Positions 1 through 57,884 of a DNA stretch of 57,884 bases are shown here, piece after piece. Position 1 is the stretch's first letter. The number at the start of each line of letters is the position of its first letter. The position numbers and the translations under genes were made by a program. Source of the stretch: an uncultured bacterium (GTDB lineage: Bacteria; Cyanobacteriota; Vampirovibrionia; Gastranaerophilales; JAILCC01); contig CASDUJ010000034.1 of assembly GCA_949283935.1 (NCBI GenBank), positions 1-57,884 on the forward strand, in the 5' to 3' direction. The notes under the pieces are model-generated. The model did not search any database. It was given only the letters and a program-made list of their open reading frames with translations, and was not told the DNA's origin.

Positions 1-3000
1 CATAATCCGCTATCCAAATCAAAAGTAGAACCAAAAGGACATACGGTACACTTTTCTCCATCCCAATAAGGAATATTTTCATTATCCCAAAAACAAGTTA
101 AGCAAGTATTTAATGCTAAATCATAAATATTATCGCAAACACATGCAGGATAAGCACCTGTTGCATCAATTGGACAAGAGAAAGTTTCACAAGAATTACC
201 ATTCCAGAAAGTATCAACCGGACAAGGTTCACAAATATTATTTGTAGAATTATAAATTGGGGTTTCGCCATTTACTGAACAATCACAATTTGGATATTTT
301 CCTGTTGCTTCAGCAGGACAACAAATTGTTTCAGAGCTACAACCTGCTGTAGCAGGAGCACCTTCTGGCATATTTTTTAATTGAGGATATTCGCTACAAG
401 AAAAACACCAAGTATTATCATCCCAATCAACGTATATAGAAGTACCCTTAGAACGTTTCATTTCTGCAGTAGTTTTAGGTTCACCATTTATACAAGTTCC
501 TGTATTCTTGCATAAACCTAATATGTAATTATTTGAACTATTCCAATAACTATTAGTAATAGTACCCGAAGAAATTCCAACCAAACCACCAAAACCTGAA
601 GTAACAGTTGGAGAAACAGAAGTAGAACCTGCATCGTTTACGCAAATAACTTTGGCATTCGTTGTATTTCTAAAATCATACTCATCTTTTGACATTGTTG
701 GATAAAAATATCTATCAAAAGCTATTCCTGCAGAATATTCTGCACTCGACCAAAGTCTAAATGAAGCTCCAGAAGTAACATCTGCATCAGATGCCACACC
801 TGTAAGTAAGAAATTCCATAATTCTTTATCAGCTACTTCAAGTGCATTAAATTCACAGCAACCTTCTTGACTAGTATTAGTGCAAATCGTACTACAATTA
901 TAATTTGTATTATAAATTTGATTCATTATTGCCATTAATTCAGCCATCGTTGGTAGTCTTTTACCTTGATCAGCACAATATTTTGCAGCACCTGCCCAAT
1001 AATCATTTTCTAATATACAAGATTTAATACGGTCTGAATTTGAAGTAGCAAATGCTCGACAATCAGATTTAGACAAAGCGGTAGCAGCAACAGGTGAAGT
1101 TAAGCATAAATTGCCAGCATGGTATGAACCTGCGCCACAAACTCCTTCTCCAGGAATAGTACCATCACTTTGAGTAACTTTTCCAACAGAATAACAATTT
1201 GATATATAACCGCTACCACTTGGTAAATTTCCAACCAACCCACCAACATTGTAAATATCAATAGAAGAATTTGCAGTTACATTACCAGTTGCATAAGAAT
1301 CAGACAAAGAAGCATTGCTCGTAGGTAGCATAAATCCAACAAGACCACCTACCACAGGTTTTCTTGTTGTAGTAACTTCAACATTACCTGTTGCAAAAGA
1401 TTTTTTAACATGGCTATCTAAAGTACCAATCAATCCACCTACGTGGCTATTATTTTCATTACCTTCAGATGCAACAGCATTAGAAGTAACTTTTACATTA
1501 CCTGTAGCATATGATTTTTCAAGATTGGAACTAGATCCAACACTTCCGGCCAAACCTCCTACATCAATCTGTTTTGAAGCTTCTGCTTCTATATTTGCAT
1601 TGGAATATAAATTAGAGAAAGTACTACCTTCAACACTTCCAACAAAACCTCCGGTGAAATTATGTCCTTGAGAATTTGATATTATCGTGCCACTTTTTAC
1701 ACTAGAAGCATCAACAGTTGAACTTTGAATTGTTCCTATCAAACCACCTATAGACAATAAATCGCTGGAACTTGTTACATTAATATTGACATTTTCTGCA
1801 TAAGAATTTGATAAATTAGAATTTTCAAGAATCCTACTCGCTAAAGAACCAACGTATGAATAATTATTAACTGTATCTTTGAATGTTACATTTATGTCAA
1901 CATTTTTTACATAAAGATTTGTTAATGTAGCATTTTTAACAAGTCCTAAAACACTTACATCTGAAGCATTTGTTGTTATGTCTATGTCGACATTTTCAAC
2001 TCCTAATTTTCTTATAATAGCAGAAGGATTAATTAATCTAAACAAACCTTGTGCTTGTTGACCAGTATAGTTAGGTCGGTTAATTACAAGATTAGTAATT
2101 TTATGATTATTACCATCAAACACACCAACAAATCCACTACTATCGTTGTCTGCAATAGGTACCCAACCTTCATTTGTATTAAATTGAGGTAGGCTTATAA
2201 AGTCTGACAAATCAATATCATTCATCAAACAATAATTACCATTAAGCGGATAAGAAGCATTATTACCAATTTGAGCCATGTCATCGGCACTAGAAATAGC
2301 TATATAACCATTTTCACAAGTCCCTATTTTATTGTCTAAAACGCAGCTATAACCATCTTTATCAAGAGAACTGCCTACCGGACATGTTGCACAACGCAAA
2401 TCACAATTATTAGCTGTTGGTGCATTTGCAGGCATACCTTTTAATTGCGGATAATTATCGCAAACAAAACACCAATCATCGACTTTCCAATTTACAAACA
2501 CAGTATCTGTAGGTGTTTTATGCAATTGTTCAGTAGTTTTAGGTGAATTAGGCGCACATTGACCACCATAATACCAATCTGAAAAACAAGGAGGGTAACT
2601 ACCTGATGGATTTTTTGTTGAATCATAATAGTTATTAACCAAAGTTCCGCCATCAAGCATACCTACTAATCCTGCTGCAGGATAGTATCCAGATGAAAGA
2701 TTTCCGGCAAAATATGAATTTAAGATTGTACCTCCTGTCATATAAGCAGTAAGTCCGCCTACCCATTCGCCACCATTTAAGGAGCCCGTAGAGTAAGAAT
2801 TGGCAATCTCACCACCTCTCATATAACCTACTAAACCACCTGTGTACATGTAGCCGGAAGTATTAACAGTAGAAAAGCTGTTAGAAATTTTACCATTTAA
2901 GCGTCCAATCAAACCACCAATTTCTTCAGGCATTTCATAAACATTATTTGTTGTAATTGAACCTGTCGCATAAACATTTTTCATTTCACCTGTAAATTCA

Positions 3001-6000
3001 CCAGCAACGGCGCCAACATATTTAGGAGCATCAATAAGAACATTTTCAACAGCTAAGTCGTTTATTGTACCTGAAACAGAACCAAACAAACCTTGATAGT
3101 ATCCGTTTGGGCGATTAATTTTTAAGTTTGCAATTTTATAACCGTTACCTTCAAAAGTTCCTGAGAAAACAGAGTTAGCATTAGCATTTTTGTTAGCTAC
3201 AGGAACCCAACCTTCTCCTTCTGAGAAGTAATCCAAACTTATATCTTGCATTAAACAATAATTACCATCTACAGGATAAGAAGTATTATTTCCTATTTGA
3301 GCTAAATCTTCTGCATAATAAATAGCAATTGCTCCACTTGGACAATTTTTGTATTCAGCATCATTAACACAAGAATTGTTGACCATAGTAGTTCCTGCAG
3401 GGCAAATTACGCAATGCTGGTTACAAGAATTAGAAGAAGGAGCCCCATCTGGCATATTTTTCAAAACAGGATACGCAGAACAATTAAAACACCAATTATC
3501 CGTTGACCAATGAGTATAAACTCTAGAACTAGGAGTTTGATAAAGTTCTGTTGTGCTTTTAGCAATTACAGAACTATTTGGATTATTTCCACTTGCTGGC
3601 AAACCAGTATTCACAGTAGAATCAAAATAAGAATTTTTAATAGTTAAAACACTTTTATCTGTATGTTCATTACCAATAAACGCGCCTTTTATTGTGGAAC
3701 TTGTACCGGTTCCTAAAACATATCCGTAAGAATAAGAATTTGTTACATATCCATCGTTAGCGATATTTCCAATAAATCCGCCTATACTAAGATTAGCACC
3801 TTTTGCACTAACAGTTCCGCCAGAATAACAGTCTAAGATACTAGGAACTGCAGAACCTACAAAGCCACCCGCCAAAACATGTTCAGCATTATTTACAGTA
3901 ACATTTCCAATTGCAAATGAGTGACTAACAGAAGAACCCTCTTCAAAAGTTGCAGCCACACCACCAGCAAAAGCAGTATTTCCATTTGTAGAAGCAGTTA
4001 CATTACCAGTTGAGTAACAATTTAAAATTGAGCCGTAAGTACCGCCGACCAAACCTCCAGCCCAAACATTTGAAGTACTATCAGTAGCCGCACCGAAAGA
4101 TTTAACCTCTACATCACCTATGGCATAAGAATTTGTTACAGAACAAGAATTTGCATATATAGTCCCAATCAATCCACCGGCATGAACTGTATGAGATTCA
4201 CTTTCAGCATTTACAGTACCTGTAGCGTAACAATCTGATATAGTTCCTCCTTCTCTTATGCTACCGATAAGTCCTCCTGCAGATATATCGCCAGAATAAA
4301 TCGCAATAACAGCACCTGCGGCGTAGGAATTTGACACATCTGCTTCTTTAGCAACACCTATCAAACCACCAACAGAAATTCCACCACTAACCAATCCGGT
4401 AGCATTGCTATTTTTTAAATTAATTTCTTTTACTTGTCCAATTAATCCACCTGTAGCGTCCAAACCAACAACACTTCCGTTCGCATAAGAACTATTTACT
4501 TCTGCGCCATCTTCTGCAACATAACCTATTAAGCCGCCTGCATTTGAACTAGTTACACTAATATTACTAGTTGAATGACAATTATCAATTCTGCCACCTT
4601 GATATACAGAACCAATTAATCCACCACCTTGTCCATCAGCAAGAACTTCTCCAGAACTAGAACAATTAGAATAATTAGAATAATTTGAACGTCCAACTAA
4701 CCCGCCTGCATCAGATACATCCGCTGTAACATTAGAATTCGCGGAACAAGTCGTAAAAGTCGAAGAATTAGAATGTCCAACAAGACCGCCTGCATTTGTA
4801 CCTATTGAAGAAACCTCTACATTAGAAGAAACATCTGTTACTGTTGAGCTGCCTGCATATCCGACCAAAGCACCAACATTATTTGCTGCATCTATTGTAG
4901 AACCTTCAATAACAAGATTTTTAAAAGTAGCATTGTTCGCATAACCAAACAAACCTTGATTATCTGAAGTTGTACGATTAATATATAATCCAACAATCTT
5001 ATGGTTATTACCATTAAATGTCCCTTTAAATGGTTGATTAACCGTTCCTATAGGATACCAACCTGAACCAGATAGATATTCCGGAGTATTTATGCCTAAT
5101 TTACTCAAACCTTCATAAAAAGCAACCAAACCATTATCAACGGACATAGACGAAATATCTATATCATTCATTAAGCAATAACTTCCATCAAGCGGATAAG
5201 AACGATGATAACCAATACGAGCCAAATCTTCAACTGAATAAATAGCTATAGCTCCTTCAGGACAAGTGCCGACTGCAGAATCAAGGATACAAGAATTTTC
5301 TTCAAAATGAGTTCCAGCAGGGCAAGAGACACAACGGTTTTCGCAAACAGTAGCATCTGGAGCACCATTAGGCATATTTTTCAAAACAGGATAATCATCA
5401 CAAGCAAAACACCAATCATCAGTTAACCATCCGACATAAACTTCATCGGTAGGAGTAGCATAAAGTTCTTGTGTAGTTTTACCAACAGAACCATAATCAT
5501 TAAACCCACACCCAACATTTTGTCCTGTAGTAATTTTATCAAAATAAGAATTTACTATAACTGCACCACCAGCATAGTTGTCACCTACAAGACCACCAAC
5601 ATAATTAGTATTTGCAGCTACAACATTTCCAGTAGCATAACTATTTTCAATTTTATCATATGCTCTACCGATTAAACCTCCGACACCATCACCGGATCCT
5701 GTAACATTTCCCGTAGCATAACTATTTGAGATTTTAGAACCTTCTGCCGCTAATCCAATTAAACCACCAACTTTAGAATTTTCACCTGTAACATTACCTG
5801 ATGCAAAGCAATTTAGGATTTTAGATTGATTTCCCATTGCACAGCCGACAAGACCGCCTACATTATCTGTACCATTTACAGTAGCAGTAGAGTAAGTATA
5901 GCTAATATTTACAGGGTCTACATTACCAACTACACCACCAACATTTGATAAGCCATTAACCTCTCCAGCAGTATAAACTCTCGAAATATTACCACTCGCA

Positions 6001-9000
6001 TAACCAAATAATAAACCAGCATAAGAACCAGCATCAACTGTACCATTAGCTGAACAATTAGTCACAGAAGTATTAGAAGCATAGCCTGCCAACAGACCAA
6101 CATAATCTTTTGCAACAATATTTCCTTCAATATCAAGATCTGTAATATTTGCGAGATAAACAGAACCAAACAAACCTTGAGAACTTAAATTAGGTCTATT
6201 AATATACAAGTTGATTATTTTGTGCCCATTTCCATTAAATACACCTGTAAATTTAGCAGTAGTAGTACCTATAGGCAACCAACCCTCATTACTTGTATAA
6301 GGAGTAAGGTCAATATCATCAACTAAACAATAATTGCCATCTAATGGATACCCTAATTCGACACCAATTTTTGCCAAATCATAAGACAAACTAATTGCAA
6401 TAGCTCCATCAGGACAAGTTCCTACGGCAGAATTAAGTATACAAGCTCCTTGAGAATTTTCAGTAGAACCAGGAGGACAATGCGTACACTCAATACCATT
6501 ATGATATGGTTTTGTAGGATCAGCATCAACACAAGAAGCACAACGATTTTCCCAAGGGAAATAAGCAGGAGTATCGACAAAAGCACTACAGTCACAATTA
6601 GGATGAACTCCCACAGAGCCCGGAGGACAATCAGGAGTATAACAAATATTTTGAATAGGATTATAAGATGTTACATTTATATCAATGTCACACACGCAAG
6701 CATCAAAACTACCATGTGCCTCAGGAGGACAACAATTAGCAGCACAATTTTTAGTTTCTGGTGCACCTTTTGGCATATTTTTAAGCAAAGGATATTCGCT
6801 ACAAGAAAAACACCAAATATCCTGACTCCAACTATCATAAATTGCCGGAATAGAAGCCTTTTTCATTTGTGCAGTAGTTTTGGCTATAGCAGTAGAGCAA
6901 TCAGAACTTTGACAAGTATGAATTGAAGACAAAGATGGATTTATAGTTGAATTGTAGTATGAATGTTCTACAGCAACTAAACTTGTATCTGTTTTCATTC
7001 CAATAAATCCAGCCAATCTAGGAGCTATAGGAGAATTTCCTGATACTAAACCATAAGAATATGAATTTCTAACAGAACCATTTGCATTATAAATGTCTCC
7101 TACTAAACCTCCTGCTACAGTGTAACCTTTTGTATCATGGGCATTCATTGTAATATTTGCTGTTACATTACCTTTTGCATAGCAATCAAAAATATTAGCC
7201 GAATTTTTCATGACCCCAACTACACCACCTGCAATACCTTCAAAGTAACTATTTGTGATTTCTACATTACCTGTTGCAAAAGAATTTGTTAAAGTTGTTC
7301 CATCCAATACTCCAACAATACCACCAGCTATAGCTTGCTGCGTAGTACTTACAGCTAAAATATTTCCATTTGCATATGAATTCGAAATAGTTCCATTAGT
7401 TAATAATCCTACCAATCCACCAGCATAAGTAGGGTTCGTTGCATCATTACTTTCTGCGCCAACCTCACTTGAAGAAAAACTATTTTTTACAACAGTAGCA
7501 TTCTCAGAATCTCCCCCTAAAAGTCCACCAACATAATTTTGACCAGTAACTTTTCCTTCGGTACTACAATTATTTAGAACAGATCTTTTAGCTCCGGCAA
7601 CAAGTCCACCAGCCCAAGTAGAATTTGATAAAATTTGGGAATTAGCACGACAATTTTCAATAGTAGTTTCTTCAGCTCTAGAAATTAAAGAAGCAACAAA
7701 TTGATTGTTAGACATATCAGTAATTGTAGCATTTACTGTTAAATTTCTAATTGTTGCATTATAAGTACTTCCAAACAAAGCAGCGTAGCCATTGTACGTT
7801 TTACCTTCTTCTCTATTAATGATTAAATTAGATATTGAATGATTATTACCATCATAAATTCCTTTGAAAGATTTATCATGGACATAATTACCATTATTTG
7901 CATCACCCCAAGTTGCTGTTCCTATAGATTGCCAACCTTCACCTGAAGAATAATCAGCAAGACTTATATCTTTTATCTGGCAATAATTTCCATCTAATGG
8001 GAAATATGGATGATTACCTATTAAAGAAAGATCAAAATCATTTTCAATTATAATATATCCGGTACCACAGTTGTTAAGATTATTTTCTAATCTACAAGCT
8101 CCATCATAATAACGTGTACCAGAAGGACAAGGCTCACAAGTTTTTGTTTTACCATTCCATTTAGGAGTATCTCCTGGACAAGCTGTACAAGCCATAGGAG
8201 ATATATTTGTATTCCAATAAGGAGTAGTTCCCATACAAGGAATACAAGTCATTTTTGTTTCATCCCAATCAGGTGCATCAGCTCCATTTGCTTGATAACA
8301 AGAAATACAATCGCTACCATTCCATATAGGACGATTTTCGCCTGATTCAGGATAAGCTAAATGACAAAGAGTACAAGTATTATCTTCTATTTTATACCCC
8401 GGATTACCTGCAACAGCACGACAATCGCAATTAGGATAAATTCCTGTAACTCCTGAAACCAGAGGACAACAACCGGTTACACAATTATCCGCATTAGGTG
8501 CTCCCTTAGGCATACCCTTCAATACAGGGTAATCTCCACAAGCAAAACACCAATCTACATCTGACCAACCATAATACATACCATTATATCTTGGATTATC
8601 GTAATGAGTCATTTCAATTGTATTTTTACCCAACACATTGGAAATATTAGAGCCTGAAGTCAAATCTGTATTAAAATACCCGCTAAGTATTCCGGTATTT
8701 AAACTTCCAACAAACCCTCCAAAATTAGCTTGTGCTTTAACTTTATTTGCAGCATAAGAATTTGAAACATTACCATTTGTAACTAAACCAATTAAACCAC
8801 CTGCATATCCTACAGTAGAATTACCTCCAACGTAAGATTTAGAATACACATTAACTACAGAACCACTTAATTGATTACCAACAATACCTCCAATATTTTG
8901 AGTTCCACTTACATCTCCAATTGTGTAAGAATTTGAAATAGAACCAGAAAATTGACCAGCTAATCCGCCAACATACATAGTACCATTTACTTGCGCATTA

Positions 9001-12000
9001 GCATACACATAAGAAACACTTGTATCTTCGAGTTTTCCTGCAAGTGCACCTACGTAGTTTGCCCCAGTTACATTGGCATTATCGATACCAAGATTTTTAA
9101 TTACAGCATTTTTTGTATGTCCAAACAAACCCTGATAGAGTTCAGCACTTCTATTAATAACTAAATTCGAAATAACATGTCCATTACCATCTAAAATACC
9201 TGTAAATACATTATCTATGCCGCGAGAATAATTACCAATAGGCTTCCAACCTTCGTCCGAAGAATATCCCAAAAGGTCAATGTCACTAGTTAAACAATAC
9301 TGTCCATCTAAAGGATATGCAGCAATAATACCAATTCTTGCCAAATCAACATCACTATTAATAGCAATCATACCAGCTACACAAGTACCTATATCATTAA
9401 CCAAACGACAACTACCATTTGAAAATTCGGTATTTGCAGGACAAGGAGAACATTGTATTCCATCCCAAGCTGGTTTATCATCAGGACATCCAGAACATTG
9501 TCCTATTTTATTAGCTTCATCCCATTCCCAATAAGGTTTTGTAACATAACCATCTTCAATCATGTCATTTTCAGAACAAGTAATACAAGCATCCAGTTCA
9601 TATCTATAAACAGGTCTGACATTAACAGGATCAGGATTATTTTCCCAATCTCCTTTAGAAGAATCAAAACAAGAAATACATTTATTATCATCAGGGCTCC
9701 AAACAGGAGTTTGTGTATTAACAACATCTCTACAAGATACGCAAATATTTTTATTAGAATCATAATTTTTCATAGGATAACCTGATGCATCCAAATCATT
9801 AACTGCAGAACAATCACAAGCAGGGTGAGTTCCGGTAACTCCTACATAAGCAGGGCAGCAAATAGAAGAACAAAGACTATAAGCTGGAGCTCCTTCAGGC
9901 ATATTTTTCAAAACAGGATAATCTCCACAAGAAAAACACCAATCATCAGAAGACCAACCTGAATAAATGTTTATATAAGCATTGCTATCAGGAGCACGTT
10001 GCATTTCCAAAGTAGTTTTACCATGAACATCATCACAAGAATTGTCTGAAACACTACCACATCCTATATCCATACCGGTAGTTTCTTTGTCATAATAACA
10101 AGAACTGATAGAAACACCTAAATTGACTTTACCAATCAATCCTGCCACATAAACATCAGAAGAATTAACATTTATAGCTCCAGTAGCATATGAATTAATC
10201 ACAGAACCTTTCAGCTCACCTATCAAAGCCCCAGCTAATCTTTCTGCGCTAACATCACCTCGCGCATATGAATTTTCTATAGAAGCCACATCAGAATTAA
10301 CAGCTCCAACAAGTCCTCCTACATTATTTGCAGAAGCAAATACTTGAGCAGTAGAATACGAATTAGATATATTTAAATAATTATTTCCGACTAAACCTCC
10401 TACATAAGAATTACCTGTGACCACACCTTCTGAATAACAATATTCCAAAATCTCATAGTTTTCTCCTACTAAACCACCTACATATCTGTTTCCAACTACT
10501 CTCATTGAAGCGTAAGAATTTGACAATTTATTGTTGTTAGTAGAAGAATAGATTCCTATCAAACCACCTACATAATCATTCCCGAAAACTTCGGCACTAG
10601 AAGATTTAACGGAACAATTTTTTATATCACCACTCGCAGATCCAATAAGACCACCTACAAATCTATCACTACCTACAACAGAACCTGTTGCTGAACAAGA
10701 TTCTATATTAGCTGAAGAACTTCCAGCCAAACCTCCGACATAAGAATCCCCTTCAACATTTACATTAGAAACAACGCTTAAAATACTGCCAGAAACTTGT
10801 CCAGCCAAGCCTCCGACATAGCTAGAACCCGCTACATTACCATTGATGGTTAAGTTACGAATAGCAGCAGAGGTACCTGAAATTTTTCCAAATAAGCCTT
10901 GGTAATTAGCATTGGGGCTATTAATAATCAAATCAGAAATTGTATGGTTATCTCCTTCAAATACTCCTGAGAAAACAGGATTACTTGCATCACTATAATT
11001 ACCTATAGGTACCCACCCTTCATCTTGAATATAATCTGACAAACTAACATCTTTCATTAAACAATATTCACCATCTAAAGGATAAACAACTTTTCCTCCA
11101 ACGGTTTTACCAATTTTTGCTAACTCAGAAGCACTGTTAATAGCAATCATTCCCAGCTTACATTCAGTATTTGTCCACAAATTATTTACTCTACAAACAC
11201 CCAAAGTTTCATCAAATGTTGTATTATGAGGACAAGCCACACATTCAACACCATTCCATATGGGTTTATCTGCCCCATTTAGTTCATAACACGAAACACA
11301 AGTATTATTTTCCGCATTATAAGCAGGAGTACCATCATACTCTAAAGGTGAACAATCGCAAGAACCCAACGTACCAGTGGCTCCTTCGGGGCAACAATGA
11401 GTATAACATATATCGTGAGTTTCAGCGTTTTTAGGCATATTACTTAAAACAGGATAATCGCTACAAGAAAAACACCAATCATCAAAACTCCAACCAACAT
11501 AAACAGAACCATAAGTTCCTTCATAAGCTGCATTTTGCAAATCTTGTGTAATTTTATAAATCACACCAACACAAGCCGTGCCACAAGCTGGCAAAATACT
11601 TTCAGGATGAGTGTCTCTATTCAAATAAACAGATTTAATTTCTTTGGGATTTTCAAGTTTACCTATTAAAACACCCCTTTGAGCACCTGTGCCTGTAACA
11701 GTAGCTTGTGAATAGCTATTAAGCAAAGTACTTTCTGCTTTAAACTCTCCAATTAAACCACCAACCATAGAAGCAGTTTTGCCATTCACTGTGGCTTTAG
11801 AATAAGTATTTCTAACTTCAACTCCTTCAGCTTCACCAATTAGCCCCCCAATAGAAGTTGAATCATTATCTCCGCTAGAAGTAACTATGGAATTAGAATA
11901 AGAATTTGATACAATATTTTTAGCTAAACCAACCAAGCCTCCCACATGCAATTTACCTATTACTTCAGCATCAGAATAACTATGTGTAATAGTTCCTTCA

Positions 12001-14087
12001 GATTTACCAACGAGGCCACCTACATCAGTACCATTAGGGCTCTCTATTATTGAATTAGTATAAGCCTTACTTACAATAGCATTAGGTCCTAAATATCCAA
12101 CAAGTGCACCTGTTTCCCCGTAACCTGAATTTTTTATACTACTATTTGTAACTCCAATGTCAGAAATTTTAGCATTTCCTGCAACAGCTCCAAAAAGCCC
12201 TACTTGTGATGCAGATGTATTTATTTTCATATTTTTAATTTCATAACCATTACCCTTGAAAGTACCTAAGAAAGGATTTGCAAAATTACCTATAGGAATC
12301 CAGCCTGAACCTGTTTGGTAAGAAACATCCTTTTGACTATCGCCTTCGCCAACAGTAACATTAGCTTCTGTATTAAAGTCAATATCATTAATAAGGCAAT
12401 AAGATGCTGCTAAATTATAACGAACCCTATTGAGAGTATCGGCATTAAAAACAACTATATCACCTTTAGCGCAATCATTAGTTACGGTAGTAGTTCCTCC
12501 GCCACCACTTGGATCATCAGGATCTACAGGTGCATCCGGATCATCTGGTTCAGGTTCTGATTCTTGTATACAACTACCCAAAACAGGATTCAAAACTGTT
12601 CCTTCTGGGCAAGGGACGCAAACACAATGCATTTGATCAAGCAAGCCATTAGAACAAGAACTTTGATCTATAGGACAAACACAAGCAGATGCAGCTCCTT
12701 TAAGTCCATTTGAAACAAAGGGAGCAGGACAATCACAAGCACAAACATCCACATTATCATTATATGAACCTATACCATAGGCAGAACATCCGGTATTTGC
12801 TTCACAAACGCAAGCAGCATCATTATTGGTTAATTTATTTGAAACATATGGAGAATTACAATAACAAGAACAATCATCTGCATTATAAGTACCATTTTTA
12901 CAATTAACATTTAAATTAGCACAAACACAACCATCACCTGTAGAATTAACAATTTTGTCACTACCGCAATCGTGACAAGTTTTTGTTGCATAGTCAAAAT
13001 ATTGGTTACTTCCCGTACAAACACACTGACATATGTTTGAATCTAATTTAGTGTTTTGCCCACAACTCTCTTCAGTTAATTCACACTTGCACTCGCAAGT
13101 ATTAGGATCTCTAACCATCTGACCTGTATCGCAAGGAGAATTACAATCTCTACATTCACACGTAGCACCTTGTCCATCAGAATCTAAAACCCATCCTCCA
13201 CCTTTCGCAAGACAAGCAGCCTCAATATCTTTATCACAAGACCAACATCTCTCATCGTCCCAATCTAAAACATAAGGAGAACCAACTGTATTTACAACGC
13301 TTAGTTTGTCGTTATTTTCTGAAGCAGTACAATCTTTGACACAACTACCAAATCTGAGGACCAAAGAACTATCTTCGCATTCGCAAACACAAGAATCAAA
13401 ATCAGACCCAGAGCAAACAATACCTTTGGCTTTATCTGATAAATTTTCACAAGTAGGTTCAGTAACATTGGATGGAGGAACAAGGATGCCCCCAGAAGGT
13501 TTTTCTTGAACACCATCACCGTAAACAGGAATTACATATTGATCTTCCCCAGAATTATTAGGATTTGTCGTAGAATTTAAGTCAACTAAAACAGCTCCAA
13601 TTAAATCCTCAGCTTCAGGTATTAATGCCGAAGAAGAACTATTAGACCCACCTGATGCGACATAATTTTTTCCCGAAGTGCTTAAGCCACCAGAGGGCAT
13701 AAAACCAAGACTAACGCCGTTATTTAAAGTAACACCGGACAAATTATCAACAGATGCACCATCAATTTTGTTGATAATGCCATCGGAACCACTAGCCCAA
13801 CCAGCACTGCCTTCCCAGGTATTTGCGACGTCTAGGCGGTTTTGGAAGGTATCTCTAAGTTCTTGAGGGGTGTTTGCAGTAAATTTTAATGTATTTTTTT
13901 TGTCTAAAGTTAGGACAGATTTAGATGCAGTAAAAACATCGTTGTAAACTTTATCATATTGAGTCGAATACAGGTGTGCTTTATGCTGGTCTCCTCTTAT
14001 GCCAGATATAACAAGAAGCACAACTACCCCTAAAATTGCCAAAGTAATAAGGACCTCGGCAAGCGTAAATGCATGCTTTTTTATCAT
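1..14087 (-). CDS. Giant prepilin-like GLUG-repeat surface protein (partial, C-terminus beyond left edge)
   Basis: Not a known named gene. The frame is open from the ATG at 14087 to the left edge, about 4,695 codons; I checked the frame at many points along it and found no break. Residues 1-30 form a class III (type IV prepilin) signal: leader MIKKHA, then FTLAEVLITLAILGVV with Glu at mature position 5 and Ala rather than Gly at -1. Residues 30-195 look like a pilin-type head. A Cys-rich region follows (about 200-500), then a Pro/Asp/Gly linker (about 507-535). Eight cassettes come next, each with an entry motif like GAIAIxxxxDLAxIG, a GWxPIG strand, several GLUG repeats (VGGLVGxx...NSYAxG) and a DWCFxCxxYPxLKNMP Cys module. 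About 60 GLUG repeats can be read. I infer a membrane- or pseudopilus-anchored adhesin. The ribosome-binding site is weak. The usual pilin is only 150-250 residues. Confidence 0.9.
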   Translation of the reverse strand, partial: MIKKHAFTLAEVLITLAILGVVVLLVISGIRGDQHKAHLYSTQYDKVYNDVFTASKSVLTLDKKNTLKFTANTPQELRDTFQNRLDVANTWEGSAGWASGSDGIINKIDGASVDNLSGVTLNNGVSLGFMPSGGLSTSGKNYVASGGSNSSSSALIPEAEDLIGAVLVDLNSTTNPNNSGEDQYVIPVYGDGVQEKPSGGILVPPSNVTEPTCENLSDKAKGIVCSGSDFDSCVCECEDSSLVLRFGSCVKDCTASENNDKLSVVNTVGSPYVLDWDDERCWSCDKDIEAACLAKGGGWVLDSDGQGATCECRDCNSPCDTGQMVRDPNTCECKCELTEESCGQNTKLDSNICQCVCTGSNQYFDYATKTCHDCGSDKIVNSTGDGCVCANLNVNCKNGTYNADDCSCYCNSPYVSNKLTNNDAACVCEANTGCSAYGIGSYNDNVDVCACDCPAPFVSNGLKGAASACVCPIDQSSCSNGLLDQMHCVCVPCPEGTVLNPVLGSCIQESEPEPDDPDAPVDPDDPSGGGGTTTVTNDCAKGDIVVFNADTLNRVRYNLAASYCLINDIDFNTEANVTVGEGDSQKDVSYQTGSGWIPIGNFANPFLGTFKGNGYEIKNMKINTSASQVGLFGAVAGNAKISDIGVTNSSIKNSGYGETGALVGYLGPNAIVSKAYTNSIIESPNGTDVGGLVGKSEGTITHSYSDAEVIGKLHVGGLVGLAKNIVSNSYSNSIVTSSGDNDSTSIGGLIGEAEGVEVRNTYSKATVNGKTASMVGGLIGEFKAESTLLNSYSQATVTGTGAQRGVLIGKLENPKEIKSVYLNRDTHPESILPACGTACVGVIYKITQDLQNAAYEGTYGSVYVGWSFDDWCFSCSDYPVLSNMPKNAETHDICYTHCCPEGATGTLGSCDCSPLEYDGTPAYNAENNTCVSCYELNGADKPIWNGVECVACPHNTTFDETLGVCRVNNLWTNTECKLGMIAINSASELAKIGKTVGGKVVYPLDGEYCLMKDVSLSDYIQDEGWVPIGNYSDASNPVFSGVFEGDNHTISDLIINSPNANYQGLFGKISGTSAAIRNLTINGNVAGSSYVGGLAGQVSGSILSVVSNVNVEGDSYVGGLAGSSSANIESCSATGSVVGSDRFVGGLIGSASGDIKNCSVKSSSAEVFGNDYVGGLIGIYSSTNNNKLSNSYASMRVVGNRYVGGLVGENYEILEYCYSEGVVTGNSYVGGLVGNNYLNISNSYSTAQVFASANNVGGLVGAVNSDVASIENSYARGDVSAERLAGALIGELKGSVINSYATGAINVNSSDVYVAGLIGKVNLGVSISSCYYDKETTGMDIGCGSVSDNSCDDVHGKTTLEMQRAPDSNAYINIYSGWSSDDWCFSCGDYPVLKNMPEGAPAYSLCSSICCPAYVGVTGTHPACDCSAVNDLDASGYPMKNYDSNKNICVSCRDVVNTQTPVWSPDDNKCISCFDSSKGDWENNPDPVNVRPVYRYELDACITCSENDMIEDGYVTKPYWEWDEANKIGQCSGCPDDKPAWDGIQCSPCPANTEFSNGSCRLVNDIGTCVAGMIAINSDVDLARIGIIAAYPLDGQYCLTSDIDLLGYSSDEGWKPIGNYSRGIDNVFTGILDGNGHVISNLVINRSAELYQGLFGHTKNAVIKNLGIDNANVTGANYVGALAGKLEDTSVSYVYANAQVNGTMYVGGLAGQFSGSISNSYTIGDVSGTQNIGGIVGNQLSGSVVNVYSKSYVGGNSTVGYAGGLIGLVTNGNVSNSYAANKVKAQANFGGFVGSLNTGILSGYFNTDLTSGSNISNVLGKNTIEMTHYDNPRYNGMYYGWSDVDWCFACGDYPVLKGMPKGAPNADNCVTGCCPLVSGVTGIYPNCDCRAVAGNPGYKIEDNTCTLCHLAYPESGENRPIWNGSDCISCYQANGADAPDWDETKMTCIPCMGTTPYWNTNISPMACTACPGDTPKWNGKTKTCEPCPSGTRYYDGACRLENNLNNCGTGYIIIENDFDLSLIGNHPYFPLDGNYCQIKDISLADYSSGEGWQSIGTATWGDANNGNYVHDKSFKGIYDGNNHSISNLIINREEGKTYNGYAALFGSTYNATIRNLTVNATITDMSNNQFVASLISRAEETTIENCRANSQILSNSTWAGGLVAGAKRSVLNNCSTEGKVTGQNYVGGLLGGDSENATVVKNSFSSSEVGAESNDATNPTYAGGLVGLLTNGTISNSYANGNILAVSTTQQAIAGGIVGVLDGTTLTNSFATGNVEITNSYFEGIAGGVVGVMKNSANIFDCYAKGNVTANITMNAHDTKGYTVAGGLVGDIYNANGSVRNSYSYGLVSGNSPIAPRLAGFIGMKTDTSLVAVEHSYYNSTINPSLSSIHTCQSSDCSTAIAKTTAQMKKASIPAIYDSWSQDIWCFSCSEYPLLKNMPKGAPETKNCAANCCPPEAHGSFDACVCDIDINVTSYNPIQNICYTPDCPPGSVGVHPNCDCSAFVDTPAYFPWENRCASCVDADPTKPYHNGIECTHCPPGSTENSQGACILNSAVGTCPDGAIAISLSYDLAKIGVELGYPLDGNYCLVDDIDLTPYTSNEGWLPIGTTTAKFTGVFNGNGHKIINLYINRPNLSSQGLFGSVYLANITDLDIEGNIVAKDYVGLLAGYASNTSVTNCSANGTVDAGSYAGLLFGYASGNISRVYTAGEVNGLSNVGGVVGNVDPVNISYTYSTATVNGTDNVGGLVGCAMGNQSKILNCFASGNVTGENSKVGGLIGLAAEGSKISNSYATGNVTGSGDGVGGLIGRAYDKIENSYATGNVVAANTNYVGGLVGDNYAGGAVIVNSYFDKITTGQNVGCGFNDYGSVGKTTQELYATPTDEVYVGWLTDDWCFACDDYPVLKNMPNGAPDATVCENRCVSCPAGTHFEENSCILDSAVGTCPEGAIAIYSVEDLARIGYHRSYPLDGSYCLMNDIDISSMSVDNGLVAFYEGLSKLGINTPEYLSGSGWYPIGTVNQPFKGTFNGNNHKIVGLYINRTTSDNQGLFGYANNATFKNLVIEGSTIDAANNVGALVGYAGSSTVTDVSSNVEVSSIGTNAGGLVGHSNSSTFTTCSANSNVTADVSDAGGLVGRSNYSNYSNCSSSGEVLADGQGGGLIGSVYQGGRIDNCHSTSNISVTSSNAGGLIGYVAEDGAEVNSSYANGSVVGLDATGGLIGQVKEINLKNSNATGLVSGGISVGGLIGVAKEADVSNSYAAGAVIAIYSGDISAGGLIGSIREGGTISDCYATGTVNAESESHTVHAGGLIGTIYANSCSVTNSYAIGDVEVKSFGAATDSTSNVWAGGLVGGTYGSILNCYSTGNVTASTNGNTAFAGGVAATFEEGSSVSHSFAIGNVTVNNAEHVLAGGFVGSAVPSILDCYSGGTVSAKGANLSIGGFIGNIANDGYVTNSYSYGYVLGTGTSSTIKGAFIGNEHTDKSVLTIKNSYFDSTVNTGLPASGNNPNSSVIAKSTTELYQTPSSRVYTHWSTDNWCFNCSAYPVLKNMPDGAPSSNSCNQHCVICPAGTTMVNNSCVNDAEYKNCPSGAIAIYYAEDLAQIGNNTSYPVDGNYCLMQDISLDYFSEGEGWVPVANKNANANSVFSGTFEGNGYKIANLKINRPNGYYQGLFGSVSGTINDLAVENVLIDAPKYVGAVAGEFTGEMKNVYATGSITTNNVYEMPEEIGGLIGRLNGKISNSFSTVNTSGYMYTGGLVGYMRGGEIANSYSTGSLNGGEWVGGLTAYMTGGTILNSYFAGNLSSGYYPAAGLVGMLDGGTLVNNYYDSTKNPSGSYPPCFSDWYYGGQCAPNSPKTTEQLHKTPTDTVFVNWKVDDWCFVCDNYPQLKGMPANAPTANNCDLRCATCPVGSSLDKDGYSCVLDNKIGTCENGYIAISSADDMAQIGNNASYPLNGNYCLMNDIDLSDFISLPQFNTNEGWVPIADNDSSGFVGVFDGNNHKITNLVINRPNYTGQQAQGLFRLINPSAIIRKLGVENVDIDITTNASDVSVLGLVKNATLTNLYVKNVDINVTFKDTVNNYSYVGSLASRILENSNLSNSYAENVNINVTSSSDLLSIGGLIGTIQSSTVDASSVKSGTIISNSQGHNFTGGFVGSVEGSTFSNLYSNANIEAEASKQIDVGGLAGSVGSSSNLEKSYATGNVKVTSNAVASEGNENNSHVGGLIGTLDSHVKKSFATGNVEVTTTRKPVVGGLVGFMLPTSNASLSDSYATGNVTANSSIDIYNVGGLVGNLPSGSGYISNCYSVGKVTQSDGTIPGEGVCGAGSYHAGNLCLTSPVAATALSKSDCRAFATSNSDRIKSCILENDYWAGAAKYCADQGKRLPTMAELMAIMNQIYNTNYNCSTICTNTSQEGCCEFNALEVADKELWNFLLTGVASDADVTSGASFRLWSSAEYSAGIAFDRYFYPTMSKDEYDFRNTTNAKVICVNDAGSTSVSPTVTSGFGGLVGISSGTITNSYWNSSNNYILGLCKNTGTCINGEPKTTAEMKRSKGTSIYVDWDDNTWCFSCSEYPQLKNMPEGAPATAGCSSETICCPAEATGKYPNCDCSVNGETPIYNSTNNICEPCPVDTFWNGNSCETFSCPIDATGAYPACVCDNIYDLALNTCLTCFWDNENIPYWDGEKCTVCPFGSTFDLDSGL
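283..2340 (-). repeat. GLUG beta-helix/Cys cassette 8 of 8, with inserted domain
   Basis: Entry motif GYIAISSADDMAQIG, GWVPIA near 2165, about eight GLUG repeats, then an inserted DUF1566/Lcl_C-like domain (690-1150). One more GLUG-like strand, a WCFSC module near 405 and a CDC motif near 290 follow. Further Cys modules continue to the window edge. Confidence 0.7.
690..1150 (-). other. DUF1566/Lcl_C-like domain inserted in the giant protein
   Basis: On the minus strand this stretch encodes AAKYCADQGKRLPTMAELMA followed about 55 residues later by FRLWSSAEYSAGIAFDRYF. The pairing of an RLPTxxEL helix with a WSS(A/T)EY strand is the usual signature of DUF1566/Lcl_C domains, small C-type-lectin-like folds found in bacterial adhesins. 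Several Cys (for example in CEFNA and CILEND contexts) may form disulphides. It interrupts the GLUG pattern, so it probably forms a globular head on the beta-helix. The ligand cannot be read from sequence. Confidence 0.6.
2395..3360 (-). repeat. GLUG beta-helix/Cys cassette 7 of 8
   Basis: Entry motif GAIAIYYAEDLAQIG, GWVPVA near 3205, about five GLUG repeats, DWCFVC near 2475, then a short CxxCP module leading to cassette 8. Confidence 0.7.
3410..5275 (-). repeat. GLUG beta-helix/Cys cassette 6 of 8 (longest beta-helix)
   Basis: Entry motif GAIAIYSVEDLARIG, GWYPIG near 5050, about fourteen GLUG repeats and a WCFNC closing motif near 3490. With twice the repeat number of most neighbours, this cassette is where repeat gain by slippage or recombination is most evident. 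Confidence 0.7.
5335..6430 (-). repeat. GLUG beta-helix/Cys cassette 5 of 8
   Basis: Entry motif GAIAISLSYDLAKIG, GWLPIG near 6280, about seven GLUG repeats, DWCFAC near 5410. Its Cys module is short and runs almost directly into cassette 6. Confidence 0.7.
6690..8078 (-). repeat. GLUG beta-helix/Cys cassette 4 of 8
   Basis: Entry motif GYIIIENDFDLSLIG, GWQSIG near 7930, about eight GLUG-like repeats, a WCFSC closing motif near 6810, and a CVC/CDC type end near 6700. Confidence 0.7.
8415..9390 (-). repeat. GLUG beta-helix/Cys cassette 3 of 8
   Basis: Entry motif GMIAINSDVDLARIG, GWKPIG near 9245, about five GLUG repeats, DWCFAC near 8550, CDC near 8430. It is followed by a Cys-rich segment (8090-8415) with several PxWNGxxCxxC units. 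Confidence 0.75.
9810..11175 (-). repeat. GLUG beta-helix/Cys cassette 2 of 8
   Basis: Entry motif GMIAINSASELAKIG, GWVPIG near 11010, about nine GLUG repeats, DWCFSC near 9945, and a CDC motif near 9820. After it (9430-9810) comes a long Cys segment with the PxWxGxxCxxCP motif. Confidence 0.75.
11345..12480 (-). repeat. GLUG beta-helix/Cys cassette 1 of 8
   Basis: First large repeat of the giant protein. It starts with the entry motif GDIVVFNADTLNRV, passes a GWIPIG strand near 12300, has about six GLUG repeats, and closes with DWCFSC near 11480 and a CDC motif near 11350. Boundaries are approximate, read from motif positions. Confidence 0.75.
12490..13490 (-). other. Cys-rich stalk and Asp/Pro/Gly linker of the giant protein
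   Basis: This coding sub-region lies between the pilin head and the first beta-helix. It holds many closely spaced Cys in patterns such as CxCxC and CxxC with short Gly/Asn-rich loops, like chains of small disulphide-knotted modules (EGF- or TNFR-like in style, but not assignable to either by eye). It ends in an acidic Pro/Asp linker and a GGGG run at about 12490-12570. Such a region would be oxidised outside the cytoplasm and would act as a stiff spacer; that role is inference. Confidence 0.7.
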
Positions 14088-14132
14088 TCTATTTAATACC
14101 CGGTTTAACTAATAACGTACGTCACAATCATA

Positions 14133-14138
14133 ATTATA
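14133..14138 (-). promoter_or_regulatory. Candidate -10 element of the giant pilin-like gene
   Basis: A perfect TATAAT on the minus strand lies about 46 bases upstream of the start codon at 14087. No convincing -35 box is seen 17 bases upstream. A perfect 8-base palindrome ACGTACGT (14115-14122) sits in the predicted leader and could be an operator. Confidence 0.4.
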
Positions 14139-14287
14139 CAACTATTGCAGAAAATTTGCTACTTTTTGTTACTATTTTGTTTTTTTATTGTTACAATTCT
14201 TTATATTTTTCTTTTAAAATTAGCATTTTTTAGAAGAAAAAAAACAAAAACTTAACATTTCGTTACAAAAAAATCATTTACAAAAAA

Positions 14288-14346
14288 CATGGAAATCCAT
14301 GCTCACATGAGGTTTCGGGCATGCTCCTTAGAAATCAAGGGGCATG
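14288..14346 (+). promoter_or_regulatory. Two strong hairpins upstream of the STAS gene
   Basis: The 363-base gap between the giant gene and the STAS gene holds a small hairpin (CATGGA-AA-TCCATG, 14288-14301). A second stem follows, CATGCTCCTT (14320-14329) pairing with AAGGGGCATG (14337-14346), ten pairs with one G-U and a 7-base loop. A T-run follows shortly after (about 14355-14360). It is locally G+C-rich in an AT-rich setting. It could be a terminator, a small RNA or a regulatory leader; I recognise no known riboswitch class. Confidence 0.5.
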
Positions 14347-14450
14347 GGCAAAAATTTTTTGTGAACAAAATTTGTACTATGAGAATAAATCTGATACTAT
14401 TTTTATAGTTGGATAACATATTTATGTTGTATTTTTGCTGAAGGAAAGAT

Positions 14451-14795
14451 ATGAGCGATAATAGCTTACCACACTCAAAAATAATTGACGTTCATAAAGA
14501 TATTTTTATGAGAAGTCACGTTAACGAATTAGTTAACGAAGTAAAAAAGAATATTGAAAATGGAGCTATTTCAATTGCTATAGATTTTAGAGAAATAGAA
14601 AACATAGACATAATAGGTTTTGGAGTTCTTAGGACAGTTCAGAAAATATCAATTACTAATAACATACACATTAAGTTAATAAATGTAAAAGAAAATGTAA
14701 AAAAAATTTTAGAAAATAGTTGTTTAATATTAGACATTTCAAACGTGGGAGAAGAGGGAAATTCCATTCACGAGGAGATTGCGCTTATAGCGTAA
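14451..14795 (+). CDS. STAS-domain protein (anti-sigma-factor-antagonist-like)
   Basis: A 114-residue single-domain protein with the STAS pattern: an N-terminal strand, a long helix, a central strand AIDFREIENIDIIGFGVL, another helix and a final strand. SpoIIAA-type antagonists are phosphorylated on Ser in a D-S-S/T-G motif at this point. Here the sequence is D-I-I-G, so the phospho-acceptor is missing and regulation by a serine kinase is unlikely through that site. The start ATG has a good ribosome-binding site (GAAGGAAAG). It stands alone with its own terminator. Function could be scaffold-like within a stress or envelope signalling complex; that is inference. No partner kinase or phosphatase lies in this window. 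Confidence 0.75.
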   Translation: MSDNSLPHSKIIDVHKDIFMRSHVNELVNEVKKNIENGAISIAIDFREIENIDIIGFGVLRTVQKISITNNIHIKLINVKENVKKILENSCLILDISNVGEEGNSIHEEIALIA

Positions 14796-14832
14796 TTGGA
14801 GATTATTGATACATATTCCAGCCTAAATATTC

Positions 14833-14859
14833 AAGGGTTAAAATTTTAGCCCTTTTTTT
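14833..14859 (+). terminator. Intrinsic terminator after the STAS gene
   Basis: Inverted repeat AAGGGTTAAAA / TTTTAGCCCTT followed by a T-run, 38 bases after the STAS stop codon. Confidence 0.8.
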
Positions 14860-14900
14860 ATTTCTGATATTTATATGATACAATATTGCTGAGGATGGTT

Positions 14901-15794
14901 ATGAAGAAGATTTTAGTTGTAGTATTTATTTATATATTAATTACCATTTCGTTATCCAACAAAATGGTTCAAGCTTTTTCGTTATTTAGCAAGAAAAATA
15001 TTCAAGAACAAACGCAAGAAAATTACGAAGAAATTGAATTAAATTTAAAAGAGCAAGACAAATTAAAGATAGAAAAAAATGCTCCTGCAAAGGATATAAA
15101 GTCATTAGGACTTACCAAATCAGATGAAGAAAAGATCAAAGCATTTGAAATTCAAAAGAAACAAGATGTAGAAGACATAACAAATCTTTGGCTTGCAACT
15201 GTTGAAAGGAACAATGTAATAAAATTTGCCTTAAAAAAAGTTACAATGAACCCTCAAGAGAGGAAAAAACACTCTTCAAAGATGGCAAGAACAATAGCTG
15301 CACTTGTAAACGGAGCAACATTATTGCCGTACGTATTTGGGCTAGATGCAACTATTGCTTCAGCTGCTGCTGCAGGAACATCTTTAACCACACAAGCGGT
15401 AAAGAACAAAATGGGATATGGAGTAGCAAATATTCCTGTAACTGACACAGAACTTATACAGCTAGCTTCACTTATTGAAGATTTACAAAACAATTTGATA
15501 AAAAATTATTATTCATACAAAAGTTCAATTGAACTTTTAAAAGATTGTCGCTCTAAACTAGCTTTATACAAAAAAAACTACAACAATGCATTGTCAAAAA
15601 AAGAACAAGCAAACATTCTCGTAACTAAAGCTATGTACGAAAAGCAGCAAATGGAAGAATTAAAATTAAAAAACAAAATTAAAACTGCAAGAATTGAGCT
15701 AGAAAGATTTGCAGGTGAAGAAGTAGTAAACAATTTAAATTTAGTAAGAGTTAATGAACTGCAAGCAAATAATTTGGAAGGAGCAGATTTATGA
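14901..15794 (+). CDS. Exported alpha-helical protein, first of a coupled paralogous pair
   Basis: About 297 residues. The chosen ATG at 14901 follows GAGG with a 6-base spacer and begins a clear signal peptide (MKKILVVVFIYILITISLSN). A charged helical stretch (about residues 30-90) leads into a conserved core: a LWLATVERNN motif, a Gly/Ala-rich possibly membrane-active segment near residues 133-170, then TDTELIQLASLIEDLQNNL and long amphipathic helices to the end. The core matches the next gene: LWVSAVQKSD and DADLVILARAIDELQ, with NYxSYKS in both. The last part resembles the hairpin helices of TolC-family proteins, but the protein is too short for a complete TolC and no beta-barrel is seen. 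Its stop overlaps the next start (ATGA). Function unknown; probably envelope. Confidence 0.75.
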   Translation: MKKILVVVFIYILITISLSNKMVQAFSLFSKKNIQEQTQENYEEIELNLKEQDKLKIEKNAPAKDIKSLGLTKSDEEKIKAFEIQKKQDVEDITNLWLATVERNNVIKFALKKVTMNPQERKKHSSKMARTIAALVNGATLLPYVFGLDATIASAAAAGTSLTTQAVKNKMGYGVANIPVTDTELIQLASLIEDLQNNLIKNYYSYKSSIELLKDCRSKLALYKKNYNNALSKKEQANILVTKAMYEKQQMEELKLKNKIKTARIELERFAGEEVVNNLNLVRVNELQANNLEGADL

Positions 15795-17158
15795 CAAGAT
15801 TATGCAACATTATATGCATTTTATTTCTCATATTAGGTATTTCTGCTAATTCTGCATACGCAGTCAAAACTTTAAGAACCCCTCAGGGGAGAATAGGTTT
15901 AAGTTATAAAACAGAAAAATATTTTGCAACCAACAAAACAAACATAAAACCTGAAGAATTAGAAAAAATAGGTTCAATAATAAAGCAAGATGAACAAAAC
16001 CGAAAGAAAAATGAAAAACTAGCCCAAAAAGAAATGCTATCAAAAATAAAGAAAGAAAAACGTGAAAAAGAAAAAGCCAGAAAGATAGCTATTGCAAAGA
16101 TGAAAGAAAAAGAAATTTTGCAGCAAAAAAAGGAAAAAGATATAGAAGAGAATAAAAAACTTAAAGCAATAGAAGCAAAAAAGCAAAAAGAAGCTGAAAC
16201 AAAGCTCAGAGAAAATGAGCAAAAAAAACTAAAAATAGCAGCAAAAGAAGCTGAAAAGAAGCAAAAGGAAGAAAAAATTAAAATCGAAAACAAAGAAGAA
16301 TCATCTAAAACAAATTTAACAAAAACAGAAAAAAATGCTCAAGATGCATATCCTACAGAAAAGAGAAAAGAAAATTTTTTCACTAAATTAACACAAAAAC
16401 CCAAACAAGAATCAGAGAAAGCCTTACCTACTATTGAGCAAACAGGAAATAAAAATACAAATATTCAACCAACAAAAATAACAAGCAACAACCACAAAGA
16501 CTACGAAACGAGGATGATAATAAACGAAGTTACCAAAGAACTTACACAAGAGCGACCTCAAATGTTAGAAGAATTAAGCACACTTTGGGTAAGTGCTGTA
16601 CAAAAAAGTGACACAGTTTATTTTGCAATAATGAAACTATCAAATCCCAATGGAGATGAAGTAAATAAAAATGGATTTAAAAAGATATTAGAACCCATAA
16701 TAGGAGCAGCACCTCTTGTAGGTCAAGCGTTTGTAAATCCGGCATTTACTGCAGGATCGCTTATAGGAAGCAATGTAATGGGAACAATGATGAATGACAG
16801 TGCCACGAGGAGACTAACAAAGGTAAACGATGCAGATTTAGTTATTTTGGCAAGAGCTATAGATGAATTGCAAGAAGCATTGTTAGTAAATTATATGTCA
16901 TACAAAAGTGCTTACAAAGAATATGAACTTTCCATAAAAATTGCAGATGAAAGGAAAAAAGCTTACGAACAATTGAACAAACAAAACTCACCTCATATTA
17001 TATTAGCGAATACTTTTTACACAGAAGCTTTAGACAATCAATATAAAGCTCGTCAAGATTTTTTGATGAAACGTGTAGTACTAGAACAAATGGTAGGCGC
17101 AGAAGCTTTAAATGAAATAGAAAAGAAAACAAATGGAATAACCGCCTCTGGATTTTAA
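15791..17158 (+). CDS. Exported Lys/Glu-rich coiled-coil protein, second of the pair
   Basis: A 455-residue protein. It begins with a signal peptide ending near ANSAYA (about residue 24). Residues about 60-165 are an extreme Lys/Glu/Ala/Gln charged helix (repeats like KEKARKIA, EAKKQKEAE), probably a single long helix or coiled coil, as in TolA-like periplasm-spanning proteins. A linker rich in Gln/Thr/Asn follows to about residue 245. The C-terminal 200 residues are a paralogue of the preceding protein: LWVSAVQKSD, a Gly-rich segment, then DADLVILARAIDELQEALL and paired helices. Start and previous stop share ATGA, so translation is coupled and the two products probably act together. The long helix suggests spanning the periplasm; the C-terminal helices suggest contact with an outer-membrane channel. 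Both points are inference. Confidence 0.75.
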   Translation: MTRLCNIICILFLILGISANSAYAVKTLRTPQGRIGLSYKTEKYFATNKTNIKPEELEKIGSIIKQDEQNRKKNEKLAQKEMLSKIKKEKREKEKARKIAIAKMKEKEILQQKKEKDIEENKKLKAIEAKKQKEAETKLRENEQKKLKIAAKEAEKKQKEEKIKIENKEESSKTNLTKTEKNAQDAYPTEKRKENFFTKLTQKPKQESEKALPTIEQTGNKNTNIQPTKITSNNHKDYETRMIINEVTKELTQERPQMLEELSTLWVSAVQKSDTVYFAIMKLSNPNGDEVNKNGFKKILEPIIGAAPLVGQAFVNPAFTAGSLIGSNVMGTMMNDSATRRLTKVNDADLVILARAIDELQEALLVNYMSYKSAYKEYELSIKIADERKKAYEQLNKQNSPHIILANTFYTEALDNQYKARQDFLMKRVVLEQMVGAEALNEIEKKTNGITASGF

Positions 17159-17186
17159 CTATTTGTAAATATAAAAAACAACTTTC

Positions 17187-17215
17187 TTGAAGCATACTTA
17201 TGTTAAAGCTAAAAT
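17187..17215 (+). promoter_or_regulatory. Sigma-70-type promoter for dnaB
   Basis: TTGAAG (17187-17192), 17-base spacer, TAAAAT (17210-17215). Transcription would begin near 17222, downstream of an upstream in-frame ATG at 17216, which supports the dnaB start at 17243. Confidence 0.55.
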
Positions 17216-17242
17216 ATGAGACAAGTGAAAGAAAGGAATAGC

Positions 17243-18598
17243 ATGCCAAAAAGCAAGATACCGCCGCAAAGTATTGAAGCAGAAGAAAATGTCCTTGGCG
17301 CAATGTTAGTAAATCCGCTGGTAGTTCCAAGAATTGCAGAAATTTTAACAGCAGATATGTTTTACAATCCTGCCCACGGAGAGATTTACGCAAGTATAAT
17401 GGATTTATTTAATGCCTCTAAACCTGTCGACATTATAACTGTTTCAGAAGATTTACATACAAAAGACAAACTCAAGCTAGTAGGTGGTAGAGCTAAAATT
17501 AACGATTTAGCTATTCACGTAGTAACAACCGCAAATGCCGAATATTATGCAAAAATTGTTGCGGAAAAATCTTCTTTGAGAGATTTAATTAACGCAGGCT
17601 CTGACATAGTAGAAATGGCATATGAAGAAGGTTCTACAGGAGAAGTACTTGAACTAGCCGAAAGAGCAATATTTTCAATAGCTCAAAAAAGGACAAAATC
17701 TGATTTAGTACACATAAAAGATATAGTTGGAGAATCATACGAACAAATTGATGCCAGATATCACAACAGTGATGAATTGTCAGGTGTAGCAAGTGGTTTT
17801 TACGATTTAGATGCTTTAACATCAGGATTTCAGAAATCAGATTTAATAATTTTAGCAGCGAGACCTTCTGTAGGAAAAACAACTTTTGCTTTAAATATTG
17901 CCCAAAACGTAGGAGTTCAATTAAAAAAACCGGTTCTTATATTTTCTTTAGAAATGAAAAAGGATCAAATTGTCAGAAGAATGCTATGTTCTGAAGCAGA
18001 AATAGACATGGGTAGACTTACATCGGGTAGAATGCAAAACAAAGACTGGTTAGATTTATCAGAAGCTATGGGAGTTTTGTCTGAATCTCCAATATACATA
18101 GACGACACACCTGTTTTAACAATAACAGATTTAAGAGCAAAATGTCGCAAAGCAGCTATGAAACTAGGAGAAATAGGTCTTATTGTAATTGATTACTTAC
18201 AACTTATGGAAGGAACAACAAAAGGTGGAAATACTGACACAAACCGTGTTAACGTAATTTCAGCAATATCAAGAGGATTAAAAGGAATAGCAAGAGAGGT
18301 AGACGTACCGATTATAGCATTATCGCAACTTTCAAGAGATATTGAAAAACGTCAAACCAAGACCCCCATGTTATCAGATTTAAGAGAATCAGGATCAATT
18401 GAACAAGATGCAGATATAGTAATGTTTATTCACAGAGAAGATTATTATGGCAAAGAAAATGTAGAAGTTGAAAACAGAGGAAAAGCCGAAATAATTATAG
18501 CAAAACAAAGAAACGGTCAAGTAGGTAGCATTGAACTTTTATTTCAAGCCAACATAACTAAATTTAAAAACAAAGCTATTCGACCAAAATCATTGTAA
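17243..18598 (+). CDS. dnaB: Replicative DNA helicase DnaB
   Basis: A 451-residue hexameric ring helicase that unwinds DNA at the fork and recruits primase. The N-terminal domain shows the typical PPQSIEAEENVLGAML opening. The RecA-like C-terminal domain has Walker A ARPSVGKTT at about residues 206-214, a Walker B strand LIVIDYLQLM, the arginine/sensor region LSQLSRDIEKR and the SDLRESGSIEQDAD motif, ending in AKQRNGQVG. No intein is present. The start at 17243 follows GAAAGGA with a short spacer; an in-frame ATG 27 bases upstream lies before the predicted transcript start. It is preceded by the exported coiled-coil pair but has its own promoter. Length and motifs are normal for the family. 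Confidence 0.97.
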   Translation: MPKSKIPPQSIEAEENVLGAMLVNPLVVPRIAEILTADMFYNPAHGEIYASIMDLFNASKPVDIITVSEDLHTKDKLKLVGGRAKINDLAIHVVTTANAEYYAKIVAEKSSLRDLINAGSDIVEMAYEEGSTGEVLELAERAIFSIAQKRTKSDLVHIKDIVGESYEQIDARYHNSDELSGVASGFYDLDALTSGFQKSDLIILAARPSVGKTTFALNIAQNVGVQLKKPVLIFSLEMKKDQIVRRMLCSEAEIDMGRLTSGRMQNKDWLDLSEAMGVLSESPIYIDDTPVLTITDLRAKCRKAAMKLGEIGLIVIDYLQLMEGTTKGGNTDTNRVNVISAISRGLKGIAREVDVPIIALSQLSRDIEKRQTKTPMLSDLRESGSIEQDADIVMFIHREDYYGKENVEVENRGKAEIIIAKQRNGQVGSIELLFQANITKFKNKAIRPKSL

Positions 18599-18609
18599 AA
18601 AACTAAGAT

Positions 18610-18637
18610 AAAAAAATCCCACACCGAAAAGTGTGAG
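18610..18637 (-). terminator. Intrinsic terminator of thymidine kinase
   Basis: On the minus strand CTCACAC and GTGTGGG form a seven-pair stem (one G-T) around a 6-base loop, followed by a run of T. It lies just beyond the tdk stop and may also serve dnaB less efficiently. Confidence 0.7.
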
Positions 18638-18657
18638 AAAGGACGCATCATGGCAAG

Positions 18658-19284
18658 TTAGTTCATAATGAACTCTTGTTTTCGTTTACTCTCTATAGTG
18701 CCTTTGATTGAATGGAAGTCATTGTTAATTTCATAGCAATTCATACATCTAGCTTCATATGTTTCATCGCCTCCAATCATAATCAAAGGAGAATTAACAT
18801 CAGCCGGAACTCCATCAATTAATCTTTGAGTTCTAACGCCATGTTCACTACCACATTTCATACAAATGGCACTTAACTTATCAATTTTATCCGCATAACA
18901 CAATAACTGTGGCATACAACCAAACGGTTCTTCTTTGAAATCCAATTCTAATCCGGCTCCAATGACTTTTTTCCCATTAGCCATAAGAGTTCTTATTACA
19001 AAAACTATATCACTATCGAAAAATTGTAATTCATCAATAGCAATAATTTGATCATCTTGTTTTACATAAGATAATATATCAATAGCTTTTCTTACTTTTA
19101 AAGCTTCTTTCCTACTTCCTGCCCGAGATTCAATACAATCAGCCAATACTCTTGTATCCAAAGTAGGAGAAAAGACTTTAATTTTTTTACCAGCAATGGA
19201 AGCTCTTCTAAGTCGCCTCAACAACTCTTCAGTTTTGCCACAACTCATAGGGCCTGTAATCAATTCAAACTTGTAATTATACAA
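18658..19284 (-). CDS. tdk: Thymidine kinase (type II)
   Basis: A 208-residue enzyme that phosphorylates thymidine with ATP for salvage of dTMP. The P-loop GPMSCGKT is at residues 11-18, a Walker B-type IAIDELQFF follows, and the zinc-binding Cys pairs CMKC and CMNC hold the lasso region. The Y-E-A-R-C segment is typical near the C-terminus. The start is TTG at 19284 with an upstream GAGGAG; no ATG fits better. The gene is single, convergent with dnaB, and has its own terminator. This is the retroviral-cellular TK1-like class, not the herpes type. Confidence 0.96.
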   Translation of the reverse strand: MYNYKFELITGPMSCGKTEELLRRLRRASIAGKKIKVFSPTLDTRVLADCIESRAGSRKEALKVRKAIDILSYVKQDDQIIAIDELQFFDSDIVFVIRTLMANGKKVIGAGLELDFKEEPFGCMPQLLCYADKIDKLSAICMKCGSEHGVRTQRLIDGVPADVNSPLIMIGGDETYEARCMNCYEINNDFHSIKGTIESKRKQEFIMN

Positions 19285-19522
19285 TCCTGCTCCTCTAAAA
19301 TGGCTCCATTAGGTATTTAAAAGAAAAATTTAATTAAACCAAATAGTTTCTAATATTTTCTCTTTTGTTCCCTACAGAACATGAATATTATAGCTTATTT
19401 TTCAGCTTTAGTCGAATAGAAAATTTGCCATGTAAAATTTTCTTAACATTACAAGAAAAAAACTAAAGTATTCATTAAAAATGTCGATATAAAGGGTAAG
19501 AAATGTTATCTATGGAGTAAAG
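19285..19522. other. Divergent intergenic region
   Basis: An AT-rich gap between tdk and the following small gene. It must hold promoters for both directions, but I see no complete -35/-10 pair worth naming and no strong hairpin or RNA gene. Confidence 0.5.
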
Positions 19523-19798
19523 ATGTCATCAGAGATGAACATATTTAAAAACGGTGGTTTTGTCATACCTTCAGATCAAAGGAAGGTTAAAATAGATCAA
19601 AGTATTATATCAAGAACAATAAAAAATCTTGCCACCCCTGTTTTTGATTTCTTCACAAAAGAAGAAAAAAAAGAGGAAATTTCTTTTGTAAATTACGAAG
19701 AAGAAATTCAAAAATACGAAATGAAATCTGCAGTAATTCAAAGAATATTAAATGATGCTGATCCTAAATCCAGAACAAAAATGAATATAGTTATCTAA
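19523..19798 (+). CDS. Small hypothetical protein
   Basis: A 91-residue protein of unknown function. It starts at an ATG behind a GGAG box and has no signal peptide or membrane segment. The middle contains a FFTKEEKKEE acidic/basic patch and the second half is predicted helical (YEEEIQKYEMKSAVIQRIL). It is followed by a strong terminator, which supports a real single-gene unit. No conserved motif is recognised. It is probably a cytosolic, lineage-restricted protein. Confidence 0.65.
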   Translation: MSSEMNIFKNGGFVIPSDQRKVKIDQSIISRTIKNLATPVFDFFTKEEKKEEISFVNYEEEIQKYEMKSAVIQRILNDADPKSRTKMNIVI

Positions 19799-19822
19799 AT
19801 ATATTATTTCCTACGCATTTTT

Positions 19823-19855
19823 AACACCCGAAGAACAAATTCGGGTGTTTTTATT
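19823..19855 (+). terminator. Intrinsic terminator
   Basis: Perfect ten-pair stem AACACCCGAA / TTCGGGTGTT with a 7-base loop and a trailing T-rich run. Confidence 0.9.
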
Positions 19856-19887
19856 TTATTAATTTTTGTAATGTTTTGGCAATTTTC

Positions 19888-19917
19888 TTTGATAAATTTA
19901 CTTTATTAATATACAAT
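19888..19917 (+). promoter_or_regulatory. Candidate promoter of the hypothetical/rlmH unit
   Basis: TTTGAT (19888-19893), 18-base spacer, TACAAT (19912-19917), upstream of the ATG at 19941. Confidence 0.4.
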
Positions 19918-19940
19918 AAGGGGATAAAGGAAAGTATGTT

Positions 19941-20348
19941 ATGGAAAATTTTAACGTAGATATTTTGGAACAAATTAATTTAAAAGAAACATTTAAAGAA
20001 ATTTTAAATGATTATGTTATGTTTGATGAAAATTTCAACACAAATCCTGTAATGTACGAGTGTTTTGCCAATTATGCATTCATAACCAAACCTGATTTAA
20101 AAGGAAAATATTTAGAAAACTATTTGCTTGATTTGAAACAAGATGTAGTTGAATTTTTTGAAGAAAAGCAAAGAGATTACAGTTATGAAACTCTTGAAAA
20201 TTTAGCATTTTTCAGATTAAACAAAATTGCCCAACAATATGATTTAGCTAAAAATTATATAAAAAACGAAGAACAACTTAGTCAAATAGCAAATAAAGCC
20301 AAAGAATACAAAAAAGATTTAGACATTATTCAGGCATTATCCTACTAA
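19941..20348 (+). CDS. Hypothetical cytosolic protein upstream of rlmH
   Basis: A 135-residue acidic, mostly helical protein with no signal peptide, no membrane segment and no motif I recognise. The middle (YLLDLKQDVVEFFEEKQRDYSYETLENL) suggests a helical bundle, and the end carries a possible coiled coil (YIKNEEQLSQIANKAKEYKK shortened region). A ribosome-binding site AAAGGAAAG precedes the ATG. It ends three bases before rlmH, so the two are co-transcribed, and it may be linked to ribosome or translation functions; that link rests on context only. Confidence 0.7.
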   Translation: MENFNVDILEQINLKETFKEILNDYVMFDENFNTNPVMYECFANYAFITKPDLKGKYLENYLLDLKQDVVEFFEEKQRDYSYETLENLAFFRLNKIAQQYDLAKNYIKNEEQLSQIANKAKEYKKDLDIIQALSY

Positions 20349-20351
20349 ACA

Positions 20352-20822
20352 ATGAAAATAGTAATAATATGCGTTGGCAAAGTTAGAGAGCCATATATAA
20401 GTTTAGGAATTGAAGAATTTAAAAAACGCCTAGCCCCATATATTTCGTTAGAAATTACAGAGGTTCAGGCGTTTCAAATTAAGACAAAAAATGATGGAAT
20501 TAAGGCAAGACAAATAGAAGCAAACAAAATTTTTAATATTATAAGCAAAGATGATTATAACATAGCTTTAGCAATACAAGGGAAAGAAATTTCCTCAGAA
20601 GGCTTTGCACAAAAGTTAACAGAGCTTTCACAAATTGGGGTAAACAAAATAAATTTTATAATAGGCAGTTCAACAGGACTGGATGAATCCATACTAAATC
20701 ATGCAAATCTACGTCTAAGTTTTTCAAAAATGACATTTCCTCATCAACTAACACGTTTAATTTTGTTGGAACAAATTTATCGTGCTTTTAAAATAATAAA
20801 CAAGGAACCATACCACAAATAA
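20352..20822 (+). CDS. rlmH: 23S rRNA (pseudouridine1915-N3)-methyltransferase RlmH
   Basis: A 156-residue SPOUT-class enzyme that methylates pseudouridine 1915 of 23S rRNA in helix 69, using S-adenosylmethionine, on the assembled 70S ribosome. Family marks are the opening MKIVIICVGKVREPYI, the cofactor-binding knot FIIGSSTGLDESIL and the C-terminal FSKMTFPHQLTRLILLEQIY ending in EPYHK. Length is normal. It directly follows the hypothetical gene. A Thr is present in the usual GGS/GSSxGL loop, within family variation. Confidence 0.96.
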   Translation: MKIVIICVGKVREPYISLGIEEFKKRLAPYISLEITEVQAFQIKTKNDGIKARQIEANKIFNIISKDDYNIALAIQGKEISSEGFAQKLTELSQIGVNKINFIIGSSTGLDESILNHANLRLSFSKMTFPHQLTRLILLEQIYRAFKIINKEPYHK

Positions 20823-20882
20823 TTATTTCAAATCCACTATAAAATTTTATTTTGCAAACATTTTACTAAAAACTATCTACTA

Positions 20883-21323
20883 TTATAAATCTGTTTGGAT
20901 AGTTTTTTGAATTTTCTTTTTAGTTTTTTCCAAAGATTTAATTCTTGAATTAGTTTTGTTTACAATTTTTTTAAGCGCAGCACGTTCTTGTTTTACGCGA
21001 GCATATTCTTGGTTAACTGCAGTGTAATTACTTTTTGCGGTTTCAAGTTTTGTTCTCAACTCTGCTTGAGCCGCTTCCAAACTAGAAATAGAAGTTTGCA
21101 AACTTTGAGTAGTCAAAGATTCTTGTTTACTCATTTGACTAGAGCCGCGTACAACAATAGGCTGTTCAACTTTTACCGTTTGAGTTTGCACATCAGTAGT
21201 AGCTGGAGGAGGAGTAGTTGTTAATTCCCCAAAAATATTATCCTCACTCAGAGCTGGAGTAGATAAACCACAAACTGCACAAATCATAAACCCCACAGTT
21301 AAAAACAAATTTGATTTTTTCAT
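20883..21323 (-). CDS. Secreted coiled-coil protein
   Basis: A 146-residue protein with an N-terminal signal peptide (MKKSNLFLTVGFMICAVCGL, cleavage probably near ALS/ED). A Thr/Pro-rich linker follows (about 35-60), then a long coiled coil from about residue 70 (SLEAAQAELRTKLETAKS) to the Lys-rich end. No enzymatic motif is seen. It may be a periplasmic structural or tethering protein, but no specific family is recognised. The ATG has an AGGAGAG-type ribosome-binding site. The neighbouring minus-strand glycosyltransferase gene lies 49 bases upstream, so they may share a transcript. Confidence 0.7.
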   Translation of the reverse strand: MKKSNLFLTVGFMICAVCGLSTPALSEDNIFGELTTTPPPATTDVQTQTVKVEQPIVVRGSSQMSKQESLTTQSLQTSISSLEAAQAELRTKLETAKSNYTAVNQEYARVKQERAALKKIVNKTNSRIKSLEKTKKKIQKTIQTDL

Positions 21324-21372
21324 AAATTCTCTCTCCTAAATAATTTTACCCAAAAATTCTGATACGATTATA

Positions 21373-22335
21373 CTATTTTTGTGAAATTATAGTATCAACC
21401 AAATTCAGGACTTTTTCAGGTTTTATTTCTCTCATACAAGGAGCATCATCAATAAAAGAATTCAAAAATTTACATGTTCTTTTATCACAAGGAGAACAAT
21501 TCAAGCCAGAAGATATTGTAAAATGTTTTTCGCCATATGGCCCGCTTCTTGAGATACTACAGCAACCATATAAGCCAATACAAACAGTATCTGTAGCAGA
21601 TGCAATATGCAAAGGACCTGTATCGCCGGATATAACAATATCAGCACAAGACAAAAGAGCTGCCGTCTCAATAATTGAAGTTTTTCCTGCAAAAGATTTA
21701 ATTTTAGGCAAATAATTAACTAGTTCATTTACATTTTTTTCATCATCTTTGGCACCAATCACATAAATTTCTGCATCATATTTAGCTAAAATTAAATCTG
21801 CTAACTTTTTCCAATAATCAATACACCATTTTCTTCCCTGCCTTGAAGAATTTGCTCCAGTATTAAAGCATATTTTTAGCTTATTGTTTAATTTTTTTGA
21901 CATTTCTTCTTTTATTTTAGGTGGAATATACAAATGCAAGTTTTTATCTAATTTTAAGTCTGGAAATATTTTTTTACCTGTAGCAAAAAAGTTTTCAACA
22001 GCGTGAAAATTATACGATTTTTGATAATTTACTATTTTTTTTGCACCAATTATTCTACTTAAAATTCTTAATCTTAAGGAAGGTTGAAGATCCAAAATAA
22101 CATCATAATCCAATTGTCTTAATCTTAAGCCCAAATTAAAAATGTACTTGTAATCTTTTTTTTCAAAGATAAACAAATTTTTTATATCAAAATCATTAGC
22201 CAAAAGCTGCCCAGGAACATTCCCAGTTAAATAATCTATTTCGCAGCCAATGTTTTTCAATGCTCTAAGCAAACCTGTTGTTTCTACAACATCACCTATT
22301 GCGCCCAATCTTATTATTAAAACTCTTTTAGACAC
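21373..22335 (-). CDS. Glycosyltransferase family 9 (heptosyltransferase-like)
   Basis: About 320 residues. The N-terminus VLIIRLGAIGDVV is the classic GT9 opening (nucleotide-sugar transferases WaaC/WaaF/WaaQ type). Later marks are CFNTGANSS, a second-domain GDTGPLHIASA motif and the Cys-rich end CSPCDKRTCKF. It probably adds a heptose or other sugar to lipopolysaccharide core or another surface glycan on the cytosolic face of the inner membrane; the exact donor is unknown. I place the start at GTG 22335, one base after the stop of the upstream membrane-protein gene, because no ATG is in frame before the conserved strand. The gene pair is translationally coupled. Confidence 0.88.
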   Translation of the reverse strand: MSKRVLIIRLGAIGDVVETTGLLRALKNIGCEIDYLTGNVPGQLLANDFDIKNLFIFEKKDYKYIFNLGLRLRQLDYDVILDLQPSLRLRILSRIIGAKKIVNYQKSYNFHAVENFFATGKKIFPDLKLDKNLHLYIPPKIKEEMSKKLNNKLKICFNTGANSSRQGRKWCIDYWKKLADLILAKYDAEIYVIGAKDDEKNVNELVNYLPKIKSFAGKTSIIETAALLSCADIVISGDTGPLHIASATDTVCIGLYGCCSISRSGPYGEKHFTISSGLNCSPCDKRTCKFLNSFIDDAPCMREIKPEKVLNLVDTIISQK

Positions 22336-22336
22336 A

Positions 22337-22822
22337 TCATAACTCAATTTTAAATTCCGGGGATTCTTCCGTATTTTTTTCAAGATTATTATAAATAGCA
22401 ATAATCAAAAGTGAAGAACCAATATTAAAAATAATATTCATAAGTCCAACAAAAACAATAAATAAAATAAGTACAAAAAATGAAAAAATTGATGAAAAAA
22501 ACGATGTAGTGAAAAGGAAACTAACACTAAGAGTTTTAAATATCGCTCCAATTATCATAGAAAAAGGTAAAAAACTCACAGCCGCAGCCAAAACACTTAC
22601 CATCCCTGAAATAGACCCAATAACAATCGCTTCTTTTTCACCAAATTGTCCAATAAAATTGTTACGTTTTAACATATATACAATTACTGCACCAACAATC
22701 CAAAAAGCAAAAATCATAAACAATTGTACAATAGGAATTAACAGTAAAAAACCGAAAATAAGACCAATTATTGCACTTAAAAAAGCAGCTGGTTTTACGT
22801 AATTTGGAAATTTATCAATCAT
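22337..22822 (-). CDS. Small polytopic membrane protein
   Basis: A 161-residue protein with about four hydrophobic segments (roughly residues 12-34, 36-52, 66-95 and 105-148). It has Gly/Ile/Phe-rich helices and a short acidic cytosolic tail. The pattern resembles small DUF4870- or YIP-like integral membrane families, but no signature is decisive. The start ATG follows GAGG. It is immediately upstream of the GT9 gene, so it may help surface glycan assembly; this is context inference. Confidence 0.7.
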   Translation of the reverse strand: MIDKFPNYVKPAAFLSAIIGLIFGFLLLIPIVQLFMIFAFWIVGAVIVYMLKRNNFIGQFGEKEAIVIGSISGMVSVLAAAVSFLPFSMIIGAIFKTLSVSFLFTTSFFSSIFSFFVLILFIVFVGLMNIIFNIGSSLLIIAIYNNLEKNTEESPEFKIEL

Positions 22823-22875
22823 AAATATACCTCTTTATTTTATTATAAGACAATTCTTTTATATTGTAAAAAGAA

Positions 22876-22902
22876 ATAAAATAAAAGCGACCCTAAGGTC
22901 GC
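22876..22902 (-). terminator. Intrinsic terminator of the small HTH gene
   Basis: Stem GCGACC / GGTCGC with loop of four, then a T-rich run on the minus strand, about 95 bases beyond the HTH stop codon. Confidence 0.75.
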
Positions 22903-22996
22903 ATCAGTCAAGAAAGGAATGGTTAGACTATTAACAAATTTTATTAAAACATTATTTATATACATGTGGCAAATTTGTAAACATACCGCAACAAAT

Positions 22997-23203
22997 TTAT
23001 GCCTTATTAAAATCAATTTTATAACCCAACACATCCACTATTTGCTTCACTTCCTCATATCTCATTGTTCCTTTACGAAGTTTTTGAGATATACCATCTG
23101 CAGTAAATTTTTTACCATATTTTTTTGACAATTTATCCGCTAAATTAGTTAAAGTCAAATTCTCTTTTACCAACAAAATTTTTATATCTTCTCTTACGCC
23201 CAT
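22997..23203 (-). CDS. Small helix-turn-helix regulator
   Basis: A 68-residue protein. MGVREDIKILLVKENLTLTN starts a compact Cro/CI-type HTH domain: TLTNLADKLSKKYGKKFTAD gives the two-helix core, GISQKLRKGTMRYEEVKQIV the third helix and tail. This is a single-domain DNA-binding protein of the phage-repressor or toxin-antitoxin style. The start ATG at 23203 follows an eight-G tract that includes the ribosome-binding site, an odd arrangement in AT-rich DNA. It is divergent from the next small gene, and a palindrome lies between them. Autoregulation is plausible. No toxin gene adjoins it clearly. Confidence 0.8.
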   Translation of the reverse strand: MGVREDIKILLVKENLTLTNLADKLSKKYGKKFTADGISQKLRKGTMRYEEVKQIVDVLGYKIDFNKA

Positions 23204-23213
23204 AACAAGTTCT

Positions 23214-23221
23214 CCCCCCCC
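23214..23221 (-). promoter_or_regulatory. G8 homopolymer at the ribosome-binding site of the HTH gene
   Basis: Eight consecutive C on the plus strand (G on the mRNA) followed by AGAAC, 11 bases upstream of the ATG at 23203. Tract-length change would alter the Shine-Dalgarno region and could switch translation. Confidence 0.55.
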
Positions 23222-23294
23222 TAAGATTATTATACATATTTCTCGATAATTTGACATCTTATTATGGATTTGATATATTAAAACGAGCAAAAGA

Positions 23295-23306
23295 ACGTGA
23301 ACACGT
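23295..23306. promoter_or_regulatory. Palindrome in the divergent promoter region (candidate operator)
   Basis: ACGTG-AA-CACGT is a perfect interrupted palindrome between the divergent HTH gene and the small plus-strand gene. It is a candidate binding site for the HTH protein. Confidence 0.45.
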
Positions 23307-23339
23307 ATATTAAATCGTTCAAAATACGTAGAGGTTAAC

Positions 23340-23534
23340 ATGTCTGACAATATAACCAAACCATTAAGCAAAACAAAAATAGAACTTGATAACATTCTGT
23401 TATTATGTAATATGGCAGAAGCTTCAATTGAACAAAATCGTTTTGAAAATTGTTGGGATTATTACCCAATTTTTGGAATGATAAAATTGATTTGCAAAAA
23501 GGCAATTTTAAACATCAAAAAAATAGATTTTTAG
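23340..23534 (+). CDS. Small hypothetical protein
   Basis: A 64-residue protein beginning MSDNITKPLSKTKIELDNIL. A GAGG ribosome-binding site lies seven bases before the ATG. The sequence is compatible with a small helical cytosolic protein with a Lys/Ile-rich end. Its stop overlaps the convergent uppP stop (TTAG), the same compact layout seen at two other convergent pairs in this window, which supports a real gene. It is divergent from the HTH gene and may be its target. No family recognised. Confidence 0.55.
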   Translation: MSDNITKPLSKTKIELDNILLLCNMAEASIEQNRFENCWDYYPIFGMIKLICKKAILNIKKIDF

Positions 23535-24376
23535 GCAAAAAACTGAAAATAAACAAAAGCTACGCCGCCAAGAACAAAGCAGTAATATGCAAAAATATTA
23601 AGAGAAAATTTATTAAGAAAAGCAATAAAATATTTTATACAAAAATAGCCAACAAAAGCAGAAATAAAAGTTCCTGTTAATATTGGGAGCCAACTGATAG
23701 AAGAAAAAACTTCAGGATTAGAAATCTCAGGAATATGGTAAATTACAGCCAGAAGAATTACAGGTATACTTAATAAAAATGAATATTTAGCTGCATTAGT
23801 TCTATCAATTCCCAAAGCTAAGGCAGCAGCAATAGTAGAACCAGAACGAGAAATACCTGGTATAGCAGCAAGTCCTTGAACTATACCAATGAAAATAGAT
23901 TTTTTCATATTTACCTGAGAATCTTTTTTTGCAAATTTGTTAGAAAAAAATTCAGCAAACAAAAGAACTGCCCCAGTAAAGATTAATGTTAATCCAATTA
24001 CCGCAGGTAACGTCACAAGTTTTTCACAAAAATCTTTGATAGGATAAACAACTAAACAGGTAAAAAAAGTACCCGACAAAATATAAACGGGCAAGATTGC
24101 TTCATAATTATCAAATTTCTTAATTTTAATCGCCAAAAAGAAAGCTTTTAATACAGAAATAATTTCTTTTCTAAAATAAATGCAAACTGCAACGAGAGTA
24201 CCAAGATGAAGCATTATATCAAAAAAGATTTCCTCATCACTTGCAACAGAAAAATCTTGTCCGGTAAACAATTTATAAATCGCACTAGCCAAGACAATAT
24301 GTCCGGAACTACTTACAGGCAAAAATTCTGTCAATCCTTGTATAAATCCCATAATTATCGTATGAAAATAATCCAT
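23531..24376 (-). CDS. uppP: Undecaprenyl-diphosphatase UppP (BacA)
   Basis: A 281-residue polytopic inner-membrane enzyme that recycles undecaprenyl pyrophosphate to the monophosphate carrier for peptidoglycan and surface polysaccharide. Both catalytic signatures are present: GFIQGLTEFLPVSSSGH near the N-terminus and GLAAIPGISRSGST at about residues 167-180. About seven to eight hydrophobic segments follow the usual pattern. It is the last gene of rimM-trmD-uppP, starting at the base next to the trmD stop. Length is typical for the family. Confidence 0.96.
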   Translation of the reverse strand: MDYFHTIIMGFIQGLTEFLPVSSSGHIVLASAIYKLFTGQDFSVASDEEIFFDIMLHLGTLVAVCIYFRKEIISVLKAFFLAIKIKKFDNYEAILPVYILSGTFFTCLVVYPIKDFCEKLVTLPAVIGLTLIFTGAVLLFAEFFSNKFAKKDSQVNMKKSIFIGIVQGLAAIPGISRSGSTIAAALALGIDRTNAAKYSFLLSIPVILLAVIYHIPEISNPEVFSSISWLPILTGTFISAFVGYFCIKYFIAFLNKFSLNIFAYYCFVLGGVAFVYFQFFA

Positions 24377-25117
24377 TTAATTCTCCTCTTTACTTAATTC
24401 ATTAATTAAAATTTTGTCTTGATTTGACAATTCTCTACTTAAAAATTTTTGAAACAAGTCAGCTCTACGTTCTTTTGTTCTTCTAATTTGTTCTTTTCGT
24501 CGCCAAAGAGCAATTTGCGAATGATTCCCTGACAATAAAACATCAGGTACTTTCATTCCTCTAAATTCATAAGGTTTAGTATATTGAGGATATTCAAGCA
24601 AATCATCACAAAAACTATCAAAATGAGCTGACTCAATTTTTCCTAATGTACCCTCAATATTTCTCGAAACACTGTCTATAATACACAATGCAGGCAATTC
24701 CCCTCCAGTTAAAACAAAATCACCAATTGAAACTTCTTCACAATTAATATTTTGCCTTATTCTTTCGTCAAACCCTTCATAATGTCCGCAAATTATCGTT
24801 ATCTCGTCAAACTTGGCAAATTCTAAAGACATTTGATGAGAAAAAGTCTTTCCTTGAGGTGTAAGCAAAAGTGTTTTAGAATTATCAGATTTCGTAATAG
24901 ATTCAAAAGCAGCAAAAAAAGGCTCACACATTAAAACCATTCCTGCTCCACCACCATAAGGAGTATCATCAACTTTTTTATGTTTTAGAGAAGAAAAATC
25001 TCTGGGATTAATCGTTTTTATTGTTATTATTCCAGAATCTTTAGCTCTTTTGATTATGCTAAAGTTACAATAATTTTCAATAAGCTCAGGAAACAATGTA
25101 ATAATATTAAAATGCAT
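24377..25117 (-). CDS. trmD: tRNA (guanine37-N1)-methyltransferase TrmD
   Basis: A 246-residue SPOUT-class dimeric enzyme that makes m1G37 next to the anticodon, needed to prevent frameshifting. Family marks are the opening MHFNIITLFPELI, DDTPYGGGAGMVL, the cofactor knot IICGHYEGFDERI followed by EVSIGDFVLTGGELP, and the C-terminal VPDVLLSGNH. Length is normal. The start is one base after the rimM stop, so translation is coupled. The rimM-trmD pairing is conserved across bacteria. Confidence 0.97.
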   Translation of the reverse strand: MHFNIITLFPELIENYCNFSIIKRAKDSGIITIKTINPRDFSSLKHKKVDDTPYGGGAGMVLMCEPFFAAFESITKSDNSKTLLLTPQGKTFSHQMSLEFAKFDEITIICGHYEGFDERIRQNINCEEVSIGDFVLTGGELPALCIIDSVSRNIEGTLGKIESAHFDSFCDDLLEYPQYTKPYEFRGMKVPDVLLSGNHSQIALWRRKEQIRRTKERRADLFQKFLSRELSNQDKILINELSKEEN

Positions 25118-25118
25118 A

Positions 25119-25634
25119 TTAGTCTATTAATCCTTCTATTGCGTTAATGTATATTTTATTATTTTTTAAATCTACTGTTGGAACTAATTCTTTCACAAAA
25201 GGAACGAAAAATTCTTTACCATCTACTTTTTTAATACATAACAAATCCGAAGCAGATTGTTTGTTAATACAAGAAATTTTTCCAAGAAAAACATCATTTA
25301 AATTATAGACATTTTTTCCGACAAGATCATCAACAAGAAATTCATCTTCTTCAAGATTTTTACGCAAATTTTCAATTGGAACAAATAATGTCTTGCCTTT
25401 GTACAACATTGTATCGTTTATAGAATTAATTTCTTCAAATTTAATTAATGCAATATTTTTGTGAAATCTTATTTTTGAAAGATTTAATTTCTGATATGAA
25501 TTTTCATTTTTTACAAAAAAACATTTTTCACACAAAAGTTGATGTTCTTTCCCTTTTGTATAACCAACTTTAACCTCACCATTTATACCGTGAAAATTAG
25601 TAATTTTTCCAATTGAAATATATTTTTCTTGCAT
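25119..25634 (-). CDS. rimM: Ribosome maturation factor RimM
   Basis: A 171-residue factor for 30S maturation that binds ribosomal protein S19 and acts on the head of the small subunit. The N-terminal barrel contains ISIGKITNFHGINGEVKVGY, and the C-terminal PRC-type barrel has LVGKNVYN and a FVPFVKELVPTVDL segment. I choose the ATG at 25634 because GGAGAG lies seven bases before it; an upstream in-frame start lacks support. The Shine-Dalgarno is within the 3' arm of a perfect hairpin, which may control expression. It heads the rimM-trmD-uppP operon. Confidence 0.95.
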   Translation of the reverse strand: MQEKYISIGKITNFHGINGEVKVGYTKGKEHQLLCEKCFFVKNENSYQKLNLSKIRFHKNIALIKFEEINSINDTMLYKGKTLFVPIENLRKNLEEDEFLVDDLVGKNVYNLNDVFLGKISCINKQSASDLLCIKKVDGKEFFVPFVKELVPTVDLKNNKIYINAIEGLID

Positions 25635-25635
25635 C

Positions 25636-25672
25636 AAAAAACTCTCCTTTGATAATTTTATCAAAAGAGAGT
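25636..25672 (-). promoter_or_regulatory. Fifteen-pair hairpin with T-run overlapping the rimM ribosome-binding site
   Basis: Minus-strand ACTCTCTTTTGATAA pairs with TTATCAAAGGAGAGT, 15 pairs with one G-T and a 2-base loop, followed by TTTTT and the rimM start. It looks like an intrinsic terminator for the upstream ferritin transcript, but its 3' arm contains the GGAGAG used by rimM. It could act as attenuator or as a translation switch. Confidence 0.75.
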
Positions 25673-25703
25673 TTAAAATACAAAAACAGATTTTTTAAAA
25701 AAA

Positions 25704-26210
25704 TTATTCTGCGAGCGGGGTATAAACTCTTGCAGCAAGTTCTTTGTCAAGAGTTAACATTGCATTTTTATCATCACCAACAAATTGAAGTTTTCTTACA
25801 ATTTCTTCAGCATTTGCTTCTTCTTCAATTTGTTCGCTAACGTACCAATTAAGGAAAGACATAGAAGCGAAATCTTTTTCTTCTACAGCAATTTCCATCA
25901 AATGGTTAATACTACTTGTAATAAATTGCTCATGTTTTAATGTAGCATCAAAAACATTTGAAAGATTAACCCATTCTGCATCAGGTTGTTCTACAGTAGC
26001 CAAAGATGCATTTCCACCTCTTTCCAAAATGAAATCAAATAATTTCATTGCATGATCTAATTCTTCTTTCGCTTGAATTCTCAACCAATTTGCAAATCCT
26101 AAAAATCCAATAGAATTACAATAAGCTGACATAGAAAGATACAAATAAGAAGAATACAATTCCTTATTTATTTGACCATTTAATTCAGCTTCCATTTTTT
26201 TAGTTAACAT
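25704..26210 (-). CDS. ftnA: Non-haem ferritin
   Basis: A 168-residue four-helix protein that stores iron as a mineral in a 24-subunit shell and has ferroxidase activity. The sequence begins MLTKKMEAELNGQINKELYS, with the iron-binding Glu of helix A, KEELDHAMKLFDFI with the Glu/His of helix B, and later KHEQFIT and EQIEEE segments of the ferroxidase site. There is no haem-ligand Met typical of bacterioferritin. The start at 26210 has GGAGATAACT before it and lies inside the end of the superoxide reductase gene (11-base overlap). The pairing suits anaerobic oxidative defence: SOR removes superoxide and ferritin holds the iron. Confidence 0.94.
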   Translation of the reverse strand: MLTKKMEAELNGQINKELYSSYLYLSMSAYCNSIGFLGFANWLRIQAKEELDHAMKLFDFILERGGNASLATVEQPDAEWVNLSNVFDATLKHEQFITSSINHLMEIAVEEKDFASMSFLNWYVSEQIEEEANAEEIVRKLQFVGDDKNAMLTLDKELAARVYTPLAE

Positions 26211-26595
26211 AGTTATCTCCTTTCCATAACCCATGTAAATTACAGTATTCACGAGCATGCTTTAAACCATCCTTCAATTTTATCAAAAATTCTGGTTTTT
26301 CATTAGGTTCTAAATATTTTCTTAATATTCGATCATTCGCAAAAACTTCAATAAATTGAACGTGATGTTCTGGAGACATTGGATGAGGAGTCGAGCCAAC
26401 TTTAACAATTGTTTCCCCTGTTTCTAATTTTTCGAAAACAGGCACATGTTTTTCTCCTGAATTTTCATTTTTAGTTTTTTCTTCTTGTAAAGTCATAGGT
26501 TTGCCACAACAAACTAAAGTACCTTCACCTGCAAAAAGAACTTCTACAAGATTACCGCAAACATCACATTTATACACTTCAAATTGTTTTGTCAT
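26200..26595 (-). CDS. dfx: Desulfoferrodoxin (superoxide reductase, 2Fe type)
   Basis: A 131-residue protein that reduces superoxide to peroxide without making oxygen. Residues 10-30 hold the desulforedoxin-type Fe centre (CDVC then CC at 29-30). The catalytic centre II ligands follow: KHVPV, PHPMSPEHHVQFIEV and the C-terminal REYCNLHGLW motif. The Glu-Lys next to the first His is present. Start 26595 follows AAGGGGAA. It overlaps ferritin by 11 bases. Superoxide reductase is typical of anaerobes and microaerophiles, which agrees with an anaerobic gut organism. Confidence 0.95.
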   Translation of the reverse strand: MTKQFEVYKCDVCGNLVEVLFAGEGTLVCCGKPMTLQEEKTKNENSGEKHVPVFEKLETGETIVKVGSTPHPMSPEHHVQFIEVFANDRILRKYLEPNEKPEFLIKLKDGLKHAREYCNLHGLWKGDNYVN

Positions 26596-26624
26596 AATAT
26601 TCCCCTTCAAAAATAAGCATGAAA

Positions 26625-26653
26625 ATTTTAATACTTACAAAAAAATCCAACAA
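26625..26653 (-). promoter_or_regulatory. Candidate promoter of the superoxide reductase/ferritin unit
   Basis: On the minus strand TTGTTG (26648-26653), 17-base spacer, TAAAAT (26625-26630), about 30 bases upstream of the start codon. Confidence 0.45.
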
Positions 26654-26672
26654 TAGACAATAGAACTATTAT

Positions 26673-27437
26673 TTAATTTAATTGTTTTTTAGCTTCAGTC
26701 CACAATTTATCAAATTCTTCTAAAGAATTATCTTCAATGTTTTTTGGGGAAATTTCTTCCATTTTTCTAAAACGTTTCATAAACTTTTTGTTTGCATTTA
26801 ATAGAGCAATTTCAGGATTAATTTTGTACCATCTTGCCAAATTCACAACAGCAAACAAAATATCACCCATTTCTTCTTCCAAATGTGTTTTGTTATTTTC
26901 TTCTACAGCATCTTTAAATTCTTGAAATTCACTATAAATACACTCGTATAAACTATTAACATCAGGCCATTCAAATCCTACTTTTACAGCTTTTTTACTT
27001 ATTTTGTAAGCAGCAAAAAGAGCAGGAAGCGAAGCACTAATTCCATCCATTGCTGATTTTCTATGTGGTTTTTCTTCTTTTTTCAGTTTTTCCCAATTAT
27101 CTAAAATATCTTGAGTAGAAGTAACTTTAACATTTCCAAAAACATGTGGATGTCTATGAATTAATTTTTTTGAAATTCCTTTAGCTACATCATTAATATC
27201 AAAAGCACCATTTTCTTTAGCTATTTGCGAATGTAAAACAACTTGAAGCAAAACATCACCTAATTCCTCCTGAAGATGCACCATATCATTTGCATCAATT
27301 GCATCAAGTACTTCATAAGTTTCTTCAATAAAATTTTGCTTTAACGATTTATGTGTTTGTTCTCTATCCCATTTGCAACCATCAGGTGAACGTAATTTTG
27401 AAATTATATTAATTAACTCATCTAAATTTTCATTCAT
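26673..27437 (-). CDS. mazG: Nucleoside triphosphate pyrophosphohydrolase MazG
   Basis: A 254-residue house-cleaning enzyme that hydrolyses non-canonical or damaged NTPs to NMP and pyrophosphate. Two tandem MazG domains are visible: the first with LRSPDGCKWDREQTHKSL and EETYEVLDAI plus LQEELGDVLLQVVLHS, the second with KVGFEWPD and HLEEEMGDILFAVVNLARW. The EExxE-type magnesium sites are intact in both. Length and two-domain layout are as in E. coli MazG. It is divergent from the M49-like peptidase; no MazEF toxin system is here. Confidence 0.95.
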   Translation of the reverse strand: MNENLDELINIISKLRSPDGCKWDREQTHKSLKQNFIEETYEVLDAIDANDMVHLQEELGDVLLQVVLHSQIAKENGAFDINDVAKGISKKLIHRHPHVFGNVKVTSTQDILDNWEKLKKEEKPHRKSAMDGISASLPALFAAYKISKKAVKVGFEWPDVNSLYECIYSEFQEFKDAVEENNKTHLEEEMGDILFAVVNLARWYKINPEIALLNANKKFMKRFRKMEEISPKNIEDNSLEEFDKLWTEAKKQLN

Positions 27438-27492
27438 TTGGCAATTTTTTTCCTTTACTTGTATTATAAATGTTAACGCAAAGGAAAAATTT

Positions 27493-29364
27493 ATGGAATA
27501 TAATGTTACAATAAAGAATATAAATAATTACAATTACGACAAAAAACTATCTCGAAATTCTTTATCTAAAACAAAAACAAACAATTTTAAAAGTGGTGAA
27601 ATTAATGGAAGTACTTGGAGCGATTATATGAAACATTCAATTAATAACCAACTACAATGTAATTTAACTGTAGAAAAAGCAAACAAAATTTTGACAGAAG
27701 AAACAAGAGAAATACAATTTAATCCTACATCTCAATATAATTCTTTAGCTGAAGGAGACAAAATTGCATTAGCACATTTAGTAAAAGCAGGAAAAATTTT
27801 AAATGATGTTTTTGTAAAACAAGAACACGAAAGAGGATTTGAATTTAGAGATGAACTGAAAAGAAAATCTGATTTAGGTGATATTCAAGCACAAAAAACT
27901 TATGAATTATACAAAATATTTAATGGAATAGAAGATGAAAGAAAAGAACGCACATATTTGTTTAAAAATATAAAGCTTGCAGATGGAAGAAACCTTTACC
28001 CTAAAGATATTAAACCAAAAGAACTAATTGATTTTTTAAAAGCAAATCCTCACAAAATAGAAGAAATACTTTCAAATAATACTGTTGTGAAAAGAATAAA
28101 TAATAGTTTTGAGGGAATTCCCTATCAAATAGAATACAAAAAAGAATACGAAGCTGCAGCAAAAGAATTACTTGAAGCAGCCAAAACATCAACTAACAAA
28201 GAATTCAATGAATATTTACATTTACAAGCTAAAGCTATGCTTAGTACCGATCCTGAAGATGCTTACAAAGCTGATGTAGCTTGGATAAAGCTAGCAGATA
28301 CCCCATTAGAATTTACAATTACAAGAGAATGTTATGATGATAAATTTACAGGCAAAATTTTAGAGGACAAAGAACTTTCCCAAATAATTTCCGAAAAAGG
28401 TTTAGATGCTAATTCCAAAGATATGATTGGAATTAGAGTAGGCATTGTTGACAGAAAAGCAAGCAAAGAACTTGCTGATTACAAAAACCACATGAAAAAT
28501 TTCTCTAAATTTTTGCCTTTTGCCAACACATATGAACAATCTGTAGATAAAATTGATCCTGCAATAGGAAGTAAACAAACTTTAGTAGATGTTGATTTAG
28601 TTTATATGGGAGGAGAAAGCGGAGCTTCAAGGCCTGGAGCAGTTTTGGCGCAAAATTTACCAAATTCTGACAAACTTGCAGCTAAACGCGGAGCAGGAAA
28701 TAGAAATGTTTTCCACAAAGATATGCGAAAAAGTTTTGACCCAGAAATTCGAAAAAGATTTTTAAACGAACTTATAGATGAAAATCAACGACATTTGTAT
28801 TCTGATGAAGCTGACCATTTATTTACAATTGGGCATGAACTTACACACTCTTTAGGCCCAATGAAAACGGCTCAAGGACTAGATAAAAAAACTTCCTTAG
28901 GAGATTGGGGAGATGCAGTAGAAGAAGCTAAAGCTGATTTAGGTTCAATTCTTATGGCAGATTATTTTGTAAAAATAGGCAAATACAGCCCTAAACAAAT
29001 GGACGAAATAATGCTTACTTGGGCAGCCGGTTTACTCTCACAAGAACCTCCTTCTAAATCTCAAGCGCATGGAGTTAGACGTGTGGCCCAATATAATTAC
29101 ATGAGAGGCTGCGGAGCAATAACTTTTGATGTAGGTGGTAAATTAAAAATAAACCCTGAAAAATTTGTTGTAGCAGCAAATTCAATGCTAACAGAAATTA
29201 TTAAACTTCAATTAAATGGCGATGTAAATTCTGCGGATGAATTTTTCAATAAATGGTTTGTTTGGACAGCTGAACAAGAATATGCATCTAAGATTTTAAA
29301 ATCAATGAAACCTAAAATATACAAAAAATTTAACCCAATTCTTGCAGACAAAATTACACAATAA
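27493..29364 (+). CDS. M49 (dipeptidyl-peptidase III)-like zinc metallopeptidase
   Basis: A 623-residue protein without a signal peptide. The zinc motif HELTHSLGP lies at residues 448-456, and the second motif EEAKADLGSIL starts near residue 477, which supplies the third ligand; both resemble the M49/DPP III family of bacteria, where the classical HExxH replaces the eukaryotic HExxxH. Upstream, the SGASRPGAVLAQNLPN segment also fits that family. The N-terminal 110 residues look like a separate region rich in Asn/Lys. The start at 27493 follows AAGGA with a 7-base spacer. It probably trims peptides in the cytosol; substrate unknown. It is convergent with ffh. Confidence 0.7.
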   Translation: MEYNVTIKNINNYNYDKKLSRNSLSKTKTNNFKSGEINGSTWSDYMKHSINNQLQCNLTVEKANKILTEETREIQFNPTSQYNSLAEGDKIALAHLVKAGKILNDVFVKQEHERGFEFRDELKRKSDLGDIQAQKTYELYKIFNGIEDERKERTYLFKNIKLADGRNLYPKDIKPKELIDFLKANPHKIEEILSNNTVVKRINNSFEGIPYQIEYKKEYEAAAKELLEAAKTSTNKEFNEYLHLQAKAMLSTDPEDAYKADVAWIKLADTPLEFTITRECYDDKFTGKILEDKELSQIISEKGLDANSKDMIGIRVGIVDRKASKELADYKNHMKNFSKFLPFANTYEQSVDKIDPAIGSKQTLVDVDLVYMGGESGASRPGAVLAQNLPNSDKLAAKRGAGNRNVFHKDMRKSFDPEIRKRFLNELIDENQRHLYSDEADHLFTIGHELTHSLGPMKTAQGLDKKTSLGDWGDAVEEAKADLGSILMADYFVKIGKYSPKQMDEIMLTWAAGLLSQEPPSKSQAHGVRRVAQYNYMRGCGAITFDVGGKLKINPEKFVVAANSMLTEIIKLQLNGDVNSADEFFNKWFVWTAEQEYASKILKSMKPKIYKKFNPILADKITQ

Positions 29365-29395
29365 CATTAATTTTTTCAAAATACCAATATAATAT

Positions 29396-30781
29396 TTACC
29401 TTCTTCTTTTTTTTGAGCTATGTTGTCTGTACATATTTCTCATCATATTTCTTGTTGCAATTGGATTTTTTTTCATATTAGCAGTCATTTTAGACATACC
29501 TTGCATCATTTGGCGCATCATTTCAAATTGTTTTAAAAATGCAGAGACTTCTTCTGGGGCAATTCCAGAACCTTTTGCTATACGTTGTTTACGACTTATA
29601 TTAATTATTTCAGGTTTACGTCTTTCATTTGGTGTCATACTTCTTATACAAGCTTCTATTTTATGCATTTGTTTTTCACCTTGATTAGCAATCAAGTCTT
29701 TTGTGCTTTTATCTATTCCCGGAATTGGCAACATATTTAAAATTTGTCCAAAAGAACCCAGCATTTTTATTTGTTTTTGTAAACTTAAAAAATCTTCAAG
29801 CGTAAATTCTTTTTTTCTCATCTTTTTTTCAAGTTCTTTAGCTTGTTTTTCGTCAAAATTTTCTTGAGCTTTTTCAACAAGAGAAACAATATCTCCCATA
29901 CCCAAAATTCTTTGGGTCATTCTTTCTGGGTAAAAAACATCAAGTGCGTCTATTTTTTCGCCAACACCTATGAATTTTATTGGTTTTTGAGTTGAATAAA
30001 CCACGCTTAATGCGGCTCCGCCACGAGAATCACCATCTAATTTTGTTAAAACCATTCCTGTAATATTAAGTTGTTCATCAAACATTTGGGCCACATTAAC
30101 TGCTTCCTGACCTATCATAGAATCGATTACCAGAAGTTTTTCAGATGGTTTAAATGTTCTGTCAATCAACAATAATTCCGCCATCATTTGAGTATCAATC
30201 TGCAGTCTTCCTGCAGTATCAATAATTAATACATCAAAACCATTGTTGTAAGCATACTGAACAGCTTCTTCTACAATTTGAACAACATTTGTAAGACCAT
30301 CTTTTGAATATACTTCTATACCAGTTTGCTTTCCTAGCGTTTGTAATTGAGTAATTGCTGCAGGTCTATATACATCGCAAGCAACCAGCAAAGGATTCTT
30401 GCCATCTTTTCTTAATTTTATCGCAAGTTTTGCAGCGCTAGTAGTTTTGCCAGAACCTTGCAATCCCAGCATCATAACCATCGCAGGTTTTCCAAATAAA
30501 TTTATTGGTTTATTTTCTCCGCCTAAAATTTGAACCATTTCATCATTTACTATTTTTACTAATTGTTGAGATGGAGAAATACTTTTTAAAACTTCTTGCC
30601 CTTCAGCTTTTTCTCTTACATTTGCAATAAAAGATTTAACAACTTTCAAACTTACATCCGCTTCCAAAAAAGCGCGTCTAATTTCACGAAAAGCTTCTTG
30701 CATATTTTCATCAGTAAGTTTTGATTGTCCGCTCGTAGTTCTAATTATATTTTGCAATCTGTCAGATAATGATTCAAACAT
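29396..30781 (-). CDS. ffh: Signal recognition particle protein Ffh
   Basis: A 461-residue GTPase that binds 4.5S RNA and signal sequences and delivers ribosomes to FtsY at the membrane. It shows the N domain, then the G domain with GLQGSGKTTSAAKLA (G1), DVYRPAA, DTAGRLQ (G3), TKLDGDSRGG (G4/G5 region) and GVGEKIDALD. The C-terminal M domain is Met-rich (MMRQMMQGMSKM, NMMRNMYR) with a basic tail. Length is typical. It lies downstream of aspS-nusB-ftsY in the same direction, with a 142-base gap. Confidence 0.97.
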   Translation of the reverse strand: MFESLSDRLQNIIRTTSGQSKLTDENMQEAFREIRRAFLEADVSLKVVKSFIANVREKAEGQEVLKSISPSQQLVKIVNDEMVQILGGENKPINLFGKPAMVMMLGLQGSGKTTSAAKLAIKLRKDGKNPLLVACDVYRPAAITQLQTLGKQTGIEVYSKDGLTNVVQIVEEAVQYAYNNGFDVLIIDTAGRLQIDTQMMAELLLIDRTFKPSEKLLVIDSMIGQEAVNVAQMFDEQLNITGMVLTKLDGDSRGGAALSVVYSTQKPIKFIGVGEKIDALDVFYPERMTQRILGMGDIVSLVEKAQENFDEKQAKELEKKMRKKEFTLEDFLSLQKQIKMLGSFGQILNMLPIPGIDKSTKDLIANQGEKQMHKIEACIRSMTPNERRKPEIINISRKQRIAKGSGIAPEEVSAFLKQFEMMRQMMQGMSKMTANMKKNPIATRNMMRNMYRQHSSKKRRR

Positions 30782-30898
30782 TTTTACTCCTACATGTTTT
30801 TAGTTATATTTCTATTTATAGCACAAATATAGACTAAAACTTTAGAAAAAAGATTTACAAAATGACATTTTACCTTAAAAAAAATCCACCGAAATATT

Positions 30899-30916
30899 TT
30901 GGTTAACTCTAACCAA
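30899..30916 (-). terminator. Weak hairpin between ftsY and ffh
   Basis: TTGGTTA / TAACCAA stem with a 4-base loop right after the ftsY stop; a run of eight T (minus strand, about 30878-30885) lies 13 or more bases further on. It may be a partial terminator or attenuator before ffh. Confidence 0.35.
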
Positions 30917-30923
30917 GATTATT

Positions 30924-32015
30924 CTAAAACAAAGCTTCAATAAATTCTTTGGAAGAAAATTCTCGCAAATCTTCTAATTTTTCTCCAACTCCTACCAATT
31001 TTACAGGAATTTTTAATTCTTTTGCAATAGCTACAATGATAGCTCCTTTAGAAGTTCCATCTAATTTGGTTAATGCAACAGAAGTTAAATCAACGCATTC
31101 CGCAAAAACTTCTGCTTGTTTTAAGGCATTTTGACCTGTAGTTGCATCAATTACCAGCATACTTTCTGACAAATTTCCAGCAGCCTCTTTGTCAATAACA
31201 CGTTTAATTTTTTTCAATTCTTCCATTAAATTAAATTTATTTTGCACTCTTCCAGCCGTGTCAATTAAAAGAATATCATATTGATCCATCTGAGCTCTTT
31301 TAATTGCATCGAACACTACAGATGCAGGATCTGCTCCGTCATTTCTCACGATATCTGCACCAGCACGCTTCGACCAAATATCAAGTTGTTCTTCTGCAGC
31401 TGCTCTAAAAGTATCCGCAGCAGCAATTAAAACTTTCTTCCCAATATTTTTAAAATTATAAGCCAATTTTCCTATTAAAGTAGTTTTTCCTGCTCCGTTG
31501 ACTCCAGTTATCAAAAAGATATTCAGTCCATTTTTAAGATTTAAAATGGAAGAAGGTGCCAGCTCTAAAATTTCTAAAAACTGCTTTTTTAAAAAATCTC
31601 TTAGATTTTCTTTCGTTAATAAATTTTTGTTTTTCCTCAAATTATCTATAATGAAAGCAGAAGTCTCTACCCCTAAATCTGCTTTAATTAGAGTTTCTTC
31701 CATCTCGTCTAAAATATCATCATCAATTTTTTCATTATTTTTAAAAAGATTTAAAAAATTTTCAACAAGATTTTGCCCTGTTTTTTCAATAGTTTCTTCC
31801 AAATTTGACTCTTGTGCGTAATTTGTATCAAATTCATTTGTCTGTATGTCAGCAAAAATTTCTCCATTTGGAATTTCATCTTGATCAATTTGTGATTTAT
31901 TATGTTCTTCTTGATATAATTTTTTTTCAATAAATTCACTAGATAAATTCTCAGGAATATTCTTTTCTTTATCTTCTTCTTTGGGTTTTAGTATTTTCTT
32001 AAAAAAATGAAACAT
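30924..32015 (-). CDS. ftsY: Signal recognition particle receptor FtsY
   Basis: A 363-residue GTPase, the membrane partner of Ffh. An acidic N-terminal A region (about residues 10-75) gives way to the N domain and then G motifs GVNGAGKTTLIGKLA, DTFRAAAEEQL, DTAGRVQ, TKLDGTSKGG and GVGEKLEDL. The ending is normal. Start is three bases after the nusB stop. It sits in the order aspS-nusB-ftsY, upstream of ffh, so both halves of the targeting GTPase pair are made near each other. Confidence 0.97.
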   Translation of the reverse strand: MFHFFKKILKPKEEDKEKNIPENLSSEFIEKKLYQEEHNKSQIDQDEIPNGEIFADIQTNEFDTNYAQESNLEETIEKTGQNLVENFLNLFKNNEKIDDDILDEMEETLIKADLGVETSAFIIDNLRKNKNLLTKENLRDFLKKQFLEILELAPSSILNLKNGLNIFLITGVNGAGKTTLIGKLAYNFKNIGKKVLIAAADTFRAAAEEQLDIWSKRAGADIVRNDGADPASVVFDAIKRAQMDQYDILLIDTAGRVQNKFNLMEELKKIKRVIDKEAAGNLSESMLVIDATTGQNALKQAEVFAECVDLTSVALTKLDGTSKGAIIVAIAKELKIPVKLVGVGEKLEDLREFSSKEFIEALF

Positions 32016-32018
32016 AAT

Positions 32019-32669
32019 TTATTTCTTCAATCTCGTCGAAACAATTTTACCTAAAATTCCGTTTATAAAAGATGAACTATCCTCAGTTGAATATCTTTTT
32101 GCAAGTTCTATAGCTTCATCAATAATAACTTTTTGTGGTACATTTTCACTATAAAATAACTCGCTTATCGCCATTCGCAAAATATTTCTATCTATACTTA
32201 CCATTCGCTTTATATCCCAGCCTATAGAAAATTCTTCAATCAACTCATCTATTTCTTTTTGATGTTTTTGAATATTTTCAACAACAGTTTTAGCATATAA
32301 TTTAACTTCAGGAGATTCTTCTAAAACCGCAATTTCAGCAGCCTCTATAGCCTTAAAACATTTTTCTGCAACATCAAGCAATCCATCTATTTTTTGAGCA
32401 AATACATCAGTTTTAGGGATTTCAACTCCTATATTTTTGGAATTAATAGGACGATCTTTATTTTCATCACTGTCTATTTCATAATTTTGAAGATAATCTT
32501 TTACATCAATCAACATTGCCGTAGTAGTTTCCAAATCATCTTTTGCATCACTCACTAATGTTCTAACAGAATTTAAAAGAATTCCATCTATATCAATTTT
32601 TTTAGTATTTAATTTTATTTGAGAAAGAACCATAATTATAAGTTCTCTAGATACACGTCTTGCGTTCAC
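32019..32669 (-). CDS. nusB: Transcription antitermination factor NusB
   Basis: A 216-residue protein, longer than the usual 140-170. The family opening (ARRVSRELIIMVLSQI) and the C-terminal core (RMVSIDRNILRMAISELFY, PQKVIIDEAIELAKRYS and SFINGILGKIV) are clear. NusB with S10 (NusE) binds boxA RNA in rRNA operons. The extra length is an internal, acidic, Lys/Asp-rich insertion at about residues 60-110. It lies between aspS and ftsY with short spacing. A role beyond antitermination is not indicated. Confidence 0.9.
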   Translation of the reverse strand: MNARRVSRELIIMVLSQIKLNTKKIDIDGILLNSVRTLVSDAKDDLETTTAMLIDVKDYLQNYEIDSDENKDRPINSKNIGVEIPKTDVFAQKIDGLLDVAEKCFKAIEAAEIAVLEESPEVKLYAKTVVENIQKHQKEIDELIEEFSIGWDIKRMVSIDRNILRMAISELFYSENVPQKVIIDEAIELAKRYSTEDSSSFINGILGKIVSTRLKK

Positions 32670-32683
32670 TTAAATTCCCTTTC

Positions 32684-34468
32684 CTAATGATGAGTATGAA
32701 CTTGTTTTAGCTGCAATCTTAATTCTCTTAGTTGTATTTCATCTGCAAAAGAAGGAGCATCTGACATCAAACATTTTGCTTGAGAATTTTTAGGAAAAGC
32801 TATAACATCTCTTATAGATTCAGTTCGAGCCATCATTGCAATTAAACGATCAAGCCCTAATGCAATACCTGCATGAGGCGGAGTTCCATATTTAAATGCA
32901 TCTAACATAAATCCAAATTTTGTTTGAATTTGCTCATTTGTTAATCCTAAGGCTTCAAATACTTCTTTTTGAATTTGACTTGAATGAATTCTTACGCTTC
33001 CTCCTCCTAATTCAACACCATTATAAACAATGTCATAGGCAATAGATCTGCAGGCACCTTTGTCCACTTTCATTTTATTTAAATCTTCAGGATTAGGCAT
33101 TGTAAAAGGATGATGAACACTACTCCAACGTTCATCTTCTTTAGAATATTCAAACATAGGAAAATCTGTTACCCACAAAAAATTATGTTTAGTTTTATCT
33201 ATTAAATTTAATTTATCTCCAAAATGCAATCTTAAACGACCAAATACATCATAAGCAACTTTAGGTTCATCAGCTATAAAAAATACAATATCACCTTTTT
33301 GGGCATTTGCACGGTTTTGAATTTCAGAAATTTCTTCTTCTGATAAATATTTTAAAATAGGAGATTTTATTGTTCCATCTTCACAATAAGTTATCCAAGC
33401 TAACCCTTTAGCTCCAAAAGATATAGCCAAATTTCTTACATCATCCATTTCTTTTCTACTGTAAGAAGCAATGTTTGGAATTTTTAAGGCTTTTGCTATA
33501 CCACCATTTTTGATTACATCAGAAAAAGCGGCAAAACTGCTTTTTTCCATCACATCGCTTACATCAAAAAGTTCTAACCCAAAACGAGTATCAGGTCTAT
33601 CAGAACCAAATCTATCCATAGCTTCTTTGTAAGTAATTCTTTCAAATGGAGGATTTACCTCAATTCCCCCAGCTTGGAATGCTTTTTGAATTAAATTTTC
33701 CATAAGATTTATTACATCTTCTTGTTCAACAAAAGACATTTCCAAATCAACTTGAGTAAATTCAGGTTGTCTATCAGATCTTAAATCTTCATCTCTAAAA
33801 CATTTAGCTATTTGATAATATCTTTCAATACCTCCCACCATCAATAACTGCTTAAAAATTTGAGGCGACTGAGGCAGGGCATAAAATTTGTTGGGATGAA
33901 CTCTGCTAGGAACCAAATAATCTCTTGCTCCTTCTGGCGTAGCTTTAACCAAAATTGGAGTTTCCACTTCAAGAAAATTCTCTCCATTCAAAAATTCTCT
34001 TATTGCAGAAACTACTTTGTGGCGTAAAACAAGGTTATCCAAAACAGGTTTACGTCTAATATCAAGATATCTATATTTTAGTCTAACATCTTCGTTTACA
34101 TTGTCTCCGTCATCTAATTGAAATGGCAAAACTTGAGATTCATTTAAAATTTCAACTTTTTCTGGGTACATTTCTACAGAACCTGTTGCCAAATTAGGAT
34201 TGTAAGTATCATCAGGTCTTTTAGTAATTTTCCCTTGAATTCGAACAACATATTCATCTTTTAACTTACTAAAAACTTTGTGAACCTCAGGATTAATTTG
34301 AGGATCTGCAACAGCTTGAAAAACTCCCATTCGATCTCTTAATTCAACGAAAATAATTCCTCCTAAATCTCTAACATTAGCAACCCAGCCCGAAAGCATT
34401 TGAGTTTCGCCAATGTTATTTTCTCTAATATTTCCGCAATAATTTGTTTTATAACTTGTTAAACTCAT
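32684..34468 (-). CDS. aspS: Aspartyl-tRNA synthetase AspS
   Basis: A 594-residue class IIb synthetase of the bacterial type. The N-terminal OB fold for the anticodon includes GWVANVRDLGG and ELRDRMGVFQ. The catalytic core shows RYLDIRR (motif 1 region), FRDEDLRSDRQPEFTQVD (motif 2) and GIALGLDRL (motif 3), with the bacterial GAD insertion between. Whether it also charges tRNA-Asn depends on the presence of asparaginyl-tRNA synthetase or GatCAB elsewhere. It is the first gene of aspS-nusB-ftsY. Confidence 0.97.
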   Translation of the reverse strand: MSLTSYKTNYCGNIRENNIGETQMLSGWVANVRDLGGIIFVELRDRMGVFQAVADPQINPEVHKVFSKLKDEYVVRIQGKITKRPDDTYNPNLATGSVEMYPEKVEILNESQVLPFQLDDGDNVNEDVRLKYRYLDIRRKPVLDNLVLRHKVVSAIREFLNGENFLEVETPILVKATPEGARDYLVPSRVHPNKFYALPQSPQIFKQLLMVGGIERYYQIAKCFRDEDLRSDRQPEFTQVDLEMSFVEQEDVINLMENLIQKAFQAGGIEVNPPFERITYKEAMDRFGSDRPDTRFGLELFDVSDVMEKSSFAAFSDVIKNGGIAKALKIPNIASYSRKEMDDVRNLAISFGAKGLAWITYCEDGTIKSPILKYLSEEEISEIQNRANAQKGDIVFFIADEPKVAYDVFGRLRLHFGDKLNLIDKTKHNFLWVTDFPMFEYSKEDERWSSVHHPFTMPNPEDLNKMKVDKGACRSIAYDIVYNGVELGGGSVRIHSSQIQKEVFEALGLTNEQIQTKFGFMLDAFKYGTPPHAGIALGLDRLIAMMARTESIRDVIAFPKNSQAKCLMSDAPSFADEIQLRELRLQLKQVHTHH

Positions 34469-34547
34469 TTTGAACTACCTTGTACTCATTATCTAACTAA
34501 CTATCGTTTTATCATAAGAAAAACCTCTTTACAAGAATTGTTTTTCA

Positions 34548-35831
34548 TCAAAAATATCTTAGCAATATATAAACAGTTGAAATAATTAAAGCAACTATTG
34601 TAACAAGCCCACCATATTTCATAAAACTCATAAAAGAAATATTGTGTCCTTCTGCAGTTGCTTTTTCTGAAACTATAACATTAGCAGCAGCTCCTACTAT
34701 AGTAAAATTACCCCCTAAACAAGCTCCCAAAGATAAACTCCACCACAAAGGAGCCACATCCATTGCACCTTCTAAATTAGCAATTAATGGAGCCATAGTA
34801 GCTGTATAAGGAATATTGTCTACAACTCCAGATATAATTCCTGAACCCCACAAAATAAGCATCGAAGCTAGTTTTGTATCCCCGCCGGTAGCTTCAATAA
34901 TTTTTTGAGCTAAAAGATTTATCCCGCCAGTAGCTTCAATACCACCAATAATAATAAATAAGCCTGCGAAGAAAAATATTGTATTCCATTCAACGTGGTT
35001 AAGAACTTCTTTTGGTTTTTCAAATAATAACAAAACACTTGCTCCAGCCATTGCAGAAACATATGCTGCCAAACCAGTTTTGTCATGAAGCATAAAACCT
35101 AAAATAACAAGAGCTAAAACAATTATAGAACGTATCATAAGATTTTTATCTTTTATAGTTTTTGAATTATCGATTTCCATAACTTTTTTCGTATTTTCAG
35201 GATTAGTTTGAATTTTGTTTCTGAACCAAAAAGAAAGAATAGCAACCGCAAAAACTAATATAACAGCAACAACAGGAGTCAAATTCACCACAAAATCCAT
35301 AAAAGACAATCCTGCTTTACTTGCAATAATAATATTTGGAGGATCACCAATTAAAGTAGCTGTACCACCAATATTTGAAGCCAATACTTCTGTAATTAAA
35401 AAAGGAATAGGAGAAATCTCAAATTGCTTAGCAATAACAAAAGTTAAAGGCATAACCAAAATAACTGTAGTTACATTATCTAGAAATGCCGAAATGACAG
35501 CAGTAAAGATGCCTAACATCACTAAAACCAATATAGGATTACCTTTTGTAAGTTTCAACATTTCTATAGCAAGCCAATCATACATTCCACTTTTTGCTGA
35601 AATATGTACAATTAACATCATACTAACAAGTAAGAATAAAACATTAAAATCCACATATTTGAAGGCATCCATAGAGCCAACAAGGCCAAATAATAAAGTT
35701 AAAGAGGCCCCCACCAGTGCAACTGTCATTTTAGGAATCTTTTCCAGTGCAATAAATATATACGCTAAGCCTAATATCCCAAAAGCAATATACATAGAAT
35801 ACTGCTGAACAAATTGTTGAATAAATTCCAT
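34548..35831 (-). CDS. ArsB/NhaD-type ion transporter
   Basis: A 427-residue polytopic membrane protein of the ion-transporter superfamily. About eleven to twelve hydrophobic segments are visible. Family-like motifs include SAFLDNVTTVILVMPLT in the first half, NIGGTATLIGDPPNIII and, in the second half, SGVVDNIPYTATMAPLI, the two inverted-repeat halves. The substrate could be sodium ions, anions such as arsenite, or dicarboxylates; sequence alone does not decide, and no ars regulator or reductase is nearby. It stands alone on the minus strand. Confidence 0.88.
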   Translation of the reverse strand: MEFIQQFVQQYSMYIAFGILGLAYIFIALEKIPKMTVALVGASLTLLFGLVGSMDAFKYVDFNVLFLLVSMMLIVHISAKSGMYDWLAIEMLKLTKGNPILVLVMLGIFTAVISAFLDNVTTVILVMPLTFVIAKQFEISPIPFLITEVLASNIGGTATLIGDPPNIIIASKAGLSFMDFVVNLTPVVAVILVFAVAILSFWFRNKIQTNPENTKKVMEIDNSKTIKDKNLMIRSIIVLALVILGFMLHDKTGLAAYVSAMAGASVLLLFEKPKEVLNHVEWNTIFFFAGLFIIIGGIEATGGINLLAQKIIEATGGDTKLASMLILWGSGIISGVVDNIPYTATMAPLIANLEGAMDVAPLWWSLSLGACLGGNFTIVGAAANVIVSEKATAEGHNISFMSFMKYGGLVTIVALIISTVYILLRYF

Positions 35832-35943
35832 TTATCTACCTCACAACTATACTAACAAATTATTTTCTATTTTAACTGGCTGAAAAATTTGAGTAAACCC
35901 AAATTTTATTATATTATGTTCGCAAGGGTAAAAATGAGTTACA

Positions 35944-36597
35944 ATGGAAGTTTTAGAAAAAATAAACACAACAAATAAAAACGAAATTTTGTTTTTAGCG
36001 CAAAAAAGTCATGCCACTAACGCACTAAATATTTTGTTTTTAGGAGTAACGCATGGAGAAGAACCTCAAGGAGAATTTTTAATAAACAAATTCATTGAAA
36101 AAATACAAAAAGAAAAACTATATTTCAAAAATAATTTATATTTTATTCCCTGCCTAAATCCCGATGGAAAGCAATTAAAACAAAGAGGTAATTTCAATAA
36201 TATAGATTTAAACAGAAATTTTGCCACAAAAAACTTTAAAACAACTACATTTGATGATGGAACCAAATCAGGAAACAAACCTCAAAGTGAAATAGAAACA
36301 AAGTTTCTTTCTGAAATTATAGAAAAAATTAGATTTGATATTATTTTAAGTTTTCATGCTCCTTTTGAAATTGTAAATTTTGACGGAAACGCAGAAGAAA
36401 TAGCACAAAAGATTTCAGAAATAACAGGATATCCTGTCCAAAAGGATATTGGCTACCCAACTCCAGGTTCTTTTGGAACATTTTGTGGAATAGAAAGGAA
36501 CATACCAACAATTACGTTAGAACTATCTCAAAAACTTTCAAATCAAGAGCTATGGGAACAAAACAAAGAAATATTTAATTATTTAGGAAATTATTAA
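35944..36597 (+). CDS. M14-family peptidase, MpaA-like murein peptide amidase
   Basis: A 217-residue protein without signal peptide. Zinc ligands and catalytic residues of the M14 carboxypeptidase fold are visible: THGEEPQGE (His/Glu), NPDG, DLNRNF (Arg and Asn of the substrate pocket), SFHAP (second His) and TLEL (catalytic Glu) near the end. The short length and cytosolic location match MpaA, which cleaves the gamma-D-Glu-diaminopimelate bond of recycled murein tripeptide. The stop overlaps the convergent ccdA-type stop (TTAA). Confidence 0.8.
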   Translation: MEVLEKINTTNKNEILFLAQKSHATNALNILFLGVTHGEEPQGEFLINKFIEKIQKEKLYFKNNLYFIPCLNPDGKQLKQRGNFNNIDLNRNFATKNFKTTTFDDGTKSGNKPQSEIETKFLSEIIEKIRFDIILSFHAPFEIVNFDGNAEEIAQKISEITGYPVQKDIGYPTPGSFGTFCGIERNIPTITLELSQKLSNQELWEQNKEIFNYLGNY

Positions 36598-37319
36598 AAA
36601 TTAACCAGCTCAAAAATTTTGGCATAAATATAAATAGATGTTAGAACTAAAATTACACCACTAATTTTTAATAAAATTCCTGAAACTTTATTTAATTTCA
36701 AAAGTTGTTTAAACAAAGAAGTAAATAAAGCAGCAATAACAAGTATTATCCCTTGCCCAATTGAAAAAAGAAACAACAAAACTGCAGCATTTATTATATT
36801 AGCTTTAACTGAAGCATAAGCTAAAATTGCAGCCAATATAGGAGTAGAGCAAGGAGTAGTAGCAAAAGCAAAAAGCATCCCGATTAACATAGGGTATATA
36901 ACTATATTGTTGTTTTTGTTTTGAGGCAAAGCTTTAACTATAACAGGCATAGGTATTTCAATAATTTCAAGCATATGAAGCCCAAAAATTAAAATTAAAG
37001 AAGCCATAATCAATCCCCAATAAGGACCAGATTGTGCTCCAAATATTTTTCCTGTTAAAGCACAAAAAACTCCGACAACAGTTAGCATTAAAGCTAACCC
37101 GAGCATAAAAAAGAATATTTGCAGGACAGTACGAATATGATGAACTTCTTGTTCTTCTTTTTTGCCTATTATAAAACTAACTACAACTGGCAATAAGCCA
37201 ATGGAACAAGGAGAAATTGAAGTAACTATACCACCCAAAAAAGCAAGTATATAAACAATCCAGCCTAAGCCATCAAAACTAATTTGTCCTGAAAATAATT
37301 GTGATAAAAAATTTGTCAT
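36594..37319 (-). CDS. CcdA/DsbD-type thiol-disulphide membrane transporter
   Basis: A 241-residue inner-membrane protein with six or seven hydrophobic segments. It shows the signature of the DsbD transmembrane family: GGIVTSISPCSIGLLPVV (first Cys, helix 1) and FATTPCSTPILAAILAYA (second Cys, helix 4). These two Cys form the redox pair that moves electrons from cytosolic thioredoxin to the periplasm. It overlaps the thioredoxin-like gene by one base (TAATG), so the two are one functional unit for envelope disulphide reduction, possibly for cytochrome or Cys-rich surface proteins. Confidence 0.9.
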   Translation of the reverse strand: MTNFLSQLFSGQISFDGLGWIVYILAFLGGIVTSISPCSIGLLPVVVSFIIGKKEEQEVHHIRTVLQIFFFMLGLALMLTVVGVFCALTGKIFGAQSGPYWGLIMASLILIFGLHMLEIIEIPMPVIVKALPQNKNNNIVIYPMLIGMLFAFATTPCSTPILAAILAYASVKANIINAAVLLFLFSIGQGIILVIAALFTSLFKQLLKLNKVSGILLKISGVILVLTSIYIYAKIFELVNF

Positions 37320-37714
37320 TATTTCAATAATTCTTCAAGTTGTAACACAAAAGTTTCTTCTGACATTGCACCTTCTTTTTTTGAAACCATATTTCCTTCT
37401 TTATCAATAAACACAGTTGTTGGAACTACTTTAACATCATATTTTTTAATTTTTTCTGAAGTATCATTGTCAATCATATTTGCATTAATTTTTTGAAAAG
37501 AAATTTGCTTTTTGTATTTAGGTTCAACGACCTGCAAAACTTTTTTCAATTTTTGGCATTCTGAGCACATAGGTGAAGAAAATTCCAGAACAATAGGTTT
37601 TCCCACGGCAGCCTCCAATGCACCATTATTTTCTGGTGCTTTAAATATTGCATAAAAAGTTACCGGCAAAATTAAAATCAATGCTATAACTAACAAACTT
37701 AATTTTTCTTTCAT
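37319..37714 (-). CDS. Membrane-anchored thioredoxin-like protein
   Basis: A 131-residue protein with an N-terminal membrane anchor or signal (residues 5-24) and a thioredoxin fold. The active site is SPMCSECQKL with Cys50-x-x-Cys53; VVPTTVFIDKEG supplies the cis-Pro loop. It is presumably the periplasmic partner that receives electrons from the downstream CcdA-type protein. The very Cys-rich giant surface protein in this window would be a plausible client, but that is inference. The RBS/start looks normal (AGGATGG before ATG). Confidence 0.9.
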   Translation of the reverse strand: MKEKLSLLVIALILILPVTFYAIFKAPENNGALEAAVGKPIVLEFSSPMCSECQKLKKVLQVVEPKYKKQISFQKINANMIDNDTSEKIKKYDVKVVPTTVFIDKEGNMVSKKEGAMSEETFVLQLEELLK

Positions 37715-37849
37715 TAAACCATCCTCATAAAATATCTTTGTTATAACATTGTATACTTTATTTTTAAAATTTTCTAGTCCAATTGTCTAATTTATGATAT
37801 TTTGTAACTGAAGTTAACTTAAAATAAAAATAAACAAGAAGGTTTAAAT

Positions 37850-38503
37850 ATGTTTTTACAAATATTAGAGCTTATGGATACACCTATATTGTTAATAGCT
37901 TTTGTTTTGTTATTAATTGTTCCTCTGCTTTTTTCTATAGCATTTCACGAATTTGCACACGGATGGGTAGCTTACAAATTTGGAGATATTACTCCTAAAC
38001 TTATGGGTAGACTTACTTTAAATCCTTTTGCTCATTTAGATCCATTGGGAACAATTCTTTTGTTTATTATTGGACTTGGCTGGGCCAAACCTGTAATTAT
38101 CAACATTGAGAATATTCCTAATTCAACAAAACAAATGCTTGTAGCTTTAGCTGGTCCTACATCAAATTTTTTGTTAGCAATAATTTTCACCCTTATTATT
38201 TCTGTTTTGGAAAATGATTTTTTAGTTTCGCCAAATAATTTCGTAATCATGTTATTCAATATGTTGGTTACAATAAATATTGCTCTTGGAGTCTTCAATC
38301 TAATTCCTATCCCACCACTTGATGGTTCAAGAATTTTATCTTGGATACTACCTGAAAAACTTAAATATATATACAACTACATAGAAAATTACGGAATATT
38401 TATCATGATTTTGATACTTTTTACAGTAGGTTTCAGTGGAATATTTAAAATTTCGTATTATTTACAACATCATTTGTATTTATGGCTAAAGGTAAATATA
38501 TGA
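37850..38503 (+). CDS. Site-2 protease family M50 metallopeptidase
   Basis: A 217-residue polytopic membrane protein with the zinc site HEFAH at residues 33-37 within the first long helix and the third ligand in NLIPIPPLDGSRIL. This is the short, PDZ-less M50B group close to the SpoIVFB/YwhC type, which cleaves substrates inside the membrane. Substrates cannot be inferred. The start has AGAAGG eight bases before ATG. The stop overlaps the yraN start. Confidence 0.9.
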   Translation: MFLQILELMDTPILLIAFVLLLIVPLLFSIAFHEFAHGWVAYKFGDITPKLMGRLTLNPFAHLDPLGTILLFIIGLGWAKPVIINIENIPNSTKQMLVALAGPTSNFLLAIIFTLIISVLENDFLVSPNNFVIMLFNMLVTINIALGVFNLIPIPPLDGSRILSWILPEKLKYIYNYIENYGIFIMILILFTVGFSGIFKISYYLQHHLYLWLKVNI

Positions 38504-38856
38504 TAATGAACAACAAAGACAAGGGAATTTTAGGCGAAAATATAGCAGCAAAGTATTTAGAAAATATTGGCTACAAAATACTAGAAAGAAACTGGAGATA
38601 TTCAAAATTTGGCGAAATTGATATAATAGCTCTTGATCAAAACACTATTGTTTTTGTTGAAGTAAAAACAAGAAGAGGTTTAGGTTTTGGACATCCTTTT
38701 GAAGCAATTGACTCAAAAAAAATAAATCAAATACAAAAAACAGCCATAGCTTACATATCCCAAAAAACAATCAGGCAAAAGAACTATCGTATTGATGGTA
38801 TAAGCATCATTCTATGCAATCCACCCAAAGTAGACCATTTGAAAAATATATCGTAA
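38500..38856 (+). CDS. YraN/UPF0102 family endonuclease-like protein
   Basis: A 118-residue protein from the ATG at 38500, which follows AAAGG and overlaps the protease stop (ATGA); a longer in-frame start at 38482 is less supported. The restriction-endonuclease-like core is clear: GILGENIAAKYLENIGYKIL, then FGEIDIIALD and VFVEVKTRR, giving the D-x-(E/Q)-x-K nuclease pattern. The YraN family is widespread and is thought to act on DNA, but its exact role is uncertain. Length is normal. Confidence 0.92.
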   Translation: MIMNNKDKGILGENIAAKYLENIGYKILERNWRYSKFGEIDIIALDQNTIVFVEVKTRRGLGFGHPFEAIDSKKINQIQKTAIAYISQKTIRQKNYRIDGISIILCNPPKVDHLKNIS

Positions 38857-38861
38857 TTGTT

Positions 38862-39440
38862 TTATCTGTTGTGCCCTACGCGAAAACCATGATCAACATC
38901 AGCCATAGAACGATTAATGTTAATCAAAGTTCCAAGAGCAACAGTACCCGCAACACCCAAACCAATTGCAACAGCAGTAGCTTTACCAAATCTGCTGCAA
39001 CCTTTGGCATTTTTTACGTAATTATAAATGTCTTTCGGAAAACCTATGAAAGGATATTTTATTATTTGCTTTAAATTTTTATCAAATACAGAAGATGCTT
39101 TTTTCGCAATTCCTCCAACAATTCCAGCAATTGTTTTTACTGGAGTAGTAAGTAAAGACTGATCTTTAACTCCCCTACCAGCAGTTCTTACAAGGAACCA
39201 ATCCAATCCCAAAACCGCAGCACCAGCAGTCAGCCCAGCCAAGATGGATGATACAAGTCCGAATATACCTTCTTTTGCTAAAATATAAGCCTTTTGCGCA
39301 TACGCGGTAGATTTAATTGCTTTTTTGATAAAACTATCTTGAGGTTTTTCTAATACAACAACTTTCTCACCTTTGTCATTAGTTTGTCCATTAAGAAAAC
39401 CTTTATAAACATCACTTTTAAAGCTAACTGCTGAAATCAT
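38862..39440 (-). CDS. Hypothetical membrane-associated protein
   Basis: A 192-residue protein of unknown function. It begins MISAVSFKSDVYKGF, has a charged segment, then hydrophobic Gly/Ala-rich stretches (about residues 60-85 and 155-178) that could cross or enter a membrane. No catalytic motif or standard signal peptide is seen. The composition resembles another unknown product in this window (52923-53390): hydrophobic Gly-rich segments in a basic protein. It probably belongs to the lineage-specific set. Its stop lies six bases after the convergent yraN stop. Confidence 0.65.
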   Translation of the reverse strand: MISAVSFKSDVYKGFLNGQTNDKGEKVVVLEKPQDSFIKKAIKSTAYAQKAYILAKEGIFGLVSSILAGLTAGAAVLGLDWFLVRTAGRGVKDQSLLTTPVKTIAGIVGGIAKKASSVFDKNLKQIIKYPFIGFPKDIYNYVKNAKGCSRFGKATAVAIGLGVAGTVALGTLININRSMADVDHGFRVGHNR

Positions 39441-39674
39441 AATATTTTACCTACATATTTACTGTATCCATTATAAGTTTAAGCAAAAAATTATTTGCTA
39501 TTATTGTAAAGAAACATTTACAATATTTTAACAAATTTCTTTTTAGTTGCATAGTGGTTACTAAGATATTTTAAGAATTTAAAAATTTCAGTTAAACTTT
39601 TGAATTTTTACACAAAAAGCAAAATCTTTCATGGTATTATCTTACTTGATTAGACTATATTGGATTAGAAAAGT
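39441..39674. other. Divergent intergenic region upstream of lysA
   Basis: AT-rich gap between the hypothetical gene and lysA. It holds a hairpin ATTGTAAA / TTTACAAT (39503-39524) with a 6-base loop. No lysine riboswitch core is recognised and I see no convincing promoter pair. Confidence 0.4.
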
Positions 39675-41000
39675 ATGCGCAAATCAGATAACCAAAATAT
39701 AATGCCAAGCACAACACAAGTAAATAATGAGAATCATCTTGAAATTGGAGGTTGTGATTGTGTTGAATTAGCAGACAAATATGGAACACCTTTGTATGTA
39801 ATTGATGAACAAACAATTAGAAGAATATCAAAACAATACAAAGAAGCTTTTTGTAAATACAAAAACATAAAAATGCTTTATGCCAGCAAAGCATTAATGA
39901 CAAAAGCTATAGCTAAAATTATGGATCAAGAAGGTTTTGGTTTTGACGTAGTATCTGCAGGTGAATTATACACAGTATTAAAGTCGAATGTCGATTCTAA
40001 AAATATTTTATTCAATGGTAACAACAAAAGTATAGAAGAATTAGAAATGGCAGTAGATAATGAAATAGGCTATATTTCTGTTGATAATTTTTTAGAATTA
40101 GCTTTATTAGACAACATATTAAAAACAAAACACAAAACTCAAGATATTCTTTTAAGAATAACCCCCGGCATAGAATGTCACACACACGAATACATTCAAA
40201 CAGGACATTTAGACAGCAAATTTGGTTTTGATTTAACTCAATTAGATGAAGCAATAGAATTAATCAAAGATGAATATACATCATTAAATTTAAAAGGTTT
40301 GCACGCACATATAGGCTCACAAATTTTTGAAACACAAGTTTATTACGATGAAGTTCAAGTTATTTGCAAAGAATTCAAAAGAATAAAAGACAAATTTAAT
40401 ATAGAGTTAACTCATATGAATTTAGGAGGGGGATTAGGAGTAACTTACACAAAAAAAGATACACCCCCATCAACATATGAAATTGCAAGAATAATTTTAA
40501 ATTCTATAGAAGATGGAATGAAAAAATATAACATTAGAGAACCATATATTTTTATTGAACCTGGAAGAAGTATTGTTGCCACAGCTGGATGCACATTATA
40601 CACAGTTGGTTCATCAAAACAAGTACCTAAAGGCAAAAAATACGTTGCAGTAGATGGTGGAATGGCTGACAACCCAAGACCATCAATGTATCAAGCTATT
40701 TACACAGCTAAAGTAGCTAATAATGTCGAATGTAACAACAAAGAAATTGTCACAATAGCGGGAAGATTTTGTGAGTCAGGAGACATTTTGATAAAAGATA
40801 TAGAATTACCACAAGTTCAAGAAGGAGATATCATTTGTATTTTTAACACAGGAGCTTACGGTTATTCTATGTCTAGTAACTACAACAGAGTTACAAAACC
40901 AGCAATGGTATTGGTAAATAATCAAAAATCTGATATTATAATCAAAAGAGAAAGTTATGATGACTTAATAAGTCATGACATTGTTCCTGAACATTTATAA
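39675..41000 (+). CDS. lysA: Diaminopimelate decarboxylase LysA
   Basis: A 441-residue PLP enzyme that converts meso-diaminopimelate to lysine. The alanine-racemase-like barrel begins after about residue 30 and has YASKALMTKAI, where Lys carries PLP, the HAHIGSQIF strand, the glycine loop LGGGLGVTY, EPGRSIVATAG and, near the end, CESGDILIKD and GAYGYSMSSNYN, which complete the active site across the dimer. It needs the DAP pathway, consistent with a diderm wall. It heads an operon with cdaA (14-base gap), a GT4 glycosyltransferase and an HD-GYP regulator. Confidence 0.96.
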   Translation: MRKSDNQNIMPSTTQVNNENHLEIGGCDCVELADKYGTPLYVIDEQTIRRISKQYKEAFCKYKNIKMLYASKALMTKAIAKIMDQEGFGFDVVSAGELYTVLKSNVDSKNILFNGNNKSIEELEMAVDNEIGYISVDNFLELALLDNILKTKHKTQDILLRITPGIECHTHEYIQTGHLDSKFGFDLTQLDEAIELIKDEYTSLNLKGLHAHIGSQIFETQVYYDEVQVICKEFKRIKDKFNIELTHMNLGGGLGVTYTKKDTPPSTYEIARIILNSIEDGMKKYNIREPYIFIEPGRSIVATAGCTLYTVGSSKQVPKGKKYVAVDGGMADNPRPSMYQAIYTAKVANNVECNNKEIVTIAGRFCESGDILIKDIELPQVQEGDIICIFNTGAYGYSMSSNYNRVTKPAMVLVNNQKSDIIIKRESYDDLISHDIVPEHL

Positions 41001-41014
41001 GCAAGGAGGGTCTT

Positions 41015-41917
41015 CTGAACACTATTCATCAAATTTTTTATTCTCGTATTGACGAACTAATCCGAAATTTTGACTGGATAAGTGTAGTAGAACTTTTTGT
41101 TATTAGTTTAATTGTACTTTCAATATATGTAAAATTTATAAGAAAATCTCCATCCAGAAAGCTTTTTAACGGAATTGTAAGTATTCTTTTGATGTATATT
41201 TTTTCAAGATTTTTGGTATCAATTAATTTATTTATTTTCGGAAGGTTTTTGGAAGGAATAAGTTTAATAATGCTTTTTTCTCTTGTTGTTATATTTCAAC
41301 CAGAGTTAAGAAGATTTTTGGGTTATTTAGGTCAACCTGGATTTATTCATAAAACCTTTTTTGCCCCCAAAAAAGAAGAACATAGTGTAAATTTTGTTAA
41401 AGAAATGACAGAATCCATAAAATATTTGAGCAAATCAAAAATTGGAGCCTTAATAGTAGTTCAAGACACAGAAGATATGGCCGCATATAGCGAAATAGGA
41501 ACAAAAATTTTCTCAGTAATTTCAAGCGAATTAATACTAACAATATTTCACCCAAATACCGCTTTACATGATGGAGCAATGGTAATGACTCCCAACAAAA
41601 TTTTAGCCGCAGGAGTTTTGTTACCATTAACAGAAGATCCTGAATTAAGTTGGCAATACGGAACAAGACACAGAGCAGCAATAGGGATAACTGAAATTAC
41701 AGATGCTACTTGTATTGTAGTATCAGAAGAAACCGGTTTTGTATCAATAGCTAAAGGCGGAAGACTAAAAAAAATAGATACAATAGAAATTCTTTCAACA
41801 GAATTAAACAAAATGATTACGCCAACAGACAATATTACTAAAAAGAAAACATCAACAAAAAATATAATTGAAATTAAAAAGACAGAATATAATGAAGAAA
41901 ATAGTACTGATACTTGA
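41015..41917 (+). CDS. cdaA: Diadenylate cyclase CdaA (c-di-AMP synthase)
   Basis: About 300 residues from a CTG at 41015; the first ATG (41189) would remove the first membrane helices. A strong AAGGAGGG sits five bases before the CTG, and the encoded N-terminus contains membrane segments typical of CdaA (DWISVVELFVISLIVLSIYV, then further helices), ending in VVIFQPELRRFL. The DAC domain has NTALHDGAMVM (DGA) and TRHRAAIGI (RHR), the catalytic signatures. The product makes c-di-AMP from two ATP and controls potassium, osmotic and wall balance. No CdaR/YbbR-like gene follows. The non-AUG start could limit dosage. Confidence 0.92.
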   Translation: MNTIHQIFYSRIDELIRNFDWISVVELFVISLIVLSIYVKFIRKSPSRKLFNGIVSILLMYIFSRFLVSINLFIFGRFLEGISLIMLFSLVVIFQPELRRFLGYLGQPGFIHKTFFAPKKEEHSVNFVKEMTESIKYLSKSKIGALIVVQDTEDMAAYSEIGTKIFSVISSELILTIFHPNTALHDGAMVMTPNKILAAGVLLPLTEDPELSWQYGTRHRAAIGITEITDATCIVVSEETGFVSIAKGGRLKKIDTIEILSTELNKMITPTDNITKKKTSTKNIIEIKKTEYNEENSTDT

Positions 41918-43013
41918 TTCCTTAACAAAAATGTTTCCTGCCAATGGTAAAATACATGGCGGAGCTAACAGAATTGGAAGATATTTAATTGAATATTTTT
42001 CAGCAATTCCCGATATAAAATTAGATATTATCTGTGGAACTTCAGGAAACGAAAGCATGAAAAGAATAAACAAAATATATTCTTTAGGTTTTTGTCCTTT
42101 TAGCGATATGAATAAATTTTTTGAAAAAGCTCAAGAAATTATTCACCAAAACAATTACGATATAATTTTAACAAGTGATTTATTCCCACCATTCGGTAAT
42201 ATTATTGTTCATTCGCATACGTTAATGTACAAAAATCAAAACTGCAAAAATATTTTAGAAAGTTTTATCCAAAGATTTTTACGCAGAAAAAAAACAGAAC
42301 AATTCAAAAGACTTTTTGCCAACAAAGAACGAAAAATTTTTACAGTTTCTAAAAAGTTAGCTAAAGATTACATAGAGAATTTAAAATTCAACCCAGAAAA
42401 TGTAATATGTGTCTACCCTGGAACAGATCAAAAAGAAAAACCTAAATACATTCGCCAAACACCAATAACATTTGGAATTGTAGCAGGTAATGCAATAAAC
42501 AAAGGGGGCTATCTTTTTTTAGGAGCAGTATTTTTACTAAAACTTGCACAAAAAAATTTCAAAGCCAAAATGATTGTAACAAAATCCAAAAAAGGAAGTA
42601 CCATAGAAAGCTTTCTAAATTTTTTGAGACTACAAGACAAAGTTGAAATTTTACCAGAACAAGAAGGAATGACAGAATTTTACAAAAAAATAGATTGTTT
42701 GGTTTTACCTTCTTTAAATGAAGCATTTGGACTTGTTTTAACAGAAGCAGCAAGTATGGGAAAACCAACTTTAGTAAGTTCTACAGCAGGATCAAGCGAA
42801 ATAATAACAAATAACGAAAATGGTTTTATTTTTGAACGTTCAAAGTGTTTTTTTAGAACTTTATACAATTTATTCAAAAAAATGGAACAAATAATAAACA
42901 CCCCTCAAGAAAATTTTGAAAAAATATCTAACAATGCATACATTCTGTCCCAAAAATACACGTGGGATAATTTTTTTGAAAAAATAGCAAAAGAGCTAAA
43001 ACTCAATACATAG
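41892..43013 (+). CDS. Glycosyltransferase family 4
   Basis: A 373-residue GT-B enzyme. The start at 41892 overlaps the end of cdaA by 26 bases. The N-terminal domain has GKIHGGANRIGRYLIEYFS, where the Gly loop binds the acceptor side. The C-terminal donor domain ends with EAFGLVLTEAASMGKPTLVS, a classic E-x7-E retaining motif, then a GSSEIITNNENGF segment. It likely transfers a sugar to a surface polysaccharide or lipid from a nucleotide donor; identity unknown. No strong ribosome-binding site is seen, so translation is probably coupled to cdaA. Confidence 0.88.
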   Translation: MKKIVLILDSLTKMFPANGKIHGGANRIGRYLIEYFSAIPDIKLDIICGTSGNESMKRINKIYSLGFCPFSDMNKFFEKAQEIIHQNNYDIILTSDLFPPFGNIIVHSHTLMYKNQNCKNILESFIQRFLRRKKTEQFKRLFANKERKIFTVSKKLAKDYIENLKFNPENVICVYPGTDQKEKPKYIRQTPITFGIVAGNAINKGGYLFLGAVFLLKLAQKNFKAKMIVTKSKKGSTIESFLNFLRLQDKVEILPEQEGMTEFYKKIDCLVLPSLNEAFGLVLTEAASMGKPTLVSSTAGSSEIITNNENGFIFERSKCFFRTLYNLFKKMEQIINTPQENFEKISNNAYILSQKYTWDNFFEKIAKELKLNT

Positions 43014-43090
43014 TAGCAAACATTTAAAAAAATATAAAAAACGTTTCAAAAAATGTAAAATGTGGTATAAAGAATGTAGCGGGGTAAATA

Positions 43091-44239
43091 ATGTTAAAAA
43101 TACAAGAAAATACAAATTCATACATAGAAACTTTTCACAAAGTTATAGAAGAATCTAACAAAAGAAACACTAAACATTTGATATTGTTAGTTGACGATGA
43201 ACCTGATAATCTTGCTTTACTAAGAAGAACTCTTCGGTCAAAATATGAAGTAATTACAGCTACAAATGGAAAAGAAGCTTTAGAAATCGTAAAGCAGAGG
43301 GGAAAAGAAATTTCTCTTATTATTAGTGACCAAAAAATGCCTATTATGCAAGGAACGGAATTTTTTGCGAATGTAGCTGAAATGTACCCTGACATAGTTA
43401 AAATGTTACTTACAGGTCACTCTGACATTGATATTTTAGTTGACAGTATAAACAAATGTAATTTATTTCAATATATTTTTAAACCATTTGAGCCCGAAGA
43501 ATTAATGTTAATTGTCCAAAATGGCATCGAAGTTTTTGAGTTAGCACAAAGCAAAAAAAGAATGTTAAAAGATTTGAAAGAATTGTTTTATACAACAATT
43601 AAATCAATTGCTTCGGCTTTAGATGCAAAAGATACTTATACTCACGGACATTCATTACGAGTCACCTTGTATTCTTTAATTTTAGCTAAACACATGAATG
43701 GTATTAACGAAAAATTCATGGAAGAACTTGAAACTGCAGGACTATTACACGATATAGGTAAAATAGGTATTTCTGAGGGAATTTTGTGCAAACCAGGCAA
43801 ACTTTCAGATGAAGAATATGAAATAATAAAATCACATCCGGAAAAAGGTAAAAAACTTTTGACCAGTATAAAGAAACTTAATTGTGTATCAGAATGGCTA
43901 AATTCTCACCACGAAAGATGGGATGGAACAGGATATCCAAATCACTTAAAAGGAGAAGAAATTCCTATTTCTGCAAGAATTATAGCTATTGCAGATACAT
44001 ATGATGCAATGACATCAAGTCGTTCTTACCGAAAAGCTTTGCCTCATGAAGTAGCTAGAGATGAAATCTTACGTTGCAAGGGAACACAATTTGATCCTCA
44101 ATTAGTAGATATATTTGAAAAGGCAGAGAAAGAATTTGCCATAGCTCACGATGATCCAGAAAAATATTACAAAGAAAATAGCATTCTAAGACAATACATT
44201 GCTCAAGATGAAGGTCAGTTATCTAAGGTAGTTTATTAG
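43091..44239 (+). CDS. Response regulator with HD-GYP phosphodiesterase domain
   Basis: A 382-residue RpfG-type protein. The receiver domain (about residues 28-145) has the acidic pair Asp35/Asp36, phospho-acceptor Asp80 in IISDQKMP, and the conserved Thr and Lys (LLTGHSD, FKPFEPEE). The HD-GYP domain follows: HSLRVTLYSL, LLHDIGKIGIS, SHPEKG, HHERWDGTGYP and ADTYDAMTSSRSYR, all metal ligands and the GYP intact. It is expected to hydrolyse c-di-GMP when phosphorylated. No histidine kinase is adjacent. The stop overlaps the convergent recJ stop (TTAG). Confidence 0.95.
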   Translation: MLKIQENTNSYIETFHKVIEESNKRNTKHLILLVDDEPDNLALLRRTLRSKYEVITATNGKEALEIVKQRGKEISLIISDQKMPIMQGTEFFANVAEMYPDIVKMLLTGHSDIDILVDSINKCNLFQYIFKPFEPEELMLIVQNGIEVFELAQSKKRMLKDLKELFYTTIKSIASALDAKDTYTHGHSLRVTLYSLILAKHMNGINEKFMEELETAGLLHDIGKIGISEGILCKPGKLSDEEYEIIKSHPEKGKKLLTSIKKLNCVSEWLNSHHERWDGTGYPNHLKGEEIPISARIIAIADTYDAMTSSRSYRKALPHEVARDEILRCKGTQFDPQLVDIFEKAEKEFAIAHDDPEKYYKENSILRQYIAQDEGQLSKVVY

Positions 44240-46641
44240 TTTTCCAACATTTCTTTTATTTGTGAAATCTCACAAGTTTGAAAATTTTCTTTAAAATTAT
44301 TAATTTTTTCAAGTTCGCAGTATAATTCTTTGTATTTCGTATTATTTAATAATTCTGATAGTGCTTTACTTTTCACAAATTCAAACAAATATTTCTCGTT
44401 TGTTTTCGATAAAATTTTAATAACTCCACAATTATTCAAAAGTTCAAGACAAATACAAAAAGCTTCTTTTGTTGAGGCAAGATAACATATTGATTTTTTT
44501 ATTTCTATTTCACCATTAAAATGCATTGCACAATATTTTAGCATACCTGAAATTGTTTTAATAAATTCATTAATTTCAAATTTATTCTCATTACAATTAA
44601 AAACATGTACTTTTTTAGGAGAAGCATCTTTAATTATTTGAGCAAAATCTTCTTCACAACAAGGACTGGAAATTAATATAAGCTCTTCTACATGAGAAAT
44701 ATTAAAGCGATTTTTTATAACATTTTTTATTGCATCATAATCTGAAATTTGAGAAATTATTTCTTTATTTTCAAGATAAACATCTGCTTTGTTATTGGTT
44801 AAATAACTATTTAACATTTTAAGAAAATTATTCTTTTTTCGATGATCGACTAATAAAGCTTGATTTTTGGCATTTTCATCAAAATCCATGTTTTCGATTT
44901 CAATTTCTCTATTTTTTATGAAAATATTTTTAATTATCATCTGAATAGTTTTTTTACCTTTGTATTCATTAATTTTAGGAATAAAAGTTAAATCTACTTT
45001 ATCTAAAAGTTCAATAACATGATTGTTTTTATTCCATATAATTCCCTCTGCAACAAAACTTTTATCTTCAGATTCAAAACACATTTTCATATGAGAATTT
45101 TGTCCTATTACATCAAATTTTTTAAGAATCAGATTTTCCATTCCAAAAACACAAGGACGATTTGCTTCACCATACGGTTCTAAAATTGCTAATTTCTCAA
45201 TAAAATTTTCAGTTAAATCTTTAGGAGACAATATTGCATCAATATTGATTTTTCGCCTTAAATTTTTTCCATCAAGTTGTTGAAATACTATTTTTTGTAT
45301 TTTATTGGAAAGTTCTTTGATTGAAATTTTATTCAAATCAGAACAAAACCCTCCTGCTAATTCATGTCCGCCATAAGTTTCAAATAAATCAGACATTTCA
45401 GTTAAAACTTTATGAATGCTTAATCCTTTTATTCCCCTAATTGAGCATCTTGCTTTATTTTCTGTTTTATCAATTGAAATAACAAAAGCTGGTCTATTGT
45501 ATACTTCCACTATTTTTGAAGCTAAAAGTCCTACTATACCTATATGCCAATTTTCATCAGCCAAAACTATTGCTTTGGTTGTTTTTAAGTCTATTTCTTT
45601 TTGTATTCGCGCAACTGCCTCGTAAAAAGAAGTATCACACATTTGTTGTCTAGTTTGATTAAATTGATTTAATTGATTTGCACAAAAATTTATTTTTTCA
45701 TCATCATCAGAAACCAAAAGTTCCAATGCAATTGTTGCATTATCTAAACGACCTGCTGCATTAATTCTAGGAGCTATAACAAAAGCAATTGAATCAACAT
45801 CAATTTTTTCTTTATCTTTTTGAGCAAGTTCAAGTAATTTTACTAACCACTTGGGAGCATTTTTCTCTAAATATTCAAGCCCTGAACTGACAATAGCTCT
45901 ATTTTCCATAGTTAAAGGCATAACATCTGAGATAGTCCCTATCATTACATATGGAAGTAGTTTCTTTTTATATTCGTTATATTTATATTCATCAAGAAGA
46001 GCGCAACAAAGTTTGTATGTAACCATAACTCCGGCAAAATTAACCATATTTTGTATTTCATCAAATTCCAAATTTTCAGACATTTTTCCTGAACACTTAG
46101 GATTAATAATTGCAAATGCTTCCGGCAAAACCTCAGAAGGTTCATGATGATCTGTAATGATAACATCAGTTCCAAGAGATTGAGCAAGTTTAATTTCTGA
46201 ATTATTACTTATACCATTGTCAACAGTAATAATTAACTTTGCTCTTTGTTTACTGATAATTTCAATAATTGCTTTTGAATTTAAACCATGACTTTCATTT
46301 TGTCTGCTAGGAATATAACATCCAACTTTTGCTCCAATTTTTACAAGTGTTTTGAAAAGTATTGCAGTACTCGTAACTCCATCACAATCAAAATCTCCAC
46401 AAATCACTATATTTTGAGATTTTTCTATAGCTTCTTTTATCCTTGCTACAGCCTTTTTCATATCTACAAAATTTTCAGGATCGCTGAATGAATAATTTTG
46501 AGGATTTAAAAAAACTTGAGCTTTTTCAAAAGTATCTATACCTCTATTCGCAAGAATTTGTGACAAAACTTCAAAACCGGTTAAGTCGTTTATTCTTTTA
46601 TCAAATTTTTTATTTTCTATTAATTCCCACTCTAATTGCAT
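44236..46641 (-). CDS. recJ: Single-stranded-DNA exonuclease RecJ
   Basis: An 801-residue 5'-3' exonuclease that acts in recombination and mismatch repair. The DHH domain has CGDFDCDGVTSTAIL, IITVDNGIS and TDHHEPSE (the DHH motif), and the DHHA1 domain carries GGHELAGGF with RCSIRGI upstream. An OB fold and a long C-terminal extension follow, absent from the about 577-residue E. coli protein but common in Firmicutes-like RecJ. It is the last gene of the polA operon, starting four bases after the preceding stop. Length of the extension (about 230 residues) has no clear motif. Confidence 0.95.
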   Translation of the reverse strand: MQLEWELIENKKFDKRINDLTGFEVLSQILANRGIDTFEKAQVFLNPQNYSFSDPENFVDMKKAVARIKEAIEKSQNIVICGDFDCDGVTSTAILFKTLVKIGAKVGCYIPSRQNESHGLNSKAIIEIISKQRAKLIITVDNGISNNSEIKLAQSLGTDVIITDHHEPSEVLPEAFAIINPKCSGKMSENLEFDEIQNMVNFAGVMVTYKLCCALLDEYKYNEYKKKLLPYVMIGTISDVMPLTMENRAIVSSGLEYLEKNAPKWLVKLLELAQKDKEKIDVDSIAFVIAPRINAAGRLDNATIALELLVSDDDEKINFCANQLNQFNQTRQQMCDTSFYEAVARIQKEIDLKTTKAIVLADENWHIGIVGLLASKIVEVYNRPAFVISIDKTENKARCSIRGIKGLSIHKVLTEMSDLFETYGGHELAGGFCSDLNKISIKELSNKIQKIVFQQLDGKNLRRKINIDAILSPKDLTENFIEKLAILEPYGEANRPCVFGMENLILKKFDVIGQNSHMKMCFESEDKSFVAEGIIWNKNNHVIELLDKVDLTFIPKINEYKGKKTIQMIIKNIFIKNREIEIENMDFDENAKNQALLVDHRKKNNFLKMLNSYLTNNKADVYLENKEIISQISDYDAIKNVIKNRFNISHVEELILISSPCCEEDFAQIIKDASPKKVHVFNCNENKFEINEFIKTISGMLKYCAMHFNGEIEIKKSICYLASTKEAFCICLELLNNCGVIKILSKTNEKYLFEFVKSKALSELLNNTKYKELYCELEKINNFKENFQTCEISQIKEMLEN

Positions 46642-46644
46642 AAT

Positions 46645-47241
46645 TTATTTTGTTGCTAAACTCCTGTTTAAATCAGAAAATATTTTGTTGGTAACTGTCG
46701 CAGGTAAATCGTAAATCCCATCAGCAGGAGTTATTTTGACCATAACATTAGTACTATTATATCTGCTAACTGTTATGTATATTGGTTTTTCGCTTTTATA
46801 ATTCGCAAAAATTCTGCCTTTTTCCGAATCATAAGAAACTAATTCAAAATCAGAAGCATTAACAACTCCTAAAAGATGAGAAAATACTTTGTCATAAGGA
46901 GAATTAAAATATTGAACAACACTGGTAATAGATTTATTAACATTATCGTCAGGTAATATAGCCCCTTTTTTAATATTTTTGATGTTGTTAAGATTAAAAT
47001 TCAAAGTTGGATCTTTCTCTCTAGCAGGAGATATTAAAGGGGCAACATAAATAGGTGTGTCACTTATTCTTTTATTGTTTCTGGCAGGCATTACATCAAT
47101 AATAGGAATAACATCCATTTTTATAATATCTTGCTTGTTGTCTTGGGAAACAGTAGACTTTGCATTATAAGTAACATCACAAAAACCTCGAGAAGAAATA
47201 CAAAATAAGCAAAAAGCTAAAATTAAAATAATTTTTTTCAC
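46645..47241 (-). CDS. Secreted or lipoprotein-like hypothetical protein between polA and recJ
   Basis: A 198-residue protein with a clear signal peptide (MKKIILILAFCLFCISSRGF), probable cleavage near FCD; a Cys near the site could also mean lipidation, but the lipobox is not ideal. Residues 30-110 are low-complexity and polar. The C-terminal half (TSVVQYFNSPYDKVFSHLLG... EKGRIFANY...ITVSRYN) resembles a small alpha/beta domain. No enzyme motif is seen. It is separated from polA and recJ by only three bases on each side, so it is co-translated with DNA repair genes while being exported, which is odd. Confidence 0.72.
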   Translation of the reverse strand: MKKIILILAFCLFCISSRGFCDVTYNAKSTVSQDNKQDIIKMDVIPIIDVMPARNNKRISDTPIYVAPLISPAREKDPTLNFNLNNIKNIKKGAILPDDNVNKSITSVVQYFNSPYDKVFSHLLGVVNASDFELVSYDSEKGRIFANYKSEKPIYITVSRYNSTNVMVKITPADGIYDLPATVTNKIFSDLNRSLATK

Positions 47242-47244
47242 AAT

Positions 47245-50139
47245 CTATTCCTCTATTTTCAATGACTCATTCATTTTTGTTTCTTTCCAATTTTTTCCAA
47301 AATCTATATCTACTACCAACGGAACATCTAAAGGCTGCCCTAGTTCCATAGCTTTTATTGTAAGTTGAGCAGCTTTTTCTGCAAAATTTTTGGGAACTTC
47401 TATCACTAGTTCATCATGAACCTGCAAAATCATTTTAGCATCTTTACATTCTTCTTTTAATCTTTTATTCAAATTAATCATTGCAAGTTTAATTAAATCA
47501 GCAGCTGTTCCTTGTAAAGGAGCGTTAATTGCAGCACGCTGAGCAAATTCACGAATTTTGTAATTGGAACTATTTAATTCACTGGAAAAATATCTTTTCC
47601 TTCCATACAAAGTTTCTACGTACCCATTTTTCATAGCAAAATGCTTTGTTTCTTCCATATATTTTCTTATATTTGGATATGTTGCAAAATATTTATCAAT
47701 AAATTCTTGAGCTTCTATAGATGTTATAGACAATGCTTCGGCTAATCCATATCGGGTTTGTCCATATATTATCCCAAAATTTACCGCCTTAGCTTTTCTT
47801 CTCATTTCTTTTGTTACATCTTCTAAGTTTACTCCAAATATTTTAGATGCAGTTATTGAGTGAATATCATCATTATTTTGAAAGGCTTTAATTAATACAG
47901 GATCTTTTGCATAATGAGCTAAAAGCCTTAGCTCTATTTGTGAATAATCTGCCGCCAAAATAATACTTTCTTCAGAATTTTGCGGAATAAATGCTTTTCT
48001 AATTTCATTACCGATTTCTGTTCTAACAGGAATATTTTGTAAGTTCGGGTTGGAGCTACTTAATCTCCCTGTGGTAGTAATTGTTTGATTAAATGTTGTG
48101 TGAATACGATTATCTTTTTCCGAAATTAAATCCGGTAAAGTATCAATATATGTAGTTTTAATTTTGTTTAGATGTCTGTGTTTTAGCAAAAGTTTTGCTA
48201 TTTCATATTCATTAGCCAATTCATCTAAAACTTCAGCCCCAGTACTGTAACCTGTTTTAGTTTTGTTTTTGCCTTTGGGCTTTATACCTAGTTTGTCAAA
48301 AAGAATTTCCCCAACTTGCCTTGGTGAATTTATGTTAAAATGCTCCCCTGCAATTTCATAGATTTTATTTTCTAATTGAAATATATTTTCTGCTAATTTA
48401 TTAGAAAGTTCTTTCAAATAAATTGTATCAATTGAAATACCATTCCTTTCCATTTCATAAAGAACAAAAATTAACGGTAATTCTATCTTGTAAAAAAGTT
48501 CTGATTCTTTTTCATCAAAATTTAAAGTATGATATTTAGCTAATTCACAAACAGCAAAAACATCATTTGAAAAATAATCAAAAACAATATCTAAATCCAA
48601 TGAACATATATCTAAAGCATTTTTTCCTTTACCCAAAAGTTCTTGGGCATCTTGCATTTCATAGCCCAAATAAGCCAAAGCTTGTTGCTTTAATCCATGT
48701 TTTAAAGAAGAATCTTTTACATAATCTGCAACCATTGAATCAAATACAACATTTTTTAAATCAACATCGTAATTTTTAAGTACATGGTGCGCAAATTTGG
48801 CATTATGGGTAATTTTGGCAAAAGCTTCATTTTCAAAAACAAATTTCAATTGCGAAATAAGAAACTCTATATCAAAAAAAATCTTGCCTGCTTGCTTAAT
48901 TGGAATAAATGCAGTTTTAACTTTGCTATTTATTTCCAAAACCTTAATTCTACCTTTTTCTAAACCTAATTGTTCATTGTATGCAAATGAAATACCGCAA
49001 ATTTCTGCAGTCAGGGCATCTGTTCCGCTTAGTTCAAAAACAAAACTAATTACGTCTTGGTCTTTTAATTCCAATATTAATTTTTCAAGTTTTTCTTTAT
49101 CGTCAATTAAATTTTTCTCAAATTTTTCATCTATGTCAGTTGTGCTAACCTCACAAATATCTTGAGCAAAAAAATTTAATTGCTTGGGCTCACTTTTTTT
49201 GCTTTCCTCTATTTTATTATCTTTATCGACAAGTATTTCATTTTTATTGCCAAACAATCCCAAAATATTGGGTAAAGTTCGCAAAAAACTGTAAAATTCA
49301 TATTTTGTAAAAAATTCTTGTATTGTTTCTGCATTAGGCACATTAAGTTTTGCGCCCTCAAAATCAAAACTTATATCTACATCTTTTTTTATACAAGCCA
49401 GATATTGACTTAAATATGCCATTTCTTTATCTTTTACAAGTTTTTCTCTTACACTTTTGGATGATATTTTCTCAATATTTTCATATATATTGTCTAATGT
49501 TTTGTAATCACTAAGTAATTTAGCAGCAGTTTTTTCTCCAATACCTTTTACTCCAGGAATATTATCTGATGTGTCACCTCGTAATGCCTTGTAGTCAACT
49601 ATTTGCTCAGGGTAAACTCCTAATTTTTCAAAAACTTTTCGAGTGTCATATTCTATTAATTCATTTTTAGAAGGAATTAAAACTTTAATGTATCCTTCTT
49701 CATCAATTAATTGAAAAGAATCTTGGTCACCTGTAAGTATATAAGATCTGTGCCCTAAGGATTTTGCTTTGTTAGCTATTGTTCCAATAATATCATCTGC
49801 CTCAAAATTTTCTAACATATAAACTGGAATGTCAAAAGCTTGAACTGCATCTATAATTGCCTGCATTTGTTCTCTCAAAGCATCCGGCATAGCAGCACGT
49901 TGAGCCTTATAGTCCTTGTATTCATCCGTACGAAATGTCTTGCGCCCCATATCAAAAGATACTGCCATCGCATCCGGTTTTATCTTTTTTAAAATATCAA
50001 TAATAGCCCTTATAAAACCATATATCGCCCAAGTCGGATGTTTTGCAGATGTTTTCATGCCTGTTCTCTCCAAAGCAAAAAACATTCTGTAAGCTAGTGC
50101 ATGTCCATCAATAAGTATTAAGGTTTTTGAATTTTCCAT
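47245..50139 (-). CDS. polA: DNA polymerase I (PolA)
   Basis: A 964-residue repair polymerase. The N-terminal 5'-3' exonuclease (flap) domain has LILIDGHALAYRMFFAL, FDMGRKTFR and YILTGDQDSFQL, then RGDTSDNIPGVKGIGEKTA. The Klenow polymerase part holds ADYSQIELRLLAHY (motif A), RRKAKAVNFGIIYG (motif B) and QVHDELVIEVP (motif C), all intact. In the middle 3'-5' exonuclease domain, acidic residues are not all kept: FDTET is replaced by FVFEL and KFD by KFA, so proofreading is probably lost. Start at 50139 follows AAAGGAAAG. It is upstream of a secreted protein and recJ. Confidence 0.96.
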   Translation of the reverse strand: MENSKTLILIDGHALAYRMFFALERTGMKTSAKHPTWAIYGFIRAIIDILKKIKPDAMAVSFDMGRKTFRTDEYKDYKAQRAAMPDALREQMQAIIDAVQAFDIPVYMLENFEADDIIGTIANKAKSLGHRSYILTGDQDSFQLIDEEGYIKVLIPSKNELIEYDTRKVFEKLGVYPEQIVDYKALRGDTSDNIPGVKGIGEKTAAKLLSDYKTLDNIYENIEKISSKSVREKLVKDKEMAYLSQYLACIKKDVDISFDFEGAKLNVPNAETIQEFFTKYEFYSFLRTLPNILGLFGNKNEILVDKDNKIEESKKSEPKQLNFFAQDICEVSTTDIDEKFEKNLIDDKEKLEKLILELKDQDVISFVFELSGTDALTAEICGISFAYNEQLGLEKGRIKVLEINSKVKTAFIPIKQAGKIFFDIEFLISQLKFVFENEAFAKITHNAKFAHHVLKNYDVDLKNVVFDSMVADYVKDSSLKHGLKQQALAYLGYEMQDAQELLGKGKNALDICSLDLDIVFDYFSNDVFAVCELAKYHTLNFDEKESELFYKIELPLIFVLYEMERNGISIDTIYLKELSNKLAENIFQLENKIYEIAGEHFNINSPRQVGEILFDKLGIKPKGKNKTKTGYSTGAEVLDELANEYEIAKLLLKHRHLNKIKTTYIDTLPDLISEKDNRIHTTFNQTITTTGRLSSSNPNLQNIPVRTEIGNEIRKAFIPQNSEESIILAADYSQIELRLLAHYAKDPVLIKAFQNNDDIHSITASKIFGVNLEDVTKEMRRKAKAVNFGIIYGQTRYGLAEALSITSIEAQEFIDKYFATYPNIRKYMEETKHFAMKNGYVETLYGRKRYFSSELNSSNYKIREFAQRAAINAPLQGTAADLIKLAMINLNKRLKEECKDAKMILQVHDELVIEVPKNFAEKAAQLTIKAMELGQPLDVPLVVDIDFGKNWKETKMNESLKIEE

Positions 50140-50178
50140 ACAACTTTCCTTTGTTATAAAAGAATAGCACACAAAAAT

Positions 50179-51288
50179 CTATTTTGGCATTTTTTGTATA
50201 TTTTCATTGCAAGGAATATTTAAAGCAGAAATATCAAGTTTTATTTTACCTTTTGATTGTCTTCTTAAAGTTCGAGAAATTTGAAGAGGATAATTTTCAA
50301 AACCTTTTAATTCTCCATGATTAAGTTTCTCTATGATTGCATCTATATATCTTTGAATATTTTCACCGTAAAATTGAGGATGTTTTTTTACAAATTCCCT
50401 AAAAGGCATACAATCTCTCATATTGTTATCTCTGGAACATTCTACAATATAATTATGCATTTCATTTGAGCCTCCCCCGTTTTTAACTAAAGGAGATTTT
50501 GCTCTAACATGTTCAACTGTACCTAAAGAAGGCATCATCATAGCTTTGATTATATCGTGCGAATTCCTTTCTAATCCAGTTGCAGGATTTTTTTCGGAAA
50601 ATTTAACAATAAATGCACTTCTGTTATTACCTGCTCTTGGCATTTCATGAGCTATTTCAAATATTGTGTCAGCAGCATCTTTTTCGCAAAGAGTATAAAC
50701 TACATCTCCTATTTTTCCAATAAAAGCCCGCCTCTTAAATGTTGAATCATAATTGCCATTAATTATTAAATCTTCTGCACTTATAAGAGTGGCATCTAGC
50801 TTTTTTTTCGATTCTTCAGAAAGAAAACTACCTACAGCTTTTATTCTATCAATAATTTTTAATTCATCTTTGTACAAAGAAATAAGATTCTCAGAACGAA
50901 CAGCATCAAATAATTCTCTAAGATTTTTTTCAGGATATTTATTACTTAAAACTTCTAATAATTGCAAAGTACTCTTTTCAACCTCATGTAATTGATTAGA
51001 ATATTTTTTTAAAACAGGTATAACCTCTTTAGAAGGCGAATCCGGGGGCAATATAAGTGCTTTTTTTATGTCTGCCGGTGTAAGCATTTTTATTCCACAA
51101 CAAGGACAATGAATACCTGCCAATCTTTTTCGCATTCTTTTTCCGTCTGCTCCTGTTCCACCTGAAAAGCTAACAACATCAATAGCAGAAGAATCCAAAT
51201 AATTTTTAGACATGCCAAAATAATTATTCTGATTATTCCAGTCATACTTATGAGAATTAAAAAGAAAATTGATTGCCTTGATAAACAT
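50179..51288 (-). CDS. Unknown protein with CxxC and HNH-like motifs
   Basis: About 369 residues from the ATG at 51288; an in-frame TTG at 51312 gives eight more, but a TATAAT at 51312-51317 (minus) suggests the transcript starts below it. Features: a CPCC pair near residue 60, a long helical middle (about 90-190), then a region EHVRAKSPLVKNGGG...NYIVECSRDNN that resembles an HNH/His-Me nuclease core with Gly loop, Asn and Cys. A SFSG sequence near the N-terminus follows VV. No partner toxin or immunity protein adjoins. It heads the polA-recJ operon, 39 bases before polA, so a role in DNA metabolism is possible but not shown. Confidence 0.6.
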   Translation of the reverse strand: MFIKAINFLFNSHKYDWNNQNNYFGMSKNYLDSSAIDVVSFSGGTGADGKRMRKRLAGIHCPCCGIKMLTPADIKKALILPPDSPSKEVIPVLKKYSNQLHEVEKSTLQLLEVLSNKYPEKNLRELFDAVRSENLISLYKDELKIIDRIKAVGSFLSEESKKKLDATLISAEDLIINGNYDSTFKRRAFIGKIGDVVYTLCEKDAADTIFEIAHEMPRAGNNRSAFIVKFSEKNPATGLERNSHDIIKAMMMPSLGTVEHVRAKSPLVKNGGGSNEMHNYIVECSRDNNMRDCMPFREFVKKHPQFYGENIQRYIDAIIEKLNHGELKGFENYPLQISRTLRRQSKGKIKLDISALNIPCNENIQKMPK

Positions 51289-51378
51289 GTTTCTATAATA
51301 CAAATTGCCCAATTATATGAAAATAATAAAAATTTTTTTTTGCCAAAACCTCAATTTCTTGATTTATACCACAAAATT

Positions 51379-51636
51379 TTACACAAAACTATTTCTGTAT
51401 TTGTATACCAAAAACAAATCCGTAGAAACCAACAACAAATTAAAAACATAAAGATAAAACACAAGATCAAAATTAAAAAGTATTTTGTGAATCATTCCGC
51501 AAATATAACCTACTATCACAAGCCATAAAAACAAACGACTTTTCCCTTTAACATTTTTTGTAGTATAAGTTTTAACTACAGCAGCAGGCCAGCTAGCCCC
51601 AAAACAAATTAACATACCTGCTTCAAAGACACTCAT
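51379..51636 (-). CDS. Small PQ-loop/SemiSWEET-like membrane protein
   Basis: An 85-residue protein with three hydrophobic helices. The first, AGMLICFGASWPAAVVKTY, contains the Trp-Pro that mimics the PQ motif, followed by TKNVKGKSRLFL, a loop found in small PQ-loop proteins. The other two helices are LWLVIVGYICGMIHKILF and FYLYVFNLLLVSTDLFLVY. SemiSWEETs are three-helix sugar transporters that dimerise; substrate here is unknown. I choose the ATG at 51636, six bases after GAGG. A longer start at 51669 is less supported. Confidence 0.7.
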   Translation of the reverse strand: MSVFEAGMLICFGASWPAAVVKTYTTKNVKGKSRLFLWLVIVGYICGMIHKILFNFDLVFYLYVFNLLLVSTDLFLVYKYRNSFV

Positions 51637-51747
51637 TTCAAACCTCATTATTATTAATTCCGCATTCATTATATCTCCAAAAATATTAAGTTATATTAAG
51701 AAAAAATACATTTTGCAACAATTTCTTAACATTTCGCAAGAAAAGGA

Positions 51748-51776
51748 TTGAAAAATCCAATGCAGTTTGATATATT
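51748..51776 (+). promoter_or_regulatory. Sigma-70 promoter of the alternative sigma factor
   Basis: TTGAAA (51748-51753), exact 17-base spacer, TATATT (51771-51776). It lies about 100 bases upstream of the sigma gene start, giving a leader of about 95 bases. Confidence 0.7.
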
Positions 51777-51876
51777 AAATATATATTCATTATATCTTGG
51801 TCGGTTTTATTTTTGCTTTTATTTGTAGCGACTGTATTTTATCTTGGTGTTCGGTTGTTTTTAAGGAGTGTTTATT

Positions 51877-52767
51877 ATGAAGAATTGTGAAGCAGCTAAG
51901 GCTCTGCCTTTAAAATTTGTTCACTTTTGTGGCAAAAACGATGAATTTACACAAAAATATTTAAGAGAAATTGCAAAAATTCCAGTTTTAACTTTTGAAG
52001 AAGAAAAAAAATTGGCCGAAAAAATAAAAAATGGAGATTTAGAAGCCAAAAAGAAACTTATAAAAGCAAATCTTCGTTTAGCAGCTAATATTGCAGCAAA
52101 AATTAAAAATTCAAATATGAGTTTTGCCGATTTAATACAAGAAGCTAACATAGGATTAATTATTGCAGTAGATAAATATAACTACAAACTAGGTTATAAG
52201 TTTAGTACCTATGCCACATGGTGGATAAAACAAGCAGTATTAAAAGCTATTTCTGAACAATCAGGCTGTATGAAGGTTCCTGTTTATGTACAAGAAATCG
52301 TTGGTAAATATTCAAAAATGAAATCAAAACTTGAAAACGAACTTCAAATTACACTTAGCATTAAAGACATGGCCCAAAAAATGGAAATAGATCCACAAAA
52401 ACTTGAAGAATATGTAAATGCCTTCCAAACGAATTATTCCCTTGATGAAAAATTTGAACAAAACGGGGCAAAAGAAACTTCATTACTAGAAATTATTGCA
52501 GACGAAAATGCAACAGCTACAGCAGAAGTTGAATATGAAAATTTAAAAAATTCTCTCTATGAAGCAATAACATGCTTAAAAGAACGCGAAAGAAAAGTAG
52601 TTATTTTTAGGTTTGGTCTTAACAATACAACAAAAAAAACTTTGGACGAAATAGGAAAAATGTATGGAATAACAAAAGAATGCGTACGCCAAACAGAACT
52701 AAGAGCTATCAAAAGATTAAAAGATTTTTGCATCAATAAAGAAATTGGACTATATTGCTGTCAATAA
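51877..52767 (+). CDS. Alternative RNA polymerase sigma-70 factor (group 2/3)
   Basis: A 296-residue sigma factor. Region 1.2 includes QKYLREIAKIPVLTFEEE; region 2 has ANLRLAANIAAK, FADLIQEANIGLIIAVDKYN and YKFSTYATWWIKQAV (core and -10 binding); region 3 follows, and region 4 ends with an LDEIGKMYGITKECVRQTEL helix-turn-helix for the -35 element. It lacks the long N-terminal region 1.1 of RpoD, so it is not the housekeeping factor. The ATG at 51877 follows AAGGAG. It has its own promoter and terminator. The trigger and regulon are unknown; the STAS protein elsewhere in this window may not be connected. Confidence 0.92.
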   Translation: MKNCEAAKALPLKFVHFCGKNDEFTQKYLREIAKIPVLTFEEEKKLAEKIKNGDLEAKKKLIKANLRLAANIAAKIKNSNMSFADLIQEANIGLIIAVDKYNYKLGYKFSTYATWWIKQAVLKAISEQSGCMKVPVYVQEIVGKYSKMKSKLENELQITLSIKDMAQKMEIDPQKLEEYVNAFQTNYSLDEKFEQNGAKETSLLEIIADENATATAEVEYENLKNSLYEAITCLKERERKVVIFRFGLNNTTKKTLDEIGKMYGITKECVRQTELRAIKRLKDFCINKEIGLYCCQ

Positions 52768-52855
52768 ATAAAGCATATATTTCATCTTTTTAGAGGATTT
52801 ATTCTATATAAGAAATTTGTTATAGTGTTATCGATAATGGAGAGTATAATTCTAT

Positions 52856-52900
52856 AAGCAGGGGAGATTAGTTTCGATACACGAAAAAACCTGCTTTTTT
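52856..52900 (+). terminator. Intrinsic terminator after the sigma factor gene
   Basis: Stem AAGCAGG (52856-52862) and CCTGCTT (52890-52896) with a 27-base loop, then a T-run. The stem is short relative to the loop but is followed by six T. Confidence 0.6.
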
Positions 52901-52922
52901 ACTATCGATTTTTAGGGTTTAT

Positions 52923-53390
52923 TTAAAAATCATTTCTTTTGGGATCCGTACTTCCGACACCAAATAAATCAGACAATATAAAAGATCCTGCTTTTATTGC
53001 CAATAATCCTGCTGCTATTTTGTTTATAATCGGAATTTTGATTAAAGAAAATTTACCTTTTCCTGTAAACAAAGCAACAGCTCCAAGTCCTAGCGTAGTA
53101 AAATTATTTCCAATTTGATCAACAAGACTTACAACAAAGCCTACGGTATTATCTTTTAGTCTAAGCAACCAATTATCTAAATACCAATTTCTCACCCACT
53201 TCTGTAAACCGCTTGTGACAGTACTTTCGCCATCTGTAGAATCTGTTCTCAAATACACGTCATTTAATCTTTCTAGTTGTTTTGCATTAACATATCTGGA
53301 AGATTGCCTACGAACATTAGTCACTGTATCATAACCTGAAATACCAAGAGCAGATAAGCCTATTATTTTTGCTAAGAGATTGCCAACCAT
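52923..53390 (-). CDS. Hypothetical membrane-associated protein
   Basis: A 155-residue protein of unknown function. The N-terminus (LLAKIIGLSALGISGYDTV) is hydrophobic and could be a membrane helix or uncleaved signal. A polar region with QSSRYVNAKQLERLNDVYLR follows, then NNFTTLGLGAVALFTGKGKF and IINKIAAGLLAIKAGSFILS as two more hydrophobic segments. It starts two bases after the stop of the upstream minus-strand gene, so they are translationally coupled. Composition resembles the unknown protein at 38862-39440. Confidence 0.65.
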   Translation of the reverse strand: MVGNLLAKIIGLSALGISGYDTVTNVRRQSSRYVNAKQLERLNDVYLRTDSTDGESTVTSGLQKWVRNWYLDNWLLRLKDNTVGFVVSLVDQIGNNFTTLGLGAVALFTGKGKFSLIKIPIINKIAAGLLAIKAGSFILSDLFGVGSTDPKRNDF

Positions 53391-53392
53391 GA

Positions 53393-54094
53393 TTATGTGC
53401 CTTTCTTGTTGTTATTGTTCGTTGGAGGATAATGCGAATTATCTGGAACAGTCATTTTTGTTTGTGACATTTTTAATAAACTGTCTGCAGCTTGGATTGC
53501 ATCTGCAGAATAATTTGTTTTGGATGCTTGAATATTCTTTAATATCTGCTCTGTTTGACTATTACCTTGAGCATAGCCTGAACTTAAAATACTCATTGCA
53601 ACAGCTTTAACAGTTGGATTTGGATCTTGCAAAGCTAAATTTAGAAGTGCCGTCAAAGAAGGATTATTTAATCTGCTTTTATCCTCTTTAAATCTGTCCA
53701 AAATTTCTTTTACTGCACTTTTTCTAAGTTCAACACTTGGGTTCCTTAAATAATTTTCGAGATTTTTTATGTAATTATCGGTAAGAATCACAACTTGTCT
53801 TTTTTTGTTCTTATCAGATGAACCAGATAGATTATCTTTGGGATAACTTTGTTGCAAAGCTTGCTGCACACTTTGAGGATGAGTTACATTTGTAGTCTGG
53901 GTAACTCCACCTTTATATCGATCCAGATAATAAGCTGGAGGATAACAAAAATAGGGATAATAGGCAGGATAAGGCATCATTGGCATAGCATAAGGAAGCA
54001 TAGCGCCACCTAAACTAGCAGAAGGATTGTTTATATGAATATTAATAGTACCTGAACCATTATATGGAATTGATGTTGGTTGCGTTTGTGTCAT
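53393..54094 (-). CDS. Hypothetical HEAT-repeat-like protein with Pro/Tyr-rich N-terminus
   Basis: A 233-residue protein. Residues 20-60 are rich in Pro, Tyr and Met (MPMMPYPAYYPYF), a low-complexity segment without a signal peptide. From about residue 100 the pattern is helical and repeat-like: YLRNPSVELRKSAVKEILDR, LNLALQDPNPTVKAVAMSIL, which resembles HEAT/armadillo-type repeats used for protein contacts. A polar Asn/Lys tail closes it. It is coupled to the following membrane-associated gene. The role could be scaffold; no enzyme motif is present. Confidence 0.68.
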   Translation of the reverse strand: MTQTQPTSIPYNGSGTINIHINNPSASLGGAMLPYAMPMMPYPAYYPYFCYPPAYYLDRYKGGVTQTTNVTHPQSVQQALQQSYPKDNLSGSSDKNKKRQVVILTDNYIKNLENYLRNPSVELRKSAVKEILDRFKEDKSRLNNPSLTALLNLALQDPNPTVKAVAMSILSSGYAQGNSQTEQILKNIQASKTNYSADAIQAADSLLKMSQTKMTVPDNSHYPPTNNNNKKGT

Positions 54095-54390
54095 AAAACA
54101 CCTAATATTATCCTTACCTTACATATATATAAAAAAAATGTTACGTACTTTTTTGCTTTTTAAAGTAAATTTTCGATTTCAAATTAACATAACTTTACAA
54201 AATTATTTTGTAAAATGAAGCTTTTTGTAGATAATTTAAAAGTTACTCAAAAAAAAATACAAAAAAAATGTTGTAACAACAACATTTTTTTTGTATTTAA
54301 AAGATTGCTTATCGTTTTATTCTTAGCTAAAATTGCCCAATATGCTTTTTGTTAAATATTTATTAGAGAATTAAGAAACGAGAGGAAAAG
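54095..54390. other. Divergent intergenic region with a long perfect hairpin
   Basis: The nearly 300-base gap between the HEAT-like gene and the TolC fusion gene contains a 20-pair perfect inverted repeat (see next entry) and very AT-rich DNA. No complete promoter pair is named with confidence. Confidence 0.5.
54255..54298 (-). promoter_or_regulatory. Twenty-pair perfect inverted repeat in a divergent region
   Basis: The left arm (54255-54274) and right arm (54279-54298) are perfectly complementary with a 4-base loop. On the minus strand it is followed by a run of T, like a terminator, but it lies upstream, not downstream, of the minus-strand gene. It may be an attenuator in that gene's leader, a binding site, or a short mobile inverted-repeat relic. 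Confidence 0.65.
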
Positions 54391-56799
54391 ATGAAAAAAA
54401 TTTTATGTTTACTGCTGAGTATTGTTATGCTTGTAATGCAGACAGGTCTTGCATTAGCTATACAAGAAGGCCCCGTATCTGTTCTTAAAGAACCTACATA
54501 CAATAAAGATGCGAGAACAATATCTTATGCATTTGTATTTGATGGACCATCGGATAAAAATCGAACTTTTTTGGAAGAATTTAAAAAATCAATTATTCAA
54601 ACTACAGCTCCTGATTTTAAAGCTATATTCCCAAAAGAATATATATTTACAGGAGATTGGACTAAAAAAGGAGCTCAAGCTGCGAGCGATAAAGCAATGG
54701 CATCAAAGGCTACAATGGTTGTATCTCTAGGTTATTTGTCTTCTAAATATTTTAACGAAATGAAATCAAAGAAAAAATTTGTTGTAACGATTGATCAATA
54801 CGGATTAAAAGATTTAGGAGAAGATTTTTTTAACCCCGTAAGACAATCAGCAAAAGGAATTTTATTGTTTAAAAAACTAGTAAATTTCAACAAAGCAGCA
54901 ATTTTAATGACAGAAAGTTACTACCAGACCCGTTCAAATTGGGATGAATATGGCAAATCAAAGCTCCCAGGAATAAATTTCACAGTTATACCTGTTAATG
55001 GGGACCCAAAAGCAGCATTAAGTAAAATTCCAACTGATTGCGATGCAGTAATATTTACACCACTTTATAACTTATCCGTAGAAAAGAAGCAATTTCTTGT
55101 AGATAAATTAAACGAACAAAAAGTATACACATATTCAACTGTAGGTAAAGAAGATGTAGAAATGGGAGTATTAATGGGAGCAGGAGCTCTTGATATTGAC
55201 AAAAAAATTGCCGAAGCTACTTCTTTTAACATAAAAGGCGTTTTAAATGGTGACAGAAAATTTGATTCAAAAATTTCTTTTTATGAAGATCAAATTTTAT
55301 ACATAAACAAAGATACAGCAGAATTGGTAGGGCACAAACCTCATCTTAGGGTATTAGACACGGCAGAAGTAATTTCCAATAAAAAGCCTGAGATTTACAC
55401 CCTTGGAGCCATATTTAATAAACTGGAAACTCAAAACCTTGACATAAAAAGAGCAGAAAAGCTTGTAAGTGCAGCAAGAAGAGCTTCTGCAGCAGCTATA
55501 TTAAGGTACTTACCGACTTTTGGAATAACTTTAGGTTATCAACAATATAATGAAGATTATGCAGATTCAGCAAGACTTTCATTACCAGAAAAAACAGGAA
55601 TATTTTCTCTTGGTTTTGAGCAAGTTATTTATTCACCAGAACTAGTTACCAATATTTTGGTTAAACACAAACAAATAAATTTTCAAAAATCAGAAAGAAT
55701 TTTAACTGAGCAAACCATGGGAATAAATGTAGCATTTTTGTACGTAGATACACTTATGCTAGAAAACATGATAAAAATTCAAAAAGAATACGTTCAAGAA
55801 TCTCGAGAAAATTTAGCAATAGCTAGAGTACGTGAAAAGATGGGCAAATGCGGAAAAGAAGAAGCTTTAAGATGGGCTGCTCAATTAAGCGTAAACGAGC
55901 AACATTTAATTGAAATGAATGCTGCTTTAAAAAATTTAAAAATAGACATAAACAAATTACTAAGTCAAAATCCTACAATTGAATTTGAACTAGCTGAACT
56001 AAAAGCAAATGATCCGGCATTTTACACCAGCGAAATTAATTTAATTAATTATGTTACAACCGAAGATGCAATAGAAAAATTTACCAAAATGCTTGTAGAG
56101 GAAGCATACAAAGTATCTCCGGAATTAGCAAAATTAAAAGCTGCAATAAAAATGAAAAAATATGAAATGGGAATGTATTACCAAAAATTCATATTACCTA
56201 GCGCAAAGCTAACCTATGAATACACATCATTAATTGACCCGCAATATACTGGAGACATTAATGTATTACAACCCCTTGGGCCTAATGGCAGCCATATTCC
56301 TGTTGCTTTAGGTCATCCAAATTCAACTAACGGTAAATTTGGCATATACGCACAATGGAAACCAATAGAAGGTGGTACAAAAGTTGCAGAAATAGCCAGA
56401 ACAAAAGCTGAATTAGACGAGCTTAAACTGTACGAAGAAGAAGTAAAACAAGAACTTGAAAGACATATTAGAGATGTAATAAACCGAGCTATAGCAGCAT
56501 ACATAGTTATTGAAAAGAAATATAAAGCTATGTACGCCTCCAAAGAAAATTACCTTATGGTAAAAAGAACATATTTACAAGGAGATATGAGTATAGCCCA
56601 ATTAACTGACGCACAAAAGGTTTATTTAGATTCAAAAGTAGATGCAATGAATTCTCAATATGAATTTTTCAAAGAACTTTTATGGGTACAAAGAGGCTTA
56701 TGCTCTGTAAATTGGCAAAAAGCTAATCCTGATGCTAAAAAATTCATTCAAAACATAAAAGATTCCTTAGAAGAAAAAAGTGATATTCAACTTTTGTAA
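54391..56799 (+). CDS. TolC-family outer-membrane protein with N-terminal periplasmic-binding-protein-like domain
   Basis: An 802-residue exported protein. Signal peptide at residues 1-24. Residues 30-300 resemble an ABC-type periplasmic binding fold (ABC_sub_bind style): alternating strands and helices with YAFVFDGPSDKNRTFLEEF, a MVVSLGYLSSKYF strand, KGILLFKKLVNFNKAAILM and TYSTVGKEDVEMGVLMG. From about residue 345 the TolC pattern begins: LETQNLDIKRAEKLVSAARR, then long helical hairpins (residues about 430-520 and 570-610), beta-strand segments near YLPTFGITLGYQQY and LPSAKLTYEYTS, and a second hairpin at 690-770. Normal TolC is about 450-500 residues. The fusion is unusual; it may gate or receive a ligand at the channel. 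No pump genes adjoin. Confidence 0.8.
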   Translation: MKKILCLLLSIVMLVMQTGLALAIQEGPVSVLKEPTYNKDARTISYAFVFDGPSDKNRTFLEEFKKSIIQTTAPDFKAIFPKEYIFTGDWTKKGAQAASDKAMASKATMVVSLGYLSSKYFNEMKSKKKFVVTIDQYGLKDLGEDFFNPVRQSAKGILLFKKLVNFNKAAILMTESYYQTRSNWDEYGKSKLPGINFTVIPVNGDPKAALSKIPTDCDAVIFTPLYNLSVEKKQFLVDKLNEQKVYTYSTVGKEDVEMGVLMGAGALDIDKKIAEATSFNIKGVLNGDRKFDSKISFYEDQILYINKDTAELVGHKPHLRVLDTAEVISNKKPEIYTLGAIFNKLETQNLDIKRAEKLVSAARRASAAAILRYLPTFGITLGYQQYNEDYADSARLSLPEKTGIFSLGFEQVIYSPELVTNILVKHKQINFQKSERILTEQTMGINVAFLYVDTLMLENMIKIQKEYVQESRENLAIARVREKMGKCGKEEALRWAAQLSVNEQHLIEMNAALKNLKIDINKLLSQNPTIEFELAELKANDPAFYTSEINLINYVTTEDAIEKFTKMLVEEAYKVSPELAKLKAAIKMKKYEMGMYYQKFILPSAKLTYEYTSLIDPQYTGDINVLQPLGPNGSHIPVALGHPNSTNGKFGIYAQWKPIEGGTKVAEIARTKAELDELKLYEEEVKQELERHIRDVINRAIAAYIVIEKKYKAMYASKENYLMVKRTYLQGDMSIAQLTDAQKVYLDSKVDAMNSQYEFFKELLWVQRGLCSVNWQKANPDAKKFIQNIKDSLEEKSDIQLL

Positions 56800-56810
56800 T
56801 TATGTTAATA

Positions 56811-56852
56811 AAAAACAAAAAGCTGCAACAAAATTTGCAGCTTTTTGTTTTT
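56811..56852 (+). terminator. Intrinsic terminator after the TolC fusion gene
   Basis: Perfect stem of about 18 pairs (core GCTGCAA / TTGCAGC) with flanking A-run and T-run; it can act in both directions, serving the small minus-strand gene as well. Confidence 0.9.
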
Positions 56853-56863
56853 GTAAGAATTAA

Positions 56864-57052
56864 CTAAATTTTTAAATCCAGAATATTTTTTTCCGCACAA
56901 TTTTTAATAGGTTTTGGTAATTTATGGTATGTATTTATTTTTTCGTATTTCATAGGAATTCTTTGTTTATTAAATATTTCTTTCGGTAAATACTTAGAAT
57001 TAACTAGCGAGCAGGTAATTTTTTTTGCAGAATTACTTAAATTAATAACCAT
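56864..57052 (-). CDS. Small hypothetical protein
   Basis: A 62-residue basic protein with no signal peptide or transmembrane segment, starting at the ATG 57052, five bases after GGAGG (the better of two in-frame starts). It has two Cys and several Lys/Asn-rich turns. No family recognised. It lies between the TolC-fusion terminator and ftsH, transcribed away from ftsH; the good ribosome-binding site supports a real gene. Confidence 0.55.
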   Translation of the reverse strand: MVINLSNSAKKITCSLVNSKYLPKEIFNKQRIPMKYEKINTYHKLPKPIKNCAEKNILDLKI

Positions 57053-57155
57053 AACGACCTCCATTTGGTACTAATCATTTACATTGTAGTAAAAACAAAC
57101 ATATATAAAATTGCTACGTAAAATTTTGTTATTTTATTTAATATTTATTTTTTGG

Positions 57156-57164
57156 TGTTATAAT
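57156..57164 (+). promoter_or_regulatory. Extended -10 promoter of ftsH
   Basis: TGTTATAAT is a perfect extended -10 element (TGn plus TATAAT), 30 bases before the ftsH start; the -35 region is weak, which is normal for extended -10 promoters. Confidence 0.55.
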
Positions 57165-57193
57165 CAAAAAAGCAAAGTATAAGAGGGATTAAA

Positions 57194-57884
57194 ATGCAAA
57201 AATACCAAACATCAGGAGTATACATCATAGCAATAATATTAATTGCATTATTTGCAGCTTCATTTATGGGAGAACGACCTCAAACAATTAAAAATATTTC
57301 ATATTCTCAAATGGTAGAAAAAGTTAAAACAGGAGAAATTTCTTCAATTTCAATTACCGGAGATAAAGCAGATGCTACTTTAAAAAAATCTGAAGGTGAT
57401 GTAAAAACTTTAAGTACCATTATTCCGTTAAATGGCTACACATTTATTCCATTACTTGAAGAAAAAGGAATTGATATTTCAGTTAAAGGCGAAAATAATC
57501 CTAGCGTATGGTCAACACTAGCTGGGCCTATAGTATTTGCAATAGCTTTGTTGATAATATTTTTTGTTATATTTAAAGGTATCCAAGCTGGCGGTTCACA
57601 AGCAATGTCTTTTGGAAAAAGCAAAGCTAAATTAATGATGGATAACAAAGTAAAAGTAACATTCAAAGATGTAGCCGGAATAGATGAAGAAAAACAAGAA
57701 CTTGAGGAAATAGTTGATTTTCTAAAAAATGGAGAAAAATATATTTCTTTAGGAGCCAAAATACCAAAAGGAGTACTACTTGTAGGTGCTCCTGGAACAG
57801 GGAAAACTCTTATGGCAAAAGCTGTAGCAGGCGAAGCTGGAGTTCCTTTCTTTTCTATAAGTGGTTCAGATTTTGTTGAAAGGT
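57194..57884 (+). CDS. ftsH: ATP-dependent zinc metalloprotease FtsH (partial, continues past right edge)
   Basis: The first 230 codons of FtsH. It begins with a membrane helix ([19 protein letters not shown]), then a periplasmic domain (residues about 30-110), a second helix ([20 protein letters not shown]) and the AAA start: [20 protein letters not shown], then the Walker A region [20 protein letters not shown] and [13 protein letters not shown], where the sequence is cut. FtsH is a membrane hexamer that unfolds and degrades misassembled membrane proteins and regulators. The protease HEAGH motif is outside the window. The ATG follows AGAGGG with a 7-base spacer. Confidence 0.97.

Follow-up and report, generated by a model that had tools for sequence, protein, structure and literature searches.

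A giant open reading frame at the contig edge

The window analysed here, a stretch of 57,884 nucleotides whose base 1 is base 1 of contig C34, contains at its left end a gene predicted to encode a giant modular pilin (3..14087, minus strand), hereafter the giant pilin. The initial annotation had described a single open minus-strand frame of more than 4,690 residues, and this description holds for the assembled sequence: the frame starts with an ATG at 14087 and runs for 4,695 codons to position 3 without a stop or frameshift, its 3′ end lying beyond the contig edge. The remaining five frames at the locus contain 221-614 stops, and none of 200 first-order shuffles gave more than 201 codons without a stop. 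GC content at third codon positions is 0.16, against 0.14-0.24 in neighbouring genes, an indication that this coding gene has resided in the genome for a long time. Neither the first 400 bases nor the tail of an ortholog described below, used as queries against the other contigs, recovered a continuation of the gene; a GLUG match at the C1 contig edge was considered as such and rejected, as it belongs to a flagellin.

The giant gene diverges from a pair of plus-strand genes that both encode exported-looking proteins, the first (14886..15791) of 302 aa without a Pfam match and the second (15791..17155) of 455 aa with homologs in all eight genomes searched, for which reason the two probably constitute a core pair of envelope genes in the order.

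A predicted pilin module at the N-terminus

The giant pilin, all features of which lie on the minus strand, opens with MIKKHA (aa 1-6, 14070..14087), a class III prepilin leader with predicted cleavage between Ala6 and Phe7 (MIKKHA^FTLAE). The leader and the residues after it (MIKKHA^FTLAEVLITLAILGVVVLLV) include the conserved Glu5 (mature numbering) and a hydrophobic stretch of 22 residues. Together with a match to TIGR02532 above its cut-off (23.3 versus 16.3 bits), they bear out the canonical prepilin N-terminus with Glu5 that had been noted from the sequence. The Pfam N_methyl profile scored 19.8 bits in the full-length protein, just below its cut-off of 21.2, and 27.9 bits in the genome scan, and weak matches to ComGE, GspG and GspI were also recorded. 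The leader is followed by a putative N-terminal α1 helix (aa 7-58, 13914..14069) and by a candidate pilin head devoid of cysteine (aa 59-210, 13458..13913). AlphaFold2 predicted, from two sequences and at low confidence (pLDDT of 44), a single helix spanning residues 9-58 and four longer strands.

Profile comparisons extend the likeness to pilins well past the signal. A profile that includes the helix matched ordinary pilins of the order, 220-290 residues long, across model positions 7-224 (E = 7e-18). A head-only profile, which covers residues ~60-210 in both orthologs and leaves the helix out, retrieved ordinary pilin heads of the order with E values of 2e-9 to 3e-4, whereas the best of 400 shuffled heads reached 6.1 bits. 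Judged by these matches, residues 1-210 are predicted to constitute a whole, normal-sized pilin module and not the signal alone, which is new relative to the first reading of this DNA, where only the signal was noticed.

GLUG cassettes and cysteine-rich linkers

Behind the pilin module extends a C-terminal region of more than 4,400 residues. It starts with a cysteine-rich stalk (aa 211-538, 12474..13457; 42 Cys) and continues with GLUG cassettes 1 (aa 535-890, 11418..12485), 2 (aa 971-1400, 9888..11177), 3 (aa 1564-1863, 8499..9398), 4 (aa 2002-2442, 6762..8084), 5 (aa 2553-2909, 5361..6431), 6 (aa 2937-3549, 3441..5279), 7 (aa 3577-3889, 2421..3359) and 8 (aa 3919-4577, 357..2333). The last of these contains an inserted non-GLUG domain (606..1118) that lacks a Pfam match and resembles the ortholog's tail (E = 8e-8). 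Cassettes are 300-660 residues long and are separated by linkers of 35-171 residues; each is bounded by a start signature, C..G.IAI (with one I-V and one I-I variant), and an end signature, W-C-F-x-C-x-x-YPxLxxMP, so that the 'at least eight' cassettes of the initial annotation become exactly eight. GLUG repeats are likewise confirmed (PF07581, E = 5e-85, 27 stretches), their earlier count of about 60 being slightly generous: a profile derived from repeats of this protein found 52 units, compared with 0-1 in shuffles. The Lcl_C domain that had also been anticipated did not materialize, residues 4300-4500 giving no Pfam match at E ≤ 0.01. The seven linkers contain 10, 16, 16, 14, 4, 4 and 4 cysteines, all even numbers, as would be expected if they formed disulfide-closed knots.

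An alignment of twelve cassettes drawn from two genomes shows invariant Cys, Trp and Gly residues, and cassette 2 was modelled as a β-helix with a mean pLDDT of 80. By sequence, the cassettes match the N-terminal GLUG β-helix of IgA1 protease (peptidase M26; PDB 6xjb and 3n6z), with E = 1e-19 against the PDB and E = 2e-13 for PF05342; a Foldseek search with the cassette model also returned 3n6z as the nearest solved fold (E = 1e-4), with a TM score of only 0.36-0.43. Unlike IgA1 protease, the visible 4,695 aa of the giant pilin show no match to the C-terminal peptidase domain (M26_C) and no LPxTG anchor, and the HExxH motif is absent from both this visible part and the ortholog. The visible part likewise has no Pfam match to a translocator of the autotransporter kind.

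A syntenic ortholog in a second genus

A search of related genomes for the same architecture, as the initial annotation had proposed, yielded a syntenic ortholog in G002, a genome of the same family and another genus. There, an uninterrupted frame of 6,347 aa, free of N and ending with its own stop, encodes a protein of 669 kDa with 329 cysteines and nine cassettes; its pilin module shares 45% identity with that of the window protein. The fusion of a prepilin start to GLUG cassettes within one gene, inferred earlier from the window alone, is thus found in an independent genome across 6,347 codons. The divergent two-gene pair accompanies the giant gene in G002 as it does in the window genome; G003 carries the pair without the giant gene. 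A public record of the G002 contig, JAILCC010000013.1 (isolate RUI575), agrees with it over 3,584 residues. Among contigs of named genomes, a 362-residue query found no match and an alignment query returned only JAILCC010000013.1, and about 240 genomes of the order contained no giant-pilin ortholog besides that of G002. In a cassette tree with good support for only 3 of 20 inner branches, the cassettes mostly group with others of their own genome; the group of the window protein (support 96/89) also takes in a single cassette of a different pilin encoded by that genome. This within-genome grouping suggests that the arrays probably grew, or were homogenized, separately.

The giant pilin has smaller companions. 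Four further long pilins are encoded in the window genome (2,399, 1,587, 1,366 and 1,276 aa), with Ephrin_rec_like cysteine repeats, GLUG repeats in two, and in all four a similar C-terminal stretch that resembles EF-hand loops, with weak Pfam support (E = 0.005 in one). G002 and G003 contain relatives in frames of 793-1,445 aa and another of 533 aa cut by an N run. Further long modular pilins, of up to 2,399 aa, occur in three of the four genomes of the family. Outside this small family, to which the long pilins appear to be restricted, the long-pilin profile gave only one weak match, in a 321-aa frame. Elsewhere in the window genome, four adjacent genes with prepilin starts (299-466 aa; L014:3515-8319 on contig C21) possibly form a minor-pilin operon, and other genomes of the order (G042, G164 and G222) each contain more than 200 first-look prepilin-like gene candidates in about 2 Mb, which would make for a very large repertoire of pilins.

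Pilus machinery and a candidate disulfide-forming enzyme in the same genome

The prepilin peptidase and pilus genes for which a search had been suggested are present in the window genome. Specifically, contig C3 encodes PilC, PilB with an MshEN domain, a secretin and a PilP-like small protein in a row, while contig C13 encodes a PilT-like ATPase and two genes of PilM/O-like position, and contig C6 a second PilT-like ATPase; the PilM/O/P labels reflect position and size only, without Pfam matches. The prepilin peptidase gene (PilD) lies ~4 kb from the gene of the 2,399-aa pilin. The genome has one secretin only, and the giant gene does not adjoin any of the pilus genes. Genome size, low GC content, an abundance of prepilins and a sigma factor of cyanobacterial type suggest placement in the Gastranaerophilales (Melainabacteria), a termite-gut member of which has been reported to carry pilA-D and pilT (PMC5877343). 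The window genome also encodes a VKOR-DsbA fusion, which could form the disulfides of the stalk and linkers.

The same cassettes on other filament proteins

GLUG matches occur in 29 of 233 genomes of the order, and cassette matches in 64 of 382 genomes of the class. The long GLUG frames inspected are mostly FliD-like, and giant GLUG frames of other families, considered as further pilins, were rejected as FliD-like proteins or flagellins. The FliD-like caps, with 6,203-11,051 aa and internal GLUG arrays, are encoded at G169:C5:16004-49156 (L051-L052), G169:C2:73230-91838 (L054-L055), G216:C1:101696-128404 (L057-L058) and G175:C1:220022-239788 (L061). The 11,051-aa protein of G169 matches FliD_C at its C-terminus (E = 7e-8) and has no Pfam match at its N-terminus, the 8,903-aa protein of G216 is termed FliD-like by its likeness to that of G169, and the 6,589-aa protein of G175 matches both FliD_N (E = 1e-15) and FliD_C (E = 2e-35). 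Flagellar export of such giants poses a stranger question than the passage of a pilin.

Many genomes of the order also encode flagellins with a GLUG cassette between Flagellin_N and Flagellin_C, assigned by Pfam or, for others, by eye (L031:5210-7009; L034:3-2240; L107-L111; L113). The GLUG flagellin of the window genome (L009:1-806, C1 contig edge) is divided among several frames, either as a broken gene or through misassembly. A few other proteins (L103-L106 and L102) of about 980-1,044 aa combine few GLUG repeats with an ankyrin-like end and show no obvious export signal. One cassette protein from another order has a Sec-type start, and prepilin starts were absent from all cassette proteins sampled in other families. 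The GLUG flagellins and FliD-like caps share the cassette family of the giant pilin and its association with filament subunits, and differ from it in using a flagellar export route and scaffold instead of a pilin. The occurrence of cassettes on these subunits is in line with a display function.

Relation to known modular pilins

Modular pilins are an established kind of pilus subunit, and at least one is a proven adhesin (PMC8179133). PilB and PilC of Streptococcus sanguinis resemble the giant pilin in joining a prepilin motif and pilin module to a module that is not pilus-specific. By contrast, processed S. sanguinis PilB has 454 residues, and the largest multi-domain modular pilin named has 860 (PMC8179133), whereas the two giant pilins reach more than 4,695 and 6,347 residues and carry GLUG and cysteine-rich modules. 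ComZ of Thermus thermophilus, cited in the same work, is similarly a minor pilin with a β-solenoid (PMC8179133); it has a single solenoid with a DNA-binding role, as opposed to eight or nine C-terminal cassettes joined by cysteine-rich linkers. Our search of the open-licence literature turned up no bacterial study that connects GLUG with pilins, although the PNAS modular-pilin data set may list GLUG pilins. Pilins with grafted modules are thus known, and the present case takes them to a size that we did not find reported in that literature.

A proposed route to the cell surface and its alternatives

The locus joins a full pilin module to a giant cassette array, in two genera, and in the window genome stands alongside pilus machinery and an oxidizing enzyme. 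We consider it probable that the protein is a type IV pilin of the modular kind taken to an extreme, which the pilus machinery displays in the form of a long adhesive arm; from here we infer its processing, incorporation into a pilus, passage as a folded array, display and adhesion. Under this model, Sec would export the giant pilin, prepilin peptidase would cut after Ala6, and PilB and PilC would build the 204-residue pilin module into a type IV pilus. The protein would leave through the secretin, and its C-terminal array of β-helix cassettes and disulfide-knotted linkers would project from the filament as a long arm, most likely binding host, food or microbial surfaces. A β-helix is roughly 2-3 nm wide, and it can be argued from this width that an extended array could in principle thread the secretin lengthwise. 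To our knowledge, no pilin of such size has been demonstrated in a filament, and no binding domain was recognized in the protein. Pilus tip complexes are usually capped by a subunit without Glu5 (PMC10191384), and a tip-cap position is therefore not supported for the giant pilin, which has this residue. The initial annotation had proposed a pilus- or pseudopilus-linked giant adhesin: the link to pili is strengthened by the whole pilin module, the core machinery and the precedent of modular pilins, and adhesion stays at the level of a plausible function. Its caveat that no delivery route was established for proteins of this size can be relaxed insofar as modular pilins provide a route in principle; it stands for the passage of 0.5-0.7 MDa, the largest named multi-domain case having 860 residues.

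The pilin module might alternatively serve as a mere inner-membrane anchor, whether processed by PilD or not, for an array that fills or spans the periplasm and never joins a pilus. Prepilin-type N-termini are indeed inner-membrane anchors before assembly, the size of the protein makes secretin passage hard to picture, and the giant gene is unlinked to the pil genes. Yet a complete, conserved pilin head would be needless for an anchor, cassette relatives sit on surface filament subunits, and a periplasmic protein of 0.5 MDa would itself be unusual, all of which leads us to regard this explanation as unlikely. We find it less plausible still that the type IV pilus, or a mode resembling a type II secretion system (T2SS), releases the protein as a loosely held or free exoprotein for which the pilin module is a substrate tag. 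Proteins secreted by a T2SS normally have Sec or Tat signals, fold in the periplasm and lack pilin modules, even if a single secretin might be shared by pilus and secretion and the relatedness of pseudopilins and pilins is echoed in the weak ComGE, GspG and GspI matches.

That the gene is a decaying or silent relic seems very improbable given its 4,695 stop-free codons, a coding GC3 bias like that of its neighbours and the conserved signature residues of its cassettes, notwithstanding that expression is not visible from sequence and that the GLUG flagellin at the C1 edge looks disrupted in the same genome. An assembly chimera that joins a small pilin gene to one for a GLUG surface protein could be suspected in a fragmented, repeat-bearing draft of 42 contigs in which the gene meets a contig edge. 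This suspicion is refuted in substance by the independent genome, where the same N-terminus, cassettes and neighbours accompany one 6,347-codon frame without N, and by further pilin-GLUG fusions at other loci, leaving it next to no probability.

Implications for filament biology

Returning to the model of an extreme modular pilin, a broader and more tentative proposal is that the GLUG/Cys cassettes of this order may represent an exchangeable display module, grafted onto three unrelated filament systems, namely a pilin, a flagellin and a FliD-like flagellar cap, and that in the family of the window genome the pilus machinery may assemble and extrude subunits of 0.5-0.7 MDa, well beyond the sizes known for pilins. 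Pilins are textbook small proteins. If a pilin of 0.5-0.7 MDa were assembled, the pilus machine would tolerate cargo an order of magnitude above its subunits, which, if true, would bear on the passage of minor pilins through secretins and on whether giant adhesins can be secreted and displayed by way of pili. Within the order, the cassettes recur on flagellins and flagellar caps, which suggests a shared selective need of these bacteria for long β-helix arms on their surface filaments, and the cassette-bearing filament proteins of the order provide a testable set of proteins.
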